The translations under genes were made by a program, and so were the position numbers. Source: Eubacteriales bacterium (GTDB lineage Bacteria > Bacillota > Clostridia > Lachnospirales > Lachnospiraceae). Taken from it: a DNA stretch of 64,000 nt. The notes below the pieces were generated by a model. The model saw nothing but the letters and a program-made list of their open reading frames with translations. It was not told where the DNA came from and did no database searches. The stretch is taken from positions 60,078 through 124,077 of the forward strand of contig JAUNPS010000008.1 in assembly GCA_030536575.1 (NCBI GenBank), written 5' to 3'. Below, piece by piece: positions 1-64,000 of the stretch. Position 1 is the stretch's first letter; each line of letters starts with the position of its first letter.

Positions 1-2
1 CC

Positions 3-413
3 TGTACCGATTATGAGGATCTGCGCCGGTGGTTCCAGGAAAAAATGGTTTCCATCTGCTGTACGCTCCGGGATCAGAAGGAAGAGCAGTCGGACTCCAT
101 CGTGAAAAAAGCGGAGGCGTATATTCAGGAACATTTCGACAAGGACATTTCCCTGGACGAGGTTTCCAGGGAGGTGAATATCAGCCCCTACTACTTCAGC
201 AAGATCTTCAAGGAAGAATCCGGGGAAAATTTTATCGAATACCTGACCCGCATCCGCATCGAAAAGGCCAAAGAAATGCTGGAAAATCCTTCCCTCAGCA
301 TCAAGGAAGTCAGCGCCATGAGCGGCTATTCCGACCCAAACTATTTCAGCCGTCTGTTCAAAAAGCAGACCGATATGACTCCCAGAGAATACAAAGCGAG
401 GTATGGAAAATGA
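3..413 (+). CDS. AraC-type response regulator, C-terminal part (5' end outside window)
   Basis: The reading frame is already open at the window edge, so only the C-terminal part (about 136 residues) is visible. It ends in a complete AraC/XylS double helix-turn-helix: the first HTH holds SREVNISPYYFSKIFKEESG, the second SVSAMSGY-like (EVSAMSGYSDPNYFSRLFKK), and the domain closes with the usual TPREYKARYGK tail. In this family such a domain normally follows a CheY-like receiver (YesN type), which would lie upstream of the window. The stop overlaps the start of the next gene, a sugar-binding lipoprotein, by 4 bp (ATGA), so the two are translationally coupled. Inference: a sensor kinase lies further upstream and the three work together in sugar sensing. 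The DNA-binding domain is certain; the receiver is assumed. Confidence 0.88.
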   Translation, partial: CTDYEDLRRWFQEKMVSICCTLRDQKEEQSDSIVKKAEAYIQEHFDKDISLDEVSREVNISPYYFSKIFKEESGENFIEYLTRIRIEKAKEMLENPSLSIKEVSAMSGYSDPNYFSRLFKKQTDMTPREYKARYGK

Positions 414-1480
414 GAAAACAACGATGGGTTTCGGCGCTTCTTCTTTTATGCCTTCTGCTGTTCTCCGGGTGCGGCGCGCAGACGGAGATGCCGGAAACGG
501 AGGATGAGGCCGCGGCAGAGTCCCTGCAGATCGGGTTAAGCTTCGATTCTTTTGTCATTGAGCGCTGGCTGCGGGATCGGGATATGTTCGTTTCCACGGC
601 GCAGAGTCTGGGGGCTGACGTGAATGTCCAGGTTGCCAACGGCGTCGTGGAGGAGCAGATTTCCCAGATTGAGTATTTTATCCAGAAAAAGATGGACGTG
701 ATCGTCATCATTGCCATCGACGGAACTGCGCTGACCGATGTCGTGAAAAAGGCGCAGGATGCGGGAATTAAGATCGTCTGCTATGACCGCATTATCGAAA
801 ATGTAAACGCAGACCTGTACATTTCCTTTGACAATGTGATGGTCGGGACGCTCATGGGCGAAGCGCTGAAAAATGCATGCCCGGAGGGCGGGAACATTTT
901 CGCCATCTATGGTTCTCCTACGGACAACAATGTGGATCAGGTCATCGAGGGCCTGACCGCCTCTTTAGCGGACAGCAATCTGACCATCGTCTACTCCGAC
1001 TACTGCGAAAACTGGCTGGCGGAGCTGGCCTTTGAACGGGTCAATGAGGGGCTTTCCATCACTCATGATATCGTAGGCGTCATGTGCGGAAATGATGATC
1101 TGGCAAGCCAAGCGATCCGGGCTTTATCAGAAAACAGGCTGGCCGGGCAGGTAGCGGTGGTTGCCCAGGATGCGGAGCTGGCCGCCTGTCAGCGGATCGT
1201 GGAGGGAACCCAGGAAATGACGGTTTTTAAGCAGGTGGAGCTGGAAGCGGAAGCCGCCGCTGTTCTTTCAGTCGCATTGGGACGGGGCGAATCCATTACT
1301 TCCGATACCTGTTCCTACCAAGTGACCGAAACGATCAACGACGGAACCTACGACATTCCCTACTACAGCATCCAGCCTGTGGCCGTGACGGCGGAAAATA
1401 TGGACGAGGTCATTATTGACCAGGGATTCCATTCCCAGGAAGACGTTTACTTGAATGTTTCCGGCCATAAGGCCAATTAG
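410..1480 (+). CDS. Sugar-binding lipoprotein, XylF/ribose-binding type (periplasmic-binding-protein-like)
   Basis: A 356-residue exported binding protein. The start is the ATG that overlaps the previous stop; it gives a lipoprotein signal peptide with a hydrophobic stretch and the lipobox LFSGC, so the protein should be membrane-anchored through Cys22. An in-frame ATG further upstream would remove the signal peptide and is rejected. The mature part has the Peripla_BP_4 fold pattern: a DVIVIIAIDGTAL segment, CGNDDLASQAI, and VAQDAELAACQRIVEGTQ, which resembles the D-xylose binding protein XylF. No permease or ATPase for it follows: the next genes are a peptide importer with its own binding protein. 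Together with the coupled response regulator this suggests a sensory rather than a transport role. Substrate unknown; xylose or a related sugar is only a guess from family similarity. Confidence 0.85.
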   Translation: MRKQRWVSALLLLCLLLFSGCGAQTEMPETEDEAAAESLQIGLSFDSFVIERWLRDRDMFVSTAQSLGADVNVQVANGVVEEQISQIEYFIQKKMDVIVIIAIDGTALTDVVKKAQDAGIKIVCYDRIIENVNADLYISFDNVMVGTLMGEALKNACPEGGNIFAIYGSPTDNNVDQVIEGLTASLADSNLTIVYSDYCENWLAELAFERVNEGLSITHDIVGVMCGNDDLASQAIRALSENRLAGQVAVVAQDAELAACQRIVEGTQEMTVFKQVELEAEAAAVLSVALGRGESITSDTCSYQVTETINDGTYDIPYYSIQPVAVTAENMDEVIIDQGFHSQEDVYLNVSGHKAN

Positions 1481-1545
1481 TGGGGTATTTCCCGTATTTT
1501 TTTCAATTTTTGTGCACTTTTTCCCTTAATTTTTTCAGATAAGGT

Positions 1546-1572
1546 TTGACAAGCGGATTTTTTTACTATAAT
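1546..1572 (+). promoter_or_regulatory. Likely promoter of the opp operon
   Basis: A TTGACA box (1546-1551) and a TATAAT box (1567-1572) precede the oppA leader. The spacer is 15 bp, shorter than ideal; the overlapping TATAGT at 1572-1577 would give 20 bp. Transcription would begin about 90 bp before oppA. Confidence 0.55.
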
Positions 1573-1585
1573 ATAGTAGTGTAGC

Positions 1586-1626
1586 AAAGGGGCTCTCGTA
1601 GTTTTATGCAGCGAGCGTCCCTTTTT
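1586..1626 (+). terminator. Terminator-like hairpin in the oppA leader
   Basis: AAAGGG and GCTC arms pair with GAGC and CCCTTT across a loop of about 13 nt, and the right arm runs into TTTTT. The hairpin lies between the putative promoter and oppA, so it could act as a leader attenuator. It is too far from the preceding lipoprotein gene (stop at 1480) and on the wrong side of the promoter to be only that gene's terminator. Confidence 0.5.
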
Positions 1627-1674
1627 GGTTAGAAACATACCCGATCAAAAAACAGAATTTTAAGGAGGCAAAAC

Positions 1675-3291
1675 ATGAAAAAACGTTTATCCGCACTCTT
1701 GTGTGCCGCTCTGGCCGTTTCCACGATCGTTGGCGCTATGCCCGCGATGGCCGAAAGCTCTTCGGAACAGGTCCTGAACGTATACAAGAACAATGAACCC
1801 GCGACCCTCGACCGCGTGGCTTCCACCATCGACGAAGCCGGCAAATTCATCCTGTACGACGCATCCGAACCCCTCTTCCGTATCGTAGACGGCCAGACAG
1901 TGGAAGCAGGCTGCGAATCCTACACCTATGATGAGGAGACGATGACCTATACCTTTACCCTGCGTGATAACCAGTGGGAAGACGGCGTTGCCGTAACGGC
2001 TGCCGATTACCTGTATTCCTTCCAGCGCATGGTCGACCCGAACACCGCATACGGCTACGTGTCCGACCTGTACTGCATCGAAAACGCCGAAGCGATTAAC
2101 GCCGGTGAAATGGACGTTTCTGAACTTGGCGTAACCGCGCCGGACGACAAGACCCTTGTCGTAAAACTGAACGAAGTAACCCCGGCCTTCCTTCAGGTCG
2201 TACCGATGTATCCCCAGAGACAGGACTTCGTAGAATCCTGCGGCGATGGCTACGGCACCGACGCCGATAAGTTTTTAAGCTGCGGCCCGTTCAAAGTAAC
2301 CACCTGGGAACATAACAGCTACATCGACATGGTAAAGAACGAAAATTACTGGGATGCCGAAAACGTACAGTTGGAAGAAGTGCACGTCGCACTGACCAAT
2401 GATTCGAACACCCTGTACACCTCCATGTTAAACGGCACCCTGGATCACATGCAGACCTCCAAGACCGAATACGTCGAGGAATTTGAAGGCAACGACGATC
2501 TCGTAATCACCGAAACCGTAACGCCGACCCTGGCCTTCATCGTATTTAACTGCGAAGACGAAGTCATGTCCAACGTAAAAGTACGCCAGGCCTTCTCCGC
2601 AGCCATGAACCGCGAGCTGTTCACCGAAGTTCTCTACAGCGGTCTGGCCGTTCCGGCCTACGGCCTGCTGTCTTCCGCGAATAACATCAACGGCGTTTCC
2701 TTCCGTGATGAAGTGGAAGAACCCCTGACCGCCTTCATCGAAGCCCTCGAAGATCCGAAGGCCCTGCTGATCGAAGGCCTGACCGAGCTTGGCATGGATC
2801 CGGATCCCGCGAACCTGGAAGTGACCCTGAGCATGGGCAGCACCACCGCCGCTTCCGAGAACCAGATGGCCGTATTCCAGCAGTGCTTCCAGGAAACCCT
2901 GGGCGTAACCGTTGTCCCGGATCAGACCGAATGGGCGACCTTCTGGACAGACTGTAAAGCAGGCGATTTCCAGATGGGCTACCTTGCATGGTCCGGCGAA
3001 GTGGATATTTCCTTCCTGTTTAACCTGTTCTTATCGGATTCCGCGCAGATGCCCTGCTTCTACTACACCGAAGAATACGATGAGATCGTAAATCAGGCGA
3101 ACAGCTGCACCGACGACGCAGAGCGCTTTGCGCTTTACGCTGAGGCGGAAAAGATGGTCATTGTCGATAACTGCCAGATCCTTCCGGTATACTACAATGT
3201 TACCAACGATGTGCTCCGTTCCAAAGTAAAAGGCTGGGACTACAACGTATTCTCCACTGCCGGCCACAAGAACGTATACATCGAAGAATAA
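1675..3291 (+). CDS. oppA: Oligopeptide ABC transporter substrate-binding protein
   Basis: A 538-residue family 5 extracellular solute-binding protein (SBP_bac_5). It captures peptides outside the cell and delivers them to OppBC. The N-terminus is a Sec signal peptide ending near PAMAESSS; no lipobox cysteine is present at the cleavage site, unusual for a Gram-positive binding protein. The mature protein shows the family pattern: NEPATLDR near the start, EPLFR, the DGVAVTAADYLYSFQRMVDP signature near residues 100-120, a GPFKVTTWEH segment, and PVYYNVTNDVLRS near the end. RBS AAGGAGG precedes the ATG. First gene of a five-gene importer operon, separated from oppB by a hairpin that could reduce downstream transcription and so leave OppA in excess. 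Family assignment is firm; substrate length preference cannot be read. Confidence 0.93.
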   Translation: MKKRLSALLCAALAVSTIVGAMPAMAESSSEQVLNVYKNNEPATLDRVASTIDEAGKFILYDASEPLFRIVDGQTVEAGCESYTYDEETMTYTFTLRDNQWEDGVAVTAADYLYSFQRMVDPNTAYGYVSDLYCIENAEAINAGEMDVSELGVTAPDDKTLVVKLNEVTPAFLQVVPMYPQRQDFVESCGDGYGTDADKFLSCGPFKVTTWEHNSYIDMVKNENYWDAENVQLEEVHVALTNDSNTLYTSMLNGTLDHMQTSKTEYVEEFEGNDDLVITETVTPTLAFIVFNCEDEVMSNVKVRQAFSAAMNRELFTEVLYSGLAVPAYGLLSSANNINGVSFRDEVEEPLTAFIEALEDPKALLIEGLTELGMDPDPANLEVTLSMGSTTAASENQMAVFQQCFQETLGVTVVPDQTEWATFWTDCKAGDFQMGYLAWSGEVDISFLFNLFLSDSAQMPCFYYTEEYDEIVNQANSCTDDAERFALYAEAEKMVIVDNCQILPVYYNVTNDVLRSKVKGWDYNVFSTAGHKNVYIEE

Positions 3292-3310
3292 TTCGATTCA
3301 CCCGGTAAGT

Positions 3311-3358
3311 CGGAAAAGCCAGGAGAGACGTACCTGTTTCTCCTGGTTTTCCGCTTTT
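3311..3358 (+). terminator. Intercistronic hairpin between oppA and oppB (partial terminator)
   Basis: A nearly perfect stem of about 15 bp: CGGAAAAGCCAGGAGA at 3311-3326 pairs with TCTCCTGGTTTTCCG at 3339-3353, followed by CTTTT. It has the form of a Rho-independent terminator. Because oppB-F follow at once with no clear new promoter, it probably works as a leaky terminator or as an mRNA-stabilising 3' end for oppA. Confidence 0.75.
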
Positions 3359-3386
3359 GGGACTCTCAAAGAAAGGAGACTCTCGC

Positions 3387-4319
3387 ATGGTAAAATACGT
3401 TGCAAAACGAGTGGCGTATATGTTCTTCGTCCTGTTCGTCGTGACGACCATCACCTTTTTCCTGATGCACAACATTCCCGGCGACCCCTTAACCGCTCTG
3501 GTTCAGAAGCTCCCGGAACAGACGAAGGCGAACTATTATGCCAAATACGGGCTGGACAAGCCTGTCTATGAACAGTTTCTGTTATTCCTGAAGGGCATTT
3601 TCACGGAAGGTTCCTTAGGCGAATCCATCCGGTATCCGGGCCGTATGGTTCTGGATGTTATTAAGAAATATGCTGCCTGTTCCGGACAGATCGGGGTGGC
3701 CGCCGTTGCCATCGGCTTCGTCCTTGGAACCATGTTCGGCGTTATTTCCGCCTTAAAGAAGAACAAACTGCCGGATAAAATCCTGAGCCTGATCGCGATT
3801 CTCGGCGTATCCCTGCCCGTCTTCGTAGTCGCCTCGGTGCTCCAGTATATTTTCACCCTGAAAATCCCCATTCTCCCAACCATGGGCTGGGGCGAACCGA
3901 AACACATGGTTCTTCCGATCATTTGCATGAGCCTGTCTCCGCTGGCCACCTATACCCGCTATATGCGTTCCAGCGTCCTGGATGTGGTCAATCAGGACTA
4001 CATCACCATGGCAGAGGCGAAAGGTATGAGCTTCGGCATGATCGTGCGGCGGCACATCCTGCGCAATTCGATCCTGCCCTCCCTCACGATCCTGGGCCCC
4101 AATATCGCCGACGTATTCACGGGTTCCTTTATCATTGAATCCATTTTCAGTATTCCGGGCCTTGGAAGCTACTACATTACATCCGTGACGGACAGAGATT
4201 TCCCCATGATTATCGGAAGCACCATGTTTTATACCGGTATCTACATACTCTCCCTGCTGATTGTTGATATTTTATACGTAATCATCGATCCGCGCATTCG
4301 TCTGTCGGAAACAAAATAA
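3387..4319 (+). CDS. oppB: Oligopeptide ABC transporter permease
   Basis: A 310-residue inner-membrane permease of the binding-protein-dependent (BPD_transp_1) family, forming half of the channel with OppC. The chosen ATG follows GAAAGGAG; an upstream in-frame ATG at 3357 would start inside the intercistronic hairpin and is rejected. The protein begins MVKYVAKRVAYMFFVLFVVT, the standard OppB/DppB start, followed by PGDPLTAL. The conserved cytoplasmic coupling loop is visible as MAEAKGMSFGMIVRRHILRN near residues 210-230, and ESIFSIPGLGSY near the end is typical. The family norm is 305-340 residues, so it is full length. Confidence 0.94.
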   Translation: MVKYVAKRVAYMFFVLFVVTTITFFLMHNIPGDPLTALVQKLPEQTKANYYAKYGLDKPVYEQFLLFLKGIFTEGSLGESIRYPGRMVLDVIKKYAACSGQIGVAAVAIGFVLGTMFGVISALKKNKLPDKILSLIAILGVSLPVFVVASVLQYIFTLKIPILPTMGWGEPKHMVLPIICMSLSPLATYTRYMRSSVLDVVNQDYITMAEAKGMSFGMIVRRHILRNSILPSLTILGPNIADVFTGSFIIESIFSIPGLGSYYITSVTDRDFPMIIGSTMFYTGIYILSLLIVDILYVIIDPRIRLSETK

Positions 4320-4356
4320 CTGAGCATGCCGTAAAAACGGCAGATTGAGAGGTAAC

Positions 4357-5280
4357 ATGGAAGAAAAAAATTTATCGGAGGATCTGTTTGTCATCGAAGG
4401 CTGTGACAATGCGGACAGCGAAAAAATCGCGCGGCCTCAGACTACCTACTGGAAGGATGCCTGGCGCCGCTTAAAGCAGAACCATCTGGCAATGATCGCC
4501 CTGGTCATTCTGCTTTTGATTGTCTTTTTTACAATTTTCGGCCCTGCCATCAGCGGCTATTCTTATGATAAAATGAGCGCGGACATGAACCAGGGGCCCA
4601 GCGCCAAGCACTGGTTCGGTACGGATTCCCTTGGAAGGGACCTTTTCGCCAGAGTCTGGGTAGGCGGACGGGTTTCCATTATCATCGGCGTTGTGGGCGC
4701 GGTGATTACGACCGTTGTCGGCAGTATCTACGGTAGTATTTCCGCATTCGCAGGCGGACGCGTGGATTCCATTATGATGCGAATCGTAGAAATCATCAGC
4801 AGCATTCCCTATCTGATCGTTGTCATCCTGCTCTCCCTGATGCTGGACGACAGCGGGATCGGAAGCATCCTTTTGGCCCTCTGCCTGGTCGGCTGGTGTC
4901 CCACCGCCCGTCTGGTGCGCGGCCAGATCTTACAGCTTTCCACAGCGGAATACGTGACCGCCGCCAAAACCCTTGGCGTGAGTAACTGGAAAATCATCAC
5001 CCGGCATATGATTCCGAATACCATGAGCGTCATCATCGTAAACCTGACGTTCCGGATTCCGGGCTACATTTTCAGCGAGTCCTTTTTAAGCTATGTGGGA
5101 CTTGGGATCAAGACCCCGAACACAAGCTGGGGCATGCTGGCCGCATCGGCCCAGTCCAACATGTTCTTTTACCCGTACCAGTTGTTATTCCCGGCTTTGA
5201 TGATCGGCCTGACCATGCTGTCCTTCACCCTGTTCGGTGACGGCCTGCGGGACGCGCTGGATCCGAAGCTGCGCCGGTAG
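4357..5280 (+). CDS. oppC: Oligopeptide ABC transporter permease
   Basis: A 307-residue permease, partner of OppB. The ATG at 4357 follows GAGAGG at good spacing; a TTG at 4345 is possible but has no RBS. The first 35 residues are a cytoplasmic extension, then WKDAWRRLKQNHLAMIALVI and a first membrane segment, a pattern typical of OppC/DppC. HWFGTDSLGRDLFARVWVGG near residues 85-105 is the family signature, and the coupling loop VTAAKTLGVSNWKIITRHMI is present near residue 205. It ends 12 bp before oppD. With OppB it forms the translocation pore driven by OppD and OppF. Confidence 0.94.
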   Translation: MEEKNLSEDLFVIEGCDNADSEKIARPQTTYWKDAWRRLKQNHLAMIALVILLLIVFFTIFGPAISGYSYDKMSADMNQGPSAKHWFGTDSLGRDLFARVWVGGRVSIIIGVVGAVITTVVGSIYGSISAFAGGRVDSIMMRIVEIISSIPYLIVVILLSLMLDDSGIGSILLALCLVGWCPTARLVRGQILQLSTAEYVTAAKTLGVSNWKIITRHMIPNTMSVIIVNLTFRIPGYIFSESFLSYVGLGIKTPNTSWGMLAASAQSNMFFYPYQLLFPALMIGLTMLSFTLFGDGLRDALDPKLRR

Positions 5281-5292
5281 GAGGTGTGAAAT

Positions 5293-6309
5293 ATGAGCCG
5301 CTTATTAGAAGTTGAAAATCTGAATGTGTCCTTTCACACCTATGCCGGTGATGTAAAGGCTGTGCGGGGCATCACCTTCGGCGTGGAAAAAGGCGAGACC
5401 CTTGCGATGGTCGGTGAATCCGGCTGCGGAAAGTCGGTGACGGCCAAGGCGCTGATGCGTCTGTTTGACCGTACTTCCGGGGAAATTTTACCCGGTTCCC
5501 AGATTCATTTTGACGGGAAGGATGTGATGGCCCTGAGCAAAAAGGAGCTGCATTCCTTCCGCGGGTCGGAGATCGGCATGATTTTCCAGGACCCGATGAC
5601 TTCGCTGGATCCTACGATGGCCATTGGAAAACAGGTCGGCGAGACGCTGATGATCCACGAAGGCATTTCCATGAAAGAAGCCGTAAAGAAATCCGTTGAC
5701 CTGCTGCGCATGGTGGAGATCCCCACGCCGGAAGAGCGTGTGAAGGCTTATCCCCATCAGCTTTCCGGAGGTATGCGCCAGCGTGTGGTAATCGCGACGG
5801 CCCTGGCCTGTAATCCGAAGCTTCTGATTGCCGACGAGCCCACCACGGCCCTGGATGTGACCATTCAGGCTCAGGTACTGGATCTTCTCCGGGATCTGAA
5901 GGAACGCCTTGGGACGGCGATTATTCTCGTAACCCATGACCTGGGAATCGTGGCCGATTTCGCAGACCGGATTCAGGTGATGTATGCGGGCGTGATCGTG
6001 GAAGAAGGCACGAAACAGGAAATTTTCAAGTCCTGCGAGCACCCCTACACCTGGGCGCTGCTTCGCTCCATTCCCCAGGAAGGGGCCTCGAAAAAGCAGC
6101 TTTATTCCCTGAAAGGGACGCCGCCTGACCTGCTGCTTCCCCTGGAGGGCTGCCCCTTCGCGTCCCGCTGCGAATACTGCATGCCGGTCTGCCGGAAGAA
6201 AGCGCCGGACTTTACGCAGAAGAGCGATACGCACCGCCTGGCCTGCTGGCTCCAGCATCCCAAGGCGCCGAAGGTAAAAAGACCGGTTCAGATCGGAGGT
6301 GGAAAGTAA
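5293..6309 (+). CDS. oppD: Oligopeptide ABC transporter ATP-binding protein
   Basis: A 338-residue ATPase. The Walker A loop GESGCGKS lies at residues 41-48, the signature [20 protein letters not shown] near 155-175, Walker [13 protein letters not shown] just after, and the switch histidine in LVTHDLG. The C-terminal oligo_HPY domain ends in a cysteine-rich segment ([21 protein letters not shown]) of the type that binds a [4Fe-4S] cluster in DppD-like proteins. AGGAGGTG precedes the start. Its last base overlaps the first base of oppF (A of TAATG), so the two subunits are translationally coupled and probably made in equal amounts. Confidence 0.95.
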
Positions 6310-7265
6310 TGGCGCAGGATTTGATTTTACAGGTGCAGAACCTGAAGCAATATTTCCCTCTGGGGAAGAACCGTGTGGTAAAAGCGGTGGACGATGTCTC
6401 CTTTAATATCCGCCGAGGCGAAACGTTCGGCCTTGTGGGTGAGTCCGGATGCGGGAAGTCCACCACCGGGCGGAGCATTCTTGGCATTACCCGCCCGACC
6501 GCAGGAAAAATCATTTACGATGGAGTGGACATTGCCACCTTTAATAAAGCGCAGAAAATGAAGTTTAAGAAGAATGCGCAGATGATTTTCCAGGACCCTT
6601 ACGCCTGCCTGGACCCACGTATGACGATCAGCAGCATCATTAAGGAAGGCATGGAAGTGCATTTCCAGTATTCGAAAAAGGAATCGGATGAGAAGGTGCG
6701 GGATCTGCTGGCGACGGTGGGGCTGACGGAGGATTATGCGTCTCGGTTCCCTCATGAGCTTTCCGGGGGGCAGAGACAGCGGATCGGGATTGCGCGGGCG
6801 CTGGCGGTGGAGCCGGAGTTTATCGTGTGCGACGAGCCGATTGCGGCGCTGGATGTGTCGATTCAGGCGCAGGTGGTGAATCTGCTGATGAAGGTTCAGG
6901 AGGAGAGCCGCCATGCGTACCTGTTTATTTCTCATGACCTGTCGATGGTGCGGCATATTTCGGATCATATCGGGGTCATGTACCTGGGGTCGATGGTGGA
7001 AATGGCGACCAGTGAGGAGATTTATACGCATCCGCTGCATCCTTATACGAAGGCGCTGTTTTCGTCGATTCCGAAGCCGGACCCGGATCAGAACTGGGCG
7101 AAGAACCGGGTGAAGCTGGAGGGTGAGGTGCCAAGCCCGATTAATACGCCGGAGGGGTGTAAGTTCTGTGCGAGGTGTCCGTATGCGGAGGATTTGTGCA
7201 GGAGGTCGACGCCGGTGCTGCGGGATATGGGGGGAAAACATTTGGTGGCGTGCCATAAGCTGTGA
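6309..7265 (+). CDS. oppF: Oligopeptide ABC transporter ATP-binding protein
   Basis: A 318-residue ATPase, partner of OppD. Walker A GESGCGKS is at residues 44-51, the signature LSGGQRQRIGIARALAVEPE near 155-175, Walker B FIVCDEPIAALD follows, and the C-terminal oligo_HPY domain again carries clustered cysteines (GCKFCARCPYAEDLCRR). AGATCGGAGGTGG in the end of oppD serves as RBS. From about base 6680 onward the codons switch to a strong preference for G in third position, whereas the first third of the gene mixes C and T; the protein family does not change at that point. It is the last transporter subunit; the peptidase gene follows after 87 bp. Confidence 0.95.
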   Translation: MAQDLILQVQNLKQYFPLGKNRVVKAVDDVSFNIRRGETFGLVGESGCGKSTTGRSILGITRPTAGKIIYDGVDIATFNKAQKMKFKKNAQMIFQDPYACLDPRMTISSIIKEGMEVHFQYSKKESDEKVRDLLATVGLTEDYASRFPHELSGGQRQRIGIARALAVEPEFIVCDEPIAALDVSIQAQVVNLLMKVQEESRHAYLFISHDLSMVRHISDHIGVMYLGSMVEMATSEEIYTHPLHPYTKALFSSIPKPDPDQNWAKNRVKLEGEVPSPINTPEGCKFCARCPYAEDLCRRSTPVLRDMGGKHLVACHKL

Positions 7266-7352
7266 GGCGCGGCGCGGTTTATTGGCGCCTGATCGCTTGG
7301 CAGCATCCGGGCGCGCCGGCCGGCGGCCGGATCATGAAGAAAGGAGTCTTCT

Positions 7353-8012
7353 GTGAAAAAAATTTTATTTACTGGATTTGAGCCGTTCGGCCAGGACAGC
7401 GTGAATCCGTCGTGGGACGCGGTTTCGCTGCTTCCCGACCGGATCGGCGATATATTGATTGTGAAAAGGCGGATGCCTGTGGTTTATGACGGGGTCGCTG
7501 CGCCGCTGGCTGCGGCCATTGAAGAAGAGAAACCGGATGCGGTGCTCTGCGTCGGGCAGGCTGGCGGCCGCGCGGTGCTGACGCCGGAATTCGTGGCTAT
7601 TAATTTAAAGGATGCCGCGGTTCCGGATAATGCGGGCGTCTCTTATGATGGGGAGCCGATCCGGGCCGATGGCCCGGCGGCCTATTTCGCCACGGTTCCG
7701 GTGAAGGCCATCGCGGCCGCGATGAAGGAGGCGGGGGTTCCCGCGGCGGTATCCTATACCGCCGGAACCTATGTCTGCAACAGCATCATGTACCACCTGC
7801 TCTCCACGCTGGAGCAGCATTCCCCCCAGACCAAGGGCGGGTTTATCCATATCCCGTTCTCCTGCGAGCAGGTGCTGGGGCGCTCTGCTTCCACGCCGTC
7901 GCTGCCGCTTCCGCTGATGGCGAAGGGGCTGGAAGCCGCGGCGAAGGCGGTCGGGGAATTCCTGGAAAATGGTGGGGAGGACCTGCGGGAGGCCACTGGA
8001 AGTACCCATTAA
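7353..8012 (+). CDS. pcp: Pyroglutamyl-peptidase I
   Basis: A 219-residue cytoplasmic cysteine peptidase (family C15) that removes N-terminal pyroglutamate from peptides. The start is GTG, eight bases after GAAAGGAG. The family start TGFEPFG is at residues 7-13 and the catalytic residues sit where expected: Glu79 in TPEFVAIN, Cys142 in YVCNSIMYHLL and His166 in GGFIHIPF, matching the canonical Glu-Cys-His arrangement at about 80, 143 and 167. The gene follows oppF in the same direction with no visible terminator, which fits trimming of imported pyroglutamyl peptides by the same operon. Confidence 0.93.
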   Translation: MKKILFTGFEPFGQDSVNPSWDAVSLLPDRIGDILIVKRRMPVVYDGVAAPLAAAIEEEKPDAVLCVGQAGGRAVLTPEFVAINLKDAAVPDNAGVSYDGEPIRADGPAAYFATVPVKAIAAAMKEAGVPAAVSYTAGTYVCNSIMYHLLSTLEQHSPQTKGGFIHIPFSCEQVLGRSASTPSLPLPLMAKGLEAAAKAVGEFLENGGEDLREATGSTH

Positions 8013-8208
8013 ACTAAAAAACGTGCCTGGCCGGTACGCACTTTGTACCAAACGGAACGGATTTCCGGCTCCACCCCACGTCACAGACGGCGGAATTTCC
8101 GCCACCCGCTTTGACCGGCCTGGGGACATGATGAACGCGAGCTAATACGACGCGTGGGGCAGGAACCTGTTTTCAGATTTCCGCCCCATGTTTTCCAGCG
8201 TGTCAGAA

Positions 8209-8607
8209 CTATTCTTCCACGCCCTCGCTCTCGAAAAATTGTGCAACTGTCATACATTTTGGATGTTCCATTTCAAGACTTAAAAAATCCTTATCTCCCG
8301 TGAGAATAATATCCACGTCAGACACAATCGCCGCATTTAAGATCGGCTGGTCTTTTGCGTCGCGTATCAGCTTTTCCGCATGGTCCACCGCTGGAATAAG
8401 CTCATAGGACATTTCTGCCAGCAGCACTTCCGCGTCCGGCAGGAACTTCGGGGCTTTTCGTTTCAGAATATCCCGCAGCTCCATAATATTGCGGTCACAT
8501 AGGACAATTTCGTGATTGTCCGCGATATACAGAAGCGCCCGCGCCGGTTTGGAGCGCGGAAAGACCAATGCGGAGAACAGGATATTTGTATCAACCAATA
8601 TCCGCAC
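8209..8607 (-). CDS. PIN-domain toxin (VapC-like ribonuclease)
   Basis: A 132-residue PIN-domain protein of the 'putative toxin-antitoxin system toxin component, PIN family' type. These are Mg2+-dependent ribonucleases. The acidic active site is complete: Asp6 in ILVDTNIL, Glu43 in IMELRDIL, Asp86 in KDQPILNAA, and Asp105/Asp107 in LTGDKDFLSL. It starts one base after the stop of the antitoxin gene, the usual toxin-antitoxin layout with the antitoxin first. No transmembrane or signal sequence. It should be active unless bound by the AbrB partner; its RNA target cannot be read from sequence. Confidence 0.9.
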   Translation of the reverse strand: MRILVDTNILFSALVFPRSKPARALLYIADNHEIVLCDRNIMELRDILKRKAPKFLPDAEVLLAEMSYELIPAVDHAEKLIRDAKDQPILNAAIVSDVDIILTGDKDFLSLEMEHPKCMTVAQFFESEGVEE

Positions 8608-8608
8608 G

Positions 8609-8866
8609 TTATCTTTCCTTTCCGTACCGTACTTCGTCTACCAGTGCCTGAATATCATCTTCGCTGTAAACGCCCATTTCTTCGGCAGCTCCGGCAAAGG
8701 CAGCCTGCGCCTTGCGGATTGCTTTGGAAGAAGCGTTGCTTACAACAATTTCCCCGTCCTCCTTCTGGAAGAACAGAATTTTGTCCCCGGACTTTAAGCC
8801 GAGCAGCCGCCGTATTTCCACCGGCACCGTAATCTGACCGTTTGCAGAGATTTTTGCCAAATTCAT
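8609..8866 (-). CDS. AbrB/MazE-type antitoxin
   Basis: An 85-residue protein starting MNLAKISANGQITVPVEIRR, the swapped-hairpin AbrB/SpoVT DNA-binding fold (about residues 1-45: GQITVP, LGLKSGDKILF), followed by a helical tail that would bind the toxin. The start at 8866 follows AAAGGGTGA; a longer frame to 8929 has no RBS and does not match the family. It should neutralise the adjacent PIN protein and repress its own promoter. Confidence 0.88.
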   Translation of the reverse strand: MNLAKISANGQITVPVEIRRLLGLKSGDKILFFQKEDGEIVVSNASSKAIRKAQAAFAGAAEEMGVYSEDDIQALVDEVRYGKER

Positions 8867-9035
8867 AAAATCACCCTTTCTATTCTTGAAATCTAAAGAA
8901 AGCTTGAGGTCATTTATAGTATATCCCATTTAGAGGCAAAAGTAAACTTGCCGTAGTCGAAAAAACGTGGCTGTTTTATGAACTTTTTGCAAATTTGATT
9001 AAAAACTCCTTTCCAAATCGTCTTTGGCCTGCCTT

Positions 9036-9467
9036 TTAATCATTCTTCATCACATCATAAATCCGGATTTCCACGCCGCCCTTTCTTCCCTGCACCTCCG
9101 ACCGGAACTGCCCCCGGCACAGATACTCCCCAAGCACCCGGCTGTCCGTAATAAACCGCGGACACGCATGCAGATACGCATCCTCCCGATTCGCCTTGGT
9201 AAAATACCCGTTATTCTCTACGAAAAGATAACACTCCGTCCCCTCGCTGTCCTTCCCGCGGAACATATATTTCGCACACATATGCCGGCTTCCGGCCACA
9301 TTTTCCACCTGGACATCCACCGCCCCCGGTAAAATCTCCCCGGTAAACAGCTCAGACTCCACCTTTCCCGTAAAAGGAATAAACGTCACCGCTCCATAAG
9401 GCCCTTCCATATTCGAAACCTGTGCGTCATCCGTAAAAATCTGAAACGTCATAATCGGTTTTTCCAT
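9036..9467 (-). CDS. DUF3237-family protein
   Basis: A 143-residue small beta-rich protein matching the DUF3237 pattern: an early TF-IFTDDAQV strand, GPYGAVTFIPFTG, VAGSRHMCAKYMFRGKDSEG in the middle, and FVENNGYF. No signal peptide, so cytoplasmic. The biochemical function of this family is not established. A strong AGGAGG RBS (reverse complement of tcctcc at about 9475) precedes it. It lies downstream of the esterase in the same direction and is probably the last gene of the minus-strand utilisation locus, so it may act on the imported substrate or its aglycone; that is inference from position only. Confidence 0.75.
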   Translation of the reverse strand: MEKPIMTFQIFTDDAQVSNMEGPYGAVTFIPFTGKVESELFTGEILPGAVDVQVENVAGSRHMCAKYMFRGKDSEGTECYLFVENNGYFTKANREDAYLHACPRFITDSRVLGEYLCRGQFRSEVQGRKGGVEIRIYDVMKND

Positions 9468-9567
9468 CTTCGCATCCTCCTGTCTTCTTCTTTCGGAGAG
9501 AGCCGCCCTCTGTATCGGCGGCGACGGCGCTTAACGTCTTCCCGGAAGGCCTGCAATCACTTTTCGT

Positions 9568-10677
9568 TTATCCCCGCAGCTCTCCCGTCTCCGGGTCCCG
9601 CGAAAACCTCCGAATAAACTCCCACGTCAGCTCCGCCAGCGCCCTTGACGGCCAATGCGCCGATTTCCCCATACATACGAACCTCGCCAGATTCTCCCCC
9701 TGCGGATTCACACAGTCGCCCACAAAATGGCTCCTTCCCTCCCGCAGGATCACGCTCGTCCTCTCAAAAGGAAATCCCAGCTTTTCCGTCACAATATCCG
9801 CGCTGAACCGCGCCGCCCTCCGCACTTCCTCCTCCGGAATCCGCGGACACCCGGCAATCTGCCGCCAGTTATTCACTGACGCGATCTTGTTTTTCCCGGA
9901 AAGGTCGATCCGATCTGTCCCGTCCCCGCCGTCACCTCCCGGCGGCGTAAACTTCGGCTCATCCTCCGTCACCGGAAGCAGTCCCAAAATCTCCTGCTCG
10001 CCCATGCAGACGCAAACCGGAAGCTTCACCTGCGCGGCGTGCGCCACCATCTCCGGCGTAATCGTCTCGCCCGGCCACAGCGTGTCGTTCTGCTTATGAA
10101 CCCCCGTCGGCCCGTTCGCAAACAGCATTCCGCCGATTCCCACAGCCGCAAACCGCTCCGGCCAGCGAATTCCGTGGCGGCTGGTCATAAACCCTCCTAA
10201 GGAATATCCTACCATATAAACGCGGCTCCAGTCCACCGGAAGATTTTCTTTCGCATACGCAAACAGCTCCTCCATTTTTTCGACCGTCTCCGTCTCCGGA
10301 ATGATAACGATCATTTCCTCTCTGGCCGCAATGTGCGTATACCCATAACTCTCCGCCAAATAAATCGGATTCCCGGAACCATGCATCACAAACAGAAGCG
10401 GATAGCATTTCCCCGGAGCAGTCTGATTCACATAGCTCATCGGAAGGTATAACGCCCATTTCTCCGGGCGGGATTCCGTGTGGAAAAGAATCTTTTTCAG
10501 CCCCCGATCCTCCCAGTATTTCAGGGTTTCTTCGCTTCCCTCGTCGGGATTCTGGTGCATGCACTCCTGATTTTCCAAAATGCCTTTCAGGCTTTCGCTT
10601 TCCGCATACGCTTCCAAATCAAAATCATCTGAACTCATCATGTCAAGAAGGTGTAAAAGCTCCTCTTTTTCTTTCAT
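9568..10677 (-). CDS. Alpha/beta-hydrolase, PHB-depolymerase/feruloyl-esterase-like
   Basis: A 369-residue alpha/beta-hydrolase. The nucleophile elbow GYSLGG places Ser159, PLLFVMHGSGNP near residue 93 gives the oxyanion region, and GRSHFVGD near the end supplies a likely catalytic histidine. The layout resembles LpqC/poly(3-hydroxybutyrate) depolymerase-like esterases. No signal peptide is present, so it would act on imported substrate; an acyl or phenolic ester is plausible given the neighbouring rhamnosidase and reductase. The first 35 bp overlap the end of the YczE-like gene and GGAGGAGAG precedes the ATG, so translation is likely coupled. The true substrate is unknown. Confidence 0.75.
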   Translation of the reverse strand: MKEKEELLHLLDMMSSDDFDLEAYAESESLKGILENQECMHQNPDEGSEETLKYWEDRGLKKILFHTESRPEKWALYLPMSYVNQTAPGKCYPLLFVMHGSGNPIYLAESYGYTHIAAREEMIVIIPETETVEKMEELFAYAKENLPVDWSRVYMVGYSLGGFMTSRHGIRWPERFAAVGIGGMLFANGPTGVHKQNDTLWPGETITPEMVAHAAQVKLPVCVCMGEQEILGLLPVTEDEPKFTPPGGDGGDGTDRIDLSGKNKIASVNNWRQIAGCPRIPEEEVRRAARFSADIVTEKLGFPFERTSVILREGRSHFVGDCVNPQGENLARFVCMGKSAHWPSRALAELTWEFIRRFSRDPETGELRG

Positions 10678-11308
10678 TTCTGCTCTCCTCCAATATTTTT
10701 TTCATGTACGGCCCCAGAATGCGGCCATAAACCCGGATCATCCGGCCAATGCACAGCGCGGACAACACGGTTCCTACTCCGATCCCAATCAGCCGGTGCG
10801 CAAAAATCAGCGAAACCGCCGCCGTGATTGAAACCATCACACAGTCGAAAATCAGCTTCCCCTGTCCGAAATCCTTGTGCAGGGCATAGCCCACCGCGCG
10901 GGCCATCCCGTCCGCCGGATTCGGGATCAGATCCAGCGTCACCATCAGGTAAGCGCCCAGAGCGGTCAGCACAATGGCCGCCGCCAAAGCCGCCAACTGT
11001 ACCGGAAGGGAATCCGGGTGAAAATCCAGCAGGCGATTAAAGAAATCGATCACGCGCCCCATCACATAGGAAAACGGGATCTGCAATAAAATTTTCCCGT
11101 CAATCTTCCGATAAATCAAGAGCTGCGCCGCCACAAACACAAAATACAGCAGCGTCGAGCATGTCCCCAGCGAAAGCGGCGTCATCTGGCTCATTGCATA
11201 CGGAAAGGTATTAATCGAGCCAACGCCAAGCCCGGCCCGCGTATTCAGGACAATGCTGAAGCCCAGCAGAAGAACCCCTATGACGTATAATCCAAGTCTC
11301 TTAAGCAT
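10643..11308 (-). CDS. YczE/YitT-like integral membrane protein
   Basis: A 221-residue polytopic membrane protein with five or six predicted hydrophobic segments. It starts MLKRLGLYVIGVLLLGFSIV and continues NTRAGLGVGSINTFPYAMS, typical of the YczE family of uncharacterised membrane proteins. The ATG at 11308 follows AAAGGAG; a frame open to 11377 would overlap the stop of the rhamnosidase gene and lacks an RBS. It sits between rhamnosidase and esterase in the same direction. A transport or accessory membrane role in the locus is possible, but no function is known for the family. Confidence 0.8.
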   Translation of the reverse strand: MLKRLGLYVIGVLLLGFSIVLNTRAGLGVGSINTFPYAMSQMTPLSLGTCSTLLYFVFVAAQLLIYRKIDGKILLQIPFSYVMGRVIDFFNRLLDFHPDSLPVQLAALAAAIVLTALGAYLMVTLDLIPNPADGMARAVGYALHKDFGQGKLIFDCVMVSITAAVSLIFAHRLIGIGVGTVLSALCIGRMIRVYGRILGPYMKKILEESRNERKRGAFTPS

Positions 11309-11373
11309 CCAAATCTCCTTTCGCCGCGCCAGTCCATTCACACCCCGCGCCGACTGGTCCGCCGCTTCGCCCG

Positions 11374-13668
11374 TCATCCGCCGACCTCCACCTTGTCCTC
11401 CATCCCCTCCGGGACTTCATACTCCACCTCAAGGCTTCCATCCTCCCGCTTCTTCCACTCTACCGAAACCATCCCCCACTTCGTCGCAGCCGTCCCCTTC
11501 GCCCAATCCAAATACCCCGGCACCGGCGCAATCCGTATCCTCTCAAACCCCGGCTCCGCCGGCCCAACCCCCAGCGTCACCGCCGTCAACTCATACAAAA
11601 TCACCGCTCCCCACGCATGACAGTCACTCCGCTCATCCGTGGCATTCTCCACACACGTCGTCAAATGCTTCCCAAGCATCTCCCTCCAGAGATCCCAAAG
11701 CTTCTCCGTCCGCTCATACATCCCCGCCTTCTCCAGCGCCCGGAACAAATAAAACGCCGTCGAAACCGTATACTGCGCATACTTCTCCGTATCCTCCAGC
11801 GTATCCCGCAAGAGCCTCTTCCACTCCCGCTCCTCTGCCGTCTCCGTCAGCACCGCAAACATCTGGCAATGCTGGCTGTACTCCTGCACACCCGGCCCAT
11901 CCAGATAAACCCCTTCCGAATCTCTGCAATGCGCATTTACCGCTTCCTGCACCAGCTCCGCCCGTCTCCGGTACTCCTTTGCCGTACTCTCCCTTCCCAC
12001 ATACTCACAAAGCTTCGCCGCATGCTGAAGCCCCATAATATACAAAAGACTCTCCATCGTCAGCGGCCCGCAGTATCCCGCCGGCGGCATCCCCACCGAC
12101 TTCCCCCACGGAATCGCCCAGTCAACGAAAGACCAATACCTTTCACTGATATGTCCCCCGGTCTTCCCAACCAGCCCCCGCTCATCCAAATGCTCGTCAA
12201 AATATCCCAAAATCCCATCGATACAGGGCAGATGCTTCCGCACCAGCTTCTGATCACCAAAAAACATCATATGGTCATAAACCATCAAAATATAATAAAT
12301 CGCAAATCCCGGAATCACATTCGGCCCATAATTCGGATGGCAGCAATTAATCATCCCATCCTCCCGCTGCGACCTCCGGAAATCATCCATACACTGTCTC
12401 GCCAGCCGGTCATCCCCGGAAACCATGTAGGTATACAAAATCTCACTCCTGGAGTCCATTGCATACTGCAACTGCTCATAAAACGGGCAGTCCACATACG
12501 TCTCCTGCATACAACGCTTCAGCGACCGCAGGCTGATCTCCCAAATCCCCGTCATCGTCTCGTCCGACGTCTCCACCGAAGCCTTTGCCTCCAGCGGATA
12601 CCCCGTTTCCAGATAATCAAATCCCGTCAGAACCAACGGCTCCTCCGCCGTCTCAATCTCCAGCCGGATAAACCGAAACGTCCGAAACCAGTATTGCTCA
12701 TAAACTTCCTCACAGTCTTCCGTACCATACCCGTCTGCATGGTAAACATCCGTATGGCCATGCAAATGACCGTTCACCCAATCCAGGCGATCCCCCTTCA
12801 ATAGGCCTACGCCATTCATGCTTTTCCCATCCTGCACATAGCCCTCCGACAAAAGCATTTTCACACAAGCCCCCGCGCCCCTCTGCATCCGCAGAGAAAG
12901 GTATCCGCAGGTTAGCTCGCCCGCATTCAGCTCCACTTCCGTCCTCGTCCCGGCCGGAATCTCCACCGAACGACCGCCATTTAAAAATTGCTCCCACTTA
13001 TCCGCCGTTTCCGCGTCATATTTCGGGACAACGCCCGCCAGCCGCCGCTTCTCCAGCTTCAAAAACGGAATCGGCCGCCTGTGCAGATCCGCCGGACAGG
13101 AAGCCGGTTTTAACTCCAGTACATTGTATGCAAAAGCCGTCTTCCATCCACTGTCGTCAAATTCCGGCAGCTTCCAGTTCTTCACTTCCGCATCGCCGCC
13201 GCATTCCTCCAGATACATCAGCGGAGAGAACCCTTCCGCCTCCCGCAAGATCCGGTAATTTTTCCGCTCCCGGCACTTCCATGTCTCATCCGCCGTCAGG
13301 CTCCCGCCCGGCTCCTCCACATACAAGCCAGGCGTCGCCGTCCGAAACATCCCGAAATTCCCGGAACCATAGGCCACCGCATACCGCAGCACCTCCACCG
13401 CAATGACATTCCTCCCGTCCCGCAGAAACGGCGTCAGATCAACCTCATCATAATACCAGATCCGCTGATCCCCTCTCGCAGGGCCAAACTGTGCGAACTG
13501 TCCATTTATGTACAATTTATACCGCGTATCCGCAGAAATCCGGATTTTCCGCGTATGTCCCTTCTCCGCCTCAAACTCCCTGCGGAAATAGACAATCCGC
13601 GCTTCGTCCCGCACCGTTTCTTCGACGCCTGGAATCCAAATCCAGTGTGTTTTCGGAAATTCCGCCAT
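11374..13668 (-). CDS. Family 78 glycoside hydrolase, alpha-L-rhamnosidase-like
   Basis: A 764-residue cytoplasmic enzyme (no signal peptide) that should release terminal alpha-L-rhamnose from glycosides. The N-terminal half carries the beta-sandwich domains: YFRREFE, ISADTRYKLYINGQ and FGPARGDQ near residues 28-70 are typical of Bac_rhamnosid_N. In the (alpha/alpha)6 barrel, Asp393, Glu398 and Asp405 in DCPFYEQLQYAMD repeat the 5- and 7-residue spacing of the catalytic Asp567, Glu572 and Asp579 of Bacillus RhaB. A C-terminal beta-domain follows (GFERIRIAPVPGYLDWAKG). It is shorter than many family members (about 900). It lies just downstream of a sugar importer, so substrates are probably imported intact and cut inside. 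Confidence 0.88.
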   Translation of the reverse strand: MAEFPKTHWIWIPGVEETVRDEARIVYFRREFEAEKGHTRKIRISADTRYKLYINGQFAQFGPARGDQRIWYYDEVDLTPFLRDGRNVIAVEVLRYAVAYGSGNFGMFRTATPGLYVEEPGGSLTADETWKCRERKNYRILREAEGFSPLMYLEECGGDAEVKNWKLPEFDDSGWKTAFAYNVLELKPASCPADLHRRPIPFLKLEKRRLAGVVPKYDAETADKWEQFLNGGRSVEIPAGTRTEVELNAGELTCGYLSLRMQRGAGACVKMLLSEGYVQDGKSMNGVGLLKGDRLDWVNGHLHGHTDVYHADGYGTEDCEEVYEQYWFRTFRFIRLEIETAEEPLVLTGFDYLETGYPLEAKASVETSDETMTGIWEISLRSLKRCMQETYVDCPFYEQLQYAMDSRSEILYTYMVSGDDRLARQCMDDFRRSQREDGMINCCHPNYGPNVIPGFAIYYILMVYDHMMFFGDQKLVRKHLPCIDGILGYFDEHLDERGLVGKTGGHISERYWSFVDWAIPWGKSVGMPPAGYCGPLTMESLLYIMGLQHAAKLCEYVGRESTAKEYRRRAELVQEAVNAHCRDSEGVYLDGPGVQEYSQHCQMFAVLTETAEEREWKRLLRDTLEDTEKYAQYTVSTAFYLFRALEKAGMYERTEKLWDLWREMLGKHLTTCVENATDERSDCHAWGAVILYELTAVTLGVGPAEPGFERIRIAPVPGYLDWAKGTAATKWGMVSVEWKKREDGSLEVEYEVPEGMEDKVEVGG

Positions 13669-13683
13669 GTTTCTTCCTCCTCG

Positions 13684-14583
13684 TTACTCTTTTACGCCGC
13701 CCATCGTGATTCCTTTGACAAAATACTTCTGGAAGAACGGATAGGCAATCATCATCGGCAGGATTCCCACCACCGCAATCGCCATCCGCATCGTCGTGGA
13801 CGGAACCGTTGTGGCCTGCACCGCCAAATCCGAATTATTCGCCAGGAAATTGATATTTTCATTGATCTTATTCAGCACAATCTGAATCGTATACAGCTGC
13901 GAGCCGCCGTTCTCCGTCAGGTAATACAGGCCGTTCGTCCAGTCATTCCAGTATGCAATGGCCGACATCAGCCCAATCGTCGCCAGAATCGGAACCGAAA
14001 GCGGCATCACGATCTTTACAAAAACCTGGAACACATTCGCCCCGTCGATCTCCGCCGCCTCCAGCAGGCTCGGACTGATACTGTTTGTAAAATAATTTTT
14101 CACCAGCACCACATTGAACGGGCTCATCAGCAGATTCGGCACGATCAGCGCCCAAATGGTATCTTTAATGTGAAAGACATTCGAATAAATATAGTAGCTT
14201 GCCACGATACCGCCGTTAAACAGCATGGTAAAGATGCACATGAACATCAGAATCTTCTGCCCTGGCAGCTTTTGGTTGCTGACTGCAAAGGCAAATGTGC
14301 TGGTCAGTACCAGGCTTAAACCCGTTCCAACCACCGTCACAAGGATGGTCATCAGGTACGCTCTTCCAATCGTCGCCCATTCCCTCGCAATGTACCGGTA
14401 CGCTTCCAGGCTCCATTTCTCCGGAAAGAACGTATAACCGTTCACTAACGCCGTCTGATTATCCGTAAAGGAAGCGATCACCAACAGTACAAACGGTAAA
14501 AGCGCCAGCAATGACCCGATGATCATAACGGCATACGCCGCGATCTGCCATACGGTACTCTCCTTGATTGCTTTTTCTTTCAT
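13684..14583 (-). CDS. Carbohydrate ABC transporter permease, LplC/YtcP type
   Basis: A 299-residue permease of the binding-protein-dependent family, CUT1 class, with six predicted membrane segments. The coupling loop LLEAAEIDGANVFQVFVKIVM near residue 185 is the EAA motif. It begins MKEKAIKESTVWQIAAYAVM and ends YFVKGITMGGVKE, the ending typical of the LplC/YtcP group that serves oligosaccharide and rhamnogalacturonan-type importers. It pairs with the permease 12 bp upstream. No ATPase gene is in the locus; a shared MsmX-like ATPase elsewhere in the genome is the usual solution for this class. Confidence 0.92.
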   Translation of the reverse strand: MKEKAIKESTVWQIAAYAVMIIGSLLALLPFVLLVIASFTDNQTALVNGYTFFPEKWSLEAYRYIAREWATIGRAYLMTILVTVVGTGLSLVLTSTFAFAVSNQKLPGQKILMFMCIFTMLFNGGIVASYYIYSNVFHIKDTIWALIVPNLLMSPFNVVLVKNYFTNSISPSLLEAAEIDGANVFQVFVKIVMPLSVPILATIGLMSAIAYWNDWTNGLYYLTENGGSQLYTIQIVLNKINENINFLANNSDLAVQATTVPSTTMRMAIAVVGILPMMIAYPFFQKYFVKGITMGGVKE

Positions 14584-14595
14584 GACCCTACCTCC

Positions 14596-15519
14596 TTAAA
14601 ACAGCGCGTTTTCTCTGCTGGTCTTACGGATCAGCGCATTGACCGCAATAATCGTCACGAATCCCACGATGGACTGGTAAACGCTGGCCGCACTGGACAT
14701 TCCGAAGTCGCTGCTCTTCATCAGCGCATTGTATACATACACGTCGATCGTCCGCGTCACACTATACAGGGTTCCGCTGTTCATCGGCACCTGGTAGAAC
14801 AGGCCGAAATCCGAATAGAAAATACGTCCCACCTGAAGCACCAGCATGGTGATCATCGTCGATTTCAGAAGCGGCAGGGTAATGCATTTAATCTGCTGCC
14901 ATTTCGTCGCGCCGTCCAGCGTCGCCGCCTCGTAATAATCCTGGCTGATCCCCACAATGCTGCTGTAATAAATGATCATCGCATAGCCGACGCTCTTCCA
15001 CAGATGCACGAAAACCAGGATAAACGGCCAGTATTTCGGCGTGTTGTACCAGGAAACCGGTTCGAGGCCCAGGGGCTTTAAGATCATGTTGTTGATCAGG
15101 CCGGTTTCACCGGAAAGCATTGCGTAGCCCAGATAGCTGACGATAACCCAGCTCATCAGGTACGGGATCAGGATCAGGCTCTGGTACAATTTACTTGCCA
15201 CACGGCTGCGAATCTCGTTGATGAGAATCGCAACCGCTACGGCCAGCGCCGTCGTCAGAATAATAAAGGCCACATTGTAAAGGAGCGTATTTCTGGTAAT
15301 CGTCCATGCATCCTTTGATGCAAACAAAAACTTGAAATTGTCGAACCCGGCCCAGTCGCTTCCCAGGATTCCCTTGCGGAAATTCAGCTTTTTGAAGGCA
15401 ATGATAATGCCGAACATGGGAAGGTAGTTATTGCAGATCATGTAAATAACTCCGGGTAATGCAAATAGATAATAGGGTAAATAATGTTTCCAGTTTGTTT
15501 TTTTCTTTTTCTTCGTCAT
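14596..15519 (-). CDS. Carbohydrate ABC transporter permease, LplB/YteP type
   Basis: A 307-residue permease and partner of the previous one. A basic N-terminus (MTKKKKKTNWKHYLPYYLFA) is followed by six membrane segments; the family phrase MFGIIIAFKKLNFRKGILGS follows the first segment and EAATLDGATKWQQIKCITLP is the coupling loop. LplB/YteP-group members look like this. It starts 30 bp after the binding-protein gene ends, in one operon. Together with its partner it forms the channel for an oligosaccharide or glycoside. Confidence 0.92.
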   Translation of the reverse strand: MTKKKKKTNWKHYLPYYLFALPGVIYMICNNYLPMFGIIIAFKKLNFRKGILGSDWAGFDNFKFLFASKDAWTITRNTLLYNVAFIILTTALAVAVAILINEIRSRVASKLYQSLILIPYLMSWVIVSYLGYAMLSGETGLINNMILKPLGLEPVSWYNTPKYWPFILVFVHLWKSVGYAMIIYYSSIVGISQDYYEAATLDGATKWQQIKCITLPLLKSTMITMLVLQVGRIFYSDFGLFYQVPMNSGTLYSVTRTIDVYVYNALMKSSDFGMSSAASVYQSIVGFVTIIAVNALIRKTSRENALF

Positions 15520-15549
15520 ATGGGCCGGGCCTCCCTTTTTCTTTTCCGG

Positions 15550-17055
15550 TTACTGCTGTGCCGCCAGCCACTCGTCAAGCTGTCTCTGGTTCTCGGCAAT
15601 GACGTCGTCGATACCGGCCGCGGTCAATGCGGAACGGAACTGTTCCAGCGTCGGAAGCGGATCTACCACGCCAAGGCCAAGCACGTTTTCATACTGGCTG
15701 ATAACGTCTGCAACGGCCGCGTACTGAGTTCTCACCGGCTCGCTGTTAAAGCAGTAGCCCAGGACGTCGGAGGTGTGTTCTTCGGTAATGCTTTCGTTAA
15801 AGGCACGCATGGTGTCGTAGTAGGTGTCATCGTTTGGCGGCATAACAAGGTCTTTCATCTTGTCGCCCCACACGTTCAGGATCGCGGAATACGGGGTGTT
15901 GGAGTTGTCAATGCCTTCCGGCCAGTCAACCACATGCTCTGTCCCTTCCACGCGGACATAGTGCACATTTTCGATTCCTCTGTAAATCAGGTTTACAACG
16001 TCTTCCCTTGCATAGGTCATGTTCAGGAATTCCATCGTCTTTTCCGGATTATCGCAGGTGATCGGGATCATCCACTGAGTCACCTGGTAATCCTGGGTGC
16101 GGGACGCCGGAGCCACCGTCCGAAGCGCTACTACATCGGTTCCCAGATAAGCCTGCATGGACTGAGAATGTCCGGCTACCATATCCGGTTCTGCGTTCGT
16201 GAACATTCCGAAATAGCTGCCGCTCTGGAGCTGGGTCAGGGTTGAATCTGTGATCGTATTGCAGTCGGAAGAGAAATAGCCTTTTTCAAACCAGTCTCTC
16301 ATCAGCACGCAATAGTCTTCAAATTCCTGAGATGCGAAATAATTTTCCACCGTTGTCGTGCCTTTTCCGTAGTTCTCCAGAACGCCTCCGCCGTAATCCG
16401 CGCCCAGCAGATCCACGTCCGCCATAAAGGTAAACGGCGCGTCCTCGCTTCCATTAGCGGCTACGCAGTAGAATTTATCGCCTTCGCCCTCTTTCACAAT
16501 CGCGAAAATCTCGGACAGCTCTTCAAAGGTGTAAATTTTTTCCTCATCATATTCGATTCCATATTTGTCCAGAATATCTTTCCGGCACTCGAACGCTTTT
16601 ACGCGCCCCATTTTTTCTTCGGTCGGGATGGTATACAATGCGCCGCTGTAATAACCGCCGGACATTGCCTTGCCCTCTGCTTCCAGAATGTCCTGGCCGT
16701 ACTCTTCCACCAGGTCATCCAGTTCCAGCAGCATGCCCTTGTTTACGTAGCTCTGTGCGCCGCCCTCGAACATACACATTGCCAGATCCAGCTTTTCGCC
16801 GGAAGATACCATCAGGCTCGTGGTATTGTTCAGCTCAAATGCGCTTGCCGGATAAAAGGTTACGTGAACGCCGATTTCCGGCTCCGTGATTTCGTTTAAC
16901 GCATCCTCTACCATCTGCAGATCCTGCGGGGTGGTTCCAAGGGTTGGATACTGCACGACAACTTCGTAGATTTCCTCGTCAGCGCTTACGCATACGCCTG
17001 CGGATAATGCCAGGGCTCCTGCCGCGACGAGCGCGGTGATCATTTTCTTTTTCAT
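15550..17055 (-). CDS. Carbohydrate ABC transporter substrate-binding protein (family 1, LplA-like)
   Basis: A 501-residue exported binding protein that goes with the two permeases downstream. The ATG at 17055 follows AGGAGGAACCC. The signal peptide MKKKMITALVAAGALALSAG ends near VSADEE and lacks a proper lipobox (the only nearby Cys is preceded by Gly-Val), so anchoring is uncertain. The mature protein has the SBP_bac_1 layout: SSGEKLDLAMCMFEGGAQSY near residue 80, a MGRVKAFECRKDILDKYGIE segment, and a long alpha-helical C-terminus. The closest functional group (LplA/YtcQ) includes proteins for complex oligosaccharides. Regulation: four phased repeats and a promoter lie directly upstream, matching the YesN-type regulator of this locus. 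Confidence 0.9.
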   Translation of the reverse strand: MKKKMITALVAAGALALSAGVCVSADEEIYEVVVQYPTLGTTPQDLQMVEDALNEITEPEIGVHVTFYPASAFELNNTTSLMVSSGEKLDLAMCMFEGGAQSYVNKGMLLELDDLVEEYGQDILEAEGKAMSGGYYSGALYTIPTEEKMGRVKAFECRKDILDKYGIEYDEEKIYTFEELSEIFAIVKEGEGDKFYCVAANGSEDAPFTFMADVDLLGADYGGGVLENYGKGTTTVENYFASQEFEDYCVLMRDWFEKGYFSSDCNTITDSTLTQLQSGSYFGMFTNAEPDMVAGHSQSMQAYLGTDVVALRTVAPASRTQDYQVTQWMIPITCDNPEKTMEFLNMTYAREDVVNLIYRGIENVHYVRVEGTEHVVDWPEGIDNSNTPYSAILNVWGDKMKDLVMPPNDDTYYDTMRAFNESITEEHTSDVLGYCFNSEPVRTQYAAVADVISQYENVLGLGVVDPLPTLEQFRSALTAAGIDDVIAENQRQLDEWLAAQQ

Positions 17056-17104
17056 TGGGTTCCTCCTTGTTTTTGATCTTGTTTCCGTGTTTCGTAATGT
17101 CATT

Positions 17105-17209
17105 TTATAAAACTTCCTGTTTTCCTACAATGTCCGCAGACGACTTCTCATTACAGATTTACGACTTTTCCCGTTTCAGATTTACGACCCGGATTTACAG
17201 AAAAACGAC
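17105..17209 (-). promoter_or_regulatory. Promoter with four helically phased ACGAC repeats before the sugar-binding protein gene
   Basis: On the plus strand ACGAC occurs at 17140, 17161, 17184 and 17205 (21, 23 and 21 bp apart, about two helical turns), two of them as ATTTACGAC. Read on the minus strand they are GTCGT(A/T)3 direct repeats ending 9 bp before a possible -35 (TTGTAG, 17125-17130) with a -10 TAAAAT 17 bp on. This is the usual place for an AraC-type activator such as the YesN-like regulator encoded nearby. Confidence 0.6.
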
Positions 17210-17217
17210 TTTCGGTT

Positions 17218-19209
17218 TTACGACCGCCATCCGGCGAAAAAGCCCTCGTGGACGGCCTCGTTGATCCGCCGGGGCGAAAGGCAGTCGCCCGCCATGCTCA
17301 CGTCATAGCCCAGCTCCAGGAAGGATTCCGCCAGCTTCCGGCGCGGGCGCATTCCCACCGCGCAGACCACATGGTCGGCCGGGATCACCATGCCGTCGCC
17401 CTTTTCATTCTCCGCCTCCACTCCTTCCGGCGTCACGCCCCGGAAAGACGTCTTCAGCAGGCAATGCACGTTCGGATTTTCCCGCATACAGATGTCCAGC
17501 GCGCCCCGGTACAGCAGATTTCCGGCAGCGGCCATTTTGTCCGTCTGCTCGATGATCGTGACCTCCCGTCCCGTCTTTGCCAGCGAAAGGGCCAGCTCGC
17601 AGCCCGAAGGCCCTGCGCCGATGATCACAACGCGTTTTCCAAGCGTTCCTTCCTTCTGATGCGCTTCCACAATATCCATCACATTGCCCGCATCCATTCC
17701 CGGAAGCCGCAGCATCACCGGCTCGGAGCCTACCGCTACGATAATTTTGTCCGCGTGCAGCGCTTCCACCATTTCCGGCGTCGCCTCGCATCCCAGACGC
17801 AGATCAATGTCCCTGTTTTTCACGCAATGAATCAGATGATCCTTAAAATTGCGCATATCGATCTTCATCTCATCCCGATTCGAAATCTTCAGCAGCCCGC
17901 CAAGCTCCTGTTCTTTTTCAAATAAAGTCACCTGATGGCCTTTCTCCGCCGCCGCGATGGCTGCCTGCATTCCGGCCGGGCCGCCGCCGATAACAACCAC
18001 ATGGCGTTTCCCTTTTGGAAGAAATGCTTCCTCGGTTTTTAGACGCAGCGCCCGTCCGCTTCTGGGATTTACCGCGCAGCCCTGGCTGATGCCGTCCGTC
18101 GCTACGCCATAGCAGGAACAGCAGCGCAGACAAGTGGCGATTTCTTTGCTTTTGCCTGCCCGCGCTTTATTCGGCCAGTCCGGATCGGCGATAAACGCTC
18201 TCCCGAAGGCCACCGCGTCGGCCTTTTGGTTTTTCAAAATTTCTTCCGCTTCCTCCGGCGTCGTGATTCCGCCCACCGTAACCACCGGAATGTGCAGCGC
18301 TTTCTTCGCAAGTTCGGCATATTTCACATTGATCTGATGGGGCAGAAGGCTTGGCGACTCGATATACGCCGTCTGCTCCACGAACTTATCCAGCCCGGAA
18401 GAAATGTGTACCATGTCAATCTGGTCTTCCGCCCGCCGGATAAATTCGACGACCTCTTCCGGCTTCAGGCCGCCGTCTACGTATTCTTCCGCGCCGATGC
18501 GCATATCCAGCGGATAATCCTTTCCCACGGCTTCCCGCACGGCCTTCACGACCCGCATCGGGAAACGAATCCGGTTTTCGAAGCTTCCGCCGTATTCGTC
18601 CGTCCGGTGGTTGAAAAACGGCGACAAAAACTCGGCCATCAGCCAGCCGTGGGCGAAATGCAGCATGACCATATCCGCGCCCATTTTCTTCGCGGTCAAT
18701 GCGCTGTGTGCATATTGCCTGCAAATGCGCTTCATTCCGGCTTCGTCCAGGCCTTCGATCATTCTGCCGTCCATGATCTGGTTGTTTTCAATGCCTTCCA
18801 GGCCCTGATAGCTTCCGATTCTGGGAATCGTGTCCGGCCCCACCGGATTGCCGTTTCGGCCCCGCATGTCCGCCCACATTCCACAATGCAGAAGCTGTAT
18901 GGATACTTTTGCGCCGTACTGGTGGATGATGCTGATTTCTTCGTTGTAGAGCGGCCTTTTGTGGCCGTCCAGGCTGCTGCCCTCGAAATAGATCAGAGAT
19001 TCTTCGTCGTTTACCGCGCAGCTTCCCAAGATGACCAGGCCCGCGCCGCCTCTGGCTTTGGCTGCGATCAGCTCCAGTTCGTCCGCCGGGGAGGGTTCCA
19101 GCCCGTATTTTGTGATCGGCGCTGCGATAATCCGGTTGCGCAAGGTCAGATTTCCCACTTTCAGAGGGGAAAACAGCAGCGGGTAAGGTTGTTCTTCTTT
19201 TCTGTACAT
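17218..19209 (-). CDS. Old-Yellow-Enzyme family NAD(P)H:flavin oxidoreductase (2,4-dienoyl-CoA reductase/BaiCD-like)
   Basis: A 663-residue three-part ene-reductase. Residues 1-350 form the FMN TIM barrel (LFSPLKVGNLTLRNRIIAAP at the start; FLSPFFNHRTDEYGGSFENR in the middle). Cys360, Cys363, Cys366 and Cys378 form a C-x2-C-x2-C-x11-C site for a [4Fe-4S] cluster. Residues about 395-663 hold two nucleotide-binding folds (VVVIGGGPAGMQAAIAA and VVIIGAGPSGCELALSLA) for FAD and NAD(P)H. Relatives reduce activated C=C bonds in enoyl-CoA, bile-acid intermediates, enoates or flavonoids. The start at 19209 follows AAAGGAGGAAG; the longer frame to 19422 has no support. Its position between the sensor pair and the sugar importer suggests it reduces the imported aglycone; the substrate cannot be read from sequence. 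Confidence 0.88.
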   Translation of the reverse strand: MYRKEEQPYPLLFSPLKVGNLTLRNRIIAAPITKYGLEPSPADELELIAAKARGGAGLVILGSCAVNDEESLIYFEGSSLDGHKRPLYNEEISIIHQYGAKVSIQLLHCGMWADMRGRNGNPVGPDTIPRIGSYQGLEGIENNQIMDGRMIEGLDEAGMKRICRQYAHSALTAKKMGADMVMLHFAHGWLMAEFLSPFFNHRTDEYGGSFENRIRFPMRVVKAVREAVGKDYPLDMRIGAEEYVDGGLKPEEVVEFIRRAEDQIDMVHISSGLDKFVEQTAYIESPSLLPHQINVKYAELAKKALHIPVVTVGGITTPEEAEEILKNQKADAVAFGRAFIADPDWPNKARAGKSKEIATCLRCCSCYGVATDGISQGCAVNPRSGRALRLKTEEAFLPKGKRHVVVIGGGPAGMQAAIAAAEKGHQVTLFEKEQELGGLLKISNRDEMKIDMRNFKDHLIHCVKNRDIDLRLGCEATPEMVEALHADKIIVAVGSEPVMLRLPGMDAGNVMDIVEAHQKEGTLGKRVVIIGAGPSGCELALSLAKTGREVTIIEQTDKMAAAGNLLYRGALDICMRENPNVHCLLKTSFRGVTPEGVEAENEKGDGMVIPADHVVCAVGMRPRRKLAESFLELGYDVSMAGDCLSPRRINEAVHEGFFAGWRS

Positions 19210-19285
19210 TCGTTCTTCCTCCTTTTTGCCTTTATGATAACAGACCCGGCCGGACACCGACATTGCCAAACCCGACTCGCCTTTA

Positions 19286-19344
19286 TAAAAAAACGACCTT
19301 GCGCCGGAAGAATGGTTTTCACTTTCCCGACACAAAGTCGTTTT
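19286..19344 (-). terminator. Terminator after the YesN-type regulator
   Basis: On the minus strand AAACGACTTTG just after the regulator's stop pairs with CAAGGTCGTTT about 30 nt on, followed by TTTTTTT. It separates the regulator from the reductase gene. The arms contain the same GTCGT core found in the repeats upstream of the sugar-binding protein, so the site might also bind the regulator. Confidence 0.6.
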
Positions 19345-19345
19345 T

Positions 19346-20140
19346 CTATAATTCGTGTTTTCCTTTTTCTTTTTGATACTGAGAAGGCGTACAGCCGTAA
19401 TATCGTTTAAAGGAAGAGGCAAAATAGGGATAATTATTGTAGCCCACTTTCTCCGCCACCAGATTCACCGAATTTTTCTCATCTTCCAACAAAATCCCCG
19501 CCAGCTTCATCCGTTCCTGAATCAGATATTGGCTGATGGAAATCCCGTGGGCCTTCTTAAATACCCGGTTCAGATAATCTTTATTCAGATGCAGTTTATC
19601 TGCAATGTCTGTCACCAGCAAGTCACTGTCCTTCAAGTGCGCCAGGATATAGCTCTCCACCTGCTCCACAATCTCTCCGGGACTCCAGTTCCGCCGTTCC
19701 GTCTCCGTCGTCTCCTCCTCTTTCTCCCCGGAAAAGTAGCGTGCCTGCTCCTTCACCCGCCGCGTCTCATTTAACTCCTCGCAGACCTTTTTCAGCTTTT
19801 CTTCGATCAGTTCGTAGGGCGCGGGCTTCAGGATATAGTCCTTACAGCCGAGCCGAATGGCTTCCTGGGCGAACTCGAAACTGGCATGGCAGGTCAGGAA
19901 AATGCAGGGCATTTCCCGGTTGCTCTTACGGACCACCTCCAGAAGTTCCAGGCCGTTAAAGCCCGGCATTTCAATATCGCACAGCATGATATCCACCTGC
20001 TGGACGTTCAGGATCTGCAAGGCTTTCTGGGCACTGTAGGCCGTCCAGATCGTCCCGTCAATTCCGCATTCCTTCCATCGGACACCGTTCAGCATCCCTT
20101 TCATCGCAACGACTTCATCATCCACAATCAGTAAATTCAT
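19346..20140 (-). CDS. Two-component response regulator, YesN type (receiver plus AraC)
   Basis: A 264-residue regulator. The receiver has the acidic pair Asp7-Asp8 (VDDE), phosphoacceptor Asp55 in MLCDIEMPG, and Lys in DYILKPAPYE. After a linker (about 125-160) comes an AraC double HTH (LLVTDIADKLHLNKDYLNRVF and SVNLVAEKVGYNNYPYFASSF), ending in TPSQYQKEKGK. The start at 20140 overlaps the kinase stop by 4 bp. It should be phosphorylated by that kinase and activate the adjacent sugar-uptake genes; the GTCGT repeats upstream of the binding-protein gene are the candidate sites. Confidence 0.92.
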   Translation of the reverse strand: MNLLIVDDEVVAMKGMLNGVRWKECGIDGTIWTAYSAQKALQILNVQQVDIMLCDIEMPGFNGLELLEVVRKSNREMPCIFLTCHASFEFAQEAIRLGCKDYILKPAPYELIEEKLKKVCEELNETRRVKEQARYFSGEKEEETTETERRNWSPGEIVEQVESYILAHLKDSDLLVTDIADKLHLNKDYLNRVFKKAHGISISQYLIQERMKLAGILLEDEKNSVNLVAEKVGYNNYPYFASSFKRYYGCTPSQYQKEKGKHEL

Positions 20141-21795
20141 CTCTCTTCCCCTTCCCCGACCGGTATCACGATCGTAAAGCACGTCCCTTCGCCAAGCTCT
20201 GACTCCACGGTCAGGCTTCCCTTTTCCCCGTAGAAATACTGGATTCTCCGGTAAGAATTCTCGATTCCCACATGGACTTTCCCGTCTGCCGCGGTGTGGA
20301 AAATCCCGCGGCTCATGTCTTCGGCCATCTGCGCCGGCATGCCCGGCCCGTCGTCCGCGATCATAAAGGTGGCTTCCTGGTCGGAGGTATAGGCCTCGAT
20401 GCGCAGATGGATCTTCTTGTCATAGTTTACAATATGTTTGAAGACATTTTCAACAAAATTATGAATCAGAAGGGGCGGCACCTCCACGTCCAGCACCTCC
20501 GGATCGATCTCATAAACCGCCTCACAGCAGTCCGGATAGCGCATCAGCGCAATTTCCATATATTTCTGAATCAGGTCAAGTTCCCTGGAAAATGGCTGCA
20601 AATCCTTTCCGCTCTGGAAAATGTAGCGGAAATATTCCGACAAATACAGGGCCAGCTTCTGGATGCTCTGGTAGTTTTCAATCTGCGCAAAGCTATAGAG
20701 CAGATTGAACATATTCATCAGGAAATGGGGCCGGATCTGAAGTTGGAGGTTTCGCAGGTTTACGCGCTGGCGTTCCAGTTCTTTCTCATAGTTTTCTATT
20801 TTCAGTTCCTGGATGCGGTCGGCCATGCTGTTAAAGGTTTCGTTCATTTCGGCGAATTCGGCGGCTTCGGCGGTTGTTTCGATGCGGTAGTCCTGTTCGC
20901 CGCTTCGCAGGTGTTCCATTGCGCTTCCGATCTTCTTTAACGGACGGATGAACATCCGGTGAATCAGATAAATCAAAAGCGGAATCAACAAAATGTATAA
21001 AAAAATGAAGCCGATGCAAAGCAGTTGGAAGGCGGTCAGGTTTGTGTAGCCCTCCCGCACCGGGACGCTGACCTGCATCTGGATGTTGGAGTTCCGGCTT
21101 ATGGCGGTTACGGAGAGCATTCCGTCCACTGGCTCCATTTCCTCTTCCGCGGTTCCGAAACGAATATCCAAGTTGGAATACGTGGAACTTTTTTCCAGCG
21201 AATACGCGACCTCGTCCAGCGAAACCATGCTTCCGTAATAGAATCCCTCCTGGACATATGTTTTCAGCACCCAGTCCATTCCGTCGATCTTGACAAGGTT
21301 CCACTTTGTATAGGACAATTTTTCGTCCGTCTCCAGGTATGTACGCAGAGTGGCTTTGCACTGGGTCGTATTTTGGCATTTTGCGTTCTGAAGGCTGTCC
21401 ATTCCGATATAAAATTTCTCGTATCCGATGCTCTGCCAGAACAGGACGTCGGCGAAGGCGCTGTTTTCCGCGATGGTGCTGAAATACTGGGCCAGGGAGG
21501 ATTCGGCGATGACGAGGGCGGCGTCGCGTTCGCCCTGTTCCAGGTAGAGTTTGAATTCTGGTTGGCTGCGGCCGAGGTTGTAGAAAAAGTCGTTCATGGC
21601 CGCGAGGCGGTTGTCGAGCTGCTGGACGGCGAGCTGGGAGATGTTTTCCAGGTAGGAGAGGGTTTGCTGTTTGGCGTTTTGCAGGGAGTAGGCTGTGATG
21701 ATGAGGGAGACGATGTTGAAGGGGAAGATGATCAGGATGAGGGTGATGACCATTTTCCCGGTGATGGTGTTCCATTTGGGGGTTCGTTTTTTCAT
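20137..21795 (-). CDS. Sensor histidine kinase, YesM type
   Basis: A 552-residue membrane kinase. A first membrane segment (residues about 13-35, MVITLILIIFPFNIVSLII) and a second one (about 255-285, LLCIGFIFLYILLIPLLIYL) enclose an extracellular sensor domain of about 220 residues. A HAMP segment follows, then the His_kinase domain with the phosphoacceptor in LQLQIRPHFLMNMFNLLYS, and an HATPase domain with DDGPGMP. This is the YesM/LytS-like class that senses sugars or sugar-binding proteins in Bacillota. It is translationally coupled to the YesN-type regulator. Its ligand is probably the substrate of the locus. Confidence 0.92.
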   Translation of the reverse strand: MKKRTPKWNTITGKMVITLILIIFPFNIVSLIITAYSLQNAKQQTLSYLENISQLAVQQLDNRLAAMNDFFYNLGRSQPEFKLYLEQGERDAALVIAESSLAQYFSTIAENSAFADVLFWQSIGYEKFYIGMDSLQNAKCQNTTQCKATLRTYLETDEKLSYTKWNLVKIDGMDWVLKTYVQEGFYYGSMVSLDEVAYSLEKSSTYSNLDIRFGTAEEEMEPVDGMLSVTAISRNSNIQMQVSVPVREGYTNLTAFQLLCIGFIFLYILLIPLLIYLIHRMFIRPLKKIGSAMEHLRSGEQDYRIETTAEAAEFAEMNETFNSMADRIQELKIENYEKELERQRVNLRNLQLQIRPHFLMNMFNLLYSFAQIENYQSIQKLALYLSEYFRYIFQSGKDLQPFSRELDLIQKYMEIALMRYPDCCEAVYEIDPEVLDVEVPPLLIHNFVENVFKHIVNYDKKIHLRIEAYTSDQEATFMIADDGPGMPAQMAEDMSRGIFHTAADGKVHVGIENSYRRIQYFYGEKGSLTVESELGEGTCFTIVIPVGEGEER

Positions 21796-21880
21796 TTTTT
21801 TGATTTCCTATTCTGTCTGGGAGGTTTTTGATTTTCTTATACTATACTGCCAGCGGCTTGGGAAATCAATGATTTCCACG

Positions 21881-21964
21881 AAAAAAAGCACCCTCTCCGA
21901 AGCTTTAATGCTTCAAAAATGGTACTTTTACGTGGCCTTCAAGGACTCGAATGCTGAAGTCCCC
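21881..21964 (-). repeat. Degenerate copy of tRNA-Lys 3' end and terminator (att remnant)
   Basis: Read on the minus strand, this holds a damaged T-arm and acceptor end (compare 25786-25815), then the same terminator stem with a T-rich end as after the real tRNA gene. GAAGCT, TCAAAAATGGTACTTTTAC and the poly-A/T end are shared blocks. Mismatches in the T-stem make it nonfunctional as a tRNA. It may still terminate transcription of the Uma2 gene, whose stop touches it. Confidence 0.7.
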
Positions 21965-22512
21965 TATAATTCCATCTGGCTGAAGTCGATCTCCAAGTCG
22001 TCATAGATGTGCACTTTGACAGAATCAGAGAAAGTATACCGTTGAGCAAATAGGTTGGATTCAAAAAAGTATACGGTAATGCTTTCGGTTGTTGGGTCGA
22101 CAATCCAGTATTCGCGGACTCCTGCTGCATTGTATTCGGAGAGTTTTGTAACATAATCATGGCCGGGATTGCTTGGTGAAACTATTTCAATAATCCAGTC
22201 AGGAGCGCCATGACAGCCCTTGTCATCCAACTTGCTTCTGTCGCATACTATAGATATGTCTGGCTCTACATAATTTGTTTCGTCATTATTTAGTAGGAAT
22301 ACGGCGAATGGAGCAGAATAGATTTTACACGTCCCCGCTTTTTGACGGATATAATCTTTAATTATATAATGCAATTCACCGCTAATTTCCTGATGAATCC
22401 TACTCGGAGGAGCCATGTAGTAAATCTGCCCATCGATTAATTCAGCTCTGGTGCCTTCCGGAAGAGCGTAAATATCATCAATCGTATAAATCTTTTCTTG
22501 TGCGAATGCCAT
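21964..22512 (-). CDS. Uma2-family putative restriction endonuclease-fold protein
   Basis: A 182-residue protein of the Uma2 (DUF820) family, a PD-(D/E)XK nuclease fold widespread in cyanobacteria and Bacillota, often near mobile DNA. Visible pattern: YTIDDIYALPEGTRAELIDGQ at the start, YYMAPPSRIHQEISGEL, the conserved VEPDISIVCDRSKLDDKGCHG around residues 95-115, GAPDWIIEIVSPSNPGHDY with the catalytic Glu, and KLSEYNAAGVREYWIVDP near the end. Full length for the family. Lies inside the tRNA-flanked element. Cellular role unknown. Confidence 0.88.
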   Translation of the reverse strand: MAFAQEKIYTIDDIYALPEGTRAELIDGQIYYMAPPSRIHQEISGELHYIIKDYIRQKAGTCKIYSAPFAVFLLNNDETNYVEPDISIVCDRSKLDDKGCHGAPDWIIEIVSPSNPGHDYVTKLSEYNAAGVREYWIVDPTTESITVYFFESNLFAQRYTFSDSVKVHIYDDLEIDFSQMEL

Positions 22513-22609
22513 AGATACACATCCTTTCTTTAACTGTAGTGTGTTAAATATTAAGGTTTAAAATTCGAGTCAGTTTAAAAATGAATCAGCTTATAAGGGT
22601 ATACAGAAA

Positions 22610-22822
22610 TCACTCTTTGGTTTCCGTTTTAACCTGCCCCCGGTCATGTTCCATACGTTGGTCAATTGCCTTTTTAATGTAACCATTGACGGATTCACCT
22701 GCATGTTCAGCCGCGGTCTTGATTTCTTCGTACTTCTCTTTTTGTACATCCAATGGGATACGCTCTAACTTCTCCTTTGTATATTCAATATCATATTTAG
22801 CTTTATTTTCTTTAGCCTGCAT
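22610..22822 (-). CDS. Small ribbon-helix-helix-like protein (possible antitoxin)
   Basis: A 70-residue charged protein. Residues about 18-58 (LERIPLDVQKEKYEEIKTAA, then HAGESVNGYIKKAIDQRME) match the beta-strand plus two-helix pattern of Arc/CopG-type ribbon-helix-helix proteins, common as antitoxins or small plasmid and ICE regulators in this group of bacteria. AAGGGAAG precedes the ATG. No toxin gene is directly adjacent (Uma2 lies 97 bp downstream), so pairing is uncertain. Confidence 0.65.
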   Translation of the reverse strand: MQAKENKAKYDIEYTKEKLERIPLDVQKEKYEEIKTAAEHAGESVNGYIKKAIDQRMEHDRGQVKTETKE

Positions 22823-22974
22823 TTATTTAACTTCCCTTAGTTCGTGCTATTCCCTATGATTCATCAATATTATATCATAAGTCAATAACTATGTGCATAG
22901 TAATATTCAGCAAAAACACTAACCACCGGACATCCAAACAAATAGGGCAACCCGCGAAACCAGGAGGTTTAACA

Positions 22975-23250
22975 ATGAGAAAGCATTCCACACTTTTCAC
23001 AGAGATTAAAGCCTGGATCGGAATCCCACATTATGCATGGGTATGTAAATGCGGCGGGGAACTGCTCATTGCGTCACAGGATACGTCTTTAGCGGTCGGG
23101 CGTCCCTCTAAGGTGGATGATAAAGTTTTCTGTGAGGAATATAAGCGTGTAGAGAGCTGGGAGCTTCGGCCTGGGGAATTTATGAAACACCTGGGGATTA
23201 GTAAAGCAATTTACCATGAATATCGGAAACGGTTAAACCTTAAGGTTTAA
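22975..23250 (+). CDS. Small hypothetical protein, element-borne
   Basis: A 91-residue protein starting after a perfect AGGAGG; an in-frame ATG at 22891 lacks an RBS. Features: a short WVCKCGG with two cysteines near residue 25, a basic-acidic middle, and a C-terminus (GEFMKHLGISKAIYHEYRKRL) that resembles a helix-turn-helix. I do not recognise the family. The location inside the tRNA-Lys element and the HTH-like end suggest a small DNA-binding protein. A perfect GTGCAAAATTTTGCAC palindrome follows the stop. Confidence 0.5.
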   Translation: MRKHSTLFTEIKAWIGIPHYAWVCKCGGELLIASQDTSLAVGRPSKVDDKVFCEEYKRVESWELRPGEFMKHLGISKAIYHEYRKRLNLKV

Positions 23251-23256
23251 AATTAC

Positions 23257-23280
23257 GGCCGTGCAAAATTTTGCACAGCC
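23257..23280. repeat. 24-bp palindrome with GTGCAAAATTTTGCAC core
   Basis: The core is a perfect 16-bp palindrome flanked by GGCC and AGCC, directly after the stop of the small hypothetical gene. There is no T-run, so it is not a convincing terminator; it could be an operator or a replication/transfer-related site of the former element. Confidence 0.5.
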
Positions 23281-23370
23281 ATACCGATACCAAGAGCAGC
23301 TGGCCAAAATTTCCACATCTGCTCGAACCTGGGAAGCACATGATTTTATTATGGGGAGATATCCGTCCGT

Positions 23371-23547
23371 GACGCCGAGCATCAACTGAACCTGGAAATC
23401 TCAGAGAACACTCAAAGGATGAATTTTAATCGCGAGGAACGTGTAGAATTTATGCGGCAATTAGAACAGATCGAAGCAATAAAGGCTAAGGAACGGATGC
23501 TTGCTGGCGTTCATACTGACCCTAAGGAAAATTTTCCACATCGGTAA
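23371..23547 (+). pseudogene. ParB-like nuclease-domain protein, C-terminal fragment
   Basis: An open frame of 58 codons without a start: it reads LNLEISENTQR, then NREERVEFMRQLEQIEAIKA and KERMLAGVHTDPKENFPH before TAA. The LxxEISENxxR and ERVEFMRQLEQ pattern is the helical middle of ParB/Sulfiredoxin-like proteins carried on conjugative elements. The N-terminal nuclease/CTPase part is gone and the sequence just upstream (23281-23370) does not continue the frame. I take it as a remnant of the element's partition or transfer gene. Confidence 0.55.
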
Positions 23548-23555
23548 CAAAAGAT

Positions 23556-23589
23556 AAGACCGGGAACCTGCTTCCAGATTCTCGGTCTT
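23556..23589. terminator. Hairpin between ParB remnant and Rpn 3' fragment
   Basis: AAGACCGGGAA pairs with TTCTCGGTCTT over a 12-nt loop (one G-T pair). T-rich tails are short on both sides, so it is a weak, possibly bidirectional terminator for the two convergent fragments. Confidence 0.5.
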
Positions 23590-23605
23590 TAATCAATGCT
23601 TTATG

Positions 23606-23761
23606 CTATGCCGTTTTTTCTTTGTCCAATGCCTTTACTTCATCGAGAGAAAGACCAGAAATAGCGGAGATTTCATCCAACGCATATTTTCCGGCTTTTA
23701 GCATTCTTTCAGCAACTTCTCTCAGAGATTCTTTTCTCATATCTTCCATAGCTTTGCACAT
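23606..23761 (-). pseudogene. Rpn/PD-(D/E)XK transposase-family nuclease, detached C-terminal piece (51 codons)
   Basis: The minus strand reads MCKAMEDMRKESLREVAERM, then LKAGKYALDEISAISGLSLD and a short tail. This is the usual C-terminus of Lachnospiraceae Rpn-type nucleases (a MCKxMEDMR start of a charged helix followed by an HTH-like GKYALEEI-SGLS segment). The 5' part of such a gene ends about 260 bp upstream at an equivalent MCK. The piece now has its own AAAGGAG five bases before its ATG, so it could be translated on its own. Either it is dead DNA or it makes a small protein like the internal RpnS products described in Rpn systems. Confidence 0.6.
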
Positions 23762-24030
23762 ACTAACTCCTTTCATATCCCAACCTTTTAGAACAGATGT
23801 ATTAAAAATCAGATTTTACAAGCAATATAGTTTAGATTTTATTTTGACCGTTACTCTCGAAAATAATGAACCAACGGCACAAAACAAGATTCTCCAACCT
23901 ATTTTTCACAATTAAATACATTTGAAATGCGGTATTAAAAAAATTAAAATCCAAACTTTCAATCGAGAAAAATACTTAAATGCTATGTTTTCTTAATGAA
24001 AAGTTTGGATATGAAAGGAGTTAGTATGTG
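23757..24030. repeat. Segment with perfect 24-bp inverted ends splitting an Rpn gene
   Basis: The left arm (23757-23780) and right arm (24007-24030) are exact reverse complements over 24 bp (CACATACTAACTCC... inward). Between them lie about 226 bp of AT-rich DNA without a gene, itself holding an ATCCAAACTTT/AAAGTTTGGAT pair. The right arm runs into a 40-bp near-palindrome (24026-24065, 18 of 20 pairs) centred in AAACGTTT. The two halves of the Rpn gene flank it. It may be a MITE-like insertion or the scar of an inversion. Confidence 0.65.
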
Positions 24031-24710
24031 TACTGAAATCCAAACGTTTGGATTTCCTTACACATGACTGCGATCCCCTCCTTACTTTCTTTGAAAAATC
24101 TTACCCTGTCAGCCAATACATCATAGTACATATCCGATGGACTCGTACAGGAAAAGTCATGCATGAGTTTCCCTATCGGCGTTTCATCCCGATACGCGCC
24201 ATTTACATACAGGATATGTGAACCATCGTCAAACCTTTCACCTGTATCTAAGAAGCAACGTTCAATCTGGTATAAAGGTTTTCCTTTTTTCATCACATCA
24301 TTCTCGGTGATGAAAATAACAAAGGCTTCCGGGAGCGTATCAAAATCTTCGCCTTTTTCTAAAAGATTCGCGTCCAGCATGCTACAGTTGTAGCGGGCGC
24401 GTCTTCTTCCTGCTCCTTTGTCCGCACGTTGGATTTCCACATTTATTTTACGCCCGGTGCTGTCCGTGGCCAGTATGTCCAGCTTTACGGAACGGTTCAG
24501 GAGATTTTCCACAAAGACTTGCGTGCGTACATCCACCACTTTTAAATCCGGTTTGTCCAGTACAATCCGCAATACCAGTTCAATGCACTCGGTATTTCCC
24601 TCAAAACATTTCGTCAGGAAATCATCATCAAGCAGACGAAAATTTTTAAGGCGCTGCAAGTCTTCCTGATGTTTCCGGTCTATTGTATCCGTTACTGTCA
24701 AAATTCCCAC
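24021..24710 (-). pseudogene. Rpn/PD-(D/E)XK nuclease transposase-family protein, interrupted 5' part
   Basis: 229 codons from a GTG start. It has the family's opening (KNFRLLDDDFLTKCFEGNTE), the PD-(D/E)XK core SVKLDILATDSTGRKINVEIQ with Asp and the Glu-x-Gln pair near residues 75-92, the RRARYNCSMLDA segment and YVNGAYRDETPIGKLMHDF. The natural frame ends in EGIAVMCKE; after that the codons read into the palindrome and the inverted repeat, adding a foreign tail and a stop. The missing C-terminus is found at 23606-23761. The nuclease core itself looks intact, so a truncated but active protein is possible. Confidence 0.8.
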
Positions 24711-24876
24711 CCGCTTTCTTTTTGATTTCTATATCTTCATACTATCACAAAGTGTAGGGAATTACAAGGTGAAAAGAATATTTTTGCATAAATAATTTTA
24801 ATAAGAGTATATGTAAGGAATGGTGTGTGGAACCAATTGAAAGATATTGGCACAAAAAGGATTTTACCCCAATTGA

Positions 24877-25613
24877 ATAATTGCCAAATCATCACAGGAC
24901 GACTTGTATAAAGCACTTGCAGATTATTATGAAAGCCGGGATGAAACAAAACAAAAAGAAGCTGTCACTTTAAGGACACTCTACCCACGTTGGCTTGAAT
25001 ACAAAAAGCTGCACACCAATGCGGAAACTTATATCTTCCGCATAGAATCAGACTGGAAAAAATATTATCTGGACAATCCAATCATTGATATTCCTTTGAA
25101 AAAGCTGAATAAACTCACATTGGATGAATTTGTCCATAAACTAATCAAAGATAATAGCATGTCCAAAAAGCAGTATTTCAATGTCACCGTTATCATCCGG
25201 CAGGCTTTGCTCTATGCCGTCAATCTGGGCATCTTGAAATCCAGCCCCATGGCCGCTGTCAGGGTTGATAGCAAACGCACGTTCCTTTAACGGATATGTC
25301 TATGACAATCATCGAAACGGCCCGGTTCAAACAAAAAGAATTGAATGTGTCCTCAAATGATTACATTTTTTCCACCACCCCGGAGCCACTCCCGGAACAT
25401 GCCATAGCATACCTGTACACAAAGTATTGCGGCTCACACAAAGCCCGCAAGACTTTTATCTCCGCCTTAATCGACGCCAATCTCAACCTGAATACCATCC
25501 GGAAAATCGTCGGCCACGCGGACGAACGAACCACCCTTGCCAACTACTGTTTCGACCGACATTCAGAAGACGAAAAACGCCTGACCATCGAACGCGCATT
25601 GATGATCTCGTAG
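24877..25613 (+). pseudogene. Tyrosine recombinase (element integrase), internally deleted
   Basis: Two adjoining frames. The first (24877-25290) is the N-terminal SAM-like DNA-binding domain (TLYPRWLEYKKLHTNAETY ... KNFNV-like, ending SSPMAAVRVDSKR); it has no good start codon. The second (in frame from about 25281, PLTDMSMTIIETARFKQKEL) is the end of the catalytic domain with HKARKTFISAL (His-x-x-Arg), GHADERTT and the nucleophile Tyr in TLANYCFD. The central stretch with the first catalytic Arg, roughly 130-150 residues, is missing and the frame shifts at the join. It reads towards the tRNA-Lys gene, as the integrase of this element should. Confidence 0.85.
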
Positions 25614-25731
25614 TGTATGCACGTGTATTCAAAAAACGCACACCGCCTATTTTGCAAAAGCACCCGCATAAATCCATCCCAACCACCTTACCCGAACCCC
25701 TGAACCCTTTGATTTTCCTGCCTTTTCGCGC

Positions 25732-25781
25732 AAAAAAAAGCACCATCCCCGAAGCTCTTACGGCCTCAAAAATGGTACTTT
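25732..25781 (-). terminator. Terminator of tRNA-Lys
   Basis: On the minus strand AAGTACCAT right after the tRNA pairs with ATGGTGCTT, followed by seven or more T. A damaged copy of the same terminator is at 21881-21932. Confidence 0.75.
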
Positions 25782-25785
25782 TACA

Positions 25786-25858
25786 TGCGCCTTCAGGGGC
25801 TCGAACCCTGGACACCCTGATTAAGAGTCAGGTGCTCTACCAACTGAGCTAAAAGCGC
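25786..25858 (-). tRNA. tRNA-Lys (anticodon CTT)
   Basis: The 73-nt cloverleaf folds fully: acceptor GCGCTTT with AAGGCGC plus discriminator A, D-arm GCTC...GAGC, anticodon stem CCTGA/TCAGG around loop CTCTTAA (anticodon CTT, reads AAG), and T-arm CAGGG-TTCGAGC-CCCTG. CCA is not encoded. The 3' end is the integration site of the adjacent element. Confidence 0.97.
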
Positions 25859-26059
25859 ATTTCTTTGTCCGCGTCATTCATATCCCTCAACGCAAGAAGT
25901 ATTATAATATAGGTTTTCCAAAAAAGCAAGCACTTTTTTTACTTTTTTCAAATTTTCTTTTCTTTTAAGAATTCTCCCCTTGAATCACCCTTATGAAGTA
26001 CGTATAATAGATGTATTCGCGGTAAATTTTGCCCGCATTCAGGAAAGTAGGAATGTCTC

Positions 26060-27289
26060 ATGGAAGAAAAAAAGTCCTCCTCCCAAAGCCAGAACCGGTC
26101 TTCTGAAAAATCCGGCGAAAAAGTACGCTTTCAGGCGAATAATAACTATTTCACCATCGCAGTTTACGCCATCATCGTGATCACCATCGGCGCCTTCATC
26201 GTCCGTGCCATTCTTTCCTTCGAAAAAACCGTGGCCGGGATTAAGTCCATCATTAACATGCTGATGCCCTTCATCGTCGGCGCTCTGCTGGCCTTTATTT
26301 TGAATCCGGCGGTAAAGCAGGTCATGATTTTTCTGGAAAAAGTCTGCCGGTTAAAAAATATAAAGGTTCGGAAGGCTTTGGCCATTGCCATCACGTATGT
26401 CCTTCTGCTGGGCTTTGCCACTGTTACGATTTTCGGCATTGTTCCTCAGGTCGTGACCAGTTTGACGGATTTAATCAATGCGATTCCGGCCTGGCTGGAC
26501 TATATCTACGAGGGCTTTGACATCCTGGAGGAGCGTTTCCCGAATCTGGATATCGCCATTCTGGAACAGGCCGTCAACGACACGATCCCGGACGTCATCA
26601 ATACTCTGAGGAATTTCGCTGCGAACATTGTTCCTGCTATCTATAACCTGTCTATGTCGATCGTCAATCTGATCGTAGATCTGGTTATTTCCATCATTGT
26701 CTCGATCTATATGATATCGGATAAGAAGCTTCTGAAGAATTCGCTTAAAGCCTTTATTTATGCCTTTGTGCCGGTAAAACGCATTCCGACCATGGTCGAG
26801 ATCTTAAAAGAATGCAATAACATTTTTTCCAGCTTTGTCATCGGGAAATCCATCGATTCCCTGATCATCGGAATCCTCTGTTTTATTTTCATGAACATTT
26901 TAAAGCTCCCGTATGCGATGCTGATCAGCGTTATTGTGGGGATCACAAACATGATTCCTTATTTCGGCCCCTTCATCGGCGCGATTCCGGGCATTATAAT
27001 CCTGCTGATGATCAGTCCGGTAAAAGCGCTTGTATTCACGCTTCTGATCCTGATCCTGCAGCAGTTTGACGGCCTGGTTTTAGGGCCGAAGATCCTGGGA
27101 AGCTCCACCGGGCTGCGTCCCTTGTGGATCATCATCGCAATCACGGTCGGCGGAAGCATCGGCGGCGTTTTAGGCATGTTCCTGGGGGTTCCGGTCGTTG
27201 CCGTTATCCGTTATCTGACGAACCGCATTTTGCGCTACCGCCTTGAACAGAGAAACTTTAAAAATATTGACAGCCTGACACTGGGATAG
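26060..27289 (+). CDS. AI-2E family transporter
   Basis: A 409-residue polytopic membrane protein of the AI-2E (TqsA/YdbI/PerM-like) family. After a basic, Ser-rich cytoplasmic start it has about eight hydrophobic segments, the long central region with IPAWLDYIYEGFDILEERFP between segments, and the characteristic MIPYFGPFIGAIPGIIILLM near residues 297-316 and GLVLGPKILGSSTGLRPLWI near 337-356. Family members export varied small molecules or ions; the AI-2 link applies only to some. It stands alone as a gene and ends in a strong terminator whose left arm lies within the last codons. Confidence 0.88.
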   Translation: MEEKKSSSQSQNRSSEKSGEKVRFQANNNYFTIAVYAIIVITIGAFIVRAILSFEKTVAGIKSIINMLMPFIVGALLAFILNPAVKQVMIFLEKVCRLKNIKVRKALAIAITYVLLLGFATVTIFGIVPQVVTSLTDLINAIPAWLDYIYEGFDILEERFPNLDIAILEQAVNDTIPDVINTLRNFAANIVPAIYNLSMSIVNLIVDLVISIIVSIYMISDKKLLKNSLKAFIYAFVPVKRIPTMVEILKECNNIFSSFVIGKSIDSLIIGILCFIFMNILKLPYAMLISVIVGITNMIPYFGPFIGAIPGIIILLMISPVKALVFTLLILILQQFDGLVLGPKILGSSTGLRPLWIIIAITVGGSIGGVLGMFLGVPVVAVIRYLTNRILRYRLEQRNFKNIDSLTLG

Positions 27290-27305
27290 TGCCAGGCTGT
27301 TTTTC
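27270..27305 (+). terminator. Rho-independent terminator of the AI-2E family gene
   Basis: ACAGCCTGACAC pairs with GTGCCAGGCTGT around a 7-nt loop and is followed by TTTTT. The left arm overlaps the last codons of the gene. Confidence 0.88.
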
Positions 27306-27307
27306 TC

Positions 27308-27442
27308 CTATCGTTTCTTTCCGTTCAGAATCCCTTTCACTTCGTCAAAAGACTTCTTCGCTGTCAGAATCCTCCGGTTCATTTTCGGGCGTTCATAGGC
27401 TTTCCGCCCCAATTTGTCGAGAAATCCCTGTCTTCTTCGCAT
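27308..27442 (-). CDS. Very small basic ORF (44 aa), uncertain
   Basis: A 44-codon frame (MRRRQGFLDKLGRKAYERPK at the start, ending GILNGKKR), very basic, downstream of the structured RNA and convergent with the transporter. A GAAAGGGAA lies upstream but at long spacing. Codon content looks plausible but I do not recognise it; it may be a remnant or chance. Confidence 0.3.
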   Translation of the reverse strand: MRRRQGFLDKLGRKAYERPKMNRRILTAKKSFDEVKGILNGKKR

Positions 27443-27513
27443 GAAATGCCGGTTCCCTTTCTGCAACGTTCACACTACGCCAGTTTTATACATTTTTAAC
27501 CACGCAAACAAAT

Positions 27514-27858
27514 TCAGACGTCACCGTGCCGACGAAAACCTTGCGGGGAACGGGGCAACGTCATCGTCTACGGGAAACCTGCCACCGGCAGCTTTCCCGC
27601 ACACTAAGGCGAAGCTTCCCCTAACTGCGACTAAGACGCTCAGGAACGCCTTCCTACTTCATGCGGTTTGCCATGCGAGCATGGTATCCGATTCACCGGA
27701 AAGACTTCGTAAGGGGCGATTTCGACTCTTCCTTGCCGTATACGGCACGCCTACATCTCCGTTTGAAACGGAAATTCCGGTGAAATACGCCCCTCGAAAC
27801 ACGTCCCCGCAAGCTTTCCGCCTTCCCGGCGACTGTCCCTAGCGAACTGGCACGTCTC
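27514..27858 (-). ncRNA. Large structured noncoding RNA candidate (possibly HEARO/omega-RNA-like)
   Basis: No coding frame is convincing here, but the minus strand folds extensively. An outer helix pairs AGAC-GTGCC (27849-27857) with GGCAC...GTCT (27515-27530); a long-range helix pairs CTTGCGGGGACG (27802-27813) with CGTTCCCCGCAAG (27540-27552). Inside, GGGGCG (27788-27793) pairs with CGCCCC (27713-27718) while TTCACCGGAA (27775-27784) pairs with TTCCGGTGAA (27692-27701), in A-B-A'-B' order: a pseudoknot. Local hairpins include CCATG-CTCG-CATGG, TGCCG-TATA-CGGCA and CGGGAAA...TTTCCCG. It lies just after trmB. RNase P, tmRNA and SRP RNA signatures are absent. The HEARO (IsrB omega-RNA) assignment is a guess; no IsrB/IscB gene is present. 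Confidence 0.7.
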
Positions 27859-27896
27859 AAAACGCTGGCGCAGCCGTGAACGGCCGCTCTTTTCTA

Positions 27897-28559
27897 TTAA
27901 TGTATTCCCGCCCTCTCCCGGCTGATAATCATCTTATGAATCGGATTCCCCTGCGCCGAAAATTTCTCCTCATACTCCGTCATCACATTCCCCTCATTCA
28001 TCACCGGGTCATGATGCAGGTCAAACGTACACGCCTCCAGCGTCCACCCCGCCGCCTGATACTCCTCCAGCGCGAAGTCAAACAACCCCCGGTTATCCGT
28101 CTTAAACTCCACCTTCCCATCCTCCGCCAGAATCCGGTCATACCGCTCCAGAAACTGCCTGGACGGAAGCCTCCGCTTCGCATGACGGTCCTTGGGCCAC
28201 GGATCGGAAAAGTTCAGATAAATATGGCTGACCTCTCCCGGCGCGAAAATTTCCGGCATATCCTGGGCGTCGATGCATAAATAGTAAAGATTCGGCATAT
28301 CCTGCGGGATGAGTTCCCGTTTCTGGAGGGCGCGCAGCAAAACGCTGGAATAGCGCTCGATTCCGATATAATTCCTTTCCGGGTGCGCAAGGGCCAGCTC
28401 CGTGATAAACTTCCCTTTCCCCATCCCGACCTCGATGAAAATCGGATTCGGATTTCCGAAGATTTCCGCCCAGCGGCCTCTCGCCTTCTCTGGCTCCTGA
28501 ATCACAAAGGGGCTTGCGGCGACCGCTTCTCTCGCCCCCGGTACATTTTTTAAACGCAT
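27897..28559 (-). CDS. trmB: tRNA (guanine-N7-)-methyltransferase
   Basis: A 220-residue SAM-dependent methyltransferase that makes m7G46 in tRNA. It starts MRLKNVPGAREAV, has the SAM loop FIEVGMGKGKFITELA near residue 42, the ERYSSVLLRALQK segment, and the family signature NFSDPWPKDRHAKRRL near residues 120-135. It ends IHKMIISRERAGIH. Length is normal for Bacillota TrmB. It is transcribed away from the V-ATPase operon. The structured RNA begins about 40 bp after its stop on the same strand and could be co-transcribed. Confidence 0.95.
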   Translation of the reverse strand: MRLKNVPGAREAVAASPFVIQEPEKARGRWAEIFGNPNPIFIEVGMGKGKFITELALAHPERNYIGIERYSSVLLRALQKRELIPQDMPNLYYLCIDAQDMPEIFAPGEVSHIYLNFSDPWPKDRHAKRRLPSRQFLERYDRILAEDGKVEFKTDNRGLFDFALEEYQAAGWTLEACTFDLHHDPVMNEGNVMTEYEEKFSAQGNPIHKMIISRERAGIH

Positions 28560-28753
28560 GGTTCACGGCTCCTTTCCACGCCATTCTAGCATATCTGCCC
28601 GGTTTTGACAATATTCCTGTGATTTGCCATACTGCATAGTGCTAGAACATGGCCTGCTAATATTCCGCTAATTTGTGATTTTCCCTATAGCTTTTTTCCC
28701 GAAAAAGAGTATGATAAATAAATAACAAAGACAGAAGGAGGATGGACAGAATT

Positions 28754-29065
28754 ATGGAAGAAATTGTAAAACGCTTGTCGGAAATTGAAACCGAAGCCGT
28801 CCGCATCATGGAAGACTCCACTCTTCAGAAAAAAGAACTGGAAGATGCCTCCCGCGAACGGCTCCGGCAGTACGACGAAGAAATTGACGCCAGAACCGCC
28901 GCCGAACTCGCCAGACTGAAAACCTCTCTGGAAACCCGGATGGATCAGGAACTGGAAAAGCTCCGCCTCGACACCGAGCATCTGATCCTGGATCTGGAAG
29001 CAGACTACGCGGCAAACCACGAAGCGCTGGCCGCTCAGGTCTTTCAGTCGATCATAAAGGAGTAG
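28754..29065 (+). CDS. V/A-type ATPase peripheral-stalk subunit H/G
   Basis: A 103-residue, almost entirely alpha-helical and charged protein (EEIVKRLSEIETEAVRIMED at the start), as expected for the coiled-coil subunit that pairs with subunit E in the peripheral stalk. The upstream ATG at 28742 abuts AGGAGG with no spacing, so the ATG at 28754 (12 nt spacing) is preferred. First gene of a nine-gene ATPase operon, 4 bp before subunit C. Confidence 0.8.
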   Translation: MEEIVKRLSEIETEAVRIMEDSTLQKKELEDASRERLRQYDEEIDARTAAELARLKTSLETRMDQELEKLRLDTEHLILDLEADYAANHEALAAQVFQSIIKE

Positions 29066-29069
29066 CCAT

Positions 29070-30140
29070 ATGGGGAAACTGTTTGCTTACAGTGGAACGA
29101 CCACGAAAATCCGGGCAATGAAGAGCCGCCTGCTGACAGATTCCGACTACCGCGATTTATCCGCCATGAAAACCGTCACAGACGCCTTAGTCTACCTGAA
29201 AAAGAAACCCGGCTACGACAAACTTTTTGCCAACCGGGACGAACGGACGCTCCACCGCAATGAAATCGAAATCATCCTGATCAAATCCGTCTACGCCGAC
29301 TTCCGAAAGCTTTACCGTTTTTCGTCAGCCGACCAACGGAAATTCCTGGATGTCTATTTCGGCCGGTACGAAACCGCAATGCTGAAAAGCTGCATGCGAA
29401 GACTGTTCGACCACCAGAGTATCACCTTTTACACCGGTTCCTTCCGGGAATTTTTCGAAAAGCATTCGGCTCTCGACCTGGAAAAGCTTTCCACCAGCCG
29501 CACCCTCGAAGAATTCGTGGAAAATCTGAACGGAAGCAGGTACTACGCCCCCCTGAAACGCGTCCTGGCGCTGCCCTCCCCCACCCTCTGGGATTTCGGG
29601 ATGGCCCTGGATCTCTTCTATTTTCAGTGGATGTGGGAGCAGAAAGATTCCGTCCTGAAGGACAAAGAGTCCCAGGCCTTTTTCATGGACGCCTACGGCG
29701 CCAAGATCGACCTGCTGAACCTCCAGTGGATTTACCGCTCCCGAAAATATTTTCAGATGCCCCCGGCTCAGATTTACGCAATGGTCATCCCCGTCCAGTA
29801 CCGCCTGAAAAAAGAAGACATTCAGGCCCTGGCCGAAGCCGGAACCCCCGAAGCCTTCAGGCAGGCCCTGGCACGGACCTGGTACGGCCGCCATTTTGAC
29901 GCATTGACCCCGGAAACCCTTTCCCAGGCCTACATGCAGATCCGCCACCGCATCCAGACGGACAATGCCAGAAAAGAGCCCTACTCCGTGGCCACCGTAA
30001 TTTCCTATCTCTTCGAAAAAGAACACGAAATCGACCGGCTGACCACAGCTCTGGAGGGCATCCGCTACGGACTCGCACCGGAGGAAATTCAGAATTATGT
30101 TCTTGTACCCGAAAAAACGCAAAGGAGGTATCGTTCGTGA
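29070..30140 (+). CDS. ntpC: V-type ATPase subunit C
   Basis: A 356-residue subunit of the vATP-synt_AC39 family that connects the central rotor axle to the membrane ring. The N-terminus MGKLFAYSGTTTKIRAMKSR and the repeats of helical bundles (YADFRKLYRFSSADQRKFLD; YYAPLKRVLALP; LNLQWIYRSRKYF near residue 220) match bacterial NtpC. Its last four bases overlap the start of subunit I. GGAG-type RBS before the start overlaps the stop of the previous gene. Confidence 0.92.
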   Translation: MGKLFAYSGTTTKIRAMKSRLLTDSDYRDLSAMKTVTDALVYLKKKPGYDKLFANRDERTLHRNEIEIILIKSVYADFRKLYRFSSADQRKFLDVYFGRYETAMLKSCMRRLFDHQSITFYTGSFREFFEKHSALDLEKLSTSRTLEEFVENLNGSRYYAPLKRVLALPSPTLWDFGMALDLFYFQWMWEQKDSVLKDKESQAFFMDAYGAKIDLLNLQWIYRSRKYFQMPPAQIYAMVIPVQYRLKKEDIQALAEAGTPEAFRQALARTWYGRHFDALTPETLSQAYMQIRHRIQTDNARKEPYSVATVISYLFEKEHEIDRLTTALEGIRYGLAPEEIQNYVLVPEKTQRRYRS

Positions 30141-32089
30141 TTGAGAAAATGAAGTTCCTAAGTATCACAGGCCCCAAGGCCGATCTCGACCGGGTGGTAG
30201 ATAAGTATCTGTCCAAATACGAGATCCACTTAGAGAACGCCCTCTCCGAACTGAAAACGGTCGCCCAGCTCCGTCCGTTCATCGAAATCAATCCCTACCG
30301 GGAATGGCTTCAGAAAGCGGAGGAACTGACCGGTTCCCTGACCGACACGACGGCTCCACCCACCGAAATCACCCTGGAGGAAGCCATTTCCACCGTCCGG
30401 GATCTGAACCAGCAGCTTGCGGATATCCGCGCCCTGCGCACATCCCTGGAAAAGGAACGCAAGGAAGCCGAGGAATCCCTGGACAAAATCAGGCCCTTCC
30501 TGGATTTTAACTTTAACATCCACGAAATCCTGAAGTTCAAATTCATCAAATACCGGTTCGGAAAAATTGCTCATGAATACTATGAGAAGCTGGAAAAATA
30601 CGTGTACGACGACCTGGACACCATCTTTTTCAAGTGCGCCAGCGACGAACACTACGTCTGGGGGATCTATTTCATTCCCGCCGAGGAGGCCACCAAAATC
30701 GATGCGGTTTACTCCTCCATGCATTTTGAGCGGTTCATCCTCCCAGACGACTACAACGGCACGCCCCGCGAATCCGCCGAAAAGCTGGAAGCGGAAATCG
30801 CCGGATACAACTCCCGCATCGAGGACTGTACCCGCCAGATCGGGCAGCTTTTAGAGAATCAAAAAGGAAAACTGCTCGCTGCCAGAGACAAATTAAACGC
30901 TCTTTCTTCCAATTTCGACATCCGGAAACTGGCCGCCTGCACGAAAGAGGATCAGCAGGTCTTCTACATCCTCTGCGGCTGGATGAGCGAAACGGACGCG
31001 GAGGCCTTCCAGAGCGACATTGCCGACGATGAAAATCTGTACTGCATTGTCGAAGATGATGAAAACAATATTGTAAACCAGCCGCCCACCAAGCTGAAGA
31101 ACCCGAAAATCTTCCGCCCCTTCGAAATGTTCGTGCGGATGTACGGGCTCCCCGGCTATAAAGAAATGGACCCGACCATCTTCATTGCCCTGACCTACTC
31201 CCTGATTTTCGGGGCAATGTTCGGGGACGTAGGCCAGGGACTCTGCCTGGTCGTCGGCGGCGCGCTCCTGTACCGCTTTAAGAAGATGGATCTGGCCGCC
31301 ATCGTCAGCAGCGCCGGCGTCTTCTCCACCATCTTCGGGTTCCTGTACGGCAGCTTCTTCGGATTCGAAGATACCGTGATCAAGCACATCTGGCTGCGGC
31401 CGAAGGAAGCCATGACGAACCTTCCCATGATCGGAAGCATGAACACTGTTTTCGTGGTTGCCATCGTCTTCGGCATGGGTCTGATCCTGCTGACCATGGT
31501 TCTCCATATCGTCAACGGAATCCGTCAGAAAGATGTGGGCAATGTGGTCTTTGACACCAACGGCATCGCCGGACTGGTCTTCTACGGCTCCATTGTGGCC
31601 GTAATCCTGCTGCTGATGACCGGACATCACGCCCCGGCGGCGGCCGTCCTGGTTCTGATGTTCGGCGTCCCGCTGATCCTGATCGCCCTGAAGGAACCTC
31701 TGACGAAGCTGGCCGAAAGACAGGCGGATGCCATTCCGAAAGAAAAAGGCATGTTTGCCGTTACTGCCTTCTTCGAGCTGTTTGATGTGCTTTTGAGTTA
31801 TTTTTCCAATACGATTTCCTTTCTCCGAATCGGCGCGTTCGCCGTCAGCCATGCGGCCATGATGGAAGTGGTGCTGATGCTGGCCGGGGCGGAAAACGGC
31901 GGTTCGCCGAACTGGATCGTCATTGTTCTGGGAAATGTATTTGTATGCGCGATGGAAGGGCTGATTGTGGGAATCCAGGTTTTGCGTCTGGAATACTACG
32001 AGCTGTTCAGCCGCTTCTATAAAGGCGACGGGCGGGCGTTCACCCCGTTCCGGAAAAAACAGGTTTCAAAATCAAAGACCCCGCAATAA
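30137..32089 (+). CDS. ntpI: V-type ATPase subunit I
   Basis: A 650-residue membrane stator subunit (a-subunit homologue). Residues 1-330 form the cytoplasmic arm with coiled coils (DLNQQLADIRALRTSLEKER); residues about 350-640 contain seven to eight membrane segments, including PTIFIALTYSLIFGAMFGDV, and the conserved LSYFSNTISFLRIGAFAVSH with the arginine thought to face the ion-binding glutamate of the K ring. It ends LFSRFYKGDGRAFTPFRKKQ. Start overlaps the stop of subunit C. Its last codons form the left arm of a large hairpin before subunit K. Confidence 0.94.
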   Translation: MIEKMKFLSITGPKADLDRVVDKYLSKYEIHLENALSELKTVAQLRPFIEINPYREWLQKAEELTGSLTDTTAPPTEITLEEAISTVRDLNQQLADIRALRTSLEKERKEAEESLDKIRPFLDFNFNIHEILKFKFIKYRFGKIAHEYYEKLEKYVYDDLDTIFFKCASDEHYVWGIYFIPAEEATKIDAVYSSMHFERFILPDDYNGTPRESAEKLEAEIAGYNSRIEDCTRQIGQLLENQKGKLLAARDKLNALSSNFDIRKLAACTKEDQQVFYILCGWMSETDAEAFQSDIADDENLYCIVEDDENNIVNQPPTKLKNPKIFRPFEMFVRMYGLPGYKEMDPTIFIALTYSLIFGAMFGDVGQGLCLVVGGALLYRFKKMDLAAIVSSAGVFSTIFGFLYGSFFGFEDTVIKHIWLRPKEAMTNLPMIGSMNTVFVVAIVFGMGLILLTMVLHIVNGIRQKDVGNVVFDTNGIAGLVFYGSIVAVILLLMTGHHAPAAAVLVLMFGVPLILIALKEPLTKLAERQADAIPKEKGMFAVTAFFELFDVLLSYFSNTISFLRIGAFAVSHAAMMEVVLMLAGAENGGSPNWIVIVLGNVFVCAMEGLIVGIQVLRLEYYELFSRFYKGDGRAFTPFRKKQVSKSKTPQ

Positions 32090-32138
32090 GCGAACGGGGT
32101 ATCAAACTTATAACGCAGCTATCTGCGGGGCCTTTGAT
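32071..32138 (+). promoter_or_regulatory. Long intercistronic hairpin before the proteolipid gene
   Basis: ATCAAAG-A-CCCCGCA (32071-32085) pairs with TGCGGGG-C-CTTTGAT (32124-32138), a 14-bp stem around one mismatch. An alternative shorter hairpin uses the same CCCCG (32079-32083) with CGGGG at 32095-32099. The only long gap in the operon (138 bp) is here. Likely roles are mRNA processing, stability or partial termination that sets the high copy number of subunit K. Confidence 0.6.
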
Positions 32139-32227
32139 CCTCGCGGCATTCGCCAAATGTCTGCGCCGCAGCCGCCTGGCTCATTGCACGCGGGAATAAA
32201 CTGATTCAAAATAAGGAGGAATTAAAA

Positions 32228-32668
32228 ATGTCTACCACTATCACCGTTGTATCTGTCATCGCATTAATTCTCACCATTATCGTACCTTTCGGCGTTTACC
32301 TTGTCGGAGAGCGGAACCGCGGCCGTTTCAAAACCTCCCTGGCCGTAAATGTCTTCCTGTTTTTCGGCACCCTTCTGGTCTCCAGCATCGTCGCTTTCAC
32401 GAACCAGTCAAGCGCCCTTGCCGCTGAAGAAGTTGCTTCCAATGCGGGCGACCTTTCCAGAGGCCTTGGCTTTATCGCGGCTGCGGCCGTAACCGGGCTT
32501 TCCTGCATCGGCGGCGGCGTAGCCGTTGCAAGCGCAGCCAGTGCCGCCCTGGGCGCCATCAGCGAAGACGGCAGCGTATTCGGTAAATCCATGATCTTCG
32601 TTGCTATGGCTGAAGGTATCGCACTGTACGGCCTGATCATTTCCTTCATGATTCTGGGCCAGTTATAA
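32228..32668 (+). CDS. ntpK: V-type ATPase subunit K (proteolipid ring)
   Basis: A 146-residue hydrophobic protein that forms the rotating ion-translocating ring. Two N-terminal membrane segments (VVSVIALILTIIVPFGVYLV; ASLAVN-VFLFFGTLLVSSIV) without a carboxylate are followed by the c-type hairpin: GLGFIAAAAVTGLSCIGGGV, a polar loop (GAISEDGSVFGKS), then FVAMAEGIALYGLIISFMIL with the ion-binding Glu near residue 130. So only one carboxylate is present per chain. Preceded by AAGGAGGA. Whether H+ or Na+ is carried cannot be decided safely by eye. Confidence 0.92.
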   Translation: MSTTITVVSVIALILTIIVPFGVYLVGERNRGRFKTSLAVNVFLFFGTLLVSSIVAFTNQSSALAAEEVASNAGDLSRGLGFIAAAAVTGLSCIGGGVAVASAASAALGAISEDGSVFGKSMIFVAMAEGIALYGLIISFMILGQL

Positions 32669-32682
32669 AAGGTGGTTTTCGT

Positions 32683-32991
32683 ATGAAAATGTACTTAATC
32701 AGCGATAACGTGGACACCTACACCGGCATGCGCCTCGCAGGGGTGGAGGGCTGCGTTGTCCATGAGCGTCCGGAGCTTCGTCAGGCTCTGGAACGCTCCA
32801 TCGCCGACAAAGAAATCGGGATCATTCTTCTTACCGAAAAATTCGGCCGGGAATTTCCGGACATTGTGGACGATGTGAAGCTGAACCGGAAGCTTCCCCT
32901 CATTATCGAGATTCCTGACCGGCACGGCACGGGACGAAAGCCCGATTTTATCACATCTTATGTAAACGAGGCAATTGGACTGAAACTTTAA
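32683..32991 (+). CDS. ntpG: V-type ATPase subunit F
   Basis: A 102-residue small Rossmann-like subunit of the central axle. It starts MKMYLISDNVDTYTGMRLAG, has IGIILLTEKFGREFPDIVDD in the middle and LPLIIEIPDRHGTGRKPDFI near the end, all typical of bacterial V-type subunit F (named NtpG in Enterococcus). AAAGGTGG RBS. It lies between K and E, the standard order. Confidence 0.92.
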   Translation: MKMYLISDNVDTYTGMRLAGVEGCVVHERPELRQALERSIADKEIGIILLTEKFGREFPDIVDDVKLNRKLPLIIEIPDRHGTGRKPDFITSYVNEAIGLKL

Positions 32992-33007
32992 AAAGAAGGT
33001 GAATCGT

Positions 33008-33595
33008 TTGACAACAGAAGAAAAGCTGAAACATTTCGAAGAAGCCGCCGTAGAACGCGCCAAAACCAAAAGCTCGGCCGCCATTGCCGAACACCAGGCC
33101 GCACTTGAGAAGCTCGAAGCCGAACACAAAGCGGAGAAAGACCGCCAGGCCGCGCTTCAGATCAAAACCGAATCCGAAAGCCTGAACCGTGCGATGAACA
33201 TTGCCCTTTCCAAGGAGCAGCTTCAGATCCGGCGGCGGATTTCCCAGAAAAACGAGGAATTGAAAGAGAAACTTTTCATTGAGATCAAATCCCTCCTGGA
33301 AGAATACATGGCGACTACCGCCTATCCCCAGCTTCTGGAAAAACAGATCCGGGAAATTTTAAAGATTGCCGACGGCGAGCCCGTGACCATATACATTGAC
33401 CCAAATGACCAGGCGCTTTTGATGAACCTGAACGCGGTTTCGAATACCGCCATTTCCCTGTCCGAATATCCCTTCATGGGCGGAACCAGGGCGGTTCTGG
33501 AAAAGCGGCACATGCTGATCGACAATTCTTTCCAGACCCGGCTTGAGGAAGCCAGAGAAGCCTTTACATTTAACGGAGGTATCAGCCATGAATAG
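33008..33595 (+). CDS. ntpE: V-type ATPase subunit E (peripheral stalk)
   Basis: A 195-residue helical stalk subunit. The likely start is TTG at 33008, eight bases after AGAAGG; GTG at 32999 overlaps that RBS and is less likely. The long N-terminal helix (KHFEEAAVERAKTKSSAAIA...) pairs with subunit H/G, and the C-terminal domain binds the A/B head (YPFMGGTRAVLEKRHMLIDN, SFQTRLEEARE). The stop lies within the start of subunit A (8-bp overlap). Confidence 0.88.
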   Translation: MTTEEKLKHFEEAAVERAKTKSSAAIAEHQAALEKLEAEHKAEKDRQAALQIKTESESLNRAMNIALSKEQLQIRRRISQKNEELKEKLFIEIKSLLEEYMATTAYPQLLEKQIREILKIADGEPVTIYIDPNDQALLMNLNAVSNTAISLSEYPFMGGTRAVLEKRHMLIDNSFQTRLEEAREAFTFNGGISHE

Positions 33596-35354
33596 AACAG
33601 GCGTTATTTACGGTATCAATGGCCCGGTCATTTATTTGAAAGGAAACACCGGCTTCCAGATGGCGGAAATGGTTCACGTAGGCCAGGAGCATCTGGTAGG
33701 CGAAGTCATTGCCCTGGATGAAGATACGACCACAATCCAGGTCTTCGAGGAAACCACCGGGCTGCGCCCCGGCGAAACCGTCGAGGCCACCGGAGACGCC
33801 ATCTCCGTCACCCTGGGCCCCGGCATCCTCGGAAACATTTTCGACGGCATCGAGCGCCCTTTAAGCGAAATCGCGAAGAACTCCGGAAAATACATTAACC
33901 GCGGAGTCAGCGTGGATTCCCTGAATATGGAAAAGCGCTGGGACGTCCACATTACCGTAAAGCCCGGCGACGCGGTAAGCGGCGGAACCGTCATTGCGGA
34001 AACCCAGGAAACGCCGGCCATTGTGCACAAAAGCATGGTTCCCCCGAACATCTCCGGCGTGGTCGCTTCCGTAGTTCCCGATGGGAAATACACCATCAGC
34101 GACACCATTGTAACCCTGGATCTCGCCAACGGCAAGCAGGAGCATCTGACCCTGGCCCAGAAATGGCCCATCCGAATCCCGCGGCCCACAGCCGCCCGCT
34201 TCGCCGCCAGCAAGCCGCTGATCACCGGACAGCGGATTCTGGATACCCTGTTCCCCATCGCCAAAGGCGGAACCGCCGCCGTACCGGGAGGGTTTGGAAC
34301 CGGAAAGACCATGACCCAGCATTCCATTGCAAAATGGTCCAATGCAGATATCATTATCTACATCGGCTGCGGCGAGCGTGGGAATGAGATGACCCAGGTT
34401 CTGGAAGAGTTCTCCGAGCTGATCGACCCCCGCACCGGGAATCCGCTGATGAACCGGACGGCGCTCATTGCCAATACATCCAACATGCCCGTTGCCGCCC
34501 GTGAAGCCTCCATTTACACCGGCATCACCCTGGCGGAATATTACCGCGACATGGGGTACGACGTGGCCATCATGGCCGACTCCACCTCCCGTTGGGCCGA
34601 AGCGCTTCGGGAGCTGTCCGGACGTCTGGAAGAGATGCCCGCCGAGGAAGGGTTCCCGGCCTACCTGGCCTCCCGGCTTTCCGCTTTTTACGAGCGCGCA
34701 GGCCTGATGCAGAACCTAAACGGCACGGAAGGAAGCGTTTCCATCATCGGCGCGGTTTCCCCCCAGGGCGGCGATTTTTCCGAACCGGTCACTCAGAATA
34801 CGAAACGGTTCGTCCGCTGTTTCTGGGGGCTGGATAAATCCCTGGCCTATGCCCGCCATTTCCCGGCCATCCACTGGCTGACCAGCTACAGCGAATATTT
34901 AAACGACCTCGCGCCCTGGTATAAGGACAATGTCGACCCGAACTTTACCGATCACCGGAATCAGATCATGGCAATCTTAAATCAGGAAAGCAGCCTGATG
35001 GAAATCGTCAAGCTGATCGGCTCCGACGTGCTTCCCGACGACCAGAAGCTGACCCTGGAAATTGCCCGCGTCATCCGTCTGGGCTTCCTCCAGCAGAACG
35101 CCTTCCACAAGGACGACACCTGCGTCCCGCTGACCAAACAGTTCAAGATGATGGACATTATCCTGTATCTGAACAAAAAGGCCAAGGCCCTGGTCACCAT
35201 GGGAATGCCGATGTCCATCCTGAAGGAGAGCAACATTTTCGACCGGATCATTTCCATCAAATACGACGTCCCCAACGACCATTTGGAGCTTTTTGAGGAT
35301 TATTACAAGGCCGTAGACGCCTTTTATGACGAAGTTTTAGAGAAAAATGCGTAG
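33588..35354 (+). CDS. ntpA: V-type ATPase catalytic subunit A
   Basis: A 588-residue catalytic ATPase subunit. The ATG at 33588 follows GGAGGTATCAGCC and gives the family start MNRTGVIYGINGPVIYLKG. The nucleotide site is complete: P-loop GGFGTGKTMTQHS near residue 235, GCGERGNEM, and the catalytic ADSTSRWAEALRELSGRLEE. The roughly 90-residue 'non-homologous' insert typical of A subunits is present before the P-loop (VSVDSLNMEKRWDVHITVKP...). The upstream in-frame ATG at 33543 lies deep in subunit E and is rejected. Confidence 0.96.
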   Translation: MNRTGVIYGINGPVIYLKGNTGFQMAEMVHVGQEHLVGEVIALDEDTTTIQVFEETTGLRPGETVEATGDAISVTLGPGILGNIFDGIERPLSEIAKNSGKYINRGVSVDSLNMEKRWDVHITVKPGDAVSGGTVIAETQETPAIVHKSMVPPNISGVVASVVPDGKYTISDTIVTLDLANGKQEHLTLAQKWPIRIPRPTAARFAASKPLITGQRILDTLFPIAKGGTAAVPGGFGTGKTMTQHSIAKWSNADIIIYIGCGERGNEMTQVLEEFSELIDPRTGNPLMNRTALIANTSNMPVAAREASIYTGITLAEYYRDMGYDVAIMADSTSRWAEALRELSGRLEEMPAEEGFPAYLASRLSAFYERAGLMQNLNGTEGSVSIIGAVSPQGGDFSEPVTQNTKRFVRCFWGLDKSLAYARHFPAIHWLTSYSEYLNDLAPWYKDNVDPNFTDHRNQIMAILNQESSLMEIVKLIGSDVLPDDQKLTLEIARVIRLGFLQQNAFHKDDTCVPLTKQFKMMDIILYLNKKAKALVTMGMPMSILKESNIFDRIISIKYDVPNDHLELFEDYYKAVDAFYDEVLEKNA

Positions 35355-35365
35355 GGAGGTAGCAT

Positions 35366-36763
35366 ATGGCAATCGAATATTTAGGACTCAGCAAAATTAA
35401 CGGCCCCCTCGTGGTACTGGAAGGCGTCCAGAACGCCTCCTTCGAAGAAATTGTAGAAATCACCGTAAACGGCAGTCAGAAAAAACTGGGCCGCATCGTC
35501 GAGCTTTATGAAGACAAGGCCGTCATTCAGGTATTCGAGGGAAATGAAGGCATGTCCCTGAAAAATACCCACACGAAGCTGACCGGACACCCCATGGAAG
35601 TGGCCGTGTCCCCGGAAATCCTGGGACGCACCTTTGACGGCATTGGCCGCCCCATCGACGGGCTGGGCGAGATCACCCCGGAAAAACGGCTGAATGTGAA
35701 CGGCCTTCCGTTAAACCCGGTGACTCGTGAATACCCCCGGAACTATATCCGCACCGGAATCTCCGCCATCGACGGGCTGACCACCCTGATCCGCGGGCAG
35801 AAGCTGCCGATTTTCTCCGGGAACGGCCTTCCCCATGACCAGCTTGCGGCCCAGATCGTGAAGCAGGCTTCCCTGGGGGACAATTCCGATGAAAAATTCG
35901 CCATTGTCTTCGCCGCCATGGGCGTCAAGTACGACGTTGCCGAATTCTTCCGCAAGACCTTCGAGGAAAGCGGCGTATCCGACCACGTTGTCATGTATCT
36001 GAACCTGGCGAACGACCCGGTCGTGGAACGTCTGATCACCCCGAAGGTGGCCCTGACCGCGGCGGAATACCTGGCTTTCGAAAAGGAAATGCACATTCTG
36101 GTCATCCTGACCGATATGACCTCCTTTGCCGAGGCCATGCGTGAGGTTTCCTCCTCCAAGGGCGAAATTCCTTCCAGAAAAGGGTATCCGGGCTACCTGT
36201 ACAGCGAATTAGCCACCATTTATGAACGCGCCGGAATCGTCCGGGGAATCAACGGTTCCGTGACCCAGATTCCCATCCTGACCATGCCGAACGACGATAT
36301 CACCCACCCGATTCCCGACCTGACCGGCTACATTACGGAAGGGCAGATCGTGCTGGACCGGCAGCTTCACGGGCAGGCGATTTATCCGCCGATCAATGTA
36401 TTGCCCTCCCTGTCCCGTCTGATGAAGGACGGCATCGGCAAAGGCTACACCAGGGAAGACCATCAGGCCGTTGCGAACCAGCTCTTCTCCTGCTACGCCA
36501 AAGTGGGCGACGCCAGAGCCCTGGCCTCCGTCATCGGCGAAGATGAGCTTTCCCCGCTGGACAAAACGTATCTGAAGTTCGGGCAGGCCTTTGAACACGA
36601 ATTCGTCGGCCAGGGCCCGGAAGAAAACCGGACGATCCTGGAAACCCTGGACAAAGGCTGGGAGCTGCTGTCCATGCTTCCAAGAGAGGAGCTCGACCGG
36701 ATCGACACGAAGATTCTGGATCAATATTACAAGCCCAAAGCGGAATCTGAGGTGATTGCATGA
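35366..36763 (+). CDS. ntpB: V-type ATPase regulatory subunit B
   Basis: A 465-residue non-catalytic head subunit alternating with A. It begins [20 protein letters not shown] and has [20 protein letters not shown] and [20 protein letters not shown], where the P-loop is degenerate as expected for B subunits. [20 protein letters not shown] and the C-terminal [14 protein letters not shown] complete the family pattern. AGGGAGGTAG precedes it. Four-base overlap with subunit D. Confidence 0.96.
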
Positions 36764-37386
36764 ATCCCAACACCTTCCCCACAAAGGGAAACCTGATCCT
36801 GGCGAAAAACTCTCTGGCTCTGGCCAGACAGGGCTACGAGCTGATGGATAAAAAACGGAACATCCTGATCCGGGAACTGATGAACCTGATCGGCCAGGCC
36901 GCGGATATCCAAGGCCAGATTGATACCACTTTCCGTACCGCCTACGCGGCTCTCCAGAAGGCGAATATCGAGCTTGGCATCCATCTGGTGGAGGAATTTT
37001 CCCACTCTGTGCCTGTGGAGGATTCCATCCGCATCAAGACCCGGAGCATCATGGGAACGGAAATTCCCCTGGTGGAATTTTCCGAGCAGCCCAGCCGCCC
37101 GGCCTATGCCTACTACGGTACCTCCCAGTCCCTGGACGAGGCCAAGGCGGCCTTTGATGAGGTGAAGCGGCTGACGATCCGGCTTTCCATGATTGAAAAT
37201 TCCGCCTACCGCCTGGCCGCCAACATCAAAAAGACCCAGAAGCGCGCGAACGCGCTGAAAAACATTACGATCCCCACCTACGAAGCCCTCTCGAAAAGTA
37301 TCCAGAATGCCCTGGAGGAGAAGGAACGCGAGGAATTTACGCGCCTGAAAGTCATTAAAAAAATGCAGACCGCCGCGTGGGAATAG
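36760..37386 (+). CDS. ntpD: V-type ATPase subunit D (central axle)
   Basis: A 208-residue long antiparallel coiled coil forming the rotor shaft. The N-terminus [20 protein letters not shown] and [20 protein letters not shown] are diagnostic; the C-terminal helix [20 protein letters not shown] is also conserved. Last gene of the operon; a strong terminator follows 17 bp after the stop. Confidence 0.95.
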
Positions 37387-37402
37387 AATTGCCGAAATAC
37401 CA

Positions 37403-37441
37403 AGCTCATCTTTGTGTAACCTGCACAAAGATGGGCTTTTC
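37403..37441 (+). terminator. Terminator of the V-ATPase operon
   Basis: AGCTCATCTTTGTG pairs with CACAAAGATGGGCT (one G-T pair) and runs into TTTTCT. Confidence 0.88.
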
Positions 37442-37443
37442 TA

Positions 37444-37499
37444 TTGACTTTTCCACCTTTTTCCTGTAGAATTTTAAACAAATGTAATATTTTCGTAAA
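37444..37499 (+). promoter_or_regulatory. Promoter and WalR-box-like motif of the wall-binding NlpC/P60 gene
   Basis: TTGACT (37444-37449), a 17-bp spacer and TAGAAT (37467-37472) form a good promoter. Ten bases on lies TGTAAT-ATTTT-CGTAAA (37483-37499), close to the WalR consensus TGTWAH-N5-TGTWAH. The same motif lies downstream of the promoter of the second NlpC/P60 gene (43401-43417). Confidence 0.65.
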
Positions 37500-37546
37500 A
37501 AAAAGATGAACAAGAAACCGAGCTTAGATTTCAAAGGAGTTTCGCG

Positions 37547-39916
37547 ATGAAGAAAAATTTTCTGGTTGCCCTGTCACTGACCGGAGCGCTTTTCCTGACT
37601 GCCCCCGTCATGCAGGCTGATGCAGCGTGGAAGATTACTTCTTCCGGCAGGCAGTTTACGACCGACGAAAAACCTGGCTACGCTACCGGATGGAAAAAAA
37701 TTGGAAAATACTGGTATTACTTTGACGAGGAAGGCTACTCACAGACGGGCTGGCAGACCATTGAGAAAAAGCGCTATTTTTTCGACGCGAAAGGGCGCAT
37801 GCTGACGAACCGCTGGATCGAGGGCTATTATTTATCTGCGGATGGTTCGGCGGTGGAGTCGGAGTCGGGGAGTGTGTCGGAGACGGCGGCGACGGTGACG
37901 GCTACAGCGAAAAAGACGGGATGGGTGAAGAAGTCCGGGAAGTATTATTATTATAAGAAGGGGAAGATGGTGACCGGGTGGCTGACGGTGAAGGGGAAGA
38001 CGTATTATCTGGATCCTTCTACCGGGGCCAGGAAGTACGGCTTGAAAAAAATTGACGGAAAGTATTATCTCCTCGCCCAGAAGACCGGCGCGATGCAGAC
38101 CGGCTGGGTAAATTATAAAGGGAACCGCTATTTCTTCAGCCGGAAGAACGGCGCCGCCCTGACCGGGTGGGCCACGGTCATGAATAAATATTATTACTTC
38201 TCTTCCTCCGGAAAGCTCCAGCGCAGTAAATGGATCTCCAAGACCTACTACGTGGACAAGAACGGCCGCAGAGTCACCGGCTGGCTGACCTTAGGTTCGG
38301 ACCGCTATTACCTGGATCCCAAGACCGGAAAGAAAGCCAAAGGCTGGAAAACCATTGACGGTAAACGCTACTACTTTAACGCTGACGGCACCTTAAAACA
38401 GCTCACAGGCATCGTTACCCTGGATCAGAAGAAATATTTCTTCTCCCCGGAAACCGGCGAACAAAAAACCGGCTGGGTCACTTACGAAGGAAAAACCTAC
38501 TATTTCGACCCGGAAACCGGCGAGGGCTATAAAGGCTGGAAAACCATTGACGGCTATACCTACTATTTTAACAGCAAATACTACTTATCCACCAGCAAAT
38601 GGATTAACGTCTACTATGTCAACGAACTTGGCCAGCGCCAGTACGGCTGGCTCGATCTGGACGATCAGCGCTATTACCTGAATCCAAAGACCGGAAAGAA
38701 AGTCACCGGCTGGAAAACCATCGACGGTGAAATTTATTATTTTAATTCCGACGGTACGCTTGGAATCCGCTCCGGCCTGAAAAAGCTGAATGGAAATTAT
38801 TACTTCTTCGACAGCGTTACCGGAGAAATGCAGACCGGGCTGGTAACGACAGACGGCCGCACCTATTATTTCTTGCCCGAAACCGGCACGGCGTATAAAG
38901 GCTGGATTACCCTGGATGATAAGACCTACCATTTCTCCAGCTCCTACACCATGGACACGAACCGCTGGGTGAACAGCCGCTATCTCGGAAGCGATGGCGT
39001 GATGCTCACGAATCAGTGGGTGGAAGATTGGTATGTAGGCGCGAACGGAAAGCGCACCGGGGAAAAACGTCAGACCGGCCTCTTTACAACCTCCACCGGA
39101 GATACGTACTATTTCAATGAGGACTACAGCCCGAAAACAGGCTGGATCACTATCGACGGAACCAAATATTATTTTGACAGCGATGGAAAAATGCTGAAGT
39201 CCTGCTGGTTCCTGGGCTACTACTTCCAGGAAAACGGCGTTTACGCATCAGAAAAATTCATTACCGTTGAAGAAAAAACTTATTATATGAAAGAAGACGG
39301 ACATGCTGCGGTCGGGCTTTTCACGCTGGACGGGAAAACCTATTACTTTAGCGAGGACGGCGAGCAGATAACCGGCTTTATCGATATTGATGGAAATGCG
39401 CACTATTTTGACCCGGAAAAGAACGGGGCGATGCTGGTTTCCATCCGAGTTCTGATCAACGATGTGACCTATTCCTTCGATGAGAATGGCTATTCTACCG
39501 TAGAAGATACGAAGGATGACAGCGTAGGACAGGCTATGGTCGATTATGCTATGAAATTCCTTGGGATGGCTTATGTCAGCGGCGGCCAGTGGTCAGGGGA
39601 AGAGCCTTACGTCCCGACAGACTGTTCCGGTTTCATGTACGGGATTCATAAGCACTTTGGCCTCACGATTCCCCGTGTGGCGGCTGACCAGGCGACCGGC
39701 ATTGAGCCGTGGACGAAGGGACTTGCGACTCCGGTTGTTATTTCCGCTTCCAAACTAAAACCGGGCGACTTGGTATTCTATTACACCCCAATCGGCCATG
39801 TTGGTATGTATATTGGCGATGGGAAAATTATTCATGCTTCGAATGAAAAAGACGGCATTAAAATCAGCGCGTATGATTATTATAAACCTACTATTTGCGT
39901 AAGATATTGGTCTTAA
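37547..39916 (+). CDS. Cell-wall-binding-repeat protein with C-terminal NlpC/P60 peptidase
   Basis: A 789-residue secreted wall hydrolase. After a Sec signal peptide (ending near MQADAAW) residues about 40-640 consist of some 25 aromatic-rich repeats of about 20 residues (GWKTIDGKRYYFNADGTL type), the CW_binding_1/choline- or glucan-binding fold. The last about 125 residues are an NlpC/P60 domain with Cys693 in PTDCSGF, His751 in GHVGMYIGDG and His763 in IIHASNE, so it should cut peptidoglycan stem peptides. A short Ser/Thr/Ala linker with a different, G-rich codon style lies at about 37840-37915. RBS AAAGGAG. It is a single gene with its own promoter and terminator. Confidence 0.92.
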   Translation: MKKNFLVALSLTGALFLTAPVMQADAAWKITSSGRQFTTDEKPGYATGWKKIGKYWYYFDEEGYSQTGWQTIEKKRYFFDAKGRMLTNRWIEGYYLSADGSAVESESGSVSETAATVTATAKKTGWVKKSGKYYYYKKGKMVTGWLTVKGKTYYLDPSTGARKYGLKKIDGKYYLLAQKTGAMQTGWVNYKGNRYFFSRKNGAALTGWATVMNKYYYFSSSGKLQRSKWISKTYYVDKNGRRVTGWLTLGSDRYYLDPKTGKKAKGWKTIDGKRYYFNADGTLKQLTGIVTLDQKKYFFSPETGEQKTGWVTYEGKTYYFDPETGEGYKGWKTIDGYTYYFNSKYYLSTSKWINVYYVNELGQRQYGWLDLDDQRYYLNPKTGKKVTGWKTIDGEIYYFNSDGTLGIRSGLKKLNGNYYFFDSVTGEMQTGLVTTDGRTYYFLPETGTAYKGWITLDDKTYHFSSSYTMDTNRWVNSRYLGSDGVMLTNQWVEDWYVGANGKRTGEKRQTGLFTTSTGDTYYFNEDYSPKTGWITIDGTKYYFDSDGKMLKSCWFLGYYFQENGVYASEKFITVEEKTYYMKEDGHAAVGLFTLDGKTYYFSEDGEQITGFIDIDGNAHYFDPEKNGAMLVSIRVLINDVTYSFDENGYSTVEDTKDDSVGQAMVDYAMKFLGMAYVSGGQWSGEEPYVPTDCSGFMYGIHKHFGLTIPRVAADQATGIEPWTKGLATPVVISASKLKPGDLVFYYTPIGHVGMYIGDGKIIHASNEKDGIKISAYDYYKPTICVRYWS

Positions 39917-39927
39917 AAGCCAAAAAA

Positions 39928-39960
39928 CAGGTGATGCTCTAACTGAACATCACCTGCTTT
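39928..39960. terminator. Bidirectional terminator between convergent genes
   Basis: CAGGTGATG pairs with CATCACCTG over an 11-nt loop, with TTTT after it on the plus strand and TTTTTT after it on the minus strand. It serves the wall hydrolase and the convergent membrane-protein gene. Confidence 0.85.
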
Positions 39961-39962
39961 TC

Positions 39963-41684
39963 TTATTCTAACGTATTTTCCACTTTCAGCATCCACATAT
40001 CCGTGTTACTCATCGTGTACTGATCCACCTCTTCGATCAGGATATCTTCATATTTTTCCGGCTCTGTGGTCAGAATATAATAATACTCTACATCCTTACT
40101 GACCGCGCTCTGTTCTTCCACCATAACGAAATTCAAAAGCCGCTGATACTTCGGGACCCACTCGACAATGTCTCTGCGCCGCACACCTTTCTCCATATAA
40201 ACGTAGGTCTTCTCGCCCGTGTCAATGGCCTCCAGTGTGTCCATCACGTCCCAAAGATAGGCAATCGTACCGCCTTCTTCCACGTAGCTCTGATCGAGTT
40301 TTACGGCCGCCTGGTAGTATTTTCCTGCCCCAGCCAGTTCCCCGGCCAGAAGGCAGACACAGACCGTGCCTGTAAAGTACCGATTCAGCTTCTTCCGCCC
40401 ATAGTCATAGGCAATCAGGATCAGCAGCATGGCCGCCATGGCCACGACCAGAAACCATTTTCCCCCGTAGACCGCCCGGCGTCCGTCGATGCTGTCAAAC
40501 ATATCAATCAGGTTTTTGACAGAAATCGCCGTGTCTCTGGCTACTTCTACCCGGTAGGAAACCCACAGGACGGCTGCCGGGAAGGCATAGCAGAACAGCA
40601 GATTACACCAGTTATGCTTAAATTTCGGCTTTTTCTGGAATAATACCACAACTGCCAGGATCGCCGCCAAAACAGGGAAATAAATAACGTAGCGGCCTTT
40701 AATCTTCGTGAACGCCGGATAGTTATAGGAAGCCTTCCAGGAATGGCGCGTCACCGCCACCAGCATCATGAACATCAGGCCCACGACCAGCACCCAAAGC
40801 TGATTATATTCGCTGCAGCGCTCTTTTTTCCGGACGTCCAGCCCGCGGATGGATTTCACCAGGACCCCCAGGAGCGGGGCCAGCATCAGGGCTGTGTAGA
40901 ACAGATAATAAGCCAGGGACTTGATCAGGCGCTTTACGGTCAGCGCTTCCGGATCGCTTCCGGATGCAATGGACAGGCCGATGATGGTCTTAATCTCGTG
41001 CCCCTGCAGGTATTTCGAGATGAACCACGGCGAATAAACGACCAGGATCATTGCCACGATCCCGAAACCGCGGGCAAAAATTTTCCCCCATGTCTCTTCT
41101 TTATTCAACTGCTTCATGATCCACACGACCGCAAAAACCGGGATGATCGAAACGGTGATGTGGCGCGTCAGCATCAGAACGCCCAAAGAAACGGCGATGG
41201 CAACGTCCTCCTGCCATTTTTTCTGATACGGTTTCAAAGTCAGATAAATCGCCAGCAGGAAAAGCGGGAAATAAATATTCTCGCTCATCAGACACATGGT
41301 CAAAATATACTGGAATGGGATTACCATAGAAAAAACTGCGCATACCAGACTGGGCTTTTCCTCCACGTACAGGCGGCAGATCTTATAAGTCACCACCGGC
41401 ACAAAAGACGAATACACCGCGTTCAGGATTTTCATAACCAGGTATGAATTTTCCCCGAACAGATGAGCCGGGGTCAGGGCCAGCGGGTATAAAAACGGAT
41501 AGTGGGCGGACGTGTAGATTCCGCTCTGCACCAACTGCCAGCTCATATATTCGTAATTATACTCATCCGAGATAATCGGAAAACTCCGGTTTCCGATCAC
41601 AAACACTAATTTAAAACCCAGAAGGGCCAGGTACATGATTCCCATGTAGAGCAGTTCCCGACGGGCTGTTTCCTGTTTCTTCAT
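39963..41684 (-). CDS. Polytopic membrane protein, dolichyl-phosphate-mannose-mannosyltransferase-like (GT39/GT-C)
   Basis: A 573-residue protein with about ten to twelve hydrophobic segments. Between the first and second segments is an extracytoplasmic loop with SDEYNYEYMSWQLVQSGIYT; the conserved Asp-Glu there and the HYPFLYPLALTPAHLFGENS that follows resemble GT-C fold glycosyltransferases of the PMT/ArnT group. The last about 110 residues are soluble and extracytoplasmic. RBS GAGGAGGAA. It stands alone between two wall-hydrolase genes, so modification of a wall polymer or surface protein is plausible. The exact activity cannot be stated. Confidence 0.7.
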   Translation of the reverse strand: MKKQETARRELLYMGIMYLALLGFKLVFVIGNRSFPIISDEYNYEYMSWQLVQSGIYTSAHYPFLYPLALTPAHLFGENSYLVMKILNAVYSSFVPVVTYKICRLYVEEKPSLVCAVFSMVIPFQYILTMCLMSENIYFPLFLLAIYLTLKPYQKKWQEDVAIAVSLGVLMLTRHITVSIIPVFAVVWIMKQLNKEETWGKIFARGFGIVAMILVVYSPWFISKYLQGHEIKTIIGLSIASGSDPEALTVKRLIKSLAYYLFYTALMLAPLLGVLVKSIRGLDVRKKERCSEYNQLWVLVVGLMFMMLVAVTRHSWKASYNYPAFTKIKGRYVIYFPVLAAILAVVVLFQKKPKFKHNWCNLLFCYAFPAAVLWVSYRVEVARDTAISVKNLIDMFDSIDGRRAVYGGKWFLVVAMAAMLLILIAYDYGRKKLNRYFTGTVCVCLLAGELAGAGKYYQAAVKLDQSYVEEGGTIAYLWDVMDTLEAIDTGEKTYVYMEKGVRRRDIVEWVPKYQRLLNFVMVEEQSAVSKDVEYYYILTTEPEKYEDILIEEVDQYTMSNTDMWMLKVENTLE

Positions 41685-41762
41685 AGTTCCTCCTCTTTCA
41701 AATAGTCTCTGTTATCATACCACACTTCGCCTTGTAAAAAAAGGCTGAAAGGTGGTTTTTAG

Positions 41763-41798
41763 CGAAAAAAACCTGCCTTCACTATAGAAGACAGGTTT
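41763..41798 (-). terminator. Terminator of the SH3-NlpC/P60 gene
   Basis: On the minus strand AAACCTGTCTTC pairs with GAAGGCAGGTTT (one mismatch) around TATAGT, followed by TTTTT. Confidence 0.85.
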
Positions 41799-41813
41799 GA
41801 TTTTCATTCAATT

Positions 41814-43373
41814 TTATAAAAAGCTTCTCGCACAGCACGGCGTCCGATAACTCATACTCGAAACAATAATCCCCGTCGTCGAACTGCTGGCATGTACCAC
41901 CTGGCCGTTTCCAATGTACATGGAAACATGTCCGATTCCGCTTCCATCCGAATAGAAGAGGAGGTCTCCCGGCTGTACCGCACTGATATCCACCGGCGTC
42001 CCGCAGTTCGCCTGTTCCGCCGCCGTTCTGGGCAGGCTCACACCAAAGTTCGCCATAACAGACAGGGTAAATCCGGAGCAGTCCGTCCCGTTCGTCAGGC
42101 TGGTTCCGCCGTATACATACGGATTTCCAACGAACTGTAATGCATAGTTTACAACGCTCTCTCTCAAGCTGCTGCTGGAAGATGCCTGTTCGGCTGCTGC
42201 CTGTTCCGCCGCTGCTTGCTCTGCCGCGGCCTGTTCCGCTGCTGCTTGTTCTGCGGCTGCCTGCTCTGCCGCCGCTGCGGCTTCCGCCTGAAGCTGCGCC
42301 TGGTAAGCTGCCTCCGCCGCGGCCTGTTCCGCCGCCGCCTGCTGATTCAAATATTCCTGATAAGCCGCATCCGCTTCCGCCTGAGCCTGCTGACGCGCCC
42401 ACTCATCTTCCTGAGCTGCCGCCGCATCCGCCGCGGCCTGTGCCTCAGCCGCTACCTGCGCCTGATAAGCCGCGTCTGCCGCCGCCTGGTCGGCTGCTGC
42501 CTGCTGATTCAAATATTCCTGATAAGCCGCATCCGCTTCCGCCTGAGCCGCATACTGTTCGGCTTCCTGCTGTGCCAGGTACTCCAGCCATGCCTGGTTC
42601 GCCGCTTCCTGTTCGGCCTCCTGCTGTGCCAGATAATCTAACCAGGCCTGTTCTTCCGCCTGACGAATCGCTTCCTGCTCGGCCAGATAATCCAGCCATG
42701 CCTGATTCTCTGCTTCGATCCGGGCTGCTTCTTCCTCTGTGGATTCAGCCTGACTGAAGAGTGTTTCCGTCTCAATATATTCTTTAGCTACGTAGCCTTC
42801 CACATCGTCATCCAGCGTAACCTTCACCCAGTCGCCGCAGTCCTCCTGAACTTCCAGGACTTCCGCGTCACCGACCATGGTAATGATATCCGAATCCGTG
42901 CTGGCATCGGTACGTACCATTAATCCGGAGGTATTAACGGTAGCCACCTCGGTGCCGACCTGTGTGGCCAGCCACGCCGCGTCGTCGCCTGTCGCAAAAT
43001 ATGCGGAATGCACATATCCGGTTACGGAACCGGACTGAACCAGATACCATTCGCCTTCTTTTCCGATGATCGTCGCCGAGCTGTTATTATACAGTTTTCC
43101 AAGGACGTTTCCGTCGGTGCTGGCGGCATCACGGATATTTACATATTCTTCACACTGAGCGACTGCAACCGTATCGTATTCCGAAGGTTCCACCAGTACG
43201 ACGCCCGCTTCCGCCGCTGCCTGCTGCTGGCTCGCAATGTCCACGCCCACGCCTGCAAGCTGTGTCTCCACGCCGTCCGCGAAAGCCAGGACTGTATTCC
43301 CCGCCAGGGATACCGCAACGGTCAGGCAGCATGCGGTGGCCCTCCAAACTCCTCTTTTCATTATAAGAATCAA
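41814..43373 (-). CDS. Secreted SH3b-NlpC/P60 peptidoglycan endopeptidase with Ala-Glu-Gln-rich linker
   Basis: A 519-residue exported enzyme. A signal peptide (to about AFADG) is followed by two bacterial SH3 domains (about 65-120, VNIRDAASTDGNVLGKLY; and about 140-195, MVRTDASTDSDIITMVGDAE). Residues about 200-400 are low-complexity helical repeats rich in Ala, Gln and Glu (YQEYLNQQAAA and AAEQA units). The NlpC/P60 domain fills the C-terminus with Cys432 in GTDCSGF and His482 in GHVSMYIGNG. The linker DNA holds 15-bp tandem repeats and a perfect in-frame 162-bp-spaced duplication, so its length may vary between strains. It should cleave stem peptides during growth or daughter-cell separation. 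Confidence 0.93.
   Translation of the reverse strand: MILIMKRGVWRATACCLTVAVSLAGNTVLAFADGVETQLAGVGVDIASQQQAAAEAGVVLVEPSEYDTVAVAQCEEYVNIRDAASTDGNVLGKLYNNSSATIIGKEGEWYLVQSGSVTGYVHSAYFATGDDAAWLATQVGTEVATVNTSGLMVRTDASTDSDIITMVGDAEVLEVQEDCGDWVKVTLDDDVEGYVAKEYIETETLFSQAESTEEEAARIEAENQAWLDYLAEQEAIRQAEEQAWLDYLAQQEAEQEAANQAWLEYLAQQEAEQYAAQAEADAAYQEYLNQQAAADQAAADAAYQAQVAAEAQAAADAAAAQEDEWARQQAQAEADAAYQEYLNQQAAAEQAAAEAAYQAQLQAEAAAAAEQAAAEQAAAEQAAAEQAAAEQAAAEQASSSSSLRESVVNYALQFVGNPYVYGGTSLTNGTDCSGFTLSVMANFGVSLPRTAAEQANCGTPVDISAVQPGDLLFYSDGSGIGHVSMYIGNGQVVHASSSTTGIIVSSMSYRTPCCARSFL
42337..42549 (-). repeat. Direct repeat of 51 bp, 162 bp apart, inside the SH3-NlpC linker
   Basis: The stretches starting at 42337 and 42499 are identical over about 51 bp (encoding AQAEADAAYQEYLNQQA). 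Their spacing, 162 bp, equals 54 codons, so recombination between them would change the linker without shifting frame. A further run of 15-bp repeats (AAEQA codons) lies at about 42180-42270. Confidence 0.85.
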
Positions 43374-43400
43374 CCTCCGTATTTATTTTCGTTCCAGATT

Positions 43401-43460
43401 ATTACGAAATTATTACATTTATTACGGATTTATCATAACAAAAGTCGGGAGTTTTGTCAA
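43401..43460 (-). promoter_or_regulatory. Promoter and WalR-box-like motif of the SH3-NlpC/P60 gene
   Basis: Minus strand: TTGACA (43455-43460), exactly 17 bp, TATGAT (43432-43437), then 14 nt later TGTAAT-AATTT-CGTAAT (43401-43417). The motif matches that before the other NlpC/P60 gene in at least 15 of 17 positions and approximates the WalR consensus. Confidence 0.75.
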
Positions 43461-43521
43461 CAAGTACGTTAAAGTTTTTTAATATTTTGTAAAAGTTTTT
43501 TCAGAAAATATTCTGAAATTA

Positions 43522-44442
43522 TCAGAAAACCAGCAGGTTCTGTACGCTGTTTACTGCATTCGCGCCGTCTGCCGCCGCGGTTACAATCTGCCGCAGGCTC
43601 TTCGTCCGGACATCTCCGGCAGCCAGTACGCCTGTAACATTTGTTTCACAATTTTCTCCGGCAGCCACATAGCCCTGCTCGTCGATCTCCACAAGCCCTT
43701 TTAATAAAGAAGAGTTCGGCAGCATGCCGACTGCCACGAAAACGCCGTCCACAGTCAGCGCTTTCCGTTCTCCGGTCTTTACATCTTCCGTCCATACGGC
43801 CTCTACGTGGTCATCCCCGCAGATTTCCGTCACAATGGTATTCCAAATCACCTCGACATTTTCCGCGGCAAATAAGGCCTCCTGAAGGCGTCTGGCGGCA
43901 CGCAGACTGTCCCGTCTATGAACCAGATAAACCTTCTCGCAGCCCCTTGCCAGAAACAGCGCGTCTTCCACGGCCACGTCGCCGCCGCCGACTACGACCA
44001 CCGTCCGGCCTTTAAAAAAGGCGCCGTCACAGGTCGCGCAGTAAGAGACTCCCTGGCCTGCGAAATCTTTTTCGCCCGGAACGCCCAGATCCCGGTGCTT
44101 CGCCCCGGTAGCCAAGATAATGGCCTTTGTCTCAAAATTTCCATTGTCCGTGCAGACCGTTTTTACCTTCTCTTCAATGTTTTGGATAGACTGTACCTCG
44201 GCAATCAGAAATTTCGCGCCCAGTCCGTCCGCGTGCTCCCGGAATTTCATTCCGAGCTCGAAGCCGCCGATCCCCGGAACCCCCGGATAATTGTCGACTT
44301 CGTAGGTATTTACCACCTGGCCGCCGCTGATGTATTCCTTTTCAATCACAAGGGCTGACAGTTTCGCCCGCTCCGCGTAAATCGCCGCCGCAAGCCCTGC
44401 CGGTCCGGAACCGATAATGATCAGATCATAAATTTCACTCAT
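43522..44442 (-). CDS. trxB: Thioredoxin reductase
   Basis: A 306-residue FAD/NADPH enzyme that reduces thioredoxin. Start at 44442 follows AGGAGG at good spacing; a longer frame has no RBS. GSGPAGLAAAIYAERA (11-26) binds FAD, the redox-active pair Cys135-Cys138 sits in SYCATCDGAFF, GGGDVAVEDALFLA binds NADPH, and GVLAAGDVRTKSLRQIVTAA closes the FAD site. Divergently placed from the PerR-like gene with 147 bp between the starts; the shared region carries the regulator's palindrome, so co-regulation is possible. Confidence 0.95.
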   Translation of the reverse strand: MSEIYDLIIIGSGPAGLAAAIYAERAKLSALVIEKEYISGGQVVNTYEVDNYPGVPGIGGFELGMKFREHADGLGAKFLIAEVQSIQNIEEKVKTVCTDNGNFETKAIILATGAKHRDLGVPGEKDFAGQGVSYCATCDGAFFKGRTVVVVGGGDVAVEDALFLARGCEKVYLVHRRDSLRAARRLQEALFAAENVEVIWNTIVTEICGDDHVEAVWTEDVKTGERKALTVDGVFVAVGMLPNSSLLKGLVEIDEQGYVAAGENCETNVTGVLAAGDVRTKSLRQIVTAAADGANAVNSVQNLLVF

Positions 44443-44502
44443 GAATAAATCCTCCTTTCCCCTCCAGTTTAGCACAAACGGCTGGTAATTTATACAAAAG
44501 AA

Positions 44503-44555
44503 TTGACAAAAAAGAAATTCCGCTATATTATATTAATAACTGTTACTGTTATTAA
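44503..44555 (+). promoter_or_regulatory. Promoter with PerR-box-like palindrome (autoregulation)
   Basis: TTGACA (44503-44508), 17 bp, TATTAT (44526-44531), then an inverted repeat TTAATAAC-7 nt-GTTATTAA (44533-44555) at the start of the transcript. AT-rich palindromes here are typical of Fur/PerR autoregulation. Confidence 0.65.
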
Positions 44556-44589
44556 TGTTCCCGACCGGAACTGTGAAAGGAGAATCAAA

Positions 44590-44991
44590 ATGGCTGCATT
44601 AAAATACAGTAAACAGCGTGAATCCATCAAACAATTCCTCCGGTCCCGCACGGATCATCCGACGGCAGACACCGTCTATATGAATATCCGTGAGACCTTC
44701 CCGAATATCAGCCTGGGAACCGTTTACCGGAACCTGGCGCTGCTCACCGAGCTCGGTGAGATTGTCAAGATCACCACCGATGGCGGAGCCGATCGTTTCG
44801 ATGGAAAAGTCACGCCCCACCACCATTTTATCTGCACCCGCTGCCACAGCGTCAGCGACCTTTCCTATATGGAAAATATTGATTATGTTCTGGATGCCGC
44901 GCAGAAAGCCGCACCTGGAGAGGTACAGAGTTACGTTGCGAATTTTTATGGGATCTGTACGGAATGTTTAGGGAAGGACGAAATTTCCTGA
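44590..44991 (+). CDS. perR: Fur-family peroxide-responsive regulator (PerR-like)
   Basis: A 133-residue Fur-family repressor. Start at 44590 follows GAAAGGAG. The winged helix carries NISLGTVYRNLALLTELGEI (recognition helix). Two CxxC pairs (CTRC and CTEC) make the structural zinc site; the regulatory site ligands occur as in PerR: HPTADTVY, DRFDGKVTPHHHF and an Asp in the LSYMENID region. With iron bound, PerR proteins are inactivated by peroxide through histidine oxidation. The adjacent reverse rubrerythrin and thioredoxin reductase genes support a peroxide-defence role. Fur or Zur identity cannot be fully excluded. Confidence 0.85.
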   Translation: MAALKYSKQRESIKQFLRSRTDHPTADTVYMNIRETFPNISLGTVYRNLALLTELGEIVKITTDGGADRFDGKVTPHHHFICTRCHSVSDLSYMENIDYVLDAAQKAAPGEVQSYVANFYGICTECLGKDEIS

Positions 44992-45082
44992 TTTTACGCC
45001 TTTCAGGAGCCGTGGACGGCAGGCGTTTTACAGTCCTGCCGCACTCTGTCTTCCCGGATGAAAAATAAAATAAAAAAACCCC

Positions 45083-45133
45083 TTGACGAATCCGAAAAAA
45101 CGTGGTAAATTAATATCAGTAATCATTACTGAT
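45083..45133 (+). promoter_or_regulatory. Promoter with PerR-box-like palindrome before rubrerythrin
   Basis: TTGACG (45083-45088), 17 bp, TAAATT (45106-45111), followed at once by the perfect palindrome ATCAGTAAT-C-ATTACTGAT (45115-45133), placed to block transcription start. The 9-1-9 form and AGTAATNATTACT core resemble PerR boxes. Confidence 0.75.
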
Positions 45134-45186
45134 TACAAGCTTACCGAAAAACAAAACAATTTATATAAGAAAAGGAGATCATCACT

Positions 45187-45729
45187 ATGGCAAAATTTGT
45201 ATGTAATGTATGTGGTTATGTTCACGAAGGCGACGCAGCTCCGGAAGTCTGTCCGATCTGTAAAGCTCCCGCTTCCAAGTTCACCATGCAGGGCGGCGAT
45301 AAAGTATGGGCTGCCGAGCACGTAGTAGGCGTAGCCGCTGACGTTCCGGAAGATATCAAAGCAGACTTAAGAGCGAACTTCGAAGGCGAGTGCTCTGAAG
45401 TAGGTATGTACCTGGCTATGGCGAGAGTTGCTCACAGAGAAGGCTATCCGGAAATCGGCCTGTACTGGGAAAAAGCTGCTTATGAAGAAGCAGAGCATGC
45501 TGCGAAATTCGCGGAGCTCCTGGGCGAAGTGGTTACCGACAGCACGAAGAAGAACCTGGAGATGCGTGTAGACGCTGAGAACGGCGCGACCGCAGGAAAG
45601 ACCGACCTGGCGAAACGTGCGAAAGCTGCGAACCTGGATGCGATCCATGACACCGTTCATGAGATGGCTCGTGACGAGGCCAGACATGGAAAGGCATTCG
45701 AAGGCCTGCTGAAGAGATACTTTGGCTAA
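45187..45729 (+). CDS. Reverse rubrerythrin
   Basis: A 180-residue peroxide-reducing enzyme with domain order reversed from classical rubrerythrin: an N-terminal rubredoxin-like iron site (Cys6, Cys9, Cys22, Cys25 in VCNVCGYVH...CPICKAP) and a C-terminal ferritin-like di-iron domain ([33 protein letters not shown], and [15 protein letters not shown]). In Clostridium acetobutylicum such proteins are major PerR-controlled NADH peroxidase/oxidase components. Here a PerR-like gene lies directly upstream and a PerR-box-like palindrome overlaps the start of transcription. AAAGGAG RBS. Confidence 0.93.
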
Positions 45730-45748
45730 TAAAATATAAGATTCAAAC

Positions 45749-45770
45749 AGGGGCGGATTCCTCCGCCCCT
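45749..45770. terminator. GC-rich hairpin between rubrerythrin and the convergent surface-protein operon
   Basis: AGGGGCGGA pairs perfectly with TCCGCCCCT around a 4-nt loop. The downstream tails are T-rich but broken in both directions; it most likely terminates both convergent units. Confidence 0.7.
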
Positions 45771-45780
45771 ATTCTTATTC

Positions 45781-47724
45781 CTATTTCACCGTCACCTTAC
45801 AGGTCACTTTCTTCTTTCCGGAAGTAATGGTGATCACAGTCGATCCCTTCTTCTTCGCCGTAATCTTACCCTTACTGCTCACCGTCGCTACCTTCGTATT
45901 CGAAGACTTATAAGTTACCTTATCCGTACTGTTCTTCGGCGTCACAGTTACTTTCAGCTGCACGCTCTTACCCTTCTTCAGGCTTACGGACTTCTTATTC
46001 ACCGCAATCTTCGTTGTCGGCGCTTTTACGGTAACTTTTACTTTCGCAGTCTTCCCGCTGTCCAGAGCAACGGTAATCGTCGTCGTTCCCGGAGCCTTCG
46101 CGGTAATTTTGCCCTTGCTGCTTACCGTTGCTACGGAAGGTTTGCTGGAGGTAAAGCTTTCGATGGAATCGCCTTTCCCGTAGGTAATCTTCAGCGTCGC
46201 GCTCTTGCCTACGTTCAGGGACAGGCTCTTCTTATTCGACTTAATGGTCGCTTTCAGCTTCGCGATCGATACGGATTCCTTTTCCCCGCATACGGAACAG
46301 GTACGCTCTTTCACGCCTTCTTCTGCTACCGTTGCCGCCTGCACGGTCTTATATGCACCAAAGCTATGGCCTTTTGCCGGGATCGCCGTAGCGTCTTTCT
46401 TTACTCCGCATACGCTGCACTCTTCATGCTGACGTCCTTCATCCGTACAGGTCGCCGCGCGGTCTACGATCACCTGATAAGTATGCGCGCCCGTTGCCGG
46501 GATTTCTTTAACGTTCTTCTTCGCATGGCATACGCTGCATTCGGTGTACTGGCTGCCTGCGGTGCTGCAGGTCGCTGCCGTGCCGGTAACAGGCGTCGCC
46601 GACCAGGTATGCGTCGTCCCGCATTTCTGCGAATACCGGTCTACACGGAATGTAAGAGGCCCAACGACAAGTGCATTTTGCGCATCATAAACCTCATAAT
46701 ACTTGATCCCCAGGTAATAAGGCACCCCGGCAGTCAGATTCGCGCGGATAACAAGCTCATTCCCTTTGCTCTCTCCTACCGGCCCGTAAAACCAGCTGGT
46801 GGCCTGTTCAATTCCATCAACATCCCACAACGTTGCATACCCTTCTGTCGATGCAGTCATCGCAGCCGAATGGAATTCATAAGTGCCCGAATCTTCCGGA
46901 ACAAATTTATAGTAGAAATTTTTCGACGCTTTATCAATATTTGCCGTAATCAGCGTTTCCATAGCAATGTCTGTCGCATTGCTCTTCCAGTCCACATACG
47001 TAACCGGGACGGTTACCGACGCAACTTCCATCCTGCCGTCATCTTCATAGTCATCCTCATACCAGCAGATAATTTTCGCCTGATAGGTTCCGGGCGTATA
47101 ATCCCCGTATACACTCTGGCCGTTTGCATCCAGAATCTGACCGGACAGATAATAGCTGTATCCGTCAATATCCGTCAGATAATCCCCGTTCCAGTAACTC
47201 TCGATACGGATTTTTTTCTTTACGGTACTTCCATCCGCAAGCGTTACCGTTACCTCACACTCCGGACGCCCATCCTTTTCTGAAAAAGTTCCGGTAACTG
47301 CTGTCGCCGTCATTCCGGTTATATCTTTCTTTTCCGCAATAGTAAAAGAAACGTTTTCCACGGCATTCGAACTAATCCGGATATAATAAACCTCTTCGCC
47401 GTTCATCTTGTAAATTCTGCTGCCGTCCTGATTGGAAGAACCATATACCGAATTCCTGTCTTTCTTATAAACACTGATCGATGCATTCCGGCTCGTACTG
47501 GCAATCACATATCTCCCTTCTGCCGGCGCTTCAAATGCAAAATACTGATATCCTCCAACCGTAGAGATCGCCGCAGTATTCGTCCCAAGCACCGCCGTTC
47601 TTCCAGCCGCAAGCTCTGTCACCGGAAGGCTTCTGGGAACCAAGGTATCCGCTTCTGACGCGCTTACCGGAACCGCTATGGCCATCATTGCCATCATCAG
47701 TCCAATTGCTAACTTTCTTTTCAT
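45781..47724 (-). CDS. Secreted bacterial Ig-like (Big_2) surface protein, paralog 3
   Basis: A 647-residue exported protein, third of a tandem paralog set. Signal peptide to about VSASEA; residues 40-130 form a beta-rich pre-peptidase-like domain (GGYQYFAFEAPAEGRYVIAS); then one Ig-like module, a second beta-rich module (about 290-370), a cysteine segment with repeated ATC...HEECSVCGVKK units, and two Big_2 domains at the C-terminus (SVATVSSKGKITAKAPGTTT and VATVSSKGKITAKKKGSTVI). No sortase signal or repeats for wall binding are visible, so attachment is unclear. Start follows AGGAGGAGAG. Confidence 0.82.
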   Translation of the reverse strand: MKRKLAIGLMMAMMAIAVPVSASEADTLVPRSLPVTELAAGRTAVLGTNTAAISTVGGYQYFAFEAPAEGRYVIASTSRNASISVYKKDRNSVYGSSNQDGSRIYKMNGEEVYYIRISSNAVENVSFTIAEKKDITGMTATAVTGTFSEKDGRPECEVTVTLADGSTVKKKIRIESYWNGDYLTDIDGYSYYLSGQILDANGQSVYGDYTPGTYQAKIICWYEDDYEDDGRMEVASVTVPVTYVDWKSNATDIAMETLITANIDKASKNFYYKFVPEDSGTYEFHSAAMTASTEGYATLWDVDGIEQATSWFYGPVGESKGNELVIRANLTAGVPYYLGIKYYEVYDAQNALVVGPLTFRVDRYSQKCGTTHTWSATPVTGTAATCSTAGSQYTECSVCHAKKNVKEIPATGAHTYQVIVDRAATCTDEGRQHEECSVCGVKKDATAIPAKGHSFGAYKTVQAATVAEEGVKERTCSVCGEKESVSIAKLKATIKSNKKSLSLNVGKSATLKITYGKGDSIESFTSSKPSVATVSSKGKITAKAPGTTTITVALDSGKTAKVKVTVKAPTTKIAVNKKSVSLKKGKSVQLKVTVTPKNSTDKVTYKSSNTKVATVSSKGKITAKKKGSTVITITSGKKKVTCKVTVK

Positions 47725-47739
47725 TTGGTCTCTCCTCCT

Positions 47740-50100
47740 TTATTTTACCGTCACCTTACAGGTCACCTTTTTGGTTCCCGATGTAATCGTGATGGTCGCC
47801 GTACCAGCCGCTTTCGCCGTGATCTTGCCCTTGCTGCTCACTGTCGCAACCTTCGCGTTCGAGGTCTTATAAGTCAGCTTATCCTGGCTGTCCTTCGGCG
47901 TCACAGTTACCTTAAGCTGAAGCGTCTTTCCTTTCTTCAGGGTTACGCTCTTCTTATTGACCGCTACTTTCGTTGTCGCAATCTTTTTCACGGTAACTTT
48001 GATCTTTGTGGTCTTCCCGCTCTTTAAGGTAACAAGAATATTTGCGGTTCCGGCTTTTCTTCCGGTAATCTTTCCTTTGCTGTTTACCGTCGCTACGGAA
48101 GGTTTGCTGGACTTATAGCTCTTCACGGCATCGCCCTTGCCAACGGTGATCTTCGGCGCAGCCACGCTCTTTCCAACATATACGGTCAGGCTGCTCTTCG
48201 CTGCCTTGATCGTAGCCGTCAGTTTTTTAATCGAAGCGGTTTCCTTCACACCGCATACAGAACAGGTGCGTACTTTGGTTCCCTCTGCCAGTACGGTAGC
48301 CTCTTTGGTCGTCTTATATGCGCCATAGGTATGTTCGCCGGTGGCCGGAATCACAGTTGCAGCTTTTTTCAGTCCGCATACGCTGCACTCTTTATGCTGG
48401 CTTCCCTCGTCTACGCAGGTCGCGGCTTTGTCCACAACCGTCTTCCAGGTATGGAAAATACCGCATGTTTCCGTATCAAGGTCAACGCGGAACGTAACCG
48501 TTCCCTTGGAGAATGCGCTGTCATGTCTCAGAACCAGATAATAAGGTACTCCGCCGGTCAGTTTCCGCTCGATCGAGAACTGGGAGAACTGGCTGCCATA
48601 TCCGCTGCTCAGCCATTTTCCATCCGCGCTGTAAAGAACCGCTCTCAGGCTTTCTGCTTTAGAGGAAGCGGATACCCCATGGAATACATAGGTTCCGGTT
48701 TCTTCCGGGATAAATTTGTAGAAGTAATCCTTTTCCGAAGTCTCCAGTTTTGCCTTTACATTTTCGTTTGCAGCGATTTCCGGAACTTCCGCTTCCATTC
48801 CGCGCCAATCCACGCACTGAACCGGAATACGGACGCTCTTTCCTTCGCAGGTCAGCTCTGCAATATAAGAACCCGCCTCATAGACCCCATAAGAAGCAGC
48901 TTTGCCATCTGCCGTCAGCATTGTCCAGTAAACATCATAGCTGGAATCCATAGCATTTCCATTTTCATTCAGATGAATCTGCTGTGTCTTTCCATTTGAC
49001 AGGGTCAGCTCCAGAACCGTTCCTTCAAAGGACAGGCCTTCCTGGCTGGAGAATGTGGTATCAGCAGGGTTCGTCACCACTTTCATATCAATGACTGCCA
49101 CATACTGTAATTCAATTCTGGCTTCCTGGCCTTCACACCGGAATGCTGCAAAATACGTTCCAGGCACAAACGTATCCTCATAATAATACACATAATTTCC
49201 ATCCGCGGTCAGCAGATTGTACGAAACGCTCCTGTTTGAATTGACTGCGTTTCCGTCACGGTTCAGAGTAATCTGCTGGGTTGTCCCGTTTGATAAGGAC
49301 AGTTCCAGAACGGTTCCCTCAAAGGACGGTCTCTTATTGCTGGAAAATGTCGTATCCGCAGGATTTGCCGCGACTTTCATACCGGTTACCGTTACATACT
49401 GCAGTTCAATATTTACCGTTACATCTTCACAGGTAAACTCTGCAATATAGGTTCCCGGTACATAATCGTAATCCACATAATTTCCATTCAGATCCTTCAT
49501 ACCGTTGTAAGAAAGATATCTGTCAGAATCAACGGCATTTCCATATCTGTCCAACTGAATCTGTTCCGTGCTGCCGTCGTCAAACGTCAGTTCCAGAACC
49601 GTTCCTTCAAAATTCGGGTTCTCCGTGGGAGTAAAGGTCGGATCTGTCGGATTTGACAGAACCTTCATACTGGATAAGGCCGGAGCTACTTCTATCGTGA
49701 ACGGAATCGTCCCCGTATTCTCGTCATAATATTTAACTCCTAAATAGTAGGTTTCTCCGGCATACATCTTTTTGGTAATCTTAAAATTTAAATTCCCATT
49801 TCCATCGTCGTCGCTCTCTACTACATATCCATCTGCATCATAGAGATACGCCTGGGGGTCTCCCCCAGAAGGAAGCGTCGAATAAATCGTATACACGCCG
49901 CTCACGGACGGTTTCAGGGTAAAATAACTGTATCCACCTTCTTCTGTAATGACTGCCATATTTTGGCCGATCACTGCAAGGTTTCCCTCTGCCGCTTCGA
50001 TTACTTCCTGTCCTTCGGCTGCAAACCCGACCATCCCGCATACGGAAAACGATGCTGCCATCATCGCCGCGGCCAGCCAAACACCAAACTTTCTTTTCAT
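47740..50100 (-). CDS. Secreted Big_2 surface protein, paralog 2 (with triplicated module)
   Basis: A 786-residue paralog. After a signal peptide (to about VGFAAEG) and the N-terminal beta domain, residues about 140-420 contain three consecutive copies of an about 90-residue Ig-like module, each starting MKVxxNPxDxTF and holding FEGTVLELxxxxGxTxQI. The other two paralogs have one such module. The second beta domain, the CSVCG segment and two C-terminal Big_2 domains follow as in its neighbours. It lies 18 bp after paralog 1 and 15 bp before paralog 3. Function unknown; the build is that of an adhesin or surface-layer-associated protein. Confidence 0.82.
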   Translation of the reverse strand: MKRKFGVWLAAAMMAASFSVCGMVGFAAEGQEVIEAAEGNLAVIGQNMAVITEEGGYSYFTLKPSVSGVYTIYSTLPSGGDPQAYLYDADGYVVESDDDGNGNLNFKITKKMYAGETYYLGVKYYDENTGTIPFTIEVAPALSSMKVLSNPTDPTFTPTENPNFEGTVLELTFDDGSTEQIQLDRYGNAVDSDRYLSYNGMKDLNGNYVDYDYVPGTYIAEFTCEDVTVNIELQYVTVTGMKVAANPADTTFSSNKRPSFEGTVLELSLSNGTTQQITLNRDGNAVNSNRSVSYNLLTADGNYVYYYEDTFVPGTYFAAFRCEGQEARIELQYVAVIDMKVVTNPADTTFSSQEGLSFEGTVLELTLSNGKTQQIHLNENGNAMDSSYDVYWTMLTADGKAASYGVYEAGSYIAELTCEGKSVRIPVQCVDWRGMEAEVPEIAANENVKAKLETSEKDYFYKFIPEETGTYVFHGVSASSKAESLRAVLYSADGKWLSSGYGSQFSQFSIERKLTGGVPYYLVLRHDSAFSKGTVTFRVDLDTETCGIFHTWKTVVDKAATCVDEGSQHKECSVCGLKKAATVIPATGEHTYGAYKTTKEATVLAEGTKVRTCSVCGVKETASIKKLTATIKAAKSSLTVYVGKSVAAPKITVGKGDAVKSYKSSKPSVATVNSKGKITGRKAGTANILVTLKSGKTTKIKVTVKKIATTKVAVNKKSVTLKKGKTLQLKVTVTPKDSQDKLTYKTSNAKVATVSSKGKITAKAAGTATITITSGTKKVTCKVTVK

Positions 50101-50118
50101 TTCGCTTTCCTCCTTTTG

Positions 50119-51960
50119 CTATTTTACAGTCACCTTACAGGTTGCTTTCTTGCTGCCTGAGGTAATCGTAATGGTTGCTGTTCCGGCGCCCTTTGCGGTA
50201 ATCTTGCCTTTGCTGCTCACCGTCGCAACTTTCTTATTTGAAGTCTTGTAAGTCACTTTATCCTGGCTGTTCTTCGGGGTCAGGGTAACTTTTAACTGGA
50301 GGGTTTTCCCTTTCTTCAGGGTTACGGTCTTCTTATTTACGCTTACCTTCGTGGTAGCGACCTTCTTTACCGTCACTTTGATCGTCACGGTCTTGCCGCT
50401 CTTTAAGGTAACAACGATATTTGCAGTTCCTGCTTTCTTTCCGGTGATCTTGCCCTTGCTGGTAACAGCCGCCACGGAAGGTTTGCTGGATTTGTAGCTC
50501 TTAATCGCGTCGCCTGTGCCGAAGGTGATCTTCGGTGCGGATACGCTCTTTCCAACTTCCAGAGTCAGGCTGCTCTTCGCTGCCTTTGCGGTCGCTTTCA
50601 GTTTTGCAACAGAGGCTGTTTCTTTTTCACCGCATACGGAACAGGTACGTTCTTTGACGCCCTCTGCCAGTACGGTAGCGGCTTTCGTAACTTTGTATTC
50701 GCCGAAGCTGTGGTGTCCGATTGCCGGGATTTCTGTCTCGCTTCTCTTGGCCTTGCAGACGGTACACTCTTCATGCTTGCTCCCTGCTTCCAGACAGGAC
50801 GCTTCTTTATCCACAACTTCTGTCCACTCATGGTAAATGCCGCACTGCTGGGAATAGCGGTCTACACGGAACGTCATGCTTCCGGCCGCCTCTTTGGTAC
50901 TGGCCTGAACCACCAGATAATAGGTCGTTCCCGCTTTCAATTTTACGTTAAATCCAAAATTACCGTCTTCAACGAATTCGTCCTCTGCAAGACATCTACG
51001 CTCTGCTGTATACAAAACAGCACGGCCGCTTACATCCGGCTGTACAACCGTAGACTGGAACCGGTAAATACCAGTATCCGCCGGCGTAAACTTATAGTAG
51101 TAATTTTTCTGTTTAGGCTGTGCTTTTACATCAACCGTTTTATTTTCCTCTAAAGTAACCCCGGTATTCGTATTTAACGCGATTTCTGTGGTCGCCTGTT
51201 CCTTCCAATCCGTAATCTGAATCGGAAGCTGTACCGTCACCTCATCTCCGTCAACCGTATTTCTGCAGTAAAACTCTGCAATATAGCTTCCCGGCTCATC
51301 GTAATAGCTGGCAACCTCGCCGTCTGCCGTGAGAATACGCCGTGATACCTCATAGCGAGATTCTTCTACTCCTTCCGTTAAACCATAGCCGATTTCGTCC
51401 AGTTCGATCTGAACGGTTGTCCCGTTCTCCAGGGTCAGTTCCACTTCCATCCCGTCATAGGACATTTCATATGCGGAGAATGTCGTTTTCTCAGGATTTT
51501 TTACAATCTTTATCGCCGTAGCCTTCGGTTTCTTCGTAATGTCGAAGGTAATCGTCCGGCTCGCCGCTGCATAATCCTCATATCCGACTCTTAAATAATA
51601 AACTCCCCCTGCTTCTAAGGCTGTGAAAATATAAAAACCGTCTCCCTGATCAAAAGCAATCTCGTCACCGTAAGAATTGTAAAGCGTCACCTGCGGAACG
51701 CCAAGCGCGGCCGAGGAAATCCGGTATTCGCCGTCAACCGACGGAACAAACAGGAAATACTGTTCTCTCCCTCCTGCCGGAATCGTCGCCGTATTCGTCC
51801 CTACAACCGCAGCATTTCCTCCTACCATGGAAGCCACGGTGGTATTTCTGGAAACCGCTTCCTCTGCTGCCATAACGCTCACACCCGGCGCTGTTCCGAT
51901 CACTGCCAGCGTCAGCGTCCCAGCCAGAAACTTCTTCCATGCCATTTGTTTCTTCTTCAT
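50119..51960 (-). CDS. Secreted Big_2 surface protein, paralog 1 (first gene of operon)
   Basis: A 613-residue paralog and first gene of the three-gene operon. Start at 51960 follows GAAGGAGAG; the longer frame to 51996 begins upstream of that RBS. Signal peptide MKKKQMAWKKFLAGTLTLAV to about VMAAEEA; N-terminal beta domain (GGREQYFLFVPSVDGEYRIS); one Ig-like module (IKIVKNPEKTTFSAYEMSYD); a second beta domain; the cysteine segment (CLEAGSKHEECTVCKAKRS and ERTCSVCGEK) that could bind zinc; and two Big_2 domains. Its promoter has ten G residues in the spacer, a possible phase switch. Confidence 0.82.
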   Translation of the reverse strand: MKKKQMAWKKFLAGTLTLAVIGTAPGVSVMAAEEAVSRNTTVASMVGGNAAVVGTNTATIPAGGREQYFLFVPSVDGEYRISSAALGVPQVTLYNSYGDEIAFDQGDGFYIFTALEAGGVYYLRVGYEDYAAASRTITFDITKKPKATAIKIVKNPEKTTFSAYEMSYDGMEVELTLENGTTVQIELDEIGYGLTEGVEESRYEVSRRILTADGEVASYYDEPGSYIAEFYCRNTVDGDEVTVQLPIQITDWKEQATTEIALNTNTGVTLEENKTVDVKAQPKQKNYYYKFTPADTGIYRFQSTVVQPDVSGRAVLYTAERRCLAEDEFVEDGNFGFNVKLKAGTTYYLVVQASTKEAAGSMTFRVDRYSQQCGIYHEWTEVVDKEASCLEAGSKHEECTVCKAKRSETEIPAIGHHSFGEYKVTKAATVLAEGVKERTCSVCGEKETASVAKLKATAKAAKSSLTLEVGKSVSAPKITFGTGDAIKSYKSSKPSVAAVTSKGKITGKKAGTANIVVTLKSGKTVTIKVTVKKVATTKVSVNKKTVTLKKGKTLQLKVTLTPKNSQDKVTYKTSNKKVATVSSKGKITAKGAGTATITITSGSKKATCKVTVK

Positions 51961-52046
51961 AAAACTCTCCTTCCCGCACGGTGTACCCCGGCTCATCTCC
52001 CGTCAGCCGCCGGTACATACCTCTGCATTTTTTATGTTTCCTATCC

Positions 52047-52077
52047 ATTATACCCCCCCCCCTAATCTTTCCGTCAA
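52047..52077 (-). promoter_or_regulatory. Promoter with G10 homopolymer spacer (candidate phase-variable switch)
   Basis: On the minus strand TTGACG (52072-52077) and a perfect TATAAT (52047-52052) are separated by 19 bp, of which the ten next to the -10 box are all G. Slippage in the G-run would change the spacer; loss of two G gives the optimal 17 bp. The transcript would start about 80 nt before the first surface-protein gene, with no other gene between. Confidence 0.75.
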
Positions 52078-52191
52078 TAGAATCGGGCAATAAATATTCA
52101 CAAATTTTTCACTTTTTTATCACATTTCCATCAAAATTCTTCTATTATGAACAAAAGAAGCGCCCGTTTCCGGCCGCTCCCTTTGTCATTA

Positions 52192-54753
52192 TCACAAATT
52201 CTCATTCCGCAGCGTCTCCACCACATTCATCCCCCTAAGCTTCCTCTGCGCATATCCCATCGTCACCCCCACAATTCCAAACACACCCAAAACCGCAATC
52301 CCCACACTCCCCCACGGCACCGTAAAACCAAACGCAAAATTCCCCTGCAGCACCCGGTAAATCCCATACATCACCGCCAAACTCACCGGCGCCGCAATCA
52401 CCAAAGCCTTCACCCCATAAAAAAGCCCCTCTGCATAAACCATCTTCCGCACACCGCCAGGCGTCATCCCATAAGACACAAACATTGCAAACTCCTTCCT
52501 CCGCAGCGCCATCCCCGTCGAAATCGTATTCATAATATTCGCCAGCGACACCAACGAAATCAGAACCGTAAACCCATACAGAAACACCGAAACCACCATC
52601 AGCCGACTCTGCATATTCCGCCTGCCTGCCCACACATCATTCGTATAGATCTCCATTTTCGAATAATCCTGGCAAATCCGTTCCGCCTCGCGCTCAAGCC
52701 CCTGAATATCCTCCGCCGTATACTGCGCCTCCCCGGAAACAAACGCCTCCTCCTCATCCAGCCCGGCCTTCGCAAGCACCTTCTCTATGCCCGCCGCATT
52801 CGTCACAAAATAAACCGGCTCCGCACTCTCCTGATACTGCATCATAAACGGCGCCCGCACACTCGTAACCGCCGCAGCCGCTATCGGAACACGTTTCTCC
52901 ACATCATACTTCCAAAACGAAAGCTCCTGCCCCGGCGTTACATCCAAAAGCTTCAGATCGGTAAAATTGTGCCCCTCCTTCAGCGTAATGTTGTTTACCA
53001 GAATCAGCGGCGTCTCCGCCTGTTCCAGCTCCTCTTTCGAAAGCCCCGCCTCCTTCAGATACGCCTCATACGCCGCATCATCCAATACCGCGATCCGTGT
53101 CCATACCGTAATATCTTCCTCCTGTCTCCCCATGGAGTCCCAAAATCCCTCTGTCATTTCTTCCTTCCCCAGCAAAAGATACCCAATATCATAGTAATTC
53201 ACCAAAATTCTTGTATCCGCACTCTCCACTTCCAGAAGTTCCCGTTCAAACGCCGGGTCAGCCTCCTGCCCATCCCGATACCACCAGATCACATAATCAT
53301 AAGATAACGGCTCCTGAGCCATCTCATAAGCCTTGCGCACATACAGAGAAAAGGAAGACGCCGCCAGAAACAGCACCACACTAATCACAAGCGAATAAAC
53401 TGTCACCCTATACCGGTGTTTGCTCCTCTTCAGATTCTTTAGTCCAAGCTCCGCTTCAAATCCGAACAACTTCCGGACCATTGAAGGCGTCCGCACATTC
53501 CGCGGCCGGATTTTAATGTCCTGATTCTGTCGGATTGCGTCGATAGGGGCGATTTTCGAAGCCCGTCTTGCCGGAAACCACGCCGAAACAGCCAGCGTAA
53601 TGACCGCAAGCGCCACAACCGCCGCGATTCCTCCCGGCACGATCACCATATGCATTTCAGCCGTTGTCTGAAATACATTCTGAGCCGCGCTCCCAATCAC
53701 CTGAAACGTAATCCAAATCCCCAAAATACCGCACACAATCCCAATCGGAATCGCAATGCACCCGATAATCCCAGCCTCGACAAACACCGAAGCCCGCTTC
53801 TGCTGCCTGGTCGCCCCCACACTGGAAAGCATCCCCAGCATCCGGCTCCGTTCCGAAAGCGAAATCCCGAACGCATTGTGAATCAGGGACACCGACGCAA
53901 TCAGAATAATCGCGCTGATAATCCCAACCACCCCATATACGGTAATCAAAATGCCCCGATCGTAGGTCACACCCATATAAAAAAGCAGCGAACTATTACA
54001 TTCCACTTCCACATTGCCCGCGCTCTGGGCCAGCTCCTCCGCCGCCGCGTACATCTTCCGGCTCGGTTTTTGGTAGGTCACATAAATCTGATACGCTTTG
54101 TCCGGCTCCACTTCCTCTTCCGCCAGGGCAGAATAGGCATGGTAGCACGATCCGGAATATTCCTGCGTGGTAAACGTCCCGACAATCGTATACGTCCGTT
54201 CCCCTTTGACCGTAAAGTCTTCCTCGCTCCAGAAATTATAGAGGTTGCCTTCAATGGTTTCCCCGTCTACTTCCACCGTCCGCACGCCATATTCCAGCGT
54301 CACCACATCGCCGACCTGCCACGCGCCGCCCGTCTTCTCCTGAAATGCCTGATCAATGGCCAGCTCCCCGCTGTTTTCCGGCATCCGCCCTTCCTTCAGC
54401 TCCGCCGTAAGCAGCTCCGGCGTCGAATGCGCCGTCAGATACAGATAGGGCTTTCTGGAGCCTTCCAGTTCTTCCGGCTTTACAAACCCCAGTTGTTCGC
54501 ATACGTCCGCCGTACCTATGCCCTCCGCGTCCGTAATCTTCGCCGTCTCGGACCCTGCCACATCTTTAAACTGCATATGCCATTTTCCGGCATAAACCTT
54601 GACGCTTTCCTGCATCATAGACAGAAACGAGCTGCCGATGATAAAAACCGCCGTCAGCATTGCCACCGAAATGACCGACCCGATCACCGTAACCAGCGTC
54701 CGGCTTTTGTTCTGTTTCATGTACCGCCACGTTAGACTTCGGATAAGCTTCAT
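52192..54753 (-). CDS. ABC transporter permease, FtsX/MacB type
   Basis: An 853-residue membrane protein with the layout of peptide/lipid exporters: a first membrane segment (residues about 18-42, TLVTVIGSVISVAMLTAVFI), a large extracytoplasmic domain, a first FtsX block of three segments with HNAFGISLSERSRMLGMLSS near residue 290, another single segment after the FGFEAELGLKNLKRSKHRYR linker, a second extracytoplasmic domain, and a second FtsX block near the end (NTISTGMALRRKEFAMFVSYGM). It overlaps the ATPase gene by 4 bp. It should act with that ATPase, possibly in resistance to cell-envelope peptides, as judged from the linked two-component system. Confidence 0.9.
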   Translation of the reverse strand: MKLIRSLTWRYMKQNKSRTLVTVIGSVISVAMLTAVFIIGSSFLSMMQESVKVYAGKWHMQFKDVAGSETAKITDAEGIGTADVCEQLGFVKPEELEGSRKPYLYLTAHSTPELLTAELKEGRMPENSGELAIDQAFQEKTGGAWQVGDVVTLEYGVRTVEVDGETIEGNLYNFWSEEDFTVKGERTYTIVGTFTTQEYSGSCYHAYSALAEEEVEPDKAYQIYVTYQKPSRKMYAAAEELAQSAGNVEVECNSSLLFYMGVTYDRGILITVYGVVGIISAIILIASVSLIHNAFGISLSERSRMLGMLSSVGATRQQKRASVFVEAGIIGCIAIPIGIVCGILGIWITFQVIGSAAQNVFQTTAEMHMVIVPGGIAAVVALAVITLAVSAWFPARRASKIAPIDAIRQNQDIKIRPRNVRTPSMVRKLFGFEAELGLKNLKRSKHRYRVTVYSLVISVVLFLAASSFSLYVRKAYEMAQEPLSYDYVIWWYRDGQEADPAFERELLEVESADTRILVNYYDIGYLLLGKEEMTEGFWDSMGRQEEDITVWTRIAVLDDAAYEAYLKEAGLSKEELEQAETPLILVNNITLKEGHNFTDLKLLDVTPGQELSFWKYDVEKRVPIAAAAVTSVRAPFMMQYQESAEPVYFVTNAAGIEKVLAKAGLDEEEAFVSGEAQYTAEDIQGLEREAERICQDYSKMEIYTNDVWAGRRNMQSRLMVVSVFLYGFTVLISLVSLANIMNTISTGMALRRKEFAMFVSYGMTPGGVRKMVYAEGLFYGVKALVIAAPVSLAVMYGIYRVLQGNFAFGFTVPWGSVGIAVLGVFGIVGVTMGYAQRKLRGMNVVETLRNENL

Positions 54754-55433
54754 CTGCGCATCACCTCGTCTCTCGCGATTTTTCCGTCCTGGATGGACAG
54801 AATGCGGTCGGCCTGGAGGGCAATGTTTTCGTCGTGGGTAATGAGCACCAGAGTCTGGTTCAGTTCCCGGTGAAATTGCTTCAAAAGACTGATAATTTCG
54901 GCACTGTTAAAGCTGTCCAGATTCCCGGTCGGCTCATCTGCCAAAACAATGGCCGGATTATTCATCAGCGCCCTGCCGATCGAAACCCGCTGCTGCTGCC
55001 CGCCGGACAGTTGGTTCGGCAGATGGTTCAGCCGCTTTTCCAGCCCCAGCCGCTTCACAAGAAAATCAAAATGCTGCTCATTCACTTTCCGGCCATCCAG
55101 AAGCAGGGGCAATGTCAGATTTTCCCTCACATTCAGCACCGGAATCAGGTTATAAAACTGGTAGATCAGGCCGATCTGGCGGCGGCGGAAAATGGCCAGC
55201 GCCGTCTCATTCATTGCATAAATATCCGTCTGATCCACCCAGACCTTCCCGGATGTCGGCGTATCCACTCCCCCTAAAATGTGCAGGAGCGTGGACTTTC
55301 CCGAACCGGAAGGCCCGATGATCGCCACAAATTCTCCTTTTTCTACGGAAAAGGACACATCGTCCAGGGCTCTTACTGCGGCGTTTCCTTTTCCATATAT
55401 TTTTGACAGGTGTTCAACTCTTAAAATTTCCAT
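54750..55433 (-). CDS. ABC transporter ATP-binding protein, MacB/LolD type
   Basis: A 227-residue ATPase. Start at 55433 follows GGGAGG. Walker A GPSGSGKSTLLHILGG (about 37-52), Q-loop region LIYQFYNLIPVLNVRENLTL, signature LSGGQQQRVSIGRALMNNP, Walker B IVLADEPTGNLDSFNSAEII and switch LVLITHDENIA are all intact. This is the class that powers FtsX-type permeases; the partner is encoded next. The kinase gene ends 85 bp upstream. Confidence 0.95.
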   Translation of the reverse strand: MEILRVEHLSKIYGKGNAAVRALDDVSFSVEKGEFVAIIGPSGSGKSTLLHILGGVDTPTSGKVWVDQTDIYAMNETALAIFRRRQIGLIYQFYNLIPVLNVRENLTLPLLLDGRKVNEQHFDFLVKRLGLEKRLNHLPNQLSGGQQQRVSIGRALMNNPAIVLADEPTGNLDSFNSAEIISLLKQFHRELNQTLVLITHDENIALQADRILSIQDGKIARDEVMRR

Positions 55434-55518
55434 GGAAAACCTCCCTTTTGTTTTCTTTTCTTTAGAATACCTGTCGAACATGACAGCTTCGTGACAGGAT
55501 TTCTTACAATTTTGTCAC

Positions 55519-56520
55519 TCAGACTGTCTGATTGTAGAATGTCACGGTGAAGGCAGTTCCCGCGCCCGCTTCGCTCTCCACGCTCACATCCGCTTTCTGT
55601 CCATTCAGAATTGTTTTCGCCATGGCAAGGCCGATGCCGACGCTGTCCGGCCCCGCATTTTTTCCTTTATAAAACCGTTCGAAAATGTGCGGTAAATCTT
55701 CTTTGGAAATCCCTTCCCCGTCGTCTGAAATCACAAGCCTTGTGTAAAGCGGCGTATTTGTACACGTAATGCGTACTGTTCCGCCCTCTCCCGTATGTTC
55801 CACGCAATTTTTCACAATATTCAATATCGCTTCCCCCGTCCAGTTCCGATCCGTCTCAATCCGCAGTTCTTCCTGACAATGAATCTCCAGCGTCTGGCCC
55901 TTTAACTCCGCCGGAATCCGTAAGGGTTCTATGACCTGATTCAGCCATTTTTTTACCGGAACCTGCTCTTTTTTGAATTGGACGGCCTGGGCGTCGATTT
56001 TGGACATTTTTAATAAAGAAGAAACGAGCCATTCAATGCGTTTTAGCTGATTCAGGATATTGTTCAAAAAGGTTTCCCGCTTTTCCTCCGGCAGGTCTGG
56101 GCTGCTTAACAGGTCAGTCATGACGAACATGGAGGTCAGCGGGGTTTTCAGTTGATGGGAAATGTTGGACATGGTGTCTGCTAAGTATTGCTTGTCTTTT
56201 TTCAGAAGGGCGGACTGCTCCGAAAGCGTCAGCGTTACTTTATAAATGTCATTTTTCAGGATGCTCAGTTCACCTTCCCGGTTGTCCCGGATATCCATGC
56301 AGGGCAGGCCGGTATAAACGCTGGCCAGATATTCCGACAAATCCGCAATGTCCTGATAGCGTTTCCTGGTAAACAGGTAAAAGCTGCCGGTCAGAAGCAG
56401 AAAAAAGGCCGCCCCTGCGATTCCTGCCGCAGGCGCAATTCTCCATAAAACGCAGACGCCAGCCACGCCTATCACGCCCGCGAGCGTCATAAATTTCCAA
56501 AATTCTTTATTTTTTATCAT
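55519..56520 (-). CDS. Sensor histidine kinase with two closely spaced membrane segments
   Basis: A 333-residue kinase. Two membrane segments at about residues 10-29 and 31-48 are separated by only a few residues, so there is almost no external sensor; this resembles intramembrane-sensing kinases. The phosphoacceptor His is in MSNISHQLKTPLTSMFVMTD, and NIVKNCVEH, DDGEGISKED and GIGLAMAKTI make the ATP-binding domain. ATG at 56520 is preferred to 56529 because GGGTGG lies just upstream; the start overlaps the regulator's end by 14 bp. It probably detects envelope stress together with the adjacent transporter. Confidence 0.9.
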   Translation of the reverse strand: MIKNKEFWKFMTLAGVIGVAGVCVLWRIAPAAGIAGAAFFLLLTGSFYLFTRKRYQDIADLSEYLASVYTGLPCMDIRDNREGELSILKNDIYKVTLTLSEQSALLKKDKQYLADTMSNISHQLKTPLTSMFVMTDLLSSPDLPEEKRETFLNNILNQLKRIEWLVSSLLKMSKIDAQAVQFKKEQVPVKKWLNQVIEPLRIPAELKGQTLEIHCQEELRIETDRNWTGEAILNIVKNCVEHTGEGGTVRITCTNTPLYTRLVISDDGEGISKEDLPHIFERFYKGKNAGPDSVGIGLAMAKTILNGQKADVSVESEAGAGTAFTVTFYNQTV

Positions 56521-57196
56521 GTGCACCACCCATTCGATAGCCCAGGCCTCTCACCGTTTCGATGACGGAAGACGTCTGGCCTTCCGGTTCCAGTTTTTCT
56601 CGCAGGCGTTTGATGTAGACGGACAGGGTATTGTCGTTGATAAAGCTGCCGTCCACGTCCCAGATGCCTTCCAGAAGCTGGTTCCTGCTCAGAACCTGGC
56701 CCGGATGGCTGGCGAAAACCAGGAGCAGGCGGTATTCCATGGCGGTCAGGAAAATTTCCTGGCTGCCGCGGAAGACCTTGGCTTGTTTGACATTGATGGT
56801 AATGTCGCCGATGGTCAGCAGGTCGCTTCCGCCGTCTTTCCGGTAATGGCGCAGGGCGGATTTCATGCGGCTTAACAGTTCGCGGAAGCGGAAGGGTTTG
56901 GTGATGTAGTCGTCTGCGCCCATGTCCAGGCCGCGCACGACGTTGACTTCGTCGTCGCAGGCGGTGAGGAAGAGGACGGGGGCGGCTTGTTTGGCTTTGA
57001 TATATTCGCAGAGTTCGTAGCCGCTGCCGTCGGGGAGGGTCAGATCCAGGAGGTAGATGTCAAAGGTTTGGCGGGCCAGGGTTTCCAGGGATTCCTGGAG
57101 GTTTTGGCAGATGCGGACGTCGTAGCCTTCGGCCAGGAGGGAGTATTGGAGGCCTTCGGCTATGGTGCGGTCATCTTCGGCAAGGAATACTTTCAT
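56507..57196 (-). CDS. OmpR-family response regulator
   Basis: A 229-residue regulator. Start at 57196 follows AAGGAG; the open frame far upstream is not coding. The receiver has Glu7-Asp8-Asp9, phosphoacceptor Asp51 in LLDLTLPDGSGY and Lys in DYITKPFRFREL. The winged-helix domain (about 130-225) has ILLTAMEYRLLLVF-like (EIFLTAMEYRLLLVFASHPG) and NTLSVYIKRLREKLEPEGQT with ETVRGLGYRM at the end. It is first in a regulator-kinase-ATPase-permease operon and probably activates the ABC genes downstream. Confidence 0.93.
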   Translation of the reverse strand: MKVFLAEDDRTIAEGLQYSLLAEGYDVRICQNLQESLETLARQTFDIYLLDLTLPDGSGYELCEYIKAKQAAPVLFLTACDDEVNVVRGLDMGADDYITKPFRFRELLSRMKSALRHYRKDGGSDLLTIGDITINVKQAKVFRGSQEIFLTAMEYRLLLVFASHPGQVLSRNQLLEGIWDVDGSFINDNTLSVYIKRLREKLEPEGQTSSVIETVRGLGYRMGGAHDKK

Positions 57197-57373
57197 GGGG
57201 TTCTCCTTATAATATGTTTGATTTCTTTTATTATATTTCCTGGGGCGGAAAGCTGCAAGGTTTATCTGGCGGCGCGCGGGCGGGTATTCTGGTAGAGGAG
57301 GCGCTTTCTGCGCATGACGGGCTGGACCGGCTGTTCGGCGCAAATTTGCGGCCGGACATTTTTGAAAAAGGGG

Positions 57374-57425
57374 TTGACAGATACCCCCACAGGGTATATA
57401 CTCTAAGCATACCCCATCGGGGTAT
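57374..57425 (+). promoter_or_regulatory. copA promoter with two CsoR-type operators
   Basis: TTGACA (57374-57379), 17 bp, TATACT (57397-57402). One 17-bp inverted repeat ATACCCCCACAGGGTAT (57381-57397) fills the spacer and a second, ATACCCCATCGGGGTAT (57409-57425), covers the start of transcription. Both match the TACCCC...GGGGTA form of CsoR copper-repressor sites. Confidence 0.85.
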
Positions 57426-57463
57426 ATAATTTTTACAAAATTACGAAGACAGGAGGTCTTTCG

Positions 57464-59989
57464 ATGGAACAATATACCGTCACAGGCATGAGCTGCGCCG
57501 CCTGCAGCACCCGCGTAGAAAAAGCAGTCTCCCACGTTCCGGGCGTTACATCCTGCTCAGTCAGCCTCTTAACCAACTCCATGGGCGTGGAAGGAACCGC
57601 CTCCCCCCAGGAAATCATTGCCGCAGTCCAGAACGCCGGCTACGGCGCATCCCCGAAACATGCGGCCGCCGAAAAAGGCACATCCGCCCCTTCCGCCGGA
57701 GAAGAACTGCTGGCGGATCACGAAACCCCGGTACTGAAGCGCCGCCTGTTCTCTTCCCTGGGCTTCCTCATTGTCCTGATGTACATTTCCATGGGACATA
57801 CGATGTGGGGCTGGCCCCTTCCGTCTTTTTATGACGGCAACCACATTGCAGTAGGGTTGACGGAACTCCTTCTGACTGTTATCATCATGGTGATTAACCA
57901 GAAATTTTTCATCAGCGGCTTCAAAAGCCTGTGGCACAAAGCCCCGAACATGGACACCCTGGTCGCCCTCGGTTCCTCGGCCGCTTTCATCTACAGTACC
58001 TATGCCCTGTTCGCCATGACCTACGCCCAGGTACACGGAGATTCCGAGGCCGTCATGTCCTACATGCATGAATTTTACTTCGAATCCGCGGCCATGATCC
58101 TGACCCTGATCACCGTCGGCAAGATGCTGGAAGCCCGCTCCAAGGGCAAGACCACCGACGCCCTGAAAGGCCTGATGAAACTGGCCCCCAAAACCGCCAC
58201 CATCCTGAAAAACGGCGTCGAAACCACCGTTCCCATCGAACAGGTGAAAAAAGGCGACCTCTTCGTCGTCCGTCCCGGCGAAAACATCCCTGTAGACGGC
58301 TTCGTCCTGGAGGGGAACAGCGCGGTCAATGAATCCGCCCTGACCGGCGAAAGCATCCCGGTAGATAAAGCCGCCGGCGACCCGGTTTCCGCCGCCACGG
58401 TGAATCAGTCCGGTTTCCTCAAATGCGAGGCTTCCCGCGTTGGAGAGGATACCACGCTTTCCCAGATCATTCAGATGGTCAGCGATGCGGCGGCGACGAA
58501 AGCGCCGATTGCAAAAATTGCGGATAAAGTTTCCGGAGTTTTCGTTCCGACGGTCATTACGATTGCAATTATTACGATCATTGGATGGCTCCTTGCCGGG
58601 GAGACGATCGGTTTCGCGTTAGCCCGCGGGATTTCCGTTCTGGTAATCAGCTGCCCCTGTGCGCTTGGACTTGCGACACCGGTTGCGATCATGGTTGGAA
58701 ATGGCCTTGGCGCGAAAAACGGCATTTTATTTAAGACCGCTGTTTCCCTGGAAGAAGCAGGGAAAGTGCAGATTGTTGCGCTGGATAAAACGGGCACCAT
58801 CACTTCCGGCGAACCGAAGGTCACGGACATTCTCCCGGCCTCCGGCATCAGCGAAACGGAGCTTCTCACCCTCGCCTACGCCCTGGAGCAAAAGAGCGAA
58901 CATCCGCTGGCGAAGGCCATTCTGCAAAAAGCGGAAGAAGCGAATCTTCACCCGGAAGAAGTCACCGATTTCCAGGCCCTTCCCGGCAACGGCCTGACCG
59001 CCGTCTGGAAAGGTTCCACATTAAACGGCGGAAATTATCAGTTTATCCACAAACAGACGGACATTTCCCCAGCAATGCGGGCACAGTCCGAACGCCTTGC
59101 GGAAGAAGGCAAGACCCCTCTGTTTTTCAGCAAAGACGGGAAACTGGCAGGAATCATTGCTGTCGCAGACGTGATAAAAGAAGACAGTCCCCAGGCAGTC
59201 CGCGAGATGCAGAATATGGGCATCCACGTGGTTATGCTCACGGGTGATAATGAGCGCACCGCGAAGGCCATTGGGAAACAGGCCGGCGTGGACGAGGTTA
59301 TTGCAGGCGTTTTACCCGACGGAAAAGAGAGTGTCATTCGCTCCCTGAAAAAGAAGGGCAAGGTTGCGATGGTCGGCGACGGGATTAATGATGCTCCGGC
59401 ACTTACCCGCGCGGATATCGGGATTGCCATCGGCGCCGGTACGGATGTGGCGATTGACGCTGCGGATGTGGTGCTGATGAAGAGCCGGCTGAGTGATGTA
59501 CCTGCGGCGATTCGCTTAAGCCGCGCGACCCTGCGCAATATTCATCAAAATCTGTTCTGGGCTTTTGCCTATAATGTCATCGGGATCCCGCTGGCTGCCG
59601 GAGTTTTTATCTCCCTCCTGGGCTGGAAGCTGAATCCGATGTTTGGGGCTGCCGCTATGAGCTTATCCAGCTTCTGCGTGGTGACGAACGCGCTGCGGCT
59701 GAATTTGTTCGATATTCGAAGTACCAAAGGAGATAAGAAGCGAAAACAAAAACCGATTTCGATTGAGGAGGAAAAAACAATGACAAAGACGATGAAAATT
59801 GAAGGTATGATGTGTGGACACTGTGAAGCTGCTGTAAAGAAGGCGCTGGAAGCGCTGGACGGCGTGAGTGAGGCGGTTGTGAGCCATGAGGCTGGAACGG
59901 CGGTTGTGACGCTGGAGGGAGAGGTTTCGGATGAGACGCTGAAGGCGGCCGTTGAGGCGAAGGATTATACGGTGGTGTCTGTTCAATAA
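57464..59989 (+). CDS. copA: Copper-exporting P1B-type ATPase with N- and C-terminal HMA domains
   Basis: An 841-residue Cu+ pump. An N-terminal heavy-metal-associated domain has GMSCAACS (Cys11, Cys14). Eight membrane segments follow, with the metal-gating Cys397-Pro-Cys399. ALTGESIPV is the actuator loop, Asp441 in [10 protein letters not shown] is phosphorylated, and SEHPLA and [11 protein letters not shown] complete the ATP-binding parts. Unusually, the pump is followed in frame by a basic linker and a second HMA domain (residues 773-841) with GMMCGHC. That part has its own SD-ATG and may also be made separately as a chaperone. Transcription is controlled by CsoR-like operators. RBS AGGAGG. 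Confidence 0.95.
59780..59989 (+). CDS. copZ: Possible internal CopZ-like copper chaperone (in-frame start inside copA)
   Basis: The ATG at 59780 (codon 773 of copA) is preceded by GAGGAGG at 8-nt spacing, as good as any RBS in the window. From there 69 residues encode a complete HMA fold starting [20 protein letters not shown] and ending KDYTVVSVQ, the size of CopZ. So the frame may give both a fused domain and a free chaperone. It could also be that two formerly separate genes fused by loss of a stop. Not proven by sequence. Confidence 0.5.
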
Positions 59990-60266
59990 ATGACGCTGTA
60001 CTCGTACCAAGTCTAAAATATTCGGGCCGGTGTTGGCTTTCGGGTATATTTTGCGCTGGTTTGTACAGCGTTCGCCCCGATGCCATGCTGGCCCTTGGCT
60101 ATGTTTCGGACAGGCTGAACATGCTCTGGCATCACACTCGCCCCGGTGCAATATTCGCCCCTGACCGTGTCCCACGCCAATTTGATTCATCCAAATGCTC
60201 GCCTGGCTCGCGGCTAACTCGGCTCCAATTTTCCGGCTCCGCTTCAGCCAGGCCGAATCATTTTAA
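59990..60266. other. Intergenic region without recognisable gene
   Basis: About 280 bp between copA and the terminator. Open frames exist on both strands but none has an RBS or a recognisable product; base composition is GC-rich with short repeats such as GGCC and TTCG. I see no RNA gene in it. Confidence 0.5.
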
Positions 60267-60305
60267 AAACCTCTATGCAAACTTCCATCCGCATAGAGGT
60301 TTCTT
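60267..60305. terminator. Bidirectional terminator between copA and the ECF gene
   Basis: AAACCTCTATGC pairs with GCATAGAGGTTT around a 12-nt loop, with T-rich tails (TTCTTCTTT on plus, TTTAAAATG on minus). It serves the convergent genes. Confidence 0.8.
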
Positions 60306-60307
60306 CT

Positions 60308-60919
60308 TTACGCTGCTTTCTTCACCGAACCCACATGAACCGTCAGCCCTGCTTTATTCAATGCAGGCCGTAATACATTATAAATCAAAGCCACCAGAAT
60401 CGTAGACACGACCGCATTTACAAACGTCGTCATACTGCTCCACTTCGCCAGCACACTCGCCATCTCCTGCGGCTGCCCCAGTACCCACATTTTATAAAAA
60501 TACCCCACAATGGGATCCGCAATCACATTAAATCCCAATCCCGCAATGGAAGCAATCACGCTCCATTTCAGCACATACTTCTTATCCGTACTCTCCGTAA
60601 TATGCGCAATCCGATGCGCCACCAGCCCGGTAATCAGCCCAATGCACAGCTTCAGCACAAATGTCTTCGGCGCCACCGTCACATAAACCGGATCCAGCAA
60701 ATCCCCAATCGTCATCCCCACAGCTCCCGCAAGGCCGCCATAGCCGCCCCCTAACAGCAGCGCAGCCAGAACGCAAAACGCATTTCCAATATGGATTGAC
60801 GTCGCATCACCGCCCGGCATCGGGATCTTAATCTGCAAAAAGGTAAAAGATACATAGCACAGCGCAGCCAAAAGCGCGGTCTGCGCAAGTTTCATAACAG
60901 TTTCATTTCTTCTTTCCAT
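60308..60919 (-). CDS. ECF transporter S component (vitamin/cofactor uptake)
   Basis: A 203-residue membrane protein with six hydrophobic segments and the ECF S-component pattern: KLAQTALLAALCYVSFTFLQ at the start, then GNAFCVLAALLLGGGYGGLA with the Gly-rich motif used for docking on the shared EcfAAT module, and DLLDPVYVTVAPKTFVLKLC. The start at 60919 has AGAGGTGA at 7-nt spacing. The ligand is not evident; the energising genes are not in the window. The promoter region carries five CCAGT/ACTGG motifs that look like a regulator-binding array. Confidence 0.85.
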   Translation of the reverse strand: MERRNETVMKLAQTALLAALCYVSFTFLQIKIPMPGGDATSIHIGNAFCVLAALLLGGGYGGLAGAVGMTIGDLLDPVYVTVAPKTFVLKLCIGLITGLVAHRIAHITESTDKKYVLKWSVIASIAGLGFNVIADPIVGYFYKMWVLGQPQEMASVLAKWSSMTTFVNAVVSTILVALIYNVLRPALNKAGLTVHVGSVKKAA

Positions 60920-60968
60920 AACCTGTCACCTCTCTAATGTTTTTTGGAATATGGCTATGGTAGCACTC

Positions 60969-61027
60969 AACTGGCTATTTTTGTATATCCAGTTTCAAAC
61001 TTTTTAACCAGTCCAGTTTGGCACTGG
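60969..61027 (-). promoter_or_regulatory. Array of five CCAGT/ACTGG motifs upstream of the ECF gene
   Basis: Plus-strand positions: AACTGG 60969, CCAGTT 60989, CCAGT 61008, CCAGTTT 61013, ACTGG 61023. Two of them form inverted repeats. They lie 50-110 bp before the start codon. Regularly repeated half-sites like this fit a repressor or activator for cofactor uptake; the regulator is unknown. Confidence 0.5.
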
Positions 61028-61042
61028 CACAACGTTCGATAA

Positions 61043-61363
61043 TTAACTCGACTTTCCGTGCAGTTTTATCCGCTCGTTATACACTTTTTCGGGCGCCACG
61101 TACTGGTTTATGATGTCGCCCTTTTGCCCGTCATAAATGACTTTCACTCTGACGTCTAAAAACACGTTTGCTTCTGCATGAAAGAGCATATGATGGAGTT
61201 CTGTTTCTTCCATGGACTCCAGGGCATCTTTTGATAGCCCGTGGACCGAAGCCGCTTTCACAACTCTGGCGACTGTATTTCTGGATACAAGCAGGGTACT
61301 GGAAATACGCCGCTGGCTATATCCATCCTGAAGCATTTGTAAAATTTGTTTCTCTTTGGACAT
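61043..61363 (-). pseudogene. IS21-family transposase (IstA-like), N-terminal fragment
   Basis: 106 codons after GGAGGACA. The first 45 residues are an HTH of IstA type (KQILQMLQDGYSQRRISSTL, LVSRNTVARVVKAA). The DDE catalytic core that should follow is absent; after about residue 70 the sequence (VKVIYDGQKGDIINQYVAPE) is not one I can place. No IstB ATPase gene follows. A truncated IS remnant. Confidence 0.65.
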
Positions 61364-61419
61364 TCGATTGTCCTCCTCTCAAAGTATTATGGATTCATCC
61401 GTAAAAATATTGTATTGCT

Positions 61420-61729
61420 TCAAGAGGTGGCTCTCAACAGCGGAATGTCTTTTTGATATAGGCGGCTCTGATATTCGGAATGGATGGCTCTCTGCAACGG
61501 ATTGGGTGGCTCTGAGGTCACAAAATACTCAGCCACGATATACGTCAGCACCTCTGCCAGTTCATGCTTTTTTGCTCTGGGACTGCGCGGATCTTCCACA
61601 GCCTTCATATGTTCATACAAAGGCCTGACCAGAAACGGAGCCTTTTCACACCTCCATGGAAAGCCCCAGGCTGTCAATCAGCATCTGCTGCTCCGGCCAC
61701 AGCTTCGAAACCGCCTTCTCTTTCCCCAT
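61420..61729 (-). pseudogene. Frameshifted DDE transposase remnant (ISAs1/H-repeat-like)
   Basis: Two frames. The first (61729 downward) reads MGKEKAVSKLWPEQQMLIDS up to LGLSMEV then TGA. The second (61677-61420) continues with YEHMKAVEDPRSPRAKKHEL and AEVLTYIVAEYF, the N-terminal 'DDE_Tnp_1-associated' pattern of H-repeat/ISAs1 transposases. The catalytic domain is missing. Confidence 0.6.
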
Positions 61730-61822
61730 AATCACCAGGCACATACCTATACTATATAAATATTATACGTAAGCGATGAATAATCCACCGTATTGCCCAC
61801 TATCCCCTTAGTATCCGTCGCC

Positions 61823-62148
61823 TTAAATCGGCAATGGCTCATGGTGTTCCGGTGTTTGGTTTTCGGCATCAATCAGTCCGCTGCATCGTTCCTTTATGAA
61901 ATCGCTCCACGGAAGCAGATGTTCTATGCCTGCGGGCTCATTTTGGTAGTCCGGCATATACAGCAGCACCGTGTAGAGATACTGGAACACATTCAGCTTA
62001 TTGGCCTTGGCTGTCTCCACCATGCTGTACATGACAGCACTCGCCTCCGCTCCCGCGACAGATGTGTGGAACAGGAATGCCTTCCTGCCGATCGCGTAGC
62101 TTTTTGCCCGCCTTTCCGCCGCGTTGTTGGAAATCTCACAAACAATCC
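61823..62148 (-). pseudogene. IS66-family transposase, C-terminal fragment
   Basis: The open frame, without its own start, reads ISNNAAERRAKSYAIGRKAF, FHTSVAGAEASAVMYSMVET, then AKANKLNVFQYLYTVLLYMP and LLPWSDFIKERCSG to a stop. This is the well-known end of IS66 TnpC (catalytic Glu region plus C-terminal domain). The first about 80% of the gene is missing. Confidence 0.88.
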
Positions 62149-62235
62149 GAAAGATACAGTGGCAATTTTCCCCGCCTTGGTGTATAATATTTTTCGGTAT
62201 TATTGTTCATAGCAGATTAATTTTACCACACAAAG

Positions 62236-62277
62236 AAGAACGCCTCCAGGTTTTATTCCTGAAAGCGTTCTTTTTTC
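62236..62277. terminator. Terminator hairpin downstream of the beta-CASP gene
   Basis: AAGAACGC and CCAGG pair with CCTG and GCGTTCTT, followed by TTTTTT on the plus strand; on the minus strand the tail is TTCTTTG. It can stop transcription of the minus-strand metallo-hydrolase gene, which ends 40 bp away. Confidence 0.7.
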
Positions 62278-62316
62278 GTGGGACTTTTTTCACAGCCCCT
62301 CTTTCATACTTGTTTT

Positions 62317-63930
62317 TTATCTGTCCCATTTATCACAAAGGGCATTAATCTGCCCAGTAAATTTCGCCAAATCCTTATTCGCTCCGCCTTCATTATGCCG
62401 AATAACCGTAAGCAAACGCTGTCCAGCAGCCCAAAGTCTCGCAAAAGCGGTATTTCCCTTCGCCGCCTTCGGCGTTCCCGCCTCTTCTTTCGAAATCCGC
62501 ACCGGCTTCCCAGCCTTCATCCACGCCCCGGATGCCAGATCAAAAACCGCCCCACTATAAGGCGCTTCCGCATTCAAATGCAGTTCATCCCGCATTCTCC
62601 CCGCGAATAATTCCGTCACCGCATCTTCCCCGTGAATCACAAAAACCTTCTCCGGCTTCCCTTCAAACGCCTGAATCCACTCCATCAGTCCGCAATTATC
62701 CGCATGCCCGCTGATCCCTGAGAGCCTTCGGATTTCCGCCCGAATCTCAATTTCTTCCCCGAACAGCTTCACTTTGGGTACGCCTTCCAGAATCGCTCTT
62801 CCCAGCGTCCCTACAGCCTGATAGCCCGCAAACAAAATCGTGCATTCCGGCCTCCAGAGATTATGCTTTAAATGATGCCGAATCCGTCCCGCCTCGCACA
62901 TCCCGCTGGCAGACAGAATCACCTTCGGCTTCTGGTCAAAATTAATCATTTTTGAATCGTCACTGGTCACGGACGTTTTCAGCCCCGGAAACCCAATTGG
63001 ATTGATGCCTTTCTGCACCAGTTCCATGGCTTCCTCATCAAAATCTTCCCACATATGTTTCTGAAAAATTTCCGTCGCCTCGACTGCCAGAGGACTGTCT
63101 ACATATACATCAAAATCCTCATGGCCCTTTATCATCCGGTCTTCTTTAATTTTCCGGATAAAGTACAAAATTTCCTGTGTTCTTCCGACTGCGAAAGAAG
63201 GAATCACCACATTCCCGCCCCGGTCAAAGGTCGTCTGGATAATTTCCGCCAATTCCTTCACATAATCCGGGATCTCATTGCAATGGCTTCGATCCCCATA
63301 AGTGGATTCCATCACCACATAGTCAGCCTCTTTTAAATACTCCGGATCTCGAAGCAGCGGCTGATTCTTATTTCCAATATCTCCGGAAAAAACAATCTTT
63401 TTCTCAACTTCTTCTTCTCTGATCCACACCTCAATAGATGCAGATCCCAGCAGATGGCCAGCGTCCACAAACCGCACCTGGATTCCCTCTGCAATCTCTT
63501 CCCGTCTATGATACGGGAGTCCCACCAGACACGTGATCGCTCCATTCGCATCGTTCATGTCATACAGTGGAATGACCTCTTCCTTTCCTGCGCGGCGGCC
63601 CTTCCGGTTCTTCCACTCCGCTTCAAACATCTGAATATGCGCGCTGTCACGAAGCATAATCTCGCACAGATCCCTGGTCGCCTCCGTCGCATAAATCGGC
63701 CCCCGAAATCCCTGCTGATACAGCAGCGGAAGCCTTCCGGAATGGTCGATATGCGCATGCGTCAGCAAGACAAAATCAATCTCGCTCGCCGGTACGGGAA
63801 TCTCCTGATTCTCGAATTCATCGGGCCCCTGCTCCATCCCGCAGTCAATTAAAATCCGTTTACCGCAGGCTTCCAGATAAGAGCAGCTCCCTGTCACTTC
63901 ATGGGTCGCCCCCAAAAACGTCAGCTTCAT
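62317..63930 (-). CDS. Metallo-beta-lactamase fold protein with beta-CASP and RMMBL domains (RNase-like)
   Basis: A 537-residue cytoplasmic protein. Zinc ligands: LLTHAHIDHSGRLP (HxHxDH), the histidine in DAGHLLGSASIE and Asp in VFSGDIGNKN, then the beta-CASP insertion (about 200-370) with VVIPSFAVGRTQEILYFI and the YVDSPLAVEATEIFQKH segment, and an RMMBL domain with GISGHADNCGLMEWI and VFVIHGEDAVTELFAGRM. This is the layout of bacterial YSH1/CPSF73-like RNA-processing nucleases. The last about 70 residues form an extra tail. A possible TATACT-like -10 lies at about 63950 (reverse strand). Substrate unknown. Confidence 0.9.
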   Translation of the reverse strand: MKLTFLGATHEVTGSCSYLEACGKRILIDCGMEQGPDEFENQEIPVPASEIDFVLLTHAHIDHSGRLPLLYQQGFRGPIYATEATRDLCEIMLRDSAHIQMFEAEWKNRKGRRAGKEEVIPLYDMNDANGAITCLVGLPYHRREEIAEGIQVRFVDAGHLLGSASIEVWIREEEVEKKIVFSGDIGNKNQPLLRDPEYLKEADYVVMESTYGDRSHCNEIPDYVKELAEIIQTTFDRGGNVVIPSFAVGRTQEILYFIRKIKEDRMIKGHEDFDVYVDSPLAVEATEIFQKHMWEDFDEEAMELVQKGINPIGFPGLKTSVTSDDSKMINFDQKPKVILSASGMCEAGRIRHHLKHNLWRPECTILFAGYQAVGTLGRAILEGVPKVKLFGEEIEIRAEIRRLSGISGHADNCGLMEWIQAFEGKPEKVFVIHGEDAVTELFAGRMRDELHLNAEAPYSGAVFDLASGAWMKAGKPVRISKEEAGTPKAAKGNTAFARLWAAGQRLLTVIRHNEGGANKDLAKFTGQINALCDKWDR

Positions 63931-64000
63931 AGGCTACACTTCCTTCCTAGTATAATCCACGCAAATTAGAAGCCTGTTTCAAATTAGCATTTCCATGTTA

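Follow-up and report, generated by a model that had tools for sequence, protein, structure and literature searches.

A run of ten G in the spacer of a sigma-70-type promoter probably acts as a random expression switch of the porA kind, setting the output of three tandem genes for putative Big_2 surface proteins; judging from the sequence and from similar promoters elsewhere, we put the probability of this reading at roughly 0.75. The promoter lies on the minus strand of the window (the whole 64-kb stretch of DNA analyzed here). By direct reading, it consists of a -35 box TTGACG (52072..52077), matching the consensus at five of six positions; a 19-nt spacer made up of GAAAGATTA and G10 (52053..52071); and a perfect -10 box TATAAT (52047..52052). 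The first-pass annotation had reported these boxes, their distance of 19 bp and the G10 between them, and its description proved exact. The homopolymer itself (52053..52062, minus strand) adjoins the -10 box. With ten G in a 19-nt spacer, the promoter has the arrangement of porA-type systems, in which a homopolymer long enough to be prone to slippage separates the two boxes. Both this direct reading and the evidence from the wider promoter class presented below mark the G10 as the proposed slippage tract.

The distance from the -10 box to the first surface gene's ATG (51960) is an ordinary 86 nt. From there, three genes with Big_2 domains run in a row on the same strand, matching the surface-protein gene row described before: surface protein 1 (613 aa; 50119..51960, minus strand); surface protein 2 (786 aa; 47740..50100, minus strand), 18 nt behind gene 1; and surface protein 3 (647 aa; 45781..47724, minus strand), 15 nt behind gene 2. 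All three proteins carry Big_2 Ig-like domains at their end, in surface protein 1 behind a signal peptide that is typical by our home-made test. Signal peptide and Big_2 domains together identify the product under the promoter's control as a predicted surface product. The upstream neighbor, also on the minus strand, is a MacB/FtsX-type ABC permease (52192..54753), followed further upstream on the same strand by an ABC ATPase (54750-55481), a histidine kinase (55519-56529) and a response regulator (56507-57205); these four genes are outside the proposed switch.

In the proposed mechanism, replication slippage at the G10 tract would add or remove G and shift the spacer in 1-nt steps, such that G8 would give 17 nt, G9 18, G10 19 and G11 20. 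Output would be strong near a spacer of 17 and weak at 19-20, the assembled G10 allele would represent a weak or intermediate state, and daughter cells would make differing amounts of the Big_2 surface proteins. The model further supposes that these changes are reversible, that the three genes are co-transcribed and that the resulting variation benefits the cell.

Enrichment across the family is a stronger argument against chance than the rarity of the tract at its own locus. We searched 397 family genomes for the pattern TTGA-N(4-14)-G8-N(0-5)-TA(A/T)AAT and obtained 52 matches in 39 genomes, present in 36 of the 334 genera sampled, against two matches for the reversed-pattern control. The same pattern with C8 in place of G8 matched three times (none reversed), and with so few matches in 397 genomes, poly-C spacers were rejected as a second class. 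A stricter pattern, TTGAC-N(0-30)-G6-TATAAT, which shares the 397 genomes with the TTGA/G8 and TTGA/C8 searches and is not independent of them, returned 27 matches in 21 genomes and none reversed; 26 of the 27 have spacers of 14-20. Run lengths among these matches (G6 4, G7 4, G8 4, G9 7, G10 7, G11 1) peak at 9-10, without the decay expected of chance runs: 15 of the 27 reach at least G9, an outcome with P 1e-7 even when each further G is granted a chance of 0.5. Twenty-five of the 27 sequences are distinct, three being one repeated sequence. Genome G237 carries near-identical TTGACA...G7TATAAT promoters at three loci (L166, L167 and L168), two of them at contig ends; by sequence, the triplet resembles a mobile or otherwise repeated element.

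Such promoters extend beyond the family. Among 391 genomes drawn from the class, the pattern TTGA-N(0-30)-G8-TA(A/T)AAT matched 11 times in eight genomes (the window's own included) and three times in reverse, and seven of the eight genomes belong to other families. Spacers of about 6-36 were allowed (31 gap values); all 11 matches fell at 14-20. In IMG/VR viral contigs, TTGAC-N(5-13)-G8-TATAAT occurred once, a count that does not serve as a matched control.

To characterize the family's poly-G promoters, we fetched the surroundings of all 52 matches. Forty-nine sites lie outside reading frames of at least 150 aa, and the other three lie inside an opposite-strand frame of at least 150 aa. Run lengths are G8 at 11 sites, G9 at 20, G10 at 16 and G11 at five, all poly-G promoter lengths in this study being read from assembled sequence, where G runs can be miscounted (PMC9187656, accessible text). 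Spacers are mostly 16-20, with 19 the commonest (15/52). Ordinary promoters within the fetched loci, defined as TTGAC plus TA(A/T)AAT without G7, peak at a spacer of 17 (18/53), whereas for the 43 poly-G sites with TTGAC the commonest spacer is 19 (13 sites), and 38 of the 43 fall within 16-20 (Mann-Whitney p 0.003 for the 41 ordinary and 38 poly-G sites within 15-21). The two peaks fit the picture expected if many poly-G promoters were caught one to three G from the optimum, and they agree with the first-pass prediction that spacing would be weak at 19-20 and optimal at 17 bp.

Where related genes share a poly-G promoter, the length of the tract changes. In genus g33, the promoter is kept before the same ABC-ATPase gene in all three species (G034, G375 and G798; loci L118, L120 and L193, about 75% DNA identity), and the orthologous promoters combine G11 with a spacer of 20, G9 with 19 and G10 with 20. 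Genome G104 has two copies of a surface-type gene (L122 and L165, 91% identical over 1309 nt) that differ from -35 to -10 only in the tract, with G9+TG (spacer 20) in one and G7 (spacer 16) in the other. In G130, two lipoprotein-like paralogues that share 66% identity over 722 nt carry G10 with a spacer of 20 and G9 with a spacer of 18. All of these comparisons are across genes or species rather than within a clone; a slippage switch under selection should leave behind just such a tract, kept in place but changing in length.

The genes behind poly-G promoters often encode exported products. Of the 44 callable downstream genes, 26 carry an export signal. The share is lower both among the remaining genes of the loci (48 of 252; odds ratio 6.1, p 1.5e-7) and among genes that follow ordinary promoters (seven of 29; p 0.004); both comparisons rest on home-made heuristics for signal peptides and gene calling. 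At L145, whose protein begins like a MatE transporter, the signal-peptide call seems to be a false positive, and L106 and L126 look like missed signals; the counts keep all three as called. Eight of the 52 sites were dropped for want of a callable downstream gene, two of which (L114 and L123) have signal-peptide-like starts. The 29 ordinary-promoter controls include four (L103, L108, L128 and L137) whose downstream gene also follows a poly-G site and two with G6 (L169 and L171). A recognized export signal is missing from 18 of the 44 callable genes. A Pfam tally of 43 of the 44 proteins (L126 was left out for its doubtful frame) shows, among the first 25 of the 35 families listed, four ABC ATPases, three each of BspA-type leucine-rich repeats, GGDEF, Big_2 and choline-binding repeats, and singles including solute-binding proteins and a surface lipoprotein family. 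From these predictions, the class is biased towards the cell surface, yet not confined there.

Two features of the class are left unexplained by slippage alone: the run adjoins the -10 box in 40 of the 52 sites, and it is often preceded by C (...ACCGGGG...; at -1 in 20/41 and at -2 in 24/41). Both would suit a fixed element that performs no switching, namely a site for a regulator of G-rich DNA or a rigid spacer that sets how strong the promoter is. However, run length and spacing vary between orthologues and paralogues, the window's promoter has no preceding C, and the downstream genes do not make up one regulon-like class; we therefore consider a fixed element unlikely, though the best of the alternatives to a slippage switch.

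Counting both strands, the 64-kb window holds 49 G runs of length 5 and six of length 6; lengths 7-9 are absent, and a single run reaches 10. For a G10 within a 19-nt spacer, local composition gives a rough probability of ~9e-5. In the window's own genome (4.81 Mb, 100 contigs, either strand), this tract is the sole place where G7 directly precedes TANNNT and the only promoter-type G tract found, among 14 places with runs of at least G9 (overlapping matches merged). G8 words, however, are not over-represented in the window (three overlapping matches versus a dinucleotide-shuffle mean of 5.1), and because shuffles predict G8 words there, we do not rely on a composition-only argument that the G10 is special.

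Searches for the locus itself returned little. A DNA search of 61 relatives yielded the window itself and eight short matches of 24-66 nt, with no same- or near-species copy of the promoter among them. Neither of two same-genus genomes has a copy (G001 gave no match and G002 one 42-nt match outside the tract), and the best permease match in these two is 35% identical. A scan of genome contigs found two weak Big_2 relatives, both in MAGs labeled 'uncultured Lachnospiraceae bacterium', and a copy of the promoter was absent from the viral contigs and plasmids searched. At the protein level, 99 of 250 family genomes gave matches, mostly along the C-terminal Big_2 region, which is widespread, and the 250 yielded no clear orthologue of the three-gene operon. 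Four upstream regions of related surface genes were retrieved, of which three were readable, the fourth (L186) ending at a contig edge; the readable ones (L185 in the own genome, L187 and L188 in G002) have no run of G6 or longer.

The three tract-free relatives and the unremarkable count of G8 words would both be expected if the promoter were real and its G10 a stable run that arose by chance, the similar promoters elsewhere being coincidental. Such coincidence is hard to reconcile with controls of two and three against 52 in the same genomes, with run lengths that peak at 9-10 and with a tract kept across the three g33 species, and we judge it quite improbable.

The sequence around the boxes bears on whether they are used. 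If transcription begins about 7 nt downstream of the -10 box, the 5' leader would span 51961..52040 (minus strand); this segment folds better than shuffles (z -3.2), and no Rfam family reaches threshold in it. A riboswitch or known leader RNA was rejected, as the sole Rfam match is sub-threshold (15.9 bits versus 36) and lies over a hairpin. On the other side of the promoter, 3' of the permease gene, is a terminator-like hairpin with a U-rich 3' arm (52151..52186, minus strand; -24 kcal/mol, z -7.4). This hairpin, which is absent from the consensus-scan listing, can by its predicted fold separate the surface genes from upstream transcription; with it between permease and tract, the surface genes probably need a promoter of their own. 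The consensus promoter scan is limited to spacers of 16-18 nt and for that reason did not list the TTGACG/TATAAT site. That the boxes are unused, with transcription starting elsewhere or reading through from the permease gene, is the least probable of the alternatives. In its favor are the spacer of 19 nt, which departs from the optimum, and the absence of the site from the standard scan; against it are the strong hairpin between permease and tract and the lack of any further minus-strand promoter-like site among the scan's listings for 51900-52400.

G tracts also occur within genes of this genome, where G8-G13 runs lie in long reading frames that look glycan-type when their translations are read by eye. 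Contig C49 has G9, G9 and G10 within 3 kb (L172:5346-5354, 6090-6098 and 8259-8268), all inside glycan-type frames, and the open frame changes at the G10, as it would in an OFF phase, in what reads by eye as a fucosyltransferase-like gene. Contig C57 has G9, G8, G9 and G8 (L173:3794, 4992, 7134 and 9447) inside a run of surface-sugar-type genes, with a change of open frame at the G8 at 9447. In others of the genome's glycan-type tracts, the open frame continues through the tract. A G13 in a glycosyltransferase-like frame (by eye) on contig C13 lies close to a masked or gapped stretch. As G tracts sit in glycan-type frames and some coincide with a frame change, the lineage appears to employ such tracts for frame switching as well. 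On contig C32, a G10 on the plus strand (L174:1823-1832; C10 on the minus strand) lies close to the signal peptide of what appears to be a secreted protein and is a possible coding switch.

Promoter G-tract slippage is best documented in Gram-negative pathogens. The Bordetella fimbrial promoters, which the first-pass annotation had named as a parallel, likewise have a homopolymer close to a promoter that serves surface structures; theirs is a C tract that reportedly lies between an activator site and the -10 box, unlike the family studied here, where poly-C spacers are nearly absent (three matches in 397 genomes). In porA of Neisseria meningitidis, the amount of transcript correlates with how many G the spacer contains (PMC3899988, accessible text). 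The promoter described here shares with porA a homopolymeric G tract in the -35/-10 spacer and a surface-protein product; unlike that gene of a Gram-negative pathogen, it belongs to a Clostridia-type genome, its switching is predicted from sequence, and its class places the G run against the -10 box in most sites (40/52) and extends over 36 of 334 genera sampled. A meningococcal fetA construct with a 17-bp spacer gave high expression (accessible part of PMC4577077). In the hifA/hifB promoter of Haemophilus influenzae, the number of TA repeats alters the -10/-35 spacing (PMC3899988, same excerpts), but here, unlike in the poly-G class, the repeat is a dinucleotide and the genes are divergent. 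Bifidobacterium breve UCC2003 offers a gut commensal with G-tract replication slippage, although it is an Actinobacterium; in the available portions of the report, the tracts studied lie inside pilin genes, and G tracts in promoter spacers are only mentioned (PMC9187656). Homopolymer tracts within coding genes are covered by the accessible parts of PMC2831843 and of PMC6437147, the latter placing a Campylobacter poly-G tract in cgtB.

The first-pass annotation knew of no described case for this family, and among the open-licence papers that our literature searches returned, none appears to describe promoters with a poly-G spacer in Clostridia or, within them, Lachnospiraceae. Slippage is not treated in the accessible text of PMC12413058, and slippage terms do not occur in that of PMC11892184, which concerns invertons. 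The kind of mechanism is thus known, while its place and breadth appear unreported in the open-licence papers searched. According to the available part of PMC11892184, Clostridia-like gut strains have a median of three invertible switches per genome, versus 8.5 in Bacteroidota; because these switches are so few there, another source of switching in such strains would be of interest.

The earlier reading of this site as a phase-variable promoter has gained support from recurrence far above controls, from the bias towards exported products and from the length variation between orthologues and paralogues, and the promoter stays a candidate. On a broader scale, we find it fairly probable that poly-G spacer promoters are widespread, repeatedly evolved random expression switches in the family and in some other families of the class, placed before exported proteins, lipoproteins, transporters and signaling genes, and that they form, beside the glycan-gene G tracts, a slippage 'phasome' of gut-type Clostridia. 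Since 39 of 397 genomes carry a strict match, cultured family members should offer loci whose tract lengths can be counted in existing reads. If this broader reading is true, one assembled genome shows only one allele of such genes, and a large group of gut-type anaerobes would diversify its surface by promoter G-tract slippage.
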